DNA from: Calditrichota bacterium
GTDB taxonomy: Bacteria; Calditrichota; Calditrichia; Calditrichales; J004
Reading direction: 5' to 3'
Length of the DNA stretch: 38,509 nt
Assembly (NCBI GenBank): GCA_003696775.1
Contig: RFFS01000155.1
Coordinates: 1 to 38,509, forward strand
Positions 1 through 38,509 of the stretch are shown here, in pieces. The first letter of the stretch is position 1, and each line of letters opens with the position of its first letter. A program made the position numbers and the translations under genes. The notes beneath the pieces were generated by a model. That model searched no databases. It saw only the letters and a program-made list of their open reading frames with translations, and was not told the DNA's origin.

Positions 1-216
1 CACATACGCACCCATAAGGAAAGAGATCATCATTCATATTATATTCATGATTTCGCGTAACCGTACATCATTGATGATTTAGTAAAAGTTTTTTAAGAAA
101 ATGCCCTTTAATTTCGTTTGCCATAACCCCATCGATTCAATATATTGCCGTACCTAACTCTATCTGATTCTAACTCGACCAACGATTCATACTCATTTAT
201 TGCAAAGGAGAGCCCG

Positions 217-1470
217 ATGCTTTCTAATTTCCATCGCCTTTTCCGTAAGGGCGCCGGTCTGCTCGCTCTTGGCGGACTTGTTCTGTTTTCCTGTCAAAAT
301 GAACCCACATCGGTCAATATCGATCCGGTTACCCATACATCCACGCGTACACAGACCCTTAACGGCGGTACGCTGATAGAAGGTACGCAAAACAGCGGCG
401 CCATCTATAAAATATGGGTTCCCGACCAGTGGAACCGCGAGCTGGTTATGTTTGCCCACGGTTATGTGGATGCCACGCAACCCGTCGGCATTCCGGAAAG
501 TCAATTGTATGCCGATGATTCCACCTACCTGCCGGATGTGATCACGGATATGGGCTATGCCTTCGCCATTACCAGTTACAGCGTTAATGGTCTGGCCGTA
601 AAAGAAGGCGTTGCCGATCTGGCTGACCTGACCAATATTTTCAAAAGCGAAGTGGGACGCGCCAAACAGACCTATCTCATAGGCGTATCCGAAGGCGGCC
701 TGATTACCAATTTAAGCATGGAAAAAAACTTTTTTCTCTACAGCGGCGCGCTCTCTCTTTGCGGCCCGTCCGGTGATTTTGTAAAACAATTAAATTATTT
801 CGGTGATTTCCGTGTCCTGTTCGATTATTTCTTCCCCGATGTGTTACCGGGTAACGCGGTGGATATACCGCAGGAGTTAATGGACAACTGGGATATGTAT
901 CAACAAAAAATCATCGATGCCGTCATTGCCGACCCCATTGCCGCCAGCCAGGTATTGCGTTTTAGCGGCGCGCCGATAGACCCGCAGGACCCGGCCAACA
1001 GCACGGTATATACGTTTGTGAGCATCTTATGGTATAATGCTTTTGCCACGAACAACGCCCGTCAGGTTTTGGGCGGTAATCCATTCGATAACAGCACGCG
1101 TACCTATCATGGCGGTTTTAACGCTAAGGCGGTCAATGCAGGCGTTCAACGTTTTACGGCGGATGCCGCGGCCCTGCAAGCCATAGAAAACGATTATACC
1201 ACCAGCGGCCTGCTGTTCAAACCTTTGGTTATGATGCATACCCTGGGCGATCAGATTGTCCCCAAGGAACAGATGGATTTATATGAAGCAAAAGCCGAAC
1301 TTTCCGGAAGCAGCGCATTTTTGACCACACAGGCCACACCGCGTTACGGACATTGTAACTTTACCGCCGATGAATTAATGGCCGCTTTTAGTGTGTTGGT
1401 CTATAAGGTAACCGGCGAATTACCTGGCAATGCGTTGCCTGCCAACCGTGTTTTTCTCAGCCGTAAATAA
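217..1470 (+). CDS. Secreted lipoprotein, alpha/beta-hydrolase fold, substrate unknown
   Basis: A 417-residue predicted lipoprotein hydrolase. The reading frame is open from a TTG at 145, but the ATG at 217 is preferred because AAAGGAG sits 6 bases upstream and the protein then begins with a basic, hydrophobic signal ending in a lipobox (LFSC, Cys26). The mature protein would be lipid-anchored in the envelope. The motif GVSEGG gives a nucleophilic Ser158, LGDQIVP gives a likely Asp345 and YGHCNF a likely His379, in the order expected for an alpha/beta-hydrolase triad. FAHGY near residue 80 resembles the oxyanion-hole HG loop. It is the only plus-strand gene here, is monocistronic, and is followed by a good terminator. 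Substrate and pathway are not evident; esterase, lipase-like or peptidase activity are all possible. Confidence 0.75.
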   Translation: MLSNFHRLFRKGAGLLALGGLVLFSCQNEPTSVNIDPVTHTSTRTQTLNGGTLIEGTQNSGAIYKIWVPDQWNRELVMFAHGYVDATQPVGIPESQLYADDSTYLPDVITDMGYAFAITSYSVNGLAVKEGVADLADLTNIFKSEVGRAKQTYLIGVSEGGLITNLSMEKNFFLYSGALSLCGPSGDFVKQLNYFGDFRVLFDYFFPDVLPGNAVDIPQELMDNWDMYQQKIIDAVIADPIAASQVLRFSGAPIDPQDPANSTVYTFVSILWYNAFATNNARQVLGGNPFDNSTRTYHGGFNAKAVNAGVQRFTADAAALQAIENDYTTSGLLFKPLVMMHTLGDQIVPKEQMDLYEAKAELSGSSAFLTTQATPRYGHCNFTADELMAAFSVLVYKVTGELPGNALPANRVFLSRK

Positions 1471-1493
1471 AGTTTAACATACTTTCAATTTCC

Positions 1494-1525
1494 AGGCGCC
1501 GTACATTCCGTCCGGCGCCTTTTTT
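1494..1525 (+). terminator. Rho-independent terminator of the lipoprotein hydrolase gene
   Basis: The 7-base stem AGGCGCC / GGCGCCT (1494-1500 and 1514-1520) encloses a 13-base loop and runs into TTTTTT, 23 bases after the stop codon of the plus-strand gene. Confidence 0.8.
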
Positions 1526-1734
1526 ATATCCGATCACACCACCTATCATCCATCATTCCCATACACTGCTTACCGTGCGTCCTTTCCCGCGGTTACTGTT
1601 TTTTTTCTGCGTTCTTAAAACGTTTAGGTAAACAGCCCAGACACCATACCATTGCGTAAATGAGTCCGACGAATCTTATCCATATGGATGAAAATAGCTT
1701 CGTAAAATGAATCAATGGGATCGTATTATATCTC

Positions 1735-1778
1735 AAAAAAAAAAAGCCCCCTTCAAAATGAAGAGGGCCTTCGGGCTT
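1735..1778 (-). terminator. Rho-independent terminator of the FG-GAP protein gene
   Basis: On the minus strand a GC-rich hairpin (AAGCCC pairing with GGGCTT, with inner CTTC/GAAG pairing) is followed by about ten T residues (plus-strand A-run at 1735-1745). It lies just after the stop codon at 1801. Confidence 0.8.
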
Positions 1779-1800
1779 TAGTTGCAATTTAGCATTGCCT

Positions 1801-4428
1801 TTATTTAACCAGCAGCATCTTCATGGTTTGGCTAAAACGGTTCCCGGCCGTGGCATGTAAAATATATACACCGCTGGCCTGCTGAATGCCGTTCTGATTG
1901 GTGCCATCCCATTCAAAACGATGGCTGCCGCTGTTCAATGTACCCTGAAAAAGAACGCGAATCCGTTCGCCGAGACTGTTATAAACAGTCAGTTTTACAG
2001 GCGTTTGCGCTTCATCAGCGGGCACATCAAAAAGGATTGTTGTGACGGGATTAAAAGGATTAGGATAATTCCTATGCAGCATGTAACCGCTTACAACCGT
2101 CATGGGACGGGCTTCCTGACGCGCCAGTTGTGTACGTGCCCCCGATAAACTGACATCCCATAAACGATAGGTATATGTTGTGCCGTTCACAACACTGTTA
2201 TCCGTAAAGGAATAGGCTGTTTCCGTATTGCTGTAGAGTTGTCCTTTTAAAGCATCGTCGGCTTGGTACGACGCGATTTCCATAAATTGATCACGACCTG
2301 CCACGGAACGTTCGATGACAAAACCGGCGTTTTCCAGCTCCGAAGCGGTTTTCCAGTTCATAACCACCTTCCCATCACCGGCTTCAAGGGAAAAGGCGCT
2401 TAATTCCACAGGCAATGAATTATCCGCGGTATTGGAACCGATGGCAAATTCGCCTAATGTGGTAACCGTTCCGGTGGTGGATAGAGTGTTGCCGGTGCGC
2501 GAAGTATTAAGCGGCGTCCAGGCGCTGCCGGAATTGGCGCGTTGTAATATCACCAGACGATCCGGATTATTGACACCGGCGATGCCGCTTATGTCTATAT
2601 AGATACGCGCGGAATAATTCCCGGTTAAGCCACTTTCGGACATCGTCCAGTATTTGGCGTTGCTCACCGAGTTAGGGGTAACCGTGGAACCGTCCGGGGC
2701 TGTGGCGCTGCCGCTGTAACCGGCGTTGCCGGGATCACTGTCCGTACGGGTGATGGTCAGCGTCCCGCCGTCCACATCAGTGTTACTTACGAATTCCACT
2801 GCGCCGCCGCTGCTGCCGATAAGGTACAGAAAGGTGCGGCTGGCCAATACATCGGCGGTTCCCGTGGAAGTCCCGAAGGTATAACGCATGATTTTATCGG
2901 CCGGCATGTCCGTATAGGAAGTGGTGGTACCCGGACCGGGCCAGCGTACGGTAATATTGGAAAGATAGGTTGCGTCACCCAAACCGAAGTGTGTACGCAG
3001 CATATTATGACTGCCACGCCCCGTTTGCGGCGAAACGTCACGAATTTGTGTTTTGGATGAACTGTTAATGGTTGCCGTCACTTTTACCAAGGCACCGATG
3101 GCCGACATGTTAACGGTGCTGCCATTGCCAACACATTCAATTTCACTCCAGTGGGTTCCGCTATTACCGTTATTTTTATAAAGATAGTTTTTACCCTGAC
3201 GACCCACCATCAAATCCATGTCCCCGTCGTTATCCAGATCGGCAAAGGAACCGCCTTCGGCAAAACCGGAGGTATCGATGCCGGTGGTGGTGTTTTCCGT
3301 AAATACACCGCTGCCGTTATTGGTATATAATGCATTGTGTTGGGCGGGCGAACTGGTTAAATCACCGTTCACACCTGTATAAATATCAATATCACCGTCG
3401 TTATCATAATCCGCGGCAGCGGTTACCAGGGTGAGATAGGCATCGGAGATGATCGGCCCCACGCCGGAGGTAACCTGAACCAGGGTGCCATTATCATTGC
3501 GGAATAATTCATTGGGCTGGGCTACGTTACTATCGTCACCGGCTATGGCAATGTATAAATCCAGATCGCCATCTCCGTCATAATCCAGCCAGGTGGCGGA
3601 TTGTGAATTGTATGTGGATCCGCCGGAAAGTAAAACCGTTTCCGTAAAATCCGTTCCCGTATTGATCCACAACGTTGTGTTTTGACCCGTATTACCGGCC
3701 AGGGTGACGATATCGATGTCGCCGTCTTCATCAAAATCCGCGGCGGTAAATCCGGCGCGCGCCGATGAAGCGGCTGTGATATTATTGCTAATGGAAGTAA
3801 AAGTACCGTCGCCGTTATTTCTATACATGGTGAAATTTTGGGCGCCGCCTAAAAACGTGGCGTTCGATTCAATCACATCAAGATCGCCGTCATTATCATA
3901 ATCCACCCAAATGGCGCCGATATGCGATTGAGAGGTGGAACCTCCGGAGATTTCATTTCCCAGATCGCCCATGGAAGTCAAATCGGTAAATGTCCCGTCA
4001 TTGTTATTCTGATAAACTTTTGTCTCGGAAAAGTAGGTAGAAAAAAAACCGGAACCGGAGGAATGGGTTAAAGGCTCACCAACAATAACATCGATATCAC
4101 CGTCGTTATCAAAATCCCCCCAGGAACTACCGGCGGATAAGAAAACATCACTCTCTATGCTGCCCGCGGTTGATACCGAATCGAATAACCCGTTTCCCAG
4201 GTTATGGTACAGAAAATTCTCCCACAGTAAGGGAGAACTGCTCTGAAACCCGTTGGTCATGTATATATCATAAAAACCGTCGTTATCATAATCGTTCCAG
4301 GAAACGCCGTTGGTCACATATTTACCAAATGTGCGTATAGGCCCCGTAAACTGCTGGGAAAACCCGGTCGAAATGCTCATGAACAGAATAAACCATACAT
4401 TAAGCCACTTGTAGCCATGCTTTTGCAT
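1801..4428 (-). CDS. Secreted FG-GAP/VCBS repeat protein with UnbV-like domain and C-terminal sorting/FlgD-like domain
   Basis: An 875-residue exported protein; the ATG at 4428 has GGAGGG six bases upstream. A signal peptide (ending near GFSQ) is followed by about seven FG-GAP repeats between residues 45 and 405, each with a Ca-binding loop of the type DYDNDGDLDV; these usually fold as a beta-propeller. Around residues 470-525 lies a UnbV/ASPIC-type segment (TVRWPGPG...MPADK). An unassigned beta-rich region follows, then a fibronectin-like segment from about residue 673 (LSAFSLE...GKVVMNW...FVIERS). The last 85 or so residues (YPNPFNP...GVYILHA...KMLLVK) match the C-terminal sorting/FlgD Ig-like tails common in FCB bacteria. 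It is probably exported to the cell surface, with binding or adhesion the likely role; no catalytic site was seen. It is a single gene with its own terminator. Confidence 0.85.
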   Translation of the reverse strand: MQKHGYKWLNVWFILFMSISTGFSQQFTGPIRTFGKYVTNGVSWNDYDNDGFYDIYMTNGFQSSSPLLWENFLYHNLGNGLFDSVSTAGSIESDVFLSAGSSWGDFDNDGDIDVIVGEPLTHSSGSGFFSTYFSETKVYQNNNDGTFTDLTSMGDLGNEISGGSTSQSHIGAIWVDYDNDGDLDVIESNATFLGGAQNFTMYRNNGDGTFTSISNNITAASSARAGFTAADFDEDGDIDIVTLAGNTGQNTTLWINTGTDFTETVLLSGGSTYNSQSATWLDYDGDGDLDLYIAIAGDDSNVAQPNELFRNDNGTLVQVTSGVGPIISDAYLTLVTAAADYDNDGDIDIYTGVNGDLTSSPAQHNALYTNNGSGVFTENTTTGIDTSGFAEGGSFADLDNDGDMDLMVGRQGKNYLYKNNGNSGTHWSEIECVGNGSTVNMSAIGALVKVTATINSSSKTQIRDVSPQTGRGSHNMLRTHFGLGDATYLSNITVRWPGPGTTTSYTDMPADKIMRYTFGTSTGTADVLASRTFLYLIGSSGGAVEFVSNTDVDGGTLTITRTDSDPGNAGYSGSATAPDGSTVTPNSVSNAKYWTMSESGLTGNYSARIYIDISGIAGVNNPDRLVILQRANSGSAWTPLNTSRTGNTLSTTGTVTTLGEFAIGSNTADNSLPVELSAFSLEAGDGKVVMNWKTASELENAGFVIERSVAGRDQFMEIASYQADDALKGQLYSNTETAYSFTDNSVVNGTTYTYRLWDVSLSGARTQLARQEARPMTVVSGYMLHRNYPNPFNPVTTILFDVPADEAQTPVKLTVYNSLGERIRVLFQGTLNSGSHRFEWDGTNQNGIQQASGVYILHATAGNRFSQTMKMLLVK
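3216..4293 (-). repeat. Diverged tandem coding repeat: seven calcium-loop motifs of the FG-GAP propeller
   Basis: Near-identical DNA encoding D-x-D-x-D-G-D-x-D recurs at about 4274-4293, 4099-4116, 3885-3904, 3712-3738, 3561-3587, 3388-3411 and 3216-3240. Spacing varies from about 150 to 215 bases. The DNA similarity follows from protein repeat structure and is not a separate element. Confidence 0.75.
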
Positions 4429-4610
4429 TTAAGCCCTCCAATATATATCTCTTAACCATTAACAGGATGTAAATGGATACCATATGGTGCAGGGTCGAAT
4501 ATGCCACATGTTATAATAGGCGTTCGTGCCATTTATCACATAGTAGGGCTAAAAATAAATTTTTGTAAAAAAAACTTATCAGGGAGAGCAATTATCCGAA
4601 TAAAGCGCGT

Positions 4611-5396
4611 TTACTTACAGGAATGACGAGTCCAAAACGAGCGCAGGATTTTTTCCAGCGCGTCCGGAGCGGTGGCATGCACCCAATGATTGGCGCCGGG
4701 CACGGTTTCGATTACGGTATTGGGAAATAAACGGTGTATGAGTGGTGTGTCTTTTTCGGTGATATACAGAGAAAGTGATCCACGGGCGAATAAAGCCGGT
4801 TTCTCGAAACGCGTATCCGAATCAATCCCCCCTAACAATGCGTCCAAATGGTTATGCAGGGCCGTGAGATTCACACGCCACTTAAATTGGTTATTTTCAT
4901 CGCGGTACAGGTTTTTTAAAAGAAATTGCCGGGTGGCGGCGGGCAGCATCAGTTGTTCCTGTAAAATACGCTCGGCTTCGCCGCGATTGTTTAATGTTTC
5001 CGTGGGGATTGCCCGCATCACATCAATAAAACGGGCAAACTGACTGGTATGATAGCGTTTGGGTGCTATATCAACGGATACCATAGAATCGATCAGTTCC
5101 GCCTCTTCCAGGGCCAGTTTCATGGCCACTTTGCCACCCATGGAATGACCGACCACACTGCATGCCCGACCAATGGTATCACGAATAAAACGGGCCACAT
5201 CACCGGCCATAACGTTATAATTCATTTCTTCACTATGCGGCGACCGGCCATGATTTCTCAGGTCCGGCAGATAGACATGATAGTCTGTGGCCAGACGTTT
5301 GGCAAAGGTCATCCAGTTATCGGACATGCCAAACAGACCATGTAAAATTAATACAGCGGGCCCTCCGCTTCCCGTTTCTCTGTAAAAAAGTTGCAT
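4611..5396 (-). CDS. Alpha/beta hydrolase, YbfF-like esterase family
   Basis: A 261-residue cytoplasmic hydrolase without a signal peptide. The N-terminal strand leads to LILHGLFG (oxyanion HG), VVGHSMGG provides the nucleophile elbow with Ser85, and GANHWVH near the C-terminus supplies the catalytic His. The acid residue is probably the Asp in YITEKD. Length and the opening pattern RETGSGGPAVLILHGLFG...DNW fit the YbfF esterase group, whose members hydrolyse short acyl esters or acyl-thioesters; the natural substrate is unknown. The start at 5396 has AAGGTG upstream. It follows the secA stop by 9 bases, so it is likely the last gene of that operon. No clear terminator was found downstream. 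Confidence 0.8.
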   Translation of the reverse strand: MQLFYRETGSGGPAVLILHGLFGMSDNWMTFAKRLATDYHVYLPDLRNHGRSPHSEEMNYNVMAGDVARFIRDTIGRACSVVGHSMGGKVAMKLALEEAELIDSMVSVDIAPKRYHTSQFARFIDVMRAIPTETLNNRGEAERILQEQLMLPAATRQFLLKNLYRDENNQFKWRVNLTALHNHLDALLGGIDSDTRFEKPALFARGSLSLYITEKDTPLIHRLFPNTVIETVPGANHWVHATAPDALEKILRSFWTRHSCK

Positions 5397-5405
5397 GGCA
5401 GCACC

Positions 5406-8387
5406 TTATCCGGCTTGCGCGCCGTGGCACTTTTTATATTTCTTACCGCTACCGCAAAAACAGGGATCATTCGGCCCGGGTGTTTTTTCTACACGCACCG
5501 GTTGTTTTTTATTGGAGCGTTCCCGGGAGGCTTTCTGGATGTCCGTTTCCTGCGCCTGTACACCGCTGAATCCCATATTGGTGGAAGATTCGTGAACGGT
5601 CTTCATGGGTACATGACGGCGTTCTTCCCTGTTTACCGGCTCTTCCGCCAACTGGAATTTCCACAACCAGTTCAGGATGGTTTTATTAATGCGTTCGATT
5701 AACGCGGTGAACATATAAAAGGCTTCTTTTTTATATTCAATCAGCGGGTCTTTCTGGCCGTAAGCCTGCAGATGAATGCCTTCCTTCAACATATCCATTT
5801 GATAGAGATGGTCTTTCCATTCTTCATCAATGACCCGCAAAATAAAATAGCGTTCCAGTACGGCCATTTTTTCACGTCCGATACGCTGTTCCTTAAAGTT
5901 ATACAATTCCAGCATGGCCTGTTTCAGGGCTTCTTTCAGGTCATCCGCTGTGTAAGCCGGGGCTTTTTCATAAATTTTATTGAAATCCAGAAACGCGATC
6001 TTTTGAATTTCATTTTTAAGGCCTTCCAGGTCCCACTCTTCGCTGTGCCCTTTCGGGTCCACATAGTCCGGCATGATGCCATCCAGATATTCATCCAGAA
6101 TGGCCACAACTTCCTGATATGTATCTTCCTGCATCAGGGCGGCGCGTCGGCGGTCATAAATCACCGTGCGTTGTTGATTCATAACGTCATCGTATTCCAG
6201 CAGGCGTTTACGAATGGAAAAATTCCGGGCTTCCACCTTGCGTTGGGCCCGTTCAATGGCCTTGGTCATCATTTTATGGGTGATCACTTCTCCTTCTTCG
6301 GCGCCCAGCCGTTCCATGATTCCGGCCACCCGTTCCGTGGCGAACAAGCGCATCAGGTCATCTTCCAGACTCAGGTAAAAGATACTGCTGCCGGGGTCGC
6401 CCTGACGGCCGCTACGCCCGCGTAACTGGCGGTCGATGCGCCGGGACTCATGCCGTTCGGTGCCTATCACATGCAATCCGCCCGGGATGCCCCGATCCGG
6501 ATCGCCCGCTTCGCGCACGCCGGCGCCCAGTTTTATATCCGTGCCGCGTCCGGCCATGTTGGTAGCGATGGTCACCGCTCCGCGTTCACCGGCGGCGGCC
6601 ACAATTTCGGCCTCGCGCTTGTGTTGCTTGGCGTTTAACACATTGTGCTTAATGCCGCGGCGTTTCAACATCCGGCTTAAGGTTTCGGAAACATCCACCG
6701 TAACCGTACCCACCAATACGGGACGGCCCAGTTTATGCATGGTTTCGATTTCTTCGATGATAGCGTTGTATTTTTCACGCTTGGTTCGATACAGGCGGTC
6801 ATCCATATCGATGCGGGCAATGGGTTTGTTGGTGGGGATAACCAAAACATCCAGTTTATAAATTTCCCAAAATTCCGCCGCCTCCGTTTCCGCCGTACCG
6901 GTCATCCCCGCCAGTTTATCGTACATACGGAAATAATTTTGCAGGGTGATGGTGGCCAGCGTTTGGGTTTCGCGCTCGATGCGCACATTTTCCTTGGCTT
7001 CGATGGCCTGATGCAAACCGTCACTGTAACGACGCCCCTGAAGAATACGGCCGGTAAATTCATCCACAATTTGCACCTTGCCATCCTGTACCACATATTC
7101 CTGGTCACGCTCATAAAGCGTATAGGCGCGCAGCAACTGAGAGATATTTTGTACTTTTTCACTGCGTTCATTCAAAATCTGATGCAGTTCATCTTTTTTG
7201 GCCAGCTTCTGTTCTTCATTCAGGGAGGCATCGTTTTCTATTTTGGCTATTTCTTCGCCAAGGTCGGGAATTAAAAACATTTCGGGATCATTGGGATTGA
7301 GTTCCTGCCGCCCTTTTTCGGTTAAGTCGATGATGTGACTTTTTTCATCCACTATGTAATAAAGTTCACCGAAGTAATGCTCGTCAGAGGTTTTGTTTTG
7401 CCCTTTATCGCGCAGATAGTCGTTTTCCATGGTTTGTACCAGCTTTTTAACGGACGGGTCGTGGTACAGTTTAAGAAGACGTTTATGTTTGGGGCCACCT
7501 TTTTCGGCTATCAGCAATTTCATTCCCGCTTCGCGTTCCTTGCCCTCTTTTAACAGTTCCTCACCTTCCTTGATCAGTCGGTTAAGCAAACGGTTTTGCG
7601 CGGTAACCAACCGCTCTACAAGGGGCTTCATCTCTGCATAACGATGTGTGGAAACACTAACCGGGCCGCTGATAATCAACGGGGTACGCGCTTCGTCAAT
7701 CAGAACGCTGTCCACCTCATCCACTATGGCGTAGTGATGCCCGCGTACCTGTACAATATTTTCCACGGAACCGGCCATATTATCGCGCAGATAATCGAAA
7801 CCGAATTCATTATTGGTACCGTAGGTTACGTCGCAATTGTACGCCTCGCGTCGTTGCTCCGGTGTCATATCGTTTAAAATAACACCGACCGTCAGGCCGA
7901 GAAATTTTAAAACGCCCCCCATCCATTCCGAGTCGCGTTGGGCCAGATAATCGTTAACCGTAACCAGGTGGGCGCCTTTGCCTTCCAGGGCATTCAGATA
8001 CAAGGGAAGCGTGGCCACCAGTGTTTTACCTTCCCCCGTGGCCATCTCGGCAATTTTCCCCTGATGCAGGGTAATGCCCCCCACCAACTGAACGTCAAAG
8101 GGCACCATATCCCAGGTCACATCGTGCCCCACCACTTTCCATTGTTGTCCTTTTAGACGGCGACAGGCGTCTTTAACAACGGCAAAGGCCTCGATGAGCA
8201 GATCGTCAACCGTTTCGCCCTCTTGCAAACGTTGACGAAATTCCCCGGTTTTGTTTTGAAGTTGCTCGTCGTTGAGTGATTGTAATTTTTCATATTCAGC
8301 GTTTATCTGATCCACCATTTCAAATAACCGCTTAACTTCTCGGTCATTTTTGGAACCGAATATTTTTTTAAAGATCGCTTGTACCAT
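5406..8387 (-). CDS. secA: Preprotein translocase ATPase SecA
   Basis: A 993-residue motor that drives unfolded preproteins through SecYEG at the inner membrane. Visible features are the Walker A loop GEGKT (residues 118-122), the DEVDSVLIDEARTPLIISG segment, VDEFTGR, GMTGTAETEA, the motif-VI helicase segment RQLRGRSGRQGD, and a C-terminal zinc SEC-C motif CFCGSGKKYKKCHG. It is longer than the roughly 850-900 residues of many SecAs because of a charged insertion at about residues 240-380, in the region before and within the preprotein cross-linking domain, as in other FCB-group SecAs. The ATG at 8387 is preceded by GGGGAAA. It sits 11 bases after the metallophosphoesterase gene and is probably cotranscribed with it and the following hydrolase. 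Confidence 0.97.
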   Translation of the reverse strand: MVQAIFKKIFGSKNDREVKRLFEMVDQINAEYEKLQSLNDEQLQNKTGEFRQRLQEGETVDDLLIEAFAVVKDACRRLKGQQWKVVGHDVTWDMVPFDVQLVGGITLHQGKIAEMATGEGKTLVATLPLYLNALEGKGAHLVTVNDYLAQRDSEWMGGVLKFLGLTVGVILNDMTPEQRREAYNCDVTYGTNNEFGFDYLRDNMAGSVENIVQVRGHHYAIVDEVDSVLIDEARTPLIISGPVSVSTHRYAEMKPLVERLVTAQNRLLNRLIKEGEELLKEGKEREAGMKLLIAEKGGPKHKRLLKLYHDPSVKKLVQTMENDYLRDKGQNKTSDEHYFGELYYIVDEKSHIIDLTEKGRQELNPNDPEMFLIPDLGEEIAKIENDASLNEEQKLAKKDELHQILNERSEKVQNISQLLRAYTLYERDQEYVVQDGKVQIVDEFTGRILQGRRYSDGLHQAIEAKENVRIERETQTLATITLQNYFRMYDKLAGMTGTAETEAAEFWEIYKLDVLVIPTNKPIARIDMDDRLYRTKREKYNAIIEEIETMHKLGRPVLVGTVTVDVSETLSRMLKRRGIKHNVLNAKQHKREAEIVAAAGERGAVTIATNMAGRGTDIKLGAGVREAGDPDRGIPGGLHVIGTERHESRRIDRQLRGRSGRQGDPGSSIFYLSLEDDLMRLFATERVAGIMERLGAEEGEVITHKMMTKAIERAQRKVEARNFSIRKRLLEYDDVMNQQRTVIYDRRRAALMQEDTYQEVVAILDEYLDGIMPDYVDPKGHSEEWDLEGLKNEIQKIAFLDFNKIYEKAPAYTADDLKEALKQAMLELYNFKEQRIGREKMAVLERYFILRVIDEEWKDHLYQMDMLKEGIHLQAYGQKDPLIEYKKEAFYMFTALIERINKTILNWLWKFQLAEEPVNREERRHVPMKTVHESSTNMGFSGVQAQETDIQKASRERSNKKQPVRVEKTPGPNDPCFCGSGKKYKKCHGAQAG

Positions 8388-8398
8388 GGTTTCCCCGT

Positions 8399-9112
8399 TT
8401 ATTGTCCGTATAAAATCCGTTCCGCCAGATATTCCGGCAAATCGGTTTCTTTTATTTTTTGAGATGTCTTTTCCACATCATATTGCACGCGTATGTATTC
8501 CAAAGCGTGCTTATCCGAATCATAAATCACAAAACAGGCCCGTGGATCGCCATCCCTGGGTTGCCCCACGCTGCCCACGTTCACAATGTATTGCTCACCC
8601 TGTTCCAGAATAATACTTCCCGTATGATAATAGGCCGATGGCGTAAAGATAACAGGCATGTGTGAATGCCCGATGAAGCATATTTCCTGCCGGAAGGACT
8701 TAAATTGTTGCCGGGCCTCTTCCTGGGTCAGCACATAATCCCAATGGCTAGGATTTTTCGGCGAGGCGTGTACCAGTAATATATCGCCTTCTTCCCTTGT
8801 AAAGGGTAATTTTTTAAGGTAATTAAGATTTTCCGGACTCAGTTGCGCCCGTGTCCACTCGATGGCAAACCGGGCATAAGCGTTAAAATAGCGGATATCA
8901 GCCAGTCCCACCGCCGCGTAATCATGATTGCCCATAACAATGGCGTCCGCCTTTTCCCTTAATAAGGTGACACACGCATCGGGGTCCGGGCCGTACCCCA
9001 CGCAATCACCCAGGCAATAAAGCTTTTCCACCTGATGGGTGTGCGTATAATCCAGAACAGCCTGTAACGCTTCGAGATTGGCGTGTATATCGGATAAGAC
9101 GGCAATTTTCAT
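8399..9112 (-). CDS. Calcineurin-like metallophosphoesterase
   Basis: A 237-residue dimetal phosphoesterase. Metal-ligand motifs appear in family order: SDIHAN (Asp8, His10), GDCVGYGPDP (Asp36), GNHD (Asn62, His63), a later LVHASP, and GHSHMPV. The second motif GDxVGYGPxPxxC is typical of the MJ0936/YfcE-like branch (Metallophos_2), which often shows phosphodiesterase activity in vitro. The physiological substrate is unknown. No signal peptide is present, so it acts in the cytoplasm. It starts 4 bases after the nusB stop and precedes secA by 11 bases; the tight spacing suggests cotranscription rather than a shared function. Confidence 0.88.
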   Translation of the reverse strand: MKIAVLSDIHANLEALQAVLDYTHTHQVEKLYCLGDCVGYGPDPDACVTLLREKADAIVMGNHDYAAVGLADIRYFNAYARFAIEWTRAQLSPENLNYLKKLPFTREEGDILLVHASPKNPSHWDYVLTQEEARQQFKSFRQEICFIGHSHMPVIFTPSAYYHTGSIILEQGEQYIVNVGSVGQPRDGDPRACFVIYDSDKHALEYIRVQYDVEKTSQKIKETDLPEYLAERILYGQ

Positions 9113-9116
9113 ATAC

Positions 9117-9563
9117 TTACATGAGATCGGATAGTAATCCGCGTCCTGATTTTTTTATTTTATTCTCTTTGATAAGCGATTTGATCAAAGCGTCAAGGAT
9201 GCCATTCACAAATTTCCCGCTCTTATCGGTGCTGTATTTTTTACCCAGCTCAATCATTTCATTCATGGTCACTTCCGGCGGGATGTCTTCAAAATAAAGA
9301 ATTTCCGCCAGGCCCATGCGTAAAATAAGACGGTCCATCAAGGCCACGCGGTTCAAATCCCAGCGCACAAGTTTGGCGGCTATCAATTCATCCAGTTTTT
9401 CCTGTTCCCGCAGGCATACTTCCGTAAGTTTACGGGGAAAAGGATCGCCGCATTCCTTATGTTCCGCCATCAGGTTTTCTATCTGTTCGTCGGTAGTAAT
9501 AGGGTTAAATTCATGCGCATATAGTAATTTCAACGCGCATTCTCTTCTTTTGCGTTGTTTCAT
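9117..9563 (-). CDS. nusB: Transcription antitermination factor NusB
   Basis: A 148-residue all-helical RNA-binding protein. NusB binds boxA RNA together with S10 (NusE) to support antitermination, chiefly of rRNA operons. The opening [16 protein letters not shown] and the C-terminal segment [12 protein letters not shown]...[27 protein letters not shown] (partly variable) match the family, as does the length. Its ATG overlaps the stop of the upstream dehydrogenase in an ATGA arrangement, and the metallophosphoesterase gene follows 4 bases later. Confidence 0.93.
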
Positions 9564-10411
9564 TTTGAGTAGTCGTAAAATCCTTTCCCGCTTTTACGGC
9601 CCAGAAAACCCGCGGCCACCATTTTTTTAAGCAACGGACAGGGCCGGTATTTCGGGTCACCCAAACCTTCATATAACACATTCATGATACTCAGACACAC
9701 ATCAAGCCCGATAAAATCGGCCAGGGTAAGCGGCCCCATAGGATGATTCATCCCCAATTTCATAACCGTATCGATGGCCTCTTTATCCGCCACGCCTTCC
9801 ATCAGGCAAAAAATCGCTTCATTGATCATGGGCATCAATATGCGATTGGCAATAAAACCGGGGTAATCGTTCACTTCCACCGGCGTTTTGCCCAGTTCAC
9901 GGGACATACGTTCAACCGTGGCGTAGGTTTCATCGGACGTCGCCAATCCGCGAATCACTTCCACAAGCTTCATCACCGGCACCGGATTCATGAAATGCAT
10001 GCCAATCACCTTTTCCGGCCGGTTGGTAACAGCGGCAATTTCCGTTATGGATATGGAAGATGTATTGCTGGCTAAAATCGTTTCCCCGGAACAGATATCA
10101 TCCAGTTTCCGGAAGATATCATTTTTTAGTTCCTGATTCTCGGTCGCCGCTTCCACTACCAGCATATCATGGGCAAAAACCTGATAATCCGTGGAAATTT
10201 CAATACGTTCCAGGGTTGCCTGCATTTGCTCGGGGGTCAGGATCTCTTTTTTTACCTGTCGTTGTAAATTTTTTTCAATTGTGGCCAGCGCTTTTTCCAA
10301 ATACGCCATTTTAATATCCACAAGGTGAACGGTATATCCGCTTTGGGCAAACACATGGGCGATACCGTTACCCATGGTGCCGCATCCTACAACACCTACA
10401 GTTTTACTCAT
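9560..10411 (-). CDS. hbd: 3-hydroxybutyryl-CoA (3-hydroxyacyl-CoA) dehydrogenase
   Basis: A 283-residue NAD(P)-dependent enzyme that interconverts acetoacetyl-CoA and 3-hydroxybutyryl-CoA. The N-terminal Rossmann motif is [14 protein letters not shown]; later come the conserved [21 protein letters not shown] (with the catalytic His) and [16 protein letters not shown]. The single-domain bacterial length of about 283 is normal. The ATG at 10411 is chosen over an in-frame TTG 18 bases upstream because MSKTVGVVG is the usual opening and GGAG lies upstream. It overlaps the thiolase stop by 8 bases, which supports coupled translation. With the thiolase it forms two steps of a four-carbon CoA route (butyrate, PHB or beta-oxidation). 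No crotonase or acyl-CoA dehydrogenase is in the window. Confidence 0.93.
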
Positions 10412-11600
10412 TTTCGAACTTCTCCACAATTAAGGTTGACGCTTCCCCGCCCCCGATACAAATGGATGCCAGGCCACGCCGGGCGGAACGTTGTTGCATG
10501 GCATGTAACAGGGTGACCAAAATACGCGCTCCGCTGGCGCCGATGGGATGGCCGATTGCCACGGAACCGCCATGCACATTAACTTTTTCCACCGGAATGC
10601 CAAGTAACCGATTATTGATTAAGGTGACGACGGCAAACGCTTCATTGATTTCAAACAGATCAATATCTTCCACTTTTAACCCGGCTTTCCCCAAGGCTTT
10701 TCGAATACTATCGGAGGGGGCGGTTGTAAATTCTTCCGGCAAGCGGGCCGCTGACGCCTGGCTGACAATGGTAACCATCGGGGTCAAACCCAATGCACGG
10801 GCCTTTTCTTCGGACATTAATAAAAGCGCCGCGGCCCCGTCATTGATTGACGAAGCATTGGCGGCTGTTACCGTACCGTCTTTTTCAAATGCCGGACGCA
10901 GCTTTGGAATCTTCTCAAAATTTACTCGATGTGGTTCCTCATCTTCGGCCACCACGATCGGGTCCCCTTTACGCCGCGTAACAGTAACCGGTACAATCTC
11001 GTCCTTAAAACGCCCCGTTTCCATGGATTCCAAAGCGCGTTTATAACTCAGGATGGAAAATTCATCCTGGGCATCACGGGGCACATCACAACTTTTAGCG
11101 CACATTTCCGCAGCATTGCCCATATGAAAATCGTTATACGGGTCCCACAGCCCGTCTTTGATCATGCCATCCACTACCGTGGCATGGCCCATTTTATGTC
11201 CGGCGCGGTAATCGGGAAGATAAAAAGGGGCCTGAGACATATTCTCCATGCCTCCCGCAATCACCACATCCGCATCGCCTACCTGAATGGCTTGCGCGGC
11301 CAACATGACCGCTTTTAATCCGGAACCGCACACTTTATTGATCGTCAGGCACTGCACGGACTTATCCAGTCCCGCTCCGAGAGCGGCCTGCCGGGCGGGC
11401 GCCTGCCCTTCATTGGCGGGCAGGACATTACCCATAATTACTTCATCCACGCAAGCCGGATCGATACCGCTTTTTTCGATAACACCTTTTATGGCCGCAC
11501 TGCCCAGCATGGTAGCGGGCACATCTTTAAAAGCACCCATAAATGAAGCAACTGGCGTGCGCGCCGCACTTACAATAACGACTTTTTTAATTTCTGACAT
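10404..11600 (-). CDS. Acetyl-CoA C-acetyltransferase (thiolase)
   Basis: A 398-residue thiolase that condenses two acetyl-CoA or cleaves acetoacetyl-CoA. The nucleophile Cys91 lies in [34 protein letters not shown] (active His) and CIGGGEAS (second active Cys) follow. The size and the pattern [16 protein letters not shown] fit the biosynthetic acetyl-CoA acetyltransferase group. The start at 11600 has GGTGA seven bases upstream; upstream in-frame codons add eight non-homologous residues. It is followed directly by the overlapping dehydrogenase gene and lies 68 bases after phoH. Confidence 0.93.
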
Positions 11601-11668
11601 AATATTCACCATATTTATAGACAAGTAGGGAATTTACCCATAACGAAGACGTATATCAACTTAGTTAC

Positions 11669-12652
11669 TTATATTTCATCGTCTGCATCATAAGCATCGT
11701 AGGCATCGATGATTTTTTTGACCAAAGGGTGGCGAACCACATCTTCCCGGTTAAAATATACCACCTTTATCTGCTCAATGGCACGCAATACACGTAAACC
11801 GGTTATCAGGCCGGACTCCTTACGATGATCCAAATCCACCTGTGTAACATCACCGGTGACCATGGCCTTGGTATGATGCCCCAGGCGGGTTAGAAACATT
11901 TTCATCTGGGTAAATGTGGTATTTTGGGCCTCATCCAGAATAACAAAGGCATTGTTCAACGTACGGCCGCGCATATAGGCCAGGGGAATGATTTCAATAA
12001 TCTGCTCTTCGAACATATTTTTCAACTGACTGCGTGGCAGCATATCTTCCAACGCATCATAAAGCGGTTTTAAATATGGATCGATTTTTTCCTTAAAATC
12101 CCCGGGAAGATAGCCGAGGCTTTCACCCGCTTCCACAGCCGGCCGTGTTAAAATTATTTTTTTGATAAAACCCTTTATATAGTAATGTACCGCCAGGGCA
12201 ACGGCAATATAGGTTTTCCCCGTACCCGCCGGCCCTATTACAAATGTCAGATCATGATCCTGAACAGAGCGGATGACTTCGCGTTGCCCCTCTGTTTTGG
12301 CATACACGGTTTTTCGGACAGTGGTAATTTGATTGTCGATTTCCTGAGCAACGCGGTTTTCGGGAACGTTTTCACTCATGGCCGGAAGGCTATGAACATG
12401 GACAATGGTGCGGATATCTTCAGCCGTTACCCGTTTTTTTTTGCGTAGCAGGGCTATCATTTCTTCGCACATGGCCAGAACTGCTTCCGTTTCGCGCGCC
12501 TTACCGATAATTTTCAAACGTGATCCGCGGGAAACTATACGGCATTCTGTCTGTTCGGACAACACATTAATAAATAGATCATTGGGCCCGTAAAAATAAA
12601 CCGGCGGGACATCTTCCGGAATGTCAAATATAAGTTCTTTGAGTTCTTCCAT
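11669..12652 (-). CDS. PhoH-family ATPase (YbeZ-like)
   Basis: A 327-residue cytoplasmic ATPase. An N-terminal KH-like region (to about residue 80) precedes the P-loop GPAGTGKT (140-147). The family hallmarks ILTRPAVEAGESLGYLPGD, VILDEAQN (Walker B) and MVTGDVTQVDL follow. PhoH/YbeZ proteins are linked to RNA metabolism and are often encoded next to ybeY, which is absent here; the precise function is unsettled. The ATG at 12652 gives the normal opening MEELKELI; a TTG six bases upstream is the alternative. No Shine-Dalgarno sequence is visible, and a terminator-like hairpin ends only 16 bases before the start codon, so expression may depend on readthrough or an unusual start. It heads the run through thiolase, hbd, nusB and secA. 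Confidence 0.92.
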   Translation of the reverse strand: MEELKELIFDIPEDVPPVYFYGPNDLFINVLSEQTECRIVSRGSRLKIIGKARETEAVLAMCEEMIALLRKKKRVTAEDIRTIVHVHSLPAMSENVPENRVAQEIDNQITTVRKTVYAKTEGQREVIRSVQDHDLTFVIGPAGTGKTYIAVALAVHYYIKGFIKKIILTRPAVEAGESLGYLPGDFKEKIDPYLKPLYDALEDMLPRSQLKNMFEEQIIEIIPLAYMRGRTLNNAFVILDEAQNTTFTQMKMFLTRLGHHTKAMVTGDVTQVDLDHRKESGLITGLRVLRAIEQIKVVYFNREDVVRHPLVKKIIDAYDAYDADDEI

Positions 12653-12663
12653 AGTCAATAAAT

Positions 12664-12697
12664 AAAAAAAGCTTCCGGCTGTTCAAACCGGAAGCTT
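12664..12697 (-). terminator. Rho-independent terminator after the LysM gene, abutting phoH
   Basis: A perfect 10-base stem AAGCTTCCGG / CCGGAAGCTT (12669-12678 and 12688-12697) with a 9-base loop is followed on the minus strand by seven T residues. It lies 24 bases after the LysM gene stop. Only 11 bases separate the end of the T-run from the phoH start. Confidence 0.85.
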
Positions 12698-12720
12698 TAT
12701 TGAATAAATTGTAAACTATC

Positions 12721-13563
12721 TTAGCGTTCGATTTTTATGACCTGATACGGATAGATAACATTCGGGTCAGAAATGGTGCTTTTGTTGGCTTCGAACAGCT
12801 TTTGCCATTTAAATGAGCTGCCATATACATTCGAATAACCGGCGATCATCGATAGATTTTCACCTTTTTGAACCAGGTGCTCATTCGGACCAACAACACG
12901 GGGAATGGTCAGCACCTGATCTGGGAAGATCAAATCGGGGTCTTTAATTTGATCCGCATTGGATGTATAAATACGCATCCAGGCATAGGCGTCACCATAG
13001 ATATCGGGCTTGGCAGCAATTTTCCATAAATAATCGCCACGTTCAACCGTATAGGAAGGCGGCACGGCGGTTTTGCCTTTTTCGCGAGCCTGATTGATCA
13101 GACTCAACACCTGATTCAGGCTGCGCTCATTAGCGGTCAGTGTGGATAAATCGTTTTTCTTCAGCTCTTCAACCTTGGCTTCAAAATCGTTTAACTCATT
13201 CATCCGGCTGTAAATATCTTCCGGAGACATGGCCAGGAAAGCACTAACATCATTTTTCAATTGATTGATTTCGGCGACGTATGCATCATTACCGGCTTTA
13301 TCGGAGCTGGCAATCGCATAGATTTCATTCCATGTCTGATCAATTTGCTGATTCAGGGATTCGAGTTCTTGTTTTAACTGAGCAATGCGGGCGTCTTCAT
13401 CGGCAATACCCTGCTCGGCTGTGGCTAAACGACCTTTCCATTTTTCCAACTCAGCCATGTATTGTTCCTGAGTCATTTCTTCGTAATTATAAGAATAGTT
13501 CTGAGCGTAAGCTGCAACAAACGAGAGCAGCAATACTATAAAAACGGATTTAACAGCGTTCAT
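12721..13563 (-). CDS. Periplasmic coiled-coil protein with two LysM domains
   Basis: A 280-residue exported protein; the ATG at 13563 has an AAGGAGAT ribosome site. A signal peptide (cleavage near AAYAQ) leads to a Tyr-rich mature N-terminus, then a Glu/Lys-rich coiled coil (about residues 30-165). Two LysM modules end the protein (about 170-222 and 227-280), with openings YTVERGDYLWKIA and HLVQKGENLSMIA. LysM binds N-acetylglucosamine polymers such as peptidoglycan. No hydrolase domain is present, so it looks structural. The 52-residue LysM units, longer than the usual 44 or so, carry a YGxxxxWxxxxxxN insertion seen in long LysM variants. It lies 35 bases after the small lipoprotein gene, and the two probably form one operon. 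Confidence 0.85.
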   Translation of the reverse strand: MNAVKSVFIVLLLSFVAAYAQNYSYNYEEMTQEQYMAELEKWKGRLATAEQGIADEDARIAQLKQELESLNQQIDQTWNEIYAIASSDKAGNDAYVAEINQLKNDVSAFLAMSPEDIYSRMNELNDFEAKVEELKKNDLSTLTANERSLNQVLSLINQAREKGKTAVPPSYTVERGDYLWKIAAKPDIYGDAYAWMRIYTSNADQIKDPDLIFPDQVLTIPRVVGPNEHLVQKGENLSMIAGYSNVYGSSFKWQKLFEANKSTISDPNVIYPYQVIKIER

Positions 13564-13598
13564 TTTTATCTCCTTTATATTCAGATAGATTCTAACGG

Positions 13599-13889
13599 TT
13601 ATTCACCATCAGCAGCTTTACGCGCTTCAACGGCTTTACTTACTTTTTCTTTTTCAGCCTGAGCTTTTTTCAACTCAGCTTTTTTAGCATCTACCTGACG
13701 CTGAAGATCATCGGCTTCGGCTTTTTTATCCTGATATGCTTTTTCGGCATCCAACGCAGCGGCACGGGTTTCTTCCAATGTCTGAATCTCTTCTTCACTG
13801 GCTTTCCAACCGCAACTGGTCAATGACAATCCCAGCACAAGCAACAATCCCATGCTCAGGATCCGGATTGAGTTAGACAACTTTTTCAT
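13599..13889 (-). CDS. Small coiled-coil lipoprotein
   Basis: A 96-residue lipoprotein. The start is the ATG at 13889, with GGAGG eight bases upstream; an in-frame TTG just before it is less likely. The signal sequence ends in the lipobox LTSC (Cys26), followed by an Ala/Glu/Lys/Gln-rich heptad segment to the C-terminus, predicted to be one long helix. In length and composition it resembles Lpp/OprI-like or YbgF-like coil lipoproteins, but there is no recognised family motif. Its place just before a LysM protein suggests a role at the outer membrane-peptidoglycan interface; this is inference from context. Confidence 0.75.
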   Translation of the reverse strand: MKKLSNSIRILSMGLLLVLGLSLTSCGWKASEEEIQTLEETRAAALDAEKAYQDKKAEADDLQRQVDAKKAELKKAQAEKEKVSKAVEARKAADGE

Positions 13890-13930
13890 CAATAGCCTCC
13901 TAAAAATATGATGTTCGTTGATTAGCGTAA

Positions 13931-13959
13931 AACCTACTAAAATAGGTACTTTAAGTCAA
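13931..13959 (-). promoter_or_regulatory. Candidate sigma70-type promoter for the lipoprotein-LysM pair
   Basis: On the minus strand TTGACT (13954-13959) and TAGGTT (13931-13936) are separated by 17 bases, placing transcription start about 35 bases before the ATG at 13889. The -35 matches 5 of 6 consensus bases, but the -10 only 3 of 6. Confidence 0.3.
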
Positions 13960-13964
13960 GCATA

Positions 13965-15722
13965 TTAACGTCTTAACCGGATATGTAATTCTTTTAATTG
14001 CGCCTCGTCAACTTCCGACGGTGCGTTATCCATCAGCGATAATCCGGAACTGGTCTTCGGAAAGGCAATCACATCGCGAATCGATTCATTTCCGGTTAAC
14101 AACATCACCAGGCGATCCAAACCAAAGGCGATTCCACCGTGCGGTGGCGCGCCATATTTCAGAGCATCCAACAAAAAACCAAACTTTGCTTCGGCTTCTT
14201 CTTCACTTATATTTAAAACATTAAACATTTTTTGTTGTATATCATTTCGATGAATACGGATACTACCGCCCGCAATTTCATTACCATTCCATACCAAATC
14301 ATAAGCCCGCGCCAGCGCCTTATCCGGATGTTCATCGAGTTGTTCCATTTGATCCGCTTTGGGGCTGGTAAACGGATGGTGCCGCGCGACGTATCGTTTT
14401 TCATCGGGATTATATTCCAACAATGGGAAATCCACAACCCAAAACAGATCATGCTTGTTTTTATCTATCAGGTTCAGGTCTTCCCCTAATTTCAACCGTA
14501 CGGCGCCCAATGCGTTATAGGTTATGTCGTACGTATCGGCGATAAAGAACAACAGATCGTTTTCCTTCAAATGAAATTGTTCGATCAATGATTTTTGTTC
14601 ACTTTCGGAAAGGAACTTGGCAATACCGGTTTGCAAACCTTCGCCGGCAACCTTACTGTAGGCCAGTCCTTTTGCCCCGTACTTTTTAGCATAATCCACA
14701 AGCTGATCAATTTGCTTGCGGGTATAGTTATATTGCGCTGGCAACACCAACATGGCGATATGGCCGCCATTTTCCAAAACACCTTTAAACGCATTAAAAC
14801 CTGTTTCTGCAAACACCGCGCTTACATTTTTTAAGGTCAGTTCAAAGCGACGATCGGGTTTATCCGTGCCATATGTCTCCATCGCATCTTTATAGCTCAA
14901 CCTGGGGAAGGGTGTTTCCAGTTCCACACCCAGAATTTCCTTAAACAGATGAGCGGTTAAACCACTGGCCACATTCATAACATCGTCTTCGTCCACAAAG
15001 GACATTTCGATATCGATCTGGGTAAATTCCGGTTGACGGTCTTTACGCAAATCTTCATCCCGGAAACATTTTACAATTTGAAAATATTTGTCAAAGCCCG
15101 ACACCATTAACAACTGCTTATAGGTTTGGGGAGATTGAGGCAAGGCGTAAAAACGACCAGGGAAATTCCTGCTGGGAACCAGGAAATCACGTGCGCCCTC
15201 CGGTGTGGATTTCATCAATACGGGTGTTTCTATTTCCGTAAAGCCTTCCTTTTCCATATAATAACGCACGGCGGAAGTCACACGCCCCCTTACACGGATG
15301 TCATTATGCAACTTAGTACGCCGCAAATCCAGGTATCGGTATTTCAATCGTATTTCATCATTAACCGTAATGGCATCATCCATTTCAAAGGGTGGGGTTT
15401 GCGATATATTCAGTACATTTAATTCATGAACCATCACTTCAATATCACCGGTCGCCAGTTTCTCATTATGCCTGTCTTCCGGCCGTTCATGCACAAGGCC
15501 GGTTACCTGAATAACATATTCGGAACGCAAACTTTTTGCCTGCTCATAACAGGGTGTATGATATTCCGGATTAAAGACAACCTGGGTAATGCCGTATTGA
15601 TCTCTCAAATCTATAAAAATAACGCCACCGTGGTCACGGCGTTTAGCGACCCATCCGGCCAGTTTAACTTCTTTTTGGGTAAAGGATGTGTTCAGTTCGC
15701 CACAGGTATGTGTACGGTACAT
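13965..15722 (-). CDS. aspS: Aspartyl-tRNA synthetase, bacterial type
   Basis: A 585-residue class II synthetase that charges tRNA-Asp. It has the N-terminal OB-fold anticodon domain (GWVAKRRDHGGVIFIDLRD), motif 2 (FRDEDLRKDRQPEFTQID), the bacterial GAD insertion between about residues 280 and 420, and motif 3 (GIAFGLDRLVMLL). Length is normal for the bacterial type. Residue 31 is His where the Asp-specific E. coli enzyme has Leu; His here is linked to non-discriminating enzymes that also make Asp-tRNA-Asn. The ATG at 15722 has GGAG five bases upstream. A candidate promoter lies just upstream and the Exb cluster's terminator lies behind that, so the gene appears to be independently transcribed. 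Confidence 0.96.
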   Translation of the reverse strand: MYRTHTCGELNTSFTQKEVKLAGWVAKRRDHGGVIFIDLRDQYGITQVVFNPEYHTPCYEQAKSLRSEYVIQVTGLVHERPEDRHNEKLATGDIEVMVHELNVLNISQTPPFEMDDAITVNDEIRLKYRYLDLRRTKLHNDIRVRGRVTSAVRYYMEKEGFTEIETPVLMKSTPEGARDFLVPSRNFPGRFYALPQSPQTYKQLLMVSGFDKYFQIVKCFRDEDLRKDRQPEFTQIDIEMSFVDEDDVMNVASGLTAHLFKEILGVELETPFPRLSYKDAMETYGTDKPDRRFELTLKNVSAVFAETGFNAFKGVLENGGHIAMLVLPAQYNYTRKQIDQLVDYAKKYGAKGLAYSKVAGEGLQTGIAKFLSESEQKSLIEQFHLKENDLLFFIADTYDITYNALGAVRLKLGEDLNLIDKNKHDLFWVVDFPLLEYNPDEKRYVARHHPFTSPKADQMEQLDEHPDKALARAYDLVWNGNEIAGGSIRIHRNDIQQKMFNVLNISEEEAEAKFGFLLDALKYGAPPHGGIAFGLDRLVMLLTGNESIRDVIAFPKTSSGLSLMDNAPSEVDEAQLKELHIRLRR

Positions 15723-15752
15723 GTATGCTCCACACTTTATTGATGAGCGGGC

Positions 15753-15781
15753 AATATAAATAAATAGATAAGATGGCTCAA
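15753..15781 (-). promoter_or_regulatory. Candidate sigma70-type promoter for aspS
   Basis: On the minus strand TTGAGC (15776-15781), a 17-base AT-rich spacer and TATATT (15753-15758) lie about 30 bases before the aspS ATG, directly after the terminator of the preceding operon. The match is 4/6 and 5/6. Confidence 0.45.
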
Positions 15782-15785
15782 ATAT

Positions 15786-15817
15786 AAAAAAGCCCCGAAA
15801 ATACGGGGCTTTTTTTA
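15786..15817 (-). terminator. Rho-independent terminator of the Exb/TPR cluster
   Basis: The inverted repeat AAAAAAGCCCCG / CGGGGCTTTTTT (15786-15797 and 15804-15815) has a 6-base loop and a T-run on both strands. It lies 15 bases after the stop of the TonB-like gene and marks the end of the seven-gene cluster. Confidence 0.85.
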
Positions 15818-15832
15818 AGAATTTGCATGTTG

Positions 15833-16936
15833 TCAGCTACTGAAAATCCACTTATATCGCGCGTTGACATTGCCGTCTTTGGGATTGATTTTCTTAAAGC
15901 GCCAGGATTTTATGCGTCGGCTTATACAATTTTCCACATTGCGATTTTTAAGGGAGGAATTCACTATACGTACGCGTGTAACACGTCCGTTGGGCGCTAT
16001 GGTAAATTGCACTGTTACGCTACCTTTAAGATTCGGATTGATACGTGCTTCTTTTTTGTAACATTGTTGGATACCTTGTGTATGCTGAGCAACAACCTGT
16101 CCGATAGCATCCTGGGAACGATTGGTAGCTTTGGATCCACGTCCGGAAACGCCACCGCCAACTCCTTTTATGGAAAAACCGGCATCACGTTTAATATTAA
16201 CACCAGACCCTGTGCCGACACCACTGCCGGAAATCAGGTCATCAATACCGGCACGTCCCTTACGTCCGCCACCGCCTTTACGTTCACCGAGGGAGGAACG
16301 ACGGTTGGATGAGGACGCGGTAACCAAGCCGTCCGCGTTACCGATGGCATCTTCCAGATTACCCAACCCGGCATCGCCACCTTCACCCAGCACATCATAA
16401 ACAGCGTCACCCGTGCCACCGCCACCACTGGCGGACAATTCACCCAACACACCCGTGCTGGCAACTTGTTGTTGTACCCGGGAACGCTGGGCGCCCCTTC
16501 GTGCGGCGGCCCGTCGGGCTTGTTCACGTCTTTCCTGCGCGGATTGCCCACTGGCTTCTTCCCTTTTACCCTGATCCTGCTTGGCGCGGGTATCTTCCTT
16601 GGGAGCTTCTTCTTTTACACCCTCTTCGGCAGCCAGGGCATTGTCTTCCACCTGCACTTCTTCAGGTTGCGGCTCTTCAAATTGAGTAGCGTAGAATTTT
16701 TGGATATATTTTTCCTTTATGGCGCTTTGTAGTTCCTCACTGGAAAATTCCATATTTGCCAGTATGGCAATTGTGGTAAACGATAGTAATAAGGAGGAAA
16801 AGAGGATCAGAAAAAAACGCTTATCCATACCCTCGAAAAAGTTTTTTTCAAACTCTTTCGGGAAGCTAACTATTCTGTATCCACCTCCGGAACGCGCCGC
16901 GCCCTGTGCCTGTAACTTTTTCTGAAATGTATCCAT
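15833..16936 (-). CDS. TonB-like envelope-spanning protein with AgmX/PglI-type C-terminal domain
   Basis: A 367-residue inner-membrane protein probably reaching across the periplasm. A short cytoplasmic N-terminus precedes one membrane helix (residues 40-62). Then come an acidic Glu/Pro/Gln stretch (about 84-125), an Arg/Ala/Gln helix-forming stretch and a long Gly/Ser-rich linker (about 165-275). The C-terminal 95 residues form a TonB/TolA-like alpha-beta domain (GIQQCYKKE...NPNLKGSVTVQFTI...GRV...SSL...VENCISRRIKSWRF). Two Cys (292 and 337) sit at the positions conserved in AgmX/PglI-type domains of Myxococcus motility proteins and may form a disulfide. It follows ExbB and two ExbD genes and so likely transmits motor force outward. 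It is the last gene of the cluster, before a terminator. The family call is from recalled motif patterns, not a search. Confidence 0.82.
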   Translation of the reverse strand: MDTFQKKLQAQGAARSGGGYRIVSFPKEFEKNFFEGMDKRFFLILFSSLLLSFTTIAILANMEFSSEELQSAIKEKYIQKFYATQFEEPQPEEVQVEDNALAAEEGVKEEAPKEDTRAKQDQGKREEASGQSAQERREQARRAAARRGAQRSRVQQQVASTGVLGELSASGGGGTGDAVYDVLGEGGDAGLGNLEDAIGNADGLVTASSSNRRSSLGERKGGGGRKGRAGIDDLISGSGVGTGSGVNIKRDAGFSIKGVGGGVSGRGSKATNRSQDAIGQVVAQHTQGIQQCYKKEARINPNLKGSVTVQFTIAPNGRVTRVRIVNSSLKNRNVENCISRRIKSWRFKKINPKDGNVNARYKWIFSS

Positions 16937-16955
16937 GTATCAACCTATCTTTGGG

Positions 16956-17441
16956 TTAACCTTTTTTAATTGTTAACAGCCGCATATTATAATATTCCGA
17001 TTTGCTGCAGGTAAACATCACTTTGTACAAAAGGTCAAAATGCATATCCTTGTCTCCCTGGATAATGACCGTATGTTTGAACTCCTTACCCACATCAGCT
17101 TCCAGTTGGCGTTCCGTTTCCGCAAATTCCGACAAAACCTGGGAGAGTGGTTTGATCAGAACACTTTGGGGATCGACTTCACTTAACGACATAACCGGTT
17201 TATTATTCACCAAAATATCATTTTTGGTCACGGAAACCTGAAGTTCCTTCTTCGGTTTTTCACCGATGACGGATTCCGGAAGAGTCAGATCCGCGGACTG
17301 TGTTACCAGAGCGCCTTCCGTTGAAAAGGATTTGAGAAGGAATAACAGGATGATGGTCATCATATCCATCATCGAGTTCATATTAAGTTGTCCTTCTTCC
17401 TTTTCAAGGTGTCTTTTGGATTTGGATGGTTGAAAGGCCAT
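16956..17441 (-). CDS. ExbD/TolR-type motor subunit, canonical Asp present
   Basis: A 161-residue single-pass inner-membrane protein. The cytoplasmic N-terminus is charged; the membrane helix starts at LNMNSMMDMMTIILLFLL, and Asp26 aligns with the ion-carrying Asp of ExbD (Asp25) and TolR (Asp23). A periplasmic domain with the pattern LQVSVTKNDILVNNKPV and HTVIIQGDKDMHFDLLYKVM follows, as in ExbD/TolR. ATG at 17441 has GGAG upstream. It lies 18 bases after the other ExbD gene and 19 bases before the TonB-like gene. Two ExbD-type genes next to one ExbB resembles the Myxococcus AglRQS motor. It would work with ExbB to convert the ion gradient into motion. Confidence 0.9.
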   Translation of the reverse strand: MAFQPSKSKRHLEKEEGQLNMNSMMDMMTIILLFLLKSFSTEGALVTQSADLTLPESVIGEKPKKELQVSVTKNDILVNNKPVMSLSEVDPQSVLIKPLSQVLSEFAETERQLEADVGKEFKHTVIIQGDKDMHFDLLYKVMFTCSKSEYYNMRLLTIKKG

Positions 17442-17459
17442 ATAATTCTCCAGCTTTCC

Positions 17460-18011
17460 TTATTTTAAAATACTTCCGAAATTCACTTGAGGAAACAACG
17501 GCAATTCTTTGCCATCCTCATCGGTATAGGTTTGCACATTGTCTATTAAATCAACAATATTTTTATAGGCCACGTCATTGGAAGCTGTAACCACGGCGCG
17601 GTCCTGATCGCGGTATCCTTTACCGGCAATCTTCTTCTTAATTTCAATCAACTTTTCACGCAAACCGTCAAAATCATACGAGCCATCGGGCTTGTTGGGT
17701 ACCGTGGGGCCATCGCCTTCACCGGAAGTCAGGATGGCGCTGGCATTGGCAATGCTGATTCCATCGTCGGTTAAGGCCAGCTTAAGCCCCAGTTTTTTGG
17801 TCTCTTCCTTCTGGTCGTTTTCCTGGTTTGCATCACCCGTTCCGACGGACTTGGCGGGCGGAGCATTGATCTCGATGGCTCCGAGCTTTACCCATTGGGC
17901 GCCTTGCAAAAGCAAGGGAATCAAAACAACCATAAGGTTCATAACCGGCCGGATATCAAGCTCCATATCAACATCTTCGGTGTTGCGCCGCATTGATGGT
18001 TTATATGCCAT
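17460..18011 (-). CDS. ExbD/TolR-type motor subunit with Asn replacing the ion-carrying Asp
   Basis: A 183-residue single-pass inner-membrane protein of the ExbD/TolR type. The segment LDIRPVMNLMVVLIPLLL aligns with the family start-of-helix pattern (I-N-V-T-P-x-I-D-V-M-L-V-L). At the position of the ion-carrying Asp there is Asn25, encoded by AAC. An acidic Asp19 lies six residues earlier, outside the usual position. A periplasmic domain follows (KLGLKLALTDDGISIAN ... DRAVVTASNDVAYKNIVDLIDNV), with an extra low-complexity Asn/Gln/Glu/Lys stretch at about residues 58-72. ATG at 18011 has AAGGGATAAG upstream. It lies between ExbB and the Asp-bearing ExbD, so the two could form a mixed dimer in the ExbB pore. 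Confidence 0.88.
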   Translation of the reverse strand: MAYKPSMRRNTEDVDMELDIRPVMNLMVVLIPLLLQGAQWVKLGAIEINAPPAKSVGTGDANQENDQKEETKKLGLKLALTDDGISIANASAILTSGEGDGPTVPNKPDGSYDFDGLREKLIEIKKKIAGKGYRDQDRAVVTASNDVAYKNIVDLIDNVQTYTDEDGKELPLFPQVNFGSILK

Positions 18012-18048
18012 GGACTTATCCCTTAATTTCTATTTATTCTTTTTTCGC

Positions 18049-18711
18049 TTAACGATTTCCGGTGATCAGATTGATCAATTTAACAAGATGTTCATCCAAC
18101 TCGTCAATGATTTTACTGGTCCGATTGGTAATAACCGTATAGGCAACAAGTGTCGGAATGGCTACGGTAAGACCAAAAATCGTTGTATTCATAGCGGTTG
18201 AAATACCTTTTGCCAACAATTTCGATTTTTCCGATTCCGGAATACCTTCATGACCAACGGAAGCAAATGAAAGGATCAGACCGTAAATCGTACCCATAAG
18301 ACCGGTCAGCGTGGCAACATTAGCCAGCATGGAAAGATAATTGGTGCGTTCCTTCAGCTTGGGAATCACTTCCAACGTCCCTTCATCCACGGCATTTTGA
18401 ATGGCGCGAAAATCCAGTGTTTCACTTTCATTGGCGCGTTTTAATCCACGTAACACAACAAAAGGCAACGCTTTTTGTTTTCCTTTTTCACATAATTCGA
18501 TCGCGCGTTCAATATTACCTCCGGCGACAAGTTTACGAATCTCAGCCATGAATTTATCGGCATTAACATTGGAACGAACCATAATATAATAAATACGTTC
18601 AATGGCGATCGCCATTGCAATGGCTCCAAAAAATGCGATGAAATACATATAGAAAGAGCCGTCGCTGCTCCACGCAAAGGATTCACCAAATTGGCTAAAA
18701 AAGATATCCAT
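18049..18711 (-). CDS. ExbB/TolQ/MotA-type proton channel subunit
   Basis: A 220-residue inner-membrane protein with three predicted helices: about 21-45, 127-152 and 170-196. The second holds the conserved TLTGLMGTIYGLILSF (Thr136, Thr141), and the third GISTAMNTTIFGLTVAIPTLVAYT, with polar residues lining the channel in ExbB/TolQ. The large cytoplasmic loop (46-125) between helices 1 and 2 and the short tail match the topology. ATG at 18711 has AGGAGG eight bases upstream. In ExbB-ExbD and TolQ-TolR complexes five copies surround two ExbD/TolR helices. It is the first motor gene of the cluster, followed by two ExbD genes. Confidence 0.93.
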   Translation of the reverse strand: MDIFFSQFGESFAWSSDGSFYMYFIAFFGAIAMAIAIERIYYIMVRSNVNADKFMAEIRKLVAGGNIERAIELCEKGKQKALPFVVLRGLKRANESETLDFRAIQNAVDEGTLEVIPKLKERTNYLSMLANVATLTGLMGTIYGLILSFASVGHEGIPESEKSKLLAKGISTAMNTTIFGLTVAIPTLVAYTVITNRTSKIIDELDEHLVKLINLITGNR

Positions 18712-18744
18712 GAATTTCCTCCTACTGAATATGAAATTTTTGTA

Positions 18745-19047
18745 TTATCGTTGACGATTTAAGAGTTTGTCAATATCAATTCGGTTAGTCTGATCACTAA
18801 ATACATAATCGAATTTTATTTGTTGCCCTTTATCCAGAATTTCATTTAAAAAAGATTTTTCCAAATTTACATCCTGAAATTCCGGCTGGATACGTTTTCC
18901 GATGATCTGCACCTGGGGCTTTTCCACTTCTATTTTGATAATCGCTTCCCCTACTTCCACCACATCCCCTTCTTCTCCCTGGGCTTCCTGAGCTAGTGCC
19001 ATAAATGGTATAAAAAACAAGACGGCTAAACAGATAAATTTTTTCAT
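18745..19047 (-). CDS. Small secreted protein of unknown function in the Exb/TPR cluster
   Basis: A 100-residue protein with a clear signal peptide (cleavage near ALA-QE, residue 19/20) and no lipobox. The mature part opens with an acidic Gln/Glu/Gly run and continues with alternating hydrophobic residues (VVEVGEAIIKIEVEKPQVQI), then a basic IGKRIQPEF and a charged C-terminus ending LNRQR. No family recognised. It starts 2 bases after the stop of the 1594-residue TPR protein and lies 33 bases before ExbB, so it is very likely translated with the cluster and acts in the periplasm. A partner or adaptor between the TPR proteins and the motor is possible. Confidence 0.75.
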   Translation of the reverse strand: MKKFICLAVLFFIPFMALAQEAQGEEGDVVEVGEAIIKIEVEKPQVQIIGKRIQPEFQDVNLEKSFLNEILDKGQQIKFDYVFSDQTNRIDIDKLLNRQR

Positions 19048-19049
19048 AA

Positions 19050-22000
19050 TTATTGTCCCGGAATAATTCGGTTTTTCTTAACGATATTGAGCTGTACCAG
19101 TTTTTCGGGCGGTAATGCAATTTTTTCAACGATCTTCTTATCCTCGTTTGCCTTAAGAAATTCTGAAGGAATCACCTCAAAATAGGCATATAATTTCAAT
19201 CCCGCCTGTGTTTTATCCTTATCTATTACATCTATTGCTATGATGTTTGTACCATTGCTGATGAAACGATCAAAAGTATAAAAGTCAAGCGAATCCAATA
19301 CCATAAGATCATCATCGGGATCATCAAGCAAATACTCACCGTTCAGGTAAATGCGGAAATCATTGTCCGCAGTAACATAGATGCGTCCGTCCACGACTTT
19401 TCCGTCTATGGTGAAATCCTTACGGAAAAAGACCAATGTGTCATTAACCACGGCCGCGCCCAAAGTGGGTACGGGTTGAACAGCGTTGGAATCAGCTGTG
19501 GCGGCAACAGTTGCATTGGTATCAGCGACCGTGACAGCCAATGTATCCGTCATATTCGAATCAACCGCTGCAACGGTTGTGGAATCTGCTGAGGGCAGGC
19601 CTACTTGCAGGGTATCCCGCGTGGTATCACCGGCCGTGGTGGTAGTTGTGATCACATACCAAATAGCCTGCGGATTAACACCCAGACTATCAAATTGATT
19701 GAATCCCGAGGGAACCACCTGGGCAAAATCCCAGCCACTGTCATCAAAATCTTTCTCTACCCAGCTTGCGCCAAAGTCATTATTGGTTACCTTCCAACTG
19801 GTATCGCTAAATATTTCCACTTTTTCCTTATCAATACTTTCAGAATATTGGGCAGGATCGATTTCAAGCAATTTGAGCATTAAACGATTGGCCCATGATC
19901 CTTTGATTTCATGATCGGTTTTAATTTCAAAGGCTTTTTCCAACAGGGCGAGACTGTTTTCATCCAATGCAAAGAAGAAGGATTCCGTTGCGGAAAGACC
20001 ATCCTGATAGTTATAGTTTTTTGTGGAATCGAAAAAAGCCTGATACCGTTGCGAAACTTTATTGGAGGAATCGGCCAAAACTTTCATTCGACCGGCCGAT
20101 TCCAGGGCGAATTTTATTAAACGATCCTGTGTGGAACGCAAAAGATCATTTTCAACATTATTTTCCCTGGCCAGCTCAAGCGTGTTGGCAAACGCATCCA
20201 TGGCGTTATTGGCCATTTGTATGCTGAGGTCCACCATTTGCAACGCATTGTTTTCTAAACCGTAATAATCCAACCCTTCCGCATTCTTTGTGCCGAATTC
20301 CTTTTCGATAAGCTGTTGATATTCATCAAAATTGCGTTCGAATTCATCAAGAGCGGCTTCGGTTAACTGTACATATTCATCCGCAAGTATATTGGAAGTC
20401 AACAAAATTTGTCGTTTCGATTCTTCCACATATTTATTGGATAATTTAAGTTCATCAGCTTCATTCACATTACGTATATGCGCTTTTATAGTTTGCTGAA
20501 CAGCAGGCGCCACCACTTTATTTATCACCCCGGCCTGGTAGAGAATGGTACTAAAGGCATCTTTTACCGGCGGTTTCAGATCACGGATATTATCCACATT
20601 TTCAGAAGTCAACGACGCTTCGGTATATAATAATTGGGATATTTTATCATGTGCTTTATCATACCATTTCAGAGCCAATTCTTTTGTGGAGTCCTGTTCT
20701 GCCTCACGTCGCACATCCGCTGAATCGATTATGGCCGTCTGAGCGGTATCCTGTCCAAACATATCCACATTAAGTTTTTCGGCAATCACCGGAATTTTCT
20801 CAATGACATCCTTATAGCGATCCACGGCATTTTCATAAAGCGCAGCCGCCTGTTCATTGATTGTTTTTTTCTTTACAAAATATTTAGTCGGGTCTAAGTT
20901 CGGGTCCACTTCCTGTTGGGCATACGCGTTTGCAAATTCCTCAAAGGATCGCGCGATATTGAACGTCGCTTCAAAACTTCTCGGCGAACCAAATGCCAAT
21001 ACTTTGGTATAGGCCGTGTTTAATTCCTTTAGCAACGTTTTCATCTTTTCCTGTTGGGCTTTGATGTTAGATTCAGGCAAGGTTAAACGTATGGAAACAT
21101 ATTCATCATGTAAAATATCGGCGAGTTTATTAACGGCTTCTCCGGCAATAAAGGGATTATAATCTTTTCCGGCTCGTTTAAATTCCTCACTTTTGGCGAT
21201 AGCCTTGTTAAATTCGATTTTTGCCGCTTCTTTTTGGCCGTTGTCCAGATAATATTTACCGCGTTCATAAAATGCGGTAATTACACGACTGTCATTCGGA
21301 TAACGCTTAGCAAATTCATCATAAATCCGATTGGCTTCGGCCAGATTATCGAGTTTGAGATACAAATCGGCATTTTTAAAGAATAAATCCTTGGCGTATT
21401 CCAAATTGGGGTACGTATTGATATAAATATTATTGACCCGAATGGCTTCGGCCCATTCACCCGCTTTTTGATAGAAATAGCTGGCATTATACAATTTGGA
21501 TTCGGCGTCTTCTTTTTTAGGATACGTGTTAAAAATACGTTCCGAAACCTGGGCCGCATTGGCGTATTGTTCCAATTCCTTATAATTTTCCACCATATTA
21601 TTCAGTGCATCATAAGCGAATTGGGATTCGGGGAACTTGTCGGCAATAATGGCAAACACTTCATTGGAACGAATCCAATCACGGGCCTTTTGATAATTAA
21701 GACCGGCATTCCATAACGCGGGCTCCACATACCGTTTGTCATCTGGTACTTCTTTATAAAGTCTTAGGTATTCATTGGCCGCAGCAAAAAAGTCGCCCTG
21801 TTCCGCCAGAAATTCGGCATTTTTGAAAATAGCTTCCGCCAGACGTTGACTGGCGAACTTGCGCTGGTCATCGGGCAGAGTGGAGTCGGCGAGTATCTTT
21901 TTGGCAATAACTTCGGAATCCTTAAACTTGCCCAGAGCAAAGTATGAGTCCATAATGGAACGCATGGCCAGGCTCTTCTCCCGGGCACCGGGGAATCGTC

Positions 22001-23834
22001 TGACAAGGGTTTGAAAATATATTTTAGCTTCGGCAAATTTTTTGTGATTATAATAGATACCACCGGCCGCCGCCAGAAAGTTGGGTGTATATTTTCCATT
22101 GGGAAAAAGCCGGATATAATTGTCGTAGGCCTGAATTAGATTAGTTTCTTCCGGCGATAACGTTTCGGGATTTAACTGAGCGATATCCGCTAAATTAAAT
22201 TTCACCGAATCACCCTGGCTGCCATATTTGATTTTTACAATGGTATCGGCTACGCCAACGGCATAAAGGGCGGCATCATGCTGATGATTCTCTTCCAGAT
22301 AATCATTGCTGACGGACAGGTATTGTTCAAAGGCTTCTTCAAAGTCACCCAGTTTCTGGTCCAGGGCCTTGGCATAATTCCAATGTATTTCATAGGTATT
22401 GGAATCGCTGGGGAAAACATCGAGATAAAGCTTACATTCATCCGCAAACTTTTGCCATGCCGGTCGCGCCTGGGTTATCCCTTCGGCATCCTTGGCCTGG
22501 GCATCTTCCAAATCGGCGATTAAATTCGCGCGGAAGGCTTCCTCGCTTAATTTATAAGCCTTACGTAAATATTTTCCACGATCCTTGCGATCGGAGTTTT
22601 CAAGATTGGCATACCACTCGCTTTGCGGGCCATAATTTTGGTATAACTTTTCCCGGGCGTCATACGCTTCCTGATCCCGTCCCTTGGCATACAGGGCCTG
22701 GGCAATCTTCTTCTGAATGACGGGTGCTTCCACATAATCGGGAAACATTTCCAACAATGTCTGGAAAGCGTAGATCGCTTTTTCCTGTTCATCAATTTTT
22801 TGATACGTATCCCCTATCGCCCGCATAATTTCAACACCATAGGGGCGATCACCCAACCGTTCAACCATTTTACGGGCTTTATCCACACCCTGTTTGGTAT
22901 AGGATTCATCGGTAAAACTGATACCGATATAGGTGATGGCTTCATCACGTACATTGGGTGTGCTGATTTTATTTTTGGGGTCCAGTTTCCGCGCGCGGTC
23001 GATATCGTCCGCAACGGCAACAAAATAAACGATGGCGTCATTATAATATTTAGGGTCTCTCGAAGCCAGTTTATAATAACTCCAACCTAATTTATACAAT
23101 GCTTCATCGTACCTTCTGGAATTTCGATAGCCTAACACCTTTTTATATAATTGAATCGCTTTACGTAATTCCAAAACCACCTGATTTTCATCGGTCTTAT
23201 CCGGACGGGGGCGGAAAAAATATTCGGCTAACTGTATATAGGACTCCGGAGCGAAACGGGAATCGGGATATTTATCGATAACTTCCTGGAACAAACGCCG
23301 ACTTTTGGCGCCTTCGCCCATTTGCGCCAGCAACCAGGCTTTACTATATAAAGCGTCATCGGCAAATTCACTGGCCGGATATTCATTTAACAGTTTATCA
23401 TATATTTTAATAGCCTTGGAATAATCCAACTTCGGTTCTTCCGGTGGAACCGGTTCGGTATCCAACTCTCCGGCATCAAATTTTTCCAGAGCTTCCAAAT
23501 AGGCATCTTCCTTTTTGGAATATTCTTCATAAGCTTTTTCCTGATCGCGATCGGCCTCTTCTATGTAATATTCAGCAATACGGATGTAAATTTTATCACG
23601 GTCTTTTATTTTGATTCCTTCGTCCGTTAAAAAACTTTCTCCCAGTTTTTTACCTTCGGTAAGCGATTGAGCTTCTTCCGAACGCAGGCGATCCACTTTT
23701 CGGTTGAAGTACTTGCGGATTTTAATCAGCTCGTCTATGCTCACTTTTTTAAAAAGCGAATCACTTTTTACATTCTGGGCTTGCAAACCGCTAAAGGCTA
23801 ACAATACGCTTAATAAAGTAATTTTTATCTTCAT
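19050..23834 (-). CDS. Giant periplasmic TPR protein with C-terminal interrupted jelly-roll-like domain
   Basis: A 1594-residue exported protein. The ATG at 23834 begins a normal signal peptide ending near LQAQ; an in-frame TTG at 23852 would add six residues. Most of the protein (about 100-1250) is helical with many TPR-like units of the BamD/YbgF kind (e.g. AIKIYDKLLNEYPASEFADDALYSKA, shortened here as IYDKLLNEYP...DDALY). From about 1335 the character changes: SWKVTNNDF...WVEKDFDDSGWDFA, then after a Thr/Ala/Asp-rich insert, FFRKDFTIDG...YVTADNDFRIYLNGEYL...NIIAIDVID. This reads like a galactose-binding or sugar-binding jelly roll split by about 80 low-complexity residues. It follows the other TPR gene by 20 bases and precedes the small secreted protein by 2. 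It is likely the scaffold of the motor complex, comparable to TPR proteins of Myxococcus Agl/Glt clusters. Confidence 0.82.
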   Translation of the reverse strand: MKIKITLLSVLLAFSGLQAQNVKSDSLFKKVSIDELIKIRKYFNRKVDRLRSEEAQSLTEGKKLGESFLTDEGIKIKDRDKIYIRIAEYYIEEADRDQEKAYEEYSKKEDAYLEALEKFDAGELDTEPVPPEEPKLDYSKAIKIYDKLLNEYPASEFADDALYSKAWLLAQMGEGAKSRRLFQEVIDKYPDSRFAPESYIQLAEYFFRPRPDKTDENQVVLELRKAIQLYKKVLGYRNSRRYDEALYKLGWSYYKLASRDPKYYNDAIVYFVAVADDIDRARKLDPKNKISTPNVRDEAITYIGISFTDESYTKQGVDKARKMVERLGDRPYGVEIMRAIGDTYQKIDEQEKAIYAFQTLLEMFPDYVEAPVIQKKIAQALYAKGRDQEAYDAREKLYQNYGPQSEWYANLENSDRKDRGKYLRKAYKLSEEAFRANLIADLEDAQAKDAEGITQARPAWQKFADECKLYLDVFPSDSNTYEIHWNYAKALDQKLGDFEEAFEQYLSVSNDYLEENHQHDAALYAVGVADTIVKIKYGSQGDSVKFNLADIAQLNPETLSPEETNLIQAYDNYIRLFPNGKYTPNFLAAAGGIYYNHKKFAEAKIYFQTLVRRFPGAREKSLAMRSIMDSYFALGKFKDSEVIAKKILADSTLPDDQRKFASQRLAEAIFKNAEFLAEQGDFFAAANEYLRLYKEVPDDKRYVEPALWNAGLNYQKARDWIRSNEVFAIIADKFPESQFAYDALNNMVENYKELEQYANAAQVSERIFNTYPKKEDAESKLYNASYFYQKAGEWAEAIRVNNIYINTYPNLEYAKDLFFKNADLYLKLDNLAEANRIYDEFAKRYPNDSRVITAFYERGKYYLDNGQKEAAKIEFNKAIAKSEEFKRAGKDYNPFIAGEAVNKLADILHDEYVSIRLTLPESNIKAQQEKMKTLLKELNTAYTKVLAFGSPRSFEATFNIARSFEEFANAYAQQEVDPNLDPTKYFVKKKTINEQAAALYENAVDRYKDVIEKIPVIAEKLNVDMFGQDTAQTAIIDSADVRREAEQDSTKELALKWYDKAHDKISQLLYTEASLTSENVDNIRDLKPPVKDAFSTILYQAGVINKVVAPAVQQTIKAHIRNVNEADELKLSNKYVEESKRQILLTSNILADEYVQLTEAALDEFERNFDEYQQLIEKEFGTKNAEGLDYYGLENNALQMVDLSIQMANNAMDAFANTLELARENNVENDLLRSTQDRLIKFALESAGRMKVLADSSNKVSQRYQAFFDSTKNYNYQDGLSATESFFFALDENSLALLEKAFEIKTDHEIKGSWANRLMLKLLEIDPAQYSESIDKEKVEIFSDTSWKVTNNDFGASWVEKDFDDSGWDFAQVVPSGFNQFDSLGVNPQAIWYVITTTTTAGDTTRDTLQVGLPSADSTTVAAVDSNMTDTLAVTVADTNATVAATADSNAVQPVPTLGAAVVNDTLVFFRKDFTIDGKVVDGRIYVTADNDFRIYLNGEYLLDDPDDDLMVLDSLDFYTFDRFISNGTNIIAIDVIDKDKTQAGLKLYAYFEVIPSEFLKANEDKKIVEKIALPPEKLVQLNIVKKNRIIPGQ

Positions 23835-23854
23835 ATGCTTATGTCCAAACAATC

Positions 23855-26473
23855 CTACTGATTATTGTCCTGATTGTCTTCATCATCAAAACTGGGTGGA
23901 ACGGTTGTGTTATTTGGATTTTCGGTTTCCGATTCATGTGTATCGAAATAACTTTCTTCAAATTGACGGTACAATTCTTCCCGTTTCCGGATACGTTCCT
24001 GACGACGTACACGGCGCGTCATCAATGTGATTTCATCTTTAATGCGGTTAATGGTATGTTCAATATTTTCCTTACGTTGGATGAGCAAATCGTTGATTTT
24101 CTGTATCTGGTCACGTATTTGACCAATTTGCTGTTTTTGCAAATTGCGTACGGCAAAATTCACATTGGCCAGACCAAAAGCACCGTAATCACTCCAGCGA
24201 GACAGGTTTATATTGGTTTTCCTTTTTTTAAGTGAATAGGTCCAGGTCTGGATATAATCCATTTTCTTCAACAAGTCCTGAAAACGGTCTTTACTTACCG
24301 ACAAATTAGCCACTTTACGATAATCACGCCGTGCCCGGGCATTGCGAATGGCCATTTCGAGCTTGTTTATTTCCCTGATGACTTTTTCACGCTCTTTTCG
24401 GGCATCCTGGCGCATTTTATCCACTTTGGCATTCTCATGCTCCACAACGCTTTCCTTCCGGGCCAGGGGGTGCTCGTCAAAGTAGTTAAAACCAAGCGGG
24501 GACGATTCAAAAACCGGCATATCGTTCAGAGCGCGATATATTTTAAGTTTTAGATCATCGATTTTATCTAGAGCCACTTTATTGCCCTTTTCTTCCGCTT
24601 TTACTTTAAGCCGGTCGAGTTCCGCCAGTTGCTTCTGCAAACGGGAACGTTCATTATTGGCCGCGGCACTAACCGGACTTAAATCCTGATATTTCAATTT
24701 ATTTAAAGGGTCTGTTACAGTTTGCAACATCTGCTGTGCCCGGCTATAAGCAACCGGATTATTTTTTAACAAGGCCTTTTTTTCCAACCTTTTGGCGGTT
24801 TTGACAATGCTTTCCAGCTCTGCCTGTTCCACATTAAGATTATCGGATAAATCCTTGATATTTTTGGCGTTATAGGCATATCGAAAATTTTCCAGGGCAC
24901 CGTTGGTATCCAATTCCAGTTGATTGATATATCCCAGGAGCGTTTTGGCTTCGAGATAATATTCGCTGTTGGGATAATCATCTATCACCACTTCCAGATA
25001 TTTTTTGGCCTGGCTAAAATTACGCGATTGCACCAACACTTTTTCGATTTCCATTTTATAATAAGACCAACCATAGCCCATCAGAACCCGATCATAACGG
25101 GAGTAATTACCGCCCACCTGATTGAACAGGGCAATCGCTTCCCGTGGCTGGCCCATTTCGTACCTTATAAAACCCATTTTAGCCAGTATATCAAACCGGA
25201 AATCCGGCTCAAGGGAACGGTCATTTAAAATAGAGCCAAAAGTAGCAAGTGCATCTTCAAAATTACGCGCACCGGCCTGGGCTTCGGCCTGAATATAACG
25301 GGCATAATTATAAACGGGAGAATTGGGTTCCACTTCAAATGCCATATTGACGGCTTCTTCATATAAGGAACCGTTATAGGCTGCGTTTATAGCCTTTAGT
25401 AAAGCTTCCTGATAAAATTGATCGGTTGTGGAAACCACATTTTGCATTTCACGGAAATAGTTTACAGCATCAATGTAATTTTCATAATGCGAAGCAATGG
25501 TAATTAAATTGGTGTAAGCCTGACCGCTATAAGCCGAGGATGCATAATCATTGATTAACTTATCAAAGCTTTCTTTTGCGGCGTTATACCTTCCGAGTAA
25601 AAAGTCGCATTGTCCTTTATAAAACAGCACATCATCCAGTTGGCCCACATCCTTGTATCGCTTCAGGATTTCAGAAAAAGAAAGGCCGGCAAATTCATAA
25701 TAACCGAAATTGTATGCCTGGGCCGCATTACGCAGTTCCCTTTTGAACATGCGCTCCAATTCCGAAATGGACGATTTTTTAATCAGTTTTTTCTTTAAAA
25801 CCTCCACATCGGTCAGCCGTACAAGATATTTGATTCGCTGAGTACGTTGCCATTCTTTGTAAATATCAAACACGCCGGGGTTGGATTTGACCATGCGTTT
25901 TTTATTGCCCGTGGCCGTCCGTCCCTTATGTCCAAAAGCCGAAGTGGATTTCTTTTCTAATTTAGACAACCCTTCGCTGATTTGGGGATTGGCACTTAAA
26001 TTGACATTGGGATCCATTTTTATCAGCTCTTCGGCCAGATAAAGGAGCTGGGTGGCGTCATCAAACACTTTTTGACGTTTGTAATCGACGATACCGGCGT
26101 CAATGGTGTTTTGGATTCTTTGGGAGAGATCATCTATAAAATTAAAAATCTGACTCCCTGCCGAAGAGGGCAGACGATTTTTAATTGTTTTGATTTCATT
26201 CAGGCGGGTTTGCAGTTTATCAAAATAAGTTTGACGTTTGGCTGTCACATCACCTACACGGGTACGCAATTCCTCATTCAGCATGCGCAATTGCTGAACC
26301 AGGAAACGTTCTTTTTCAATATTCTCTTCACCAAAGCGGATCAGCAGTTTATCCACATAGGATTTAAGGCTTTCCTGGAATTGCTGATCGGTTAATTGAT
26401 ACGCTTGTAATGGAGAAAGAATACTGATGGTCAGGATAATTGATAACCAAACCAAAAGGGCTTTACTTTTCAT
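23855..26473 (-). CDS. Large periplasmic TPR/coiled-coil protein, first gene of the Exb cluster
   Basis: An 872-residue exported protein with an N-terminal signal (ending near PLQAY), no lipobox. A predicted helical coil (about 40-120) is followed by TPR-like units at about 240-540 (e.g. FAGLSFSEILKRY...DDVLFYKGQCDFL, AKKYLEVVIDDYPNSEYY). A long Lys/Arg/Glu-rich coiled coil runs from about 590 to 840. The tail is Asn/Asp-rich (NNTTVPPSFDDEDNQDNNQ). ATG at 26473 has AAGGTG upstream. A candidate promoter lies in the 76-base gap after atpC, and the second TPR gene follows at once. The domain plan matches other motor-associated TPR scaffolds; no enzyme motif was seen. Confidence 0.8.
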   Translation of the reverse strand: MKSKALLVWLSIILTISILSPLQAYQLTDQQFQESLKSYVDKLLIRFGEENIEKERFLVQQLRMLNEELRTRVGDVTAKRQTYFDKLQTRLNEIKTIKNRLPSSAGSQIFNFIDDLSQRIQNTIDAGIVDYKRQKVFDDATQLLYLAEELIKMDPNVNLSANPQISEGLSKLEKKSTSAFGHKGRTATGNKKRMVKSNPGVFDIYKEWQRTQRIKYLVRLTDVEVLKKKLIKKSSISELERMFKRELRNAAQAYNFGYYEFAGLSFSEILKRYKDVGQLDDVLFYKGQCDFLLGRYNAAKESFDKLINDYASSAYSGQAYTNLITIASHYENYIDAVNYFREMQNVVSTTDQFYQEALLKAINAAYNGSLYEEAVNMAFEVEPNSPVYNYARYIQAEAQAGARNFEDALATFGSILNDRSLEPDFRFDILAKMGFIRYEMGQPREAIALFNQVGGNYSRYDRVLMGYGWSYYKMEIEKVLVQSRNFSQAKKYLEVVIDDYPNSEYYLEAKTLLGYINQLELDTNGALENFRYAYNAKNIKDLSDNLNVEQAELESIVKTAKRLEKKALLKNNPVAYSRAQQMLQTVTDPLNKLKYQDLSPVSAAANNERSRLQKQLAELDRLKVKAEEKGNKVALDKIDDLKLKIYRALNDMPVFESSPLGFNYFDEHPLARKESVVEHENAKVDKMRQDARKEREKVIREINKLEMAIRNARARRDYRKVANLSVSKDRFQDLLKKMDYIQTWTYSLKKRKTNINLSRWSDYGAFGLANVNFAVRNLQKQQIGQIRDQIQKINDLLIQRKENIEHTINRIKDEITLMTRRVRRQERIRKREELYRQFEESYFDTHESETENPNNTTVPPSFDDEDNQDNNQ

Positions 26474-26505
26474 ACCGGCACCTTTTTACCCTTTATTTAT
26501 TGAAA

Positions 26506-26532
26506 ACTATATAAATATAAGCTGGCTATCAA
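26506..26532 (-). promoter_or_regulatory. Candidate promoter for the Exb/TPR cluster
   Basis: On the minus strand TTGATA (26527-26532) and TATAGT (26506-26511) each match 5 of 6 consensus bases, but the spacer is only 15 bases. It lies in the atpC-TPR gap, about 33 bases before the ATG at 26473. No terminator was seen after atpC, so readthrough from atpC is also possible. Confidence 0.35.
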
Positions 26533-26549
26533 TCGGGAGCTAAAAAGAA

Positions 26550-26966
26550 CTAATGAATATTTTTGACGATTTCCACGGCTTTCAACCTGTTCACAGCGCG
26601 TTTCAGCGCTACTTCAGCACGTACAAAGTCAACGTCGTCCTTATCTTTCCTTAGTCTTTCTTCCGCCCGTTCTTTAGCCTTTTGAGCCCGTTGCACATCA
26701 ATTGTTTCTGCCTGTTCTGCGGATTCGACCACAATGCGAATCACATTATCTTTTACTTCACAAAATCCGCCACTGGTGGCAAAATACTCTTTATGAGCAT
26801 CGCGCTCAATCTTAATTAAACCAATATCTACATTTGAAACAATAGCTGCATGGTTTTTTAGTACCTGAAACGAACCCTGCTGGCCCGGCAGGACACAGCT
26901 TTCCACCGGTTCATCCAGAACCGTCCCGAACGGTGTAACGATTTCGAGATGCAATGTTTCATTCAT
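26550..26966 (-). CDS. atpC: F1Fo ATP synthase epsilon subunit
   Basis: A 138-residue central-stalk subunit. The N-terminal beta-sandwich (HLEIVTPFGTVLDEPVESCVLPGQQGSFQVLKNHAAIV) contains the family pattern P-G-x-x-G-x-x-x-x-L-x-x-H; the C-terminal helical hairpin (AQKAKERAEERLRK...ALKRAVNRLKAVE) is complete. The ATG at 26966 has GGAG six bases upstream; an in-frame start 12 bases earlier is less likely. It is separated from atpD by a 115-base gap containing a terminator-like hairpin, unlike the tight spacing elsewhere in the atp genes. Confidence 0.94.
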   Translation of the reverse strand: MNETLHLEIVTPFGTVLDEPVESCVLPGQQGSFQVLKNHAAIVSNVDIGLIKIERDAHKEYFATSGGFCEVKDNVIRIVVESAEQAETIDVQRAQKAKERAEERLRKDKDDVDFVRAEVALKRAVNRLKAVEIVKNIH

Positions 26967-27011
26967 GATATGCTCCAAATGGTGTTCGACGAGTTGAAAC
27001 GAAACTTAAAT

Positions 27012-27040
27012 AAAAAGATGATGCAAAGCATCATCTTTTT
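27012..27040 (-). terminator. Terminator-like hairpin between atpD and atpC
   Basis: A perfect 13-base inverted repeat AAAAAGATGATGC / GCATCATCTTTTT (27012-27024, 27028-27040) with a 3-base loop, followed on the minus strand by TTTTTATTT. It lies 41 bases after the atpD stop and 45 bases before the atpC start. It could be a full or partial terminator, or a processing or stability element. Confidence 0.7.
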
Positions 27041-27081
27041 ATTTGTATAGTTACCAATATAAATGTAAAAATAACAAAGAG

Positions 27082-29365
<2,284 letters not shown>

Positions 29366-29366
<1 letters not shown>

Positions 29367-30889
29367 TATTCACCCTCGTAGCGAAATACTTCGACAAATT
29401 TTTGCAAAATATCTTTCATCTTGTCGGACAGTTCATCACTGATTTTGCCTTTTTCAACGATTTCGTTCAGCACTTCCGGATGTTTAACCTCGAGATGTTT
29501 CACGTATTCTTCTTCGAAACGTTTAACAGCCGATACGGGAATACTGTCTAAGTAACCGTTTGTCGCGGCAAATATGACCACAATTTGACGATTGAATTCA
29601 ATCGGGCTATACTGTCCCTGTTTCAAAATTTCCACCAGACGTTCCCCGCGGCGCAACTGCTGCTGCGTAGCCGGGTCCAGGTCGGAACCGAATTTGGCAA
29701 ACGCTTCCAGTTCACGGTATTGCGCCAAATCCAGACGCAGGCGACCGGCCACCTGTTTCATGGCCTTGATTTGCGCGCTTCCCCCTACGCGGGATACGGA
29801 AATACCCACGTTGATAGCGGGACGCACACCACTGTAAAACAGGTTCGATTCCAGAAATATCTGACCGTCTGTAATGGAAATGACGTTTGTGGGAATATAA
29901 GCGGAAACGTCACCGGCCTGTGTTTCAATAATCGGCAAAGCGGTCAGAGAACCGCCACCGAGATCATCGTTCAGTTTCGCCGCGCGTTCCAGCAAACGGG
30001 AATGTACATAAAACACATCACCGGGATACGCTTCGCGTCCGGGCGGACGACGTAAAAGCAGCGACACTTCACGATAGGCCCAGGCGTGCTTGGACAAATC
30101 GTCGTAAACCACCAGAGCATGCTTACCGTTATCACGGAAATATTCACCCATGGCCGCGCCGGAATAAGGGGCAATATACTGCAAAGGCGCGGGATCGCTG
30201 GCATTGGCCGCCACTACGATGGTGTATTCCATGGCGCCGTACTCTTCCAGTTTTTGAACCACCTTGGCCACGGTGGATGCTTTTTGACCTATGGCCACAT
30301 AAATACAAAAAACATCCTTACCTTTTTGATTGATGATGGTATCGATGGCCACAGCCGTTTTACCGGTCTGACGGTCGCCGATGATCAACTCCCGCTGACC
30401 ACGGCCAATGGGAATCATGGCGTCGATGGCTTTAATACCGGTGGCCAACGGTTCCTTTACAGGCTGGCGCTGGATCACACCTTCGGCCTTGCGCTCCACC
30501 AGGTTAAAGTGACTGGCTTTGATTTCCCCTTTACCGTCGATGGCAATACCAAGCGGATTCACCACACGGCCAAGCAGCTCCTCGCCCACAGGTACCTGCA
30601 CAACTTTATTGGTGCGCTTAACGGTGTCGCCTTCTTTAATCAGGGTATCTTCACCGAAGAGGATAACACCCACGTTATCTTCCTCAAGGTTAAACACCAT
30701 ACCCATCACATCATTCGGGAAGGCCACCAGCTCGCCGGCCATGGCTTTCTCCAAACCATGAACACGGGCAATACCGTCTCCCACCTGCAGCACAGTACCT
30801 ACTTCATAGATATCCGACTCTGTATGAAAATCCTTAAGCTGTTTTTTCAATATTGCAGAGACTTCATCTGGCCTTACTGCTGTACTCAT
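29366..30889 (-). CDS. atpA: F1Fo ATP synthase alpha subunit
   Basis: A 507-residue non-catalytic nucleotide-binding subunit. The P-loop GDRQTGKT is at 171-178; [33 protein letters not shown] and [16 protein letters not shown]...[15 protein letters not shown] are family hallmarks. Length is normal. GGAGAGG lies upstream of the ATG at 30889, 23 bases after atpH. Confidence 0.98.
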
Positions 30890-30912
30890 TATTTAAAACC
30901 TCTCCGTTGTTA

Positions 30913-31443
30913 CTAAGCAACGAGTTGCTCTTTTAACTTATTTAATTGATAGCGGATACTGTTGTCGATCACCTGACCGTTGATAAAAACACGGAAGCCG
31001 CCAATAAGTCCGACGTCTTCCTTCAGGCTCACCAAAACTTCCTTTCCGTACAGTTCCTGTAAACGCTTTTTAATCGCGTCGGCCTGTGCGGCGTCCAAAG
31101 GCTGTGCACTGACAATTTCCGCCTTAAGCTGATGACGATGCTCCATCATCAACACAGCGAAATCATCGACAATGTCGTCCAGTACATTCAGGCGTTTTTT
31201 ACGACACAACAAATGTAAAAAATCCAAAGTAATGCCTTGCAGGGAAGCTTTGAACAACGTATCCAGAGTCTGCTCTTTTTCGTTTATGGATATCAGCGGG
31301 TTTTTGATAAAATCAAAAAAGTCGCCGCTTTTGCGCAGCGTTTCGCCCAACTGTTCCATATCGGCAGCCACGCCATCCAGCTTTCCCGTCTCCTCCGAGA
31401 GGGCAAACAATGCTTTGGCATAGCGTTTTGATACTCGACTCAC
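30913..31443 (-). CDS. atpH: F1Fo ATP synthase delta subunit (OSCP)
   Basis: A 176-residue peripheral-stalk subunit linking F1 to subunit b. The opening SRVSKRYAKALFALSEETG and the C-terminal GKEVLVSLKEDVGLIGGFRVFINGQVIDNSIRYQL are typical of OSCP/delta. The start codon is GTG at 31443, 9 bases after the atpF stop. Confidence 0.94.
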   Translation of the reverse strand: MSRVSKRYAKALFALSEETGKLDGVAADMEQLGETLRKSGDFFDFIKNPLISINEKEQTLDTLFKASLQGITLDFLHLLCRKKRLNVLDDIVDDFAVLMMEHRHQLKAEIVSAQPLDAAQADAIKKRLQELYGKEVLVSLKEDVGLIGGFRVFINGQVIDNSIRYQLNKLKEQLVA

Positions 31444-31452
31444 AACAGCCTC

Positions 31453-31947
31453 TTAGTTTTTAATGGTTTTAGGCATCGAAGCGAGATAGCTATCGACAAC
31501 TTTCTTATTCGCTTCTTTGTCTATGGTTTGTGTTAAAACTTTTTCAGCGGCACCCAAAGCCAGGTCCACCACCTCGGCGCGCAGGGTTTTCAAAGCATCT
31601 TCTTTTTGCTTTTCAATCTCCTCTTTGGCCTTGGCTACAAGCGTGGTGGCTTCTTCACGAGCTTTTTCCACGATTTCGGTACGGGATTTTTGTGCCAGAT
31701 CCTGTGCTTCACGAATCAGTTTTTGCGATTCGGCATCGGCTTCGGCCAGCATTTTTTTATGCTTGTCCAACAAGGCCTGTGCTTCATCACGCTGACGACG
31801 CGCTTCATCCAGGTCCGTGCGAATGGAATCTTCCCGCTCCGTTATGGCGGCCAGCATCGGTTTTAACGCGACCTTATACAACAGACCCAGAACAACAAAA
31901 AAAGTAATCCAGGTCCAGATTATCATCCCAGGATCGAGATTTAACAT
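31453..31947 (-). CDS. atpF: F1Fo ATP synthase subunit b
   Basis: A 164-residue peripheral-stalk subunit. One N-terminal membrane helix (about 8-26, MIIWTWITFFVVLGLLYKV) is followed by a long charged helix rich in Ala, Glu, Lys and Arg that dimerises and reaches up to F1. The pattern LKPMLAAITERE after the membrane helix is characteristic. AAGGA precedes the ATG at 31947, 5 bases after atpE. Only one b-type gene is present. Confidence 0.94.
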   Translation of the reverse strand: MLNLDPGMIIWTWITFFVVLGLLYKVALKPMLAAITEREDSIRTDLDEARRQRDEAQALLDKHKKMLAEADAESQKLIREAQDLAQKSRTEIVEKAREEATTLVAKAKEEIEKQKEDALKTLRAEVVDLALGAAEKVLTQTIDKEANKKVVDSYLASMPKTIKN

Positions 31948-31952
31948 TTCGA

Positions 31953-32186
31953 CTATCCTTTAATTACGAGAAGGAATGTAACAACGATACCGAACAAAGC
32001 GATACCTTCCAACATAGCGGCGGCGATAATCATTGTTGTACGAATATCGTTACTGGCTTCGGGTTGACGGGCCGTTCCATCCATAGCCGAAGCGGCCAAC
32101 TTACCAATACCGATACCGGCGCCTATCGTTACCAGTCCAGCTCCGATTCCGGCTGCCAGATATGCATATGCAAATGCCAAATCCAT
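31953..32186 (-). CDS. atpE: F1Fo ATP synthase subunit c
   Basis: A 77-residue two-helix proteolipid of the rotor ring. The first helix contains the glycine-rich GAGIGIGKLAASAM, the polar loop ARQPEA (Arg40, Gln41, Pro42) and the second helix the ion-binding Glu60 in MLEGIALFG. The residue after Glu60 is Gly, and the Gln and Ser ligands of sodium-type c subunits are not evident, so proton coupling is likely. GGAGG lies upstream of the ATG at 32186. Confidence 0.96.
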   Translation of the reverse strand: MDLAFAYAYLAAGIGAGLVTIGAGIGIGKLAASAMDGTARQPEASNDIRTTMIIAAAMLEGIALFGIVVTFLLVIKG

Positions 32187-32230
32187 AATATAATCCTCCT
32201 AAGATTTTCTTTGTTTCAAGGTTGAATAAA

Positions 32231-33076
32231 TTAATGTTCCGGATTAAGGCTCATCCCGATAAACAAAGCGGAAAGAACCGTAAAAATGTATGCCTGTATC
32301 GTAGCCACCAGCAGCTCCAGCATGTAACTGAACACAGCAAAACCGATGGATACGGGCGCTACAAAATAAGATTTAAAAATGATGATCAAACCCAACAAAG
32401 CAAACAAGACGATATGACCTGCCGTCATGTTGGCAAACAGACGAATGGTTAATGCCACATGCTTGGCTATCAGCCCCATCAACTCTATAACAAACATCAA
32501 AGGCCATAACAGGATCGGTACGCCATGCGGTACCAGGTTTTTATAATAACCGATCGGCCCGCTGGTTTTGATGCCATATAATTGTGTAGCGAAAAAAGTG
32601 ATGGTGGCCAAACCGGCGGTAACATTGATATTTGATGTAGCCGTGCTAAACAAAGGTACCAAACCCATCAGATTGGCAATCCAGATAAACATAAAAAAAG
32701 TAACAAGTAGCGGCGTAAACCGCTTACCGTTTTCTTCGCCCATATTTTTAATAGCAATATCATCCCGGATAAAAGTGACCAGAATTTCCAGCAACATACC
32801 AAAACCGGACGGTACTTTTTTATTTTTTTTATAGCCCAGGGTAAACATCACAAGCAAAAACAATCCGGCCAGCCAGATCATAACCACATGATTGGTTATG
32901 GAGAAATCAACCGGCACGCCCAATATGTTAACAGGTTCAAAATGAGGCAGATGCACATGCAAACCGGGCAAATGCCATTCATGACTATTGGAAATGTGTT
33001 CCTGTATAAAAGCGCCGATATTTTCCTGCTGCGCGGCAGCCGTATCCGCTACGGCTTCGTGCTGTTCCAAAAACAT
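32231..33076 (-). CDS. atpB: F1Fo ATP synthase subunit a
   Basis: A 281-residue stator subunit that forms the proton half-channels. The key helix carries the essential Arg in ALTIRLFANMTAGHIV, and the last helix ELLVATIQAYIFTVLSALFI is typical. The N-terminal 50 residues are His-rich (His27, 32, 35, 40, 42, 45) before FEPVNILG; leaders of this sort are common in FCB-group subunit a. ATG at 33076, 5 bases after the AtpI-like gene, with a weak ribosome site. Confidence 0.95.
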   Translation of the reverse strand: MFLEQHEAVADTAAAQQENIGAFIQEHISNSHEWHLPGLHVHLPHFEPVNILGVPVDFSITNHVVMIWLAGLFLLVMFTLGYKKNKKVPSGFGMLLEILVTFIRDDIAIKNMGEENGKRFTPLLVTFFMFIWIANLMGLVPLFSTATSNINVTAGLATITFFATQLYGIKTSGPIGYYKNLVPHGVPILLWPLMFVIELMGLIAKHVALTIRLFANMTAGHIVLFALLGLIIIFKSYFVAPVSIGFAVFSYMLELLVATIQAYIFTVLSALFIGMSLNPEH

Positions 33077-33081
33077 ATAAC

Positions 33082-33459
33082 TCAGAACCTTTTCGTTTTA
33101 TGTGTGTGAAATATATATATCTCAATAATTTGAAATAGAAAGTATAATATAAAGAATACCACGATAAAAATAAAGCCGTTTGCAGCCATATTAACATATA
33201 TTGTGAAAAAAATAGCTAATATAATGACCACGCGCACAAGTTTACCGCGAAAGAAATTCTTTACAAAATCATCTGTAGTTTTTTGGGCGGCATATTTAAG
33301 ATTGAACGCTTCCATAAGGATATTGAGTCCCATAAGCAAAGCGGCCCATAACAAAGGACGAGATAATGAATCGTACCAATCCCCTGCCATTAATGTCAAT
33401 GCCACACCTGTAATGACAAACCAAAATCCACCGCCCCATTTTAACAATATTTTATTCAT
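33082..33459 (-). CDS. AtpI-like membrane protein (ATP synthase protein I type)
   Basis: A 125-residue protein with about four predicted membrane helices (roughly 10-30, 37-55, 77-95, 97-118). The ATG at 33459 overlaps the previous gene's stop by 8 bases; the longer open frame to 33534 has no support. In size, topology and position just before atpB it matches AtpI/UncI, which assists c-ring assembly or ion uptake in some bacteria. Sequence conservation in this family is low, so the call rests largely on topology and context. Confidence 0.65.
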   Translation of the reverse strand: MNKILLKWGGGFWFVITGVALTLMAGDWYDSLSRPLLWAALLMGLNILMEAFNLKYAAQKTTDDFVKNFFRGKLVRVVIILAIFFTIYVNMAANGFIFIVVFFILYFLFQIIEIYIFHTHKTKRF

Positions 33460-33703
33460 CTTTTTTATGCATTTGTTTAAAAACCAGCACCATGCGATAA
33501 AAGGACAATCCCAGGGCCAACAAAATAGCGGCAAGCAAAATCAGCCCGCCGCTGTTAAAATAGGTATCCAGTTTATACCCGATAAATGCAAAAAACACCA
33601 TGCTGCCCAGAAAAACATACCCGATGCTCAGATAAGGCGCCGCGTGCCGGAAGGAGGCGGTACGGTCTTCCCTGTCAGGTTCCGGGATATCAGGCCGGCG
33701 CAT
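33452..33703 (-). CDS. AtpZ/AtpI-family small membrane protein
   Basis: An 83-residue protein with two predicted membrane helices after a charged N-terminus. The pattern PYLSIGYVFLGSMVFFAFIGYKLDTYF...LGLSFYRMVLVFKQ fits the short AtpZ/ATPase_gene1 family (G-x-x-x-D in helix 1), which accompanies atp operons and is linked to F1Fo assembly or cation transport. It overlaps the bactofilin gene upstream by 14 bases and the AtpI-like gene downstream by 8. Confidence 0.75.
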   Translation of the reverse strand: MRRPDIPEPDREDRTASFRHAAPYLSIGYVFLGSMVFFAFIGYKLDTYFNSGGLILLAAILLALGLSFYRMVLVFKQMHKKDE

Positions 33704-34085
33704 CGGATTTGGGAGACGGGGCGGATTTCAACGGCTTTTTGGCGCCCATGGCCGATGTGCCGTCAAAAACGGCGCCTTCATCGATGATCAGTTTTTTCGC
33801 CTGCAATTCCCCTATCAGGCTGCTTTTATTTTCCAATACGAGTTTTTCGGCTACAATGACACTACCCTGTACCTGCCCGCCGATGATCGCGTTTTGCGCT
33901 TTGATATCACCGTCCATTTTACCACTTTCACCTATGGTGACGGTATTGTCGCAGGTCAGTGTCCCTTTGATGCTGCCATCGATACGGATGGAACTTTGCG
34001 TGGTGATGTTTCCTTCGATATGGGTGCCTTTACCGATGAAATTCAACTCGGTGCTGGCAGTCGTGCTGTTTCCTTTTAGCGCCAT
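33690..34085 (-). CDS. Bactofilin
   Basis: A 131-residue cytoskeletal protein of the bactofilin (DUF583) family. A flexible N-terminus (about 1-15) precedes a beta-helical core with regular short repeats (IGKGTHIEGNI, SIRIDGSIKGTL, KMDGDIKAQNAIIGGQVQGS, LIGELQAKKLIIDEGAVFDG), and the C-terminal tail is Pro/Ser/Lys-rich. Bactofilins form stable filaments and often recruit cell-wall enzymes or position ParABS components. It starts 20 bases after an M23 peptidase gene, a frequent pairing, and lies after parAB. ATG at 34085 with AAAGGGA upstream; the frame extends six bases to a TTG. Confidence 0.9.
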   Translation of the reverse strand: MALKGNSTTASTELNFIGKGTHIEGNITTQSSIRIDGSIKGTLTCDNTVTIGESGKMDGDIKAQNAIIGGQVQGSVIVAEKLVLENKSSLIGELQAKKLIIDEGAVFDGTSAMGAKKPLKSAPSPKSDAPA

Positions 34086-34105
34086 GCTCAATCCCTTTCT
34101 TTTAA

Positions 34106-34918
34106 CTAATTTTTTTTGATGTCTGACGGAACGCCTACATAACGGGTCGGATCGACCGGCCGGTTGTTATGCCACATTTCGAAATGCAGATGCGGCCCGC
34201 TGCTTATCTGTCCGGTTCCGCCCAACAAGGCGATCACCTGCCCTTTGCGCACCTTTTCCATCAACCTGACCAGGTTGCGCTGATTATGCTTGTAAACGGT
34301 TATAAACCCGTATGCGTGCTTGATGATCAACACATTTCCGGAACGTTCGGACCAGTCGCTGAACATTACCACTCCGTCCGCCGGAGCGCGGATGGCGGTA
34401 CCGGTTGGCGCGGCGATATCCATGCCGTAATGCGGTTCCAATTGCAGGTCGGTACTGATCATGCCCCGCGTGACAAAGCCGTCCACCGGCAGTAAGCTGG
34501 GAATGCTGTTAAACAACACCCGCGCCTTGCCCGGATCGGCGATGGCCGTTTCCAGATTGCCCGCATGCATCGAATCGGGACTCACCTTGTCCCCTACCTG
34601 CATATATCCGCTGAGTGAATTGCGTATTTTTTTGTTTATTTTACGCATGCGTTCCAAATCGGCCTGAACGCGCCCAAGCCGGTTCAGGCTGCTGCGTAAT
34701 TCAAAATTTTCTTCCTTTAAGCGATTGTAATCCAGCGCCACATCGGCCACTTTCCAATAAGTGGCGAATCCGATGATAATCGACACTAAGACAACCAACC
34801 CCAGAACGGTTAACAGGCGCAGGCTCCAGCGTCTGATGGTGAAACTGCGCGTTGCGTCCTTACCGTCCGGAACGACTAAAAAGGTATAGGAAGTGATTTT
34901 TCGTTTTGTTCGTGCCAT
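34106..34918 (-). CDS. Membrane-anchored M23-family peptidoglycan endopeptidase
   Basis: A 270-residue inner-membrane protein. The basic N-terminus is cytoplasmic, one membrane helix spans about 33-54, a coiled coil follows (62-98), and the C-terminal half (about 150-262) is an M23/LytM domain. Zinc ligands His163 and Asp167 (EPHYGMDIA) and His245 in GPHLHFEMW are intact, as is His211, so it should be catalytically active on peptide cross-links. It resembles M23 enzymes whose genes neighbour bactofilins and which shape cells. It starts 4 bases after parB and lies 20 bases before the bactofilin. Confidence 0.9.
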   Translation of the reverse strand: MARTKRKITSYTFLVVPDGKDATRSFTIRRWSLRLLTVLGLVVLVSIIIGFATYWKVADVALDYNRLKEENFELRSSLNRLGRVQADLERMRKINKKIRNSLSGYMQVGDKVSPDSMHAGNLETAIADPGKARVLFNSIPSLLPVDGFVTRGMISTDLQLEPHYGMDIAAPTGTAIRAPADGVVMFSDWSERSGNVLIIKHAYGFITVYKHNQRNLVRLMEKVRKGQVIALLGGTGQISSGPHLHFEMWHNNRPVDPTRYVGVPSDIKKN

Positions 34919-34922
34919 GAGT

Positions 34923-35801
34923 TTAATGTGAATTTATCTGCTCAAACAAATCCAGCAGGCGGTTAAGGTCTTCCGGAGAATAGAATTCAATTTCGATGTT
35001 GCCCCCTTCTTTTTTAGGGCGGATTGTTACTTTTGTACCGAGCGTATCGCGCAAATTATCTTCCGCTTTTTGTAAAAACACCGAACGTCGCGGGGCGCTT
35101 TTCTTACGGGTGGCGGGCTTATTTTGCGCCTCTTTGATCAGTTGCTCCACCTTGCGGACGGACAGGTTTTCCTTTAAGATTTTTTGCCAGATACTCATCT
35201 GTACCTTGGGCTGCGCAACCCCCAGCAACGTCCGGGCGTGCCCCATGGAAATTTCACCGTTGCGCACACTGTCCTGTATTTTGGGGGGAAGTTTCAACAG
35301 ACGGATGATATTGGTAATCGTGCTGCGGTCTTTGCCAATTTTTTGCGCCACATCATCCTGGGTAAGGTTGCACTCGTCGATCAACCGTTGATAAGCGATG
35401 GCCTGTTCGATGGGATTGAGATGTTCCCGCTGCACATTTTCGATAATGGCCAGCTCCAGCATCTCTTCCTTGGTTTCAATTTCCCGGATGTAACAGGGTA
35501 TTTTATCGAGACCGATTTCCGTAACGGCGCGCAGGCGGCGTTCACCGGAAACCAGTTCATAATGGTCTTTCATCGGCCGGACGGTAATCGGCTGGATGAC
35601 GCCTTTTTCTTCTATGGAGGCCTTAAGTTCCTGAAGCGCGATCGGATCAAATTCCAGGCGCGGCTGATACGGATTGGGCCGGATCAAAAACACATCGATT
35701 TGTTTAAGCGTGGCGTCTTCGTTTTCCGGCGTCTGTTTCGGGTCCGGTGTTTCCGGTATCAGCGCGCTGAGTCCGCGCCCCAGCCTATTTGTCTTTTTCA
35801 C
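34923..35801 (-). CDS. parB: Chromosome partitioning protein ParB (Spo0J type)
   Basis: A 292-residue DNA-binding CTPase. The N-terminus GRGLSALIPE is the usual ParA-contact motif; the ParB/Srx domain follows with PYQPRLEF and the CTP-binding GERRLRA. A helix-turn-helix (LTQDDVAQKIGKDRSTITNIIRLLKLP, residues about 150-180) binds parS, and a C-terminal dimerisation segment closes the protein. Start codon is GTG at 35801 with AGGAAG upstream, overlapping the parA stop by 17 bases. Confidence 0.96.
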   Translation of the reverse strand: MKKTNRLGRGLSALIPETPDPKQTPENEDATLKQIDVFLIRPNPYQPRLEFDPIALQELKASIEEKGVIQPITVRPMKDHYELVSGERRLRAVTEIGLDKIPCYIREIETKEEMLELAIIENVQREHLNPIEQAIAYQRLIDECNLTQDDVAQKIGKDRSTITNIIRLLKLPPKIQDSVRNGEISMGHARTLLGVAQPKVQMSIWQKILKENLSVRKVEQLIKEAQNKPATRKKSAPRRSVFLQKAEDNLRDTLGTKVTIRPKKEGGNIEIEFYSPEDLNRLLDLFEQINSH

Positions 35802-36552
35802 TCAACACTTCCTCTGCCAGGTTGATATAATTCTGACTACCCATGCAAAAGGCGTCGTACATGATGACCGGCTTCCCGAAACTGGGTGCTTCCCCAAGCC
35901 GTACATTACGGCTGATGACAGTATTGTAAACCTTTTCCTTAAAATAATCACGTACTTCGTTGGCCACCTGATTGCATAAATTCAGACGGTTATCGTACAT
36001 GGTGAGCAACACACCTTCTATTTCCAGCGTATTGTTCATGTTCTTTTGTACGAGATGAATGGTGTTTAACAACTGGGACAAACCTTCCAGGGCATAATAT
36101 TCGCACTGAATGGGTATCAGCACCGTATCCGACGCCGTCAGGGCATTCAGGGTTAACAGCCCGAGAGATGGGGGACAATCTATGAAGATATAATCATATT
36201 TTTCCTTAAGGGCACTTAATTGCTTACGCAGGCGTTTTTCCCTTTGCGTGGCGCTTACCAGCTCCACCTCCGCGCCCACCAGGCGAATGTGTGACGGGAT
36301 CAGGTCCAGGTTGGGAACCGACGTTTTGACCACGGCCCGTTCGGCGTCGGCGTCTTCCAACAGGGTTTCATAAATGGAAAATTCCTGTTCGGCGGGGTCC
36401 ACGCCCAGACCACTGGTGGCGTTGGCCTGCGGGTCCATATCGATAAGCAGCGTGCGACGCTCGGCCACGGCCACGCAACTGGACAAATTAATGGCCGTTG
36501 TGGTTTTACCCACGCCCCCTTTTTGATTGGTTATAGCGATTATTTTTCCCAT
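35785..36552 (-). CDS. parA: Chromosome partitioning ATPase ParA (Soj type)
   Basis: A 255-residue P-loop ATPase. The deviant Walker A KGGVGKTTTA lies at 11-20; DMDPQANATSGLG and YIFIDCPPSLGLLTLNAL complete the ATPase core. There is no N-terminal DNA-binding extension, so it is the chromosomal small type. The ATG at 36552 gives the family's usual opening MGKIIAITNQKGG; an in-frame ATG at 36573 is the alternative, and neither has a clear ribosome site. parB overlaps its 3' end. ParA and ParB move the origin region during replication; the genes usually lie near oriC. Confidence 0.95.
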   Translation of the reverse strand: MGKIIAITNQKGGVGKTTTAINLSSCVAVAERRTLLIDMDPQANATSGLGVDPAEQEFSIYETLLEDADAERAVVKTSVPNLDLIPSHIRLVGAEVELVSATQREKRLRKQLSALKEKYDYIFIDCPPSLGLLTLNALTASDTVLIPIQCEYYALEGLSQLLNTIHLVQKNMNNTLEIEGVLLTMYDNRLNLCNQVANEVRDYFKEKVYNTVISRNVRLGEAPSFGKPVIMYDAFCMGSQNYINLAEEVLSEKDK

Positions 36553-36590
36553 AAATCTTTTAGTGGCTCTCATTTGTGAATAGACTGGTG

Positions 36591-36619
36591 AATTTAGGAT
36601 GTCCGTGGAAATAAATCAA
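36591..36619 (-). promoter_or_regulatory. Candidate promoter upstream of parA
   Basis: On the minus strand TTGATT (36614-36619) and TAAATT (36591-36596) are separated by 17 bases, each with 4 of 6 consensus matches. Transcription would start about 10 bases before the ATG at 36573 or about 30 before the ATG at 36552, which favours the latter start. Confidence 0.3.
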
Positions 36620-36698
36620 GCACGGCAATGGGGCTTCCTTTCGTTTCAGGTGCCCGGGAGGTACACAAAGTGATTATTTTCCGGCGCCGCCCGCCCGG

Positions 36699-37697
36699 CT
36701 ATTGGGGCGCAGGCCCTGCTTCCGCCGGGGCGCAACGGGCGTCGGTTTCGCGCAACAATCGTTCGATTTCATCATCATCGCGACGCGCTTTATACCAGTC
36801 GTTTTCCATAATTTGCCGCCGTCTCATGCGGACAAGGTCGCAATCGCCGCGACGGGCCAGCATATCGGCCAAACGCGCGCGGCATACCACCAAATGATGG
36901 GGGTTGGGCTCCTTCAGCGCAAGTAACACCTTTTCCAGTTTTCGATAGATAGCCACCGCTTTGTCCAATTGCTTTTCTTTCATATACACATGCGAAAGGG
37001 CCCATAACATGTAGGGACTTTCCGGAAAGGCGTGATAGCCTGTCAACGCGTAGTGTTCAGCCTGCTCGTATTGTCCGGCATCCAGCAGCATATAAACCAG
37101 TTGATGTATGGCCATGTAACGGCTGTAACGTCCCTTTTCCGCGCTGCGAGAAACCAGGCGCAGCCCTTCTTCCCGGCGATCGGTCCAGAAAGGCAACCAG
37201 GTTAGCCGGGCGCTCGTCCAGTAATAATAGGCGCCCAAACCCAGGGCGGCATCTACAAGGGTGCTGTCCAGTTCCAGAGCCTTTTGCAATTTGTCCACGG
37301 CTTTATAACCGGCGGCCAGCGCGGAAGCATAATGGCCCGAGCGCCCGCGATGCATGGCTAAAAAACCATAGGCGCTGCCCGTGTAAAACAGATAGCGCGC
37401 CCTTGCCTGCGCGGTTTGCGCATACATCAACGAATCCTCCGCCGCGCGGATCAGTGTATCGGCCGAAGCTTCTAACGCGGCATCGTCGATCAGATTCTCA
37501 TAAAAATCCTTACGGGTATTTTCATACGAACAATGGTAAAAAAGTAGGGTAACGGATTGGGGTTCGGCTTTAAGGATCGAATCGGCCGTGGCGAAATCAG
37601 CCATCAACAGGCAGCGCGATAAGCGGTCCCGCCAATCTTCTCCATGCACCTGGGATAGCGAGAGCAGCATCCACAGAAGAATGTACAGATTTTTCAT
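36699..37697 (-). CDS. Secreted TPR-like protein of unknown function
   Basis: A 332-residue exported protein with a signal peptide (MKNLYILLWMLLSLSQVHGE). The rest is helical and contains degenerate TPR-like units: ALAAGYKAVDKLQKALELDSTLVDAALGLGAYYY (in part KLQKALELDSTLVDA), GQYEQAEHYALTGYHAFPESPYMLW and KQLDKAVAIYRKLEKVLLA. A conserved-looking YTGSAYGFLAMHRGRSGHYASAL precedes these. The last 40 residues are charged and end in a Pro/Ala tail. It starts 2 bases after the secreted protein at the window edge, so the two probably form an operon and may work together outside the cytoplasm. The function is unknown. Confidence 0.8.
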   Translation of the reverse strand: MKNLYILLWMLLSLSQVHGEDWRDRLSRCLLMADFATADSILKAEPQSVTLLFYHCSYENTRKDFYENLIDDAALEASADTLIRAAEDSLMYAQTAQARARYLFYTGSAYGFLAMHRGRSGHYASALAAGYKAVDKLQKALELDSTLVDAALGLGAYYYWTSARLTWLPFWTDRREEGLRLVSRSAEKGRYSRYMAIHQLVYMLLDAGQYEQAEHYALTGYHAFPESPYMLWALSHVYMKEKQLDKAVAIYRKLEKVLLALKEPNPHHLVVCRARLADMLARRGDCDLVRMRRRQIMENDWYKARRDDDEIERLLRETDARCAPAEAGPAPQ

Positions 37698-37699
37698 GA

Positions 37700-38509
37700 T
37701 TATCGAATGACGGCAAACTTACCCGTGGCGTGTGTATCGGGCGCTTCGATCATATAAAAATAGACACCGCTGCTCAGCAAATGTCCGGCGTTGTCGCGCA
37801 CATCCCAACGCACATCCCGATCCCCGCCACGATCGATGCGCCGCACCAGATATCCGCGGATATTGTAGATGTATATGGTGGCTTCTTCCGGGACATTGTA
37901 AAACCAGGCGTCCCGCGATCCGCCGGTCAGATTGACGGGGTTGGGCCCGATGGAAGTTAGCAAAGTGGTATCGGCCTGCAGAAAATAACTGAAGTCGCGC
38001 CGATCTTCCGTCGCATTGCTGATCATGACCATGACCGTATCCGTGGGCAGGGGGATAAATACCTGGGCCTCATTCAGCGGCACGGCGTCCGATTGCGGAT
38101 GACCGGCCGCAAGATGATTGAGATAACCGTAGGCGGAATCGGCAAACACCCGGCCGCGTTGACGTACCGAAGGCAAATCGTCCAGACTCAGCAGAGTGAA
38201 TGAACGTCCATATACCCGGCCCGAATAGGAAAAGGTGTCCTGTACCGTGAAGTGTTTATTATCATCGGTTTTCAACGTGGGGTAAAAGGGGGCTTCCGGG
38301 AAAAAGAGGCCGTTTTGCGCGCGCGACCCGCTGAAATAGAGCCACTGCCCGTAGCGGGCATGCATGGCGGCAAAGCTGCTGCCTTTTTGTTGCATCACCG
38401 TGTTGATGGCTTCCATAGCCGGTTCGGAAATGAGTTGCCGCCATACCGCCGGGATGGTGGCCGCCCCATGCTCCTGTTCAACCATAATCCAAAACAAGGC
38501 GTTGCCATA
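37700..38509 (-). CDS. 3' part of a secreted protein with C-terminal sorting/FlgD-like domain (cut by window edge)
   Basis: The frame is open to the last base of the window, reading YGNALFWIMVEQEHG at the edge, so the start lies beyond 38509; about 270 residues are visible. The first visible part (NALFWIMVEQEHG...IPAVWRQL) resembles the helical region of secreted metallopeptidase-like proteins, but no zinc motif is in view. A beta-rich middle follows. The C-terminus has a typical sorting or FlgD Ig-like tail: SIGPNPVNL...TIYIYNIRGYLVRRI...VRWDVRDNAGHLLSSGVYFYMIE...KFAVIR. The product is probably exported to or across the outer membrane. A TPR gene follows 2 bases later. Confidence 0.75.
   Translation of the reverse strand, partial: YGNALFWIMVEQEHGAATIPAVWRQLISEPAMEAINTVMQQKGSSFAAMHARYGQWLYFSGSRAQNGLFFPEAPFYPTLKTDDNKHFTVQDTFSYSGRVYGRSFTLLSLDDLPSVRQRGRVFADSAYGYLNHLAAGHPQSDAVPLNEAQVFIPLPTDTVMVMISNATEDRRDFSYFLQADTTLLTSIGPNPVNLTGGSRDAWFYNVPEEATIYIYNIRGYLVRRIDRGGDRDVRWDVRDNAGHLLSSGVYFYMIEAPDTHATGKFAVIR

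Follow-up and report, generated by a model that had tools for sequence, protein, structure and literature searches.

An ExbD paralogue lacking the ion-carrying aspartate, paired with an aspartate-bearing partner in AglRQS-like operons across many bacterial groups

The window analyzed here, a stretch of 38,509 nucleotides from a Calditrichota bacterium (contig RFFS01000155.1), encodes an ExbB-type ring protein followed by two ExbD-type proteins, of which the first (ExbD1) has asparagine at the position of the ion-carrying transmembrane aspartate and the second (ExbD2) retains the aspartate, and this pairing recurs across the bacterial domain. Judged from sequence, the operon probably specifies an ExbB/TolQ/AglR-type envelope motor that is driven by protons and whose axle is necessarily a heterodimer, with one ion site per ExbB ring. 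The evidence leaves about evenly balanced the broader proposal that there is a widespread class of such ExbB-type motors, which would share an axle that is always heterodimeric and bears just one protonatable site, a half-sited 5:2 arrangement using about five ions per turn as opposed to ten, and a matching ring residue beside the ion-path threonine.

The aspartate site in ExbD1 and ExbD2

ExbD1 is encoded on the minus strand (18011..17460; 183 aa; protein start MAYKPSMRRNTEDVDMELDIRPVMNLMVVLIPLLL), as is ExbD2 (16956..17441; 161 aa), and both exceed the Pfam ExbD cut-off (PF02472, 25.4 bits), at 36 and 56 bits respectively. The helix of ExbD1 reads LDIRPVMNLMVVLIPLLL, in which residue 25 is Asn (codon AAC, 17937..17939, minus strand) and Pro32 follows seven residues later (codon CCC, 17916..17918, minus strand), a proline that accompanies most Asp-less ExbD1s. 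ExbD2 reads LNMNSMMDMMTIILLFLLK around the same site, with Asp26 encoded by GAT (17364..17366, minus strand). Placement of the site was consistent in all comparisons: phmmer aligned LNMNSMMDMM of ExbD2 onto INVTPFIDVM of E. coli ExbD, at the pore Asp position; ExbD1 and ExbD2 aligned without gaps around it; and when ExbD1, ExbD2 and canonical ExbDs were aligned together, the site residue occupied a single column in 167 of 167 sequences. Both parts of the original prediction, that Asn25 of ExbD1 occupies the position of the ion-carrying Asp and that the neighboring ExbD2 keeps Asp26, are thereby borne out. Asp19 of ExbD1 was considered as the true pore site and rejected, in that position 19, six residues ahead of the site, is not a conserved Asp: 36 of 68 Asp-less homologues have Asn there and 23 have Asp.

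Nor was any replacement acid found, with Asp or Glu at positions 20–38 of the ExbD1 helix in 0 of 68 Asp-less sequences, while the residues flanking the site still follow the ExbD pattern (Pro22, Leu30, Leu34). As related systems can also have Gly, Ser, Thr or Ala at the site, the ion-carrying role appears to have been lost, as opposed to a mere change of ion. ExbD1 passes the PF02472 profile cut-off but has Asn25 in place of the ion-carrying transmembrane Asp, and because that Asn is also invariant in the phylum, the protein is best regarded as an ExbD homologue yet not an ion-carrying ExbD. It had no match to the NCBIfam ExbD or TolR equivalogs, and ExbD2 scored 23 bits against the 127 required for tolR. 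A PDB sequence search found no relative of ExbD1 and weak ExbD/TolR matches for ExbD2; AlphaFold monomer models of both, built on four close sequences, were of low confidence.

An ExbD1 orthologue was present in 37 of 40 Calditrichota genomes, and the site is Asn in every one, comprising 36 full-length sequences and one fragment at a contig edge (L112). Among 30 aligned Calditrichota ExbD1s, with identities down to about 40%, Asn25 and Pro32 are invariant, as is Asp26 in 28 aligned ExbD2 partners, and Asp is likewise retained in the further ExbDs of these genomes that were examined (one single ExbD and one tandem set). The source genome is a draft of 201 contigs, a circumstance in which Asn25 could be a sequencing error or strain-specific mutation, but its occurrence in 37 Calditrichota genomes refutes this explanation and reduces its probability to nearly nil. 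The comparison of orthologues proposed with the original prediction therefore has Asn fixed in ExbD1 (37/37) and Asp fixed in ExbD2 (28/28) throughout the phylum, with no Asp-bearing ExbD1 orthologue among the 37.

Operon structure and spread outside Calditrichota

The operon lies on the minus strand and has a recurring order of two TPR proteins, a small protein (about 100–130 aa), ExbB, ExbD1, ExbD2 and a GltG/TonB-like protein. In the window these are a TPR/BamD-like protein of 872 aa (23855..26473); a giant TPR protein of 1600 aa with matches to TPR families (19050..23852), whose place in the gene order is conserved; a small protein that begins with a signal-like stretch and has no family match (18745..19047); the ExbB/TolQ/AglR-type ring subunit of 220 aa (18049..18711; Pfam MotA_ExbB, 81.5 bits); the two ExbDs; and a GltG/TonB-like protein of 367 aa (15833..16936) with an AgmX/PglI C-terminal domain (NF033768, 107 bits, cut-off 40) and TonB_C. 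The last of these is also the next gene in most related operons; it did not reach the GltG equivalog cut-off (90 vs 650 bits). A gene of similar size to that for the small protein directly precedes ExbB in many related operons, and given this recurrence the small protein may belong to the machine as a constant component. In Calditrichota the operon is followed by genes for AspRS, a small protein, a LysM protein and a PhoH-like protein, the last names being assigned by reading of the sequence.

Profile searches, with a profile of Calditrichota proteins and then one of 30 diverse homologues, after which the loci were read, found ExbD1 across the bacterial domain, in 65 genomes of 47 family groups outside Calditrichota, and the trio of ExbB, ExbD1 and ExbD2 recurs in these other groups. 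An oddity of one genome is thus excluded. The ExbD1 site is non-Asp (Asn, Gly, Ser or Thr) in 54 of the 65 genomes; counted by genome, 47 have Asn, 3 Gly, 2 Ser, 1 both Asn and Thr, 11 Asp, and 1 both Asp and Asn in two separate systems, so that Asn is by far the most frequent non-Asp residue. In all 67 adjacent pairs of the first non-Calditrichota set ExbD2 has Asp, as it does in scattered or contig-split cases and in 64 of 64 readable pairs among those newly collected. The division into one Asn-type and one Asp-type paralogue thus extends beyond the phylum to many groups, with other non-acidic residues besides Asn. In two larger phyla, reached via genomes G067 and G304 and perhaps Myxococcota and Bdellovibrionota respectively, Asp and non-Asp ExbD1s both occur, and Ala is a further non-Asp residue in the second. 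A bias from the mostly-Asn search profile was considered as a source of these counts and rejected, since an ExbD2 profile, to which the ExbD1 residue makes no difference, retrieved essentially the same genomes; the two paralogues therefore co-occur. No relatives were found in IMG/VR, and plasmids gave no match.

A tree of 167 sequences placed ExbD2 in one group (support 95) and canonical ExbDs in another, with ExbD1 holding both Asp and non-Asp members and 8 direction-free state switches on the best tree, most of them weakly supported. There were also several unusual arrangements. Second Asn-type ExbD1 copies occur in L096 (G166) and L128 (G300), with no ExbB or ExbD2 in the stretch read, near an edge of which L128 lies; these copies weigh against the heterodimeric axle. 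In family group f76, Asp-type ExbD1 and ExbD2 lie in separate genome regions (L088/L172, L123/L173 and L126/L174), with no ExbB beside either in the stretches read. L147 (G260:C81:35000-43000) and L162 (G117:C267:6500-14000) each combine a single ExbD1/ExbD2 pair with two ExbB genes that lie ahead of it or on either side, and the rings of these genomes might therefore themselves be mixed. One genome (G072) has both an Asn/Asp motor with Thr at ExbB position 176 (L094) and an Asp/Asp motor with Asn at that position (L150), and provides a natural side-by-side comparison of the two kinds.

A ring residue that follows the state of ExbD1, and the possible motor

Thr141 and Thr177 of ExbB, the two pore threonines of 5:2 ion-driven motors, are invariant in 140 of 140 ExbBs. 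We take these to be equivalent to Thr148 and Thr181 of E. coli ExbB, and residue 172 to be equivalent to E. coli Glu176. Thr148 and Thr181 have been named as essential pore residues in E. coli (PMC12905483). In the first set, 7 of the 11 Asp systems have Glu at residue 172, vs 1 of the 64 Asp-less systems. The residue adjoining the second threonine, position 176 (Thr176 and Thr177 in the window, 18181..18186, minus strand), tracks the Asp or non-Asp state of ExbD1. In the first set the separation was complete, Asp-less systems having Thr (63) or Ser (1) and Asp-bearing systems Asn (6), Cys (4) or Ala (1). When the rule was tried on 65 newly collected systems, Thr was found in 27 of 27 Asp-less systems and a residue other than Thr in 33 of 38 Asp-bearing ones, giving overall Thr or Ser in 91/91 Asp-less systems and Asn, Ala or Cys in 44/49 Asp systems, with Thr in the other 5/49. 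The five exceptions (L234, L237, L242, L246 and L250) combine ExbD1 Asp with ExbB176 Thr, and all have Phe seven residues after the Asp. Canonical ExbBs from Asp-only systems vary at 176, with Thr in two from this genome and Ala or Asn in some others. Thr in the five exceptions and in these canonical proteins counts against the reading of a heterodimeric axle.

Pro32 was likewise associated with Asp loss in the first set (59/60 Asp-less vs 0/15 Asp), but as an absolute companion it was rejected, the association being broken in further phyla by four Asn sequences without Pro and four Asp sequences with it. In the Asp-with-Pro systems (L213, L225–L227) ExbB176 is Ala or Cys, and in the Asn-without-Pro systems (L199, L210, L212, L223) it is Thr, so that ExbB176 tracks the Asp state where Pro32 fails to do so. 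The best ExbB tree has 8 state switches, of which well-supported branches force 3, and a sign test on these was not significant because three switches are too few. As position 176 lies beside the invariant pore Thr177, its coupling with ExbD1 argues from sequence that the Asp-less helix sits within the ExbB pore. The mixed dimer in the pore, which the original prediction had proposed, is thus supported in an indirect manner, through this coupling and the co-occurrence of ExbD1 and ExbD2.

Alternative explanations place ExbD1 elsewhere or give Asn25 a different role. The two paralogues could form separate homodimers, with ExbB5:(ExbD2)2 as the working motor and ExbB5:(ExbD1)2 as an inactive, regulatory or storage complex; ExbD and TolR are homodimeric in solved motors (PMC12905483), and whether AglQ and AglS pair within one complex has been stated to be unknown (PMC9389320). 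That one ExbD1 is strictly matched with one ExbD2 in many groups fits a heterodimer more naturally, however, and the coupling with ExbB176 does not favor a mere side complex, so we consider separate homodimers unlikely. To a similar degree it is doubtful that ExbD1 lies outside the ring as an accessory subunit, like the TonB helix, with ExbD2 alone forming the axle. A helix out of the pore would be free to lose its Asp, and some ExbD1 genes do lie apart from the trio, but the ExbD1 helix keeps the three conserved residues of the ExbD pattern, its state tracks a residue adjoining a pore threonine, and Asp is essential in Myxococcus AglQ, the first ExbD after AglR. Homodimers or an ExbD1 outside the ring thus account less well for the coupling and the strict pairing than does a mixed axle. 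Asn can deamidate, and Asn25 could still take part in ion passage by conversion to Asp or as a neutral ligand of Na+, a reading consistent with the prevalence of Asn among the non-Asp residues; some related systems, however, have Gly, Ser, Thr or Ala in the position of this Asn, and as Gly and Ala are capable of neither, this seems very improbable.

A mixed axle in which ExbD2 alone would carry ions is the simplest account of the data. One ExbD2 helix and one ExbD1 helix would lie within the ExbB pentamer; Asp26 of ExbD2 would take up and release the ion, which Asn25 of ExbD1, or the Gly, Ser, Thr or Ala found elsewhere, could not do. Since ExbD1 is otherwise intact, in both its helix and its periplasmic ExbD domain, it probably makes up the second half of the axle and offers the GltG/TonB-like and TPR proteins a binding surface of its own. 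In the published model, two axle Asp swap protonation at each 36-degree step (PMC12905483; PMC9389320). If only one of the two axle helices carries ions, an alternating 5:2 model would use about five ions per turn, not ten, with 72-degree or unequal steps. We infer the pore location of ExbD1, the heterodimer, the stoichiometry, the ion count, the step size and the mechanics, including the asymmetry of the motor that the original prediction had proposed. Models of the flagellar stator and of Ton, Tol and gliding motors assume two equivalent, alternating Asp and ten 36-degree steps, and a natural one-Asp motor across dozens of bacterial groups, if real, would mean that one site can suffice. It would lend itself readily to tests of the coupling between ion passage and rotation, with ExbB176 singled out as a specific ring residue for mutation, and would bear on the role of the second ExbD in AglRQS-type motors.

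Comparison with known systems

A literature search for natural Asp-less ExbD, TolR or MotB proteins, covering few subscription journals, returned nothing relevant, and no published description was found. As in the E. coli ExbBD-TonB and TolQRA systems, the window encodes a ring protein with both pore threonines, an ExbD-type helix with periplasmic domain, and a TonB-like protein, but the E. coli systems have one ExbD species and two Asp per motor, whereas here there are two species, one without Asp; the window proteins did not reach the NCBIfam ExbD, TolR, ExbB or TolQ equivalog cut-offs. Fibrobacter succinogenes FSU_2400-2403, compared by published gene order alone, has the same order of ExbB, ExbD, ExbD and TonB, and its products were more abundant on cellulose, for which the authors proposed TonB-dependent cellodextrin uptake (PMC6851124).

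The closest likeness is to the AglRQS/Glt core of Myxococcus xanthus gliding, with one ExbB gene, then two ExbD-type genes, and GltG-like and TPR genes together in the region. In gene content the operon corresponds to the Glt/Agl core complex that was described as one gene region in Geobacter and in non-deltaproteobacteria including Fibrobacteres (Luciano et al. 2011, PMC3169522). A myxobacterial-type locus (L109) clusters with the present ExbD1/ExbD2 set, and its ExbD1, 162 aa long, and its ExbD2, with about 194 aa at most, may be compared with AglQ and AglS, at 162 and 194 aa (PMC3169522); its ExbB176 is Cys vs Thr in the window. The need of AglQ for this Asp in proton use, which the original prediction had assumed, agrees with the literature on Myxococcus, where both proton conductance and motility are lost in the AglQ D28N mutant (PMC3858216). 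Both Myxococcus ExbDs keep Asp (PMC9389320), in contrast with the present operon, where the first subunit has Asn and the second Asp. The locus is a variant of the AglRQS-like ExbB/ExbD motor and not a new kind of machine.
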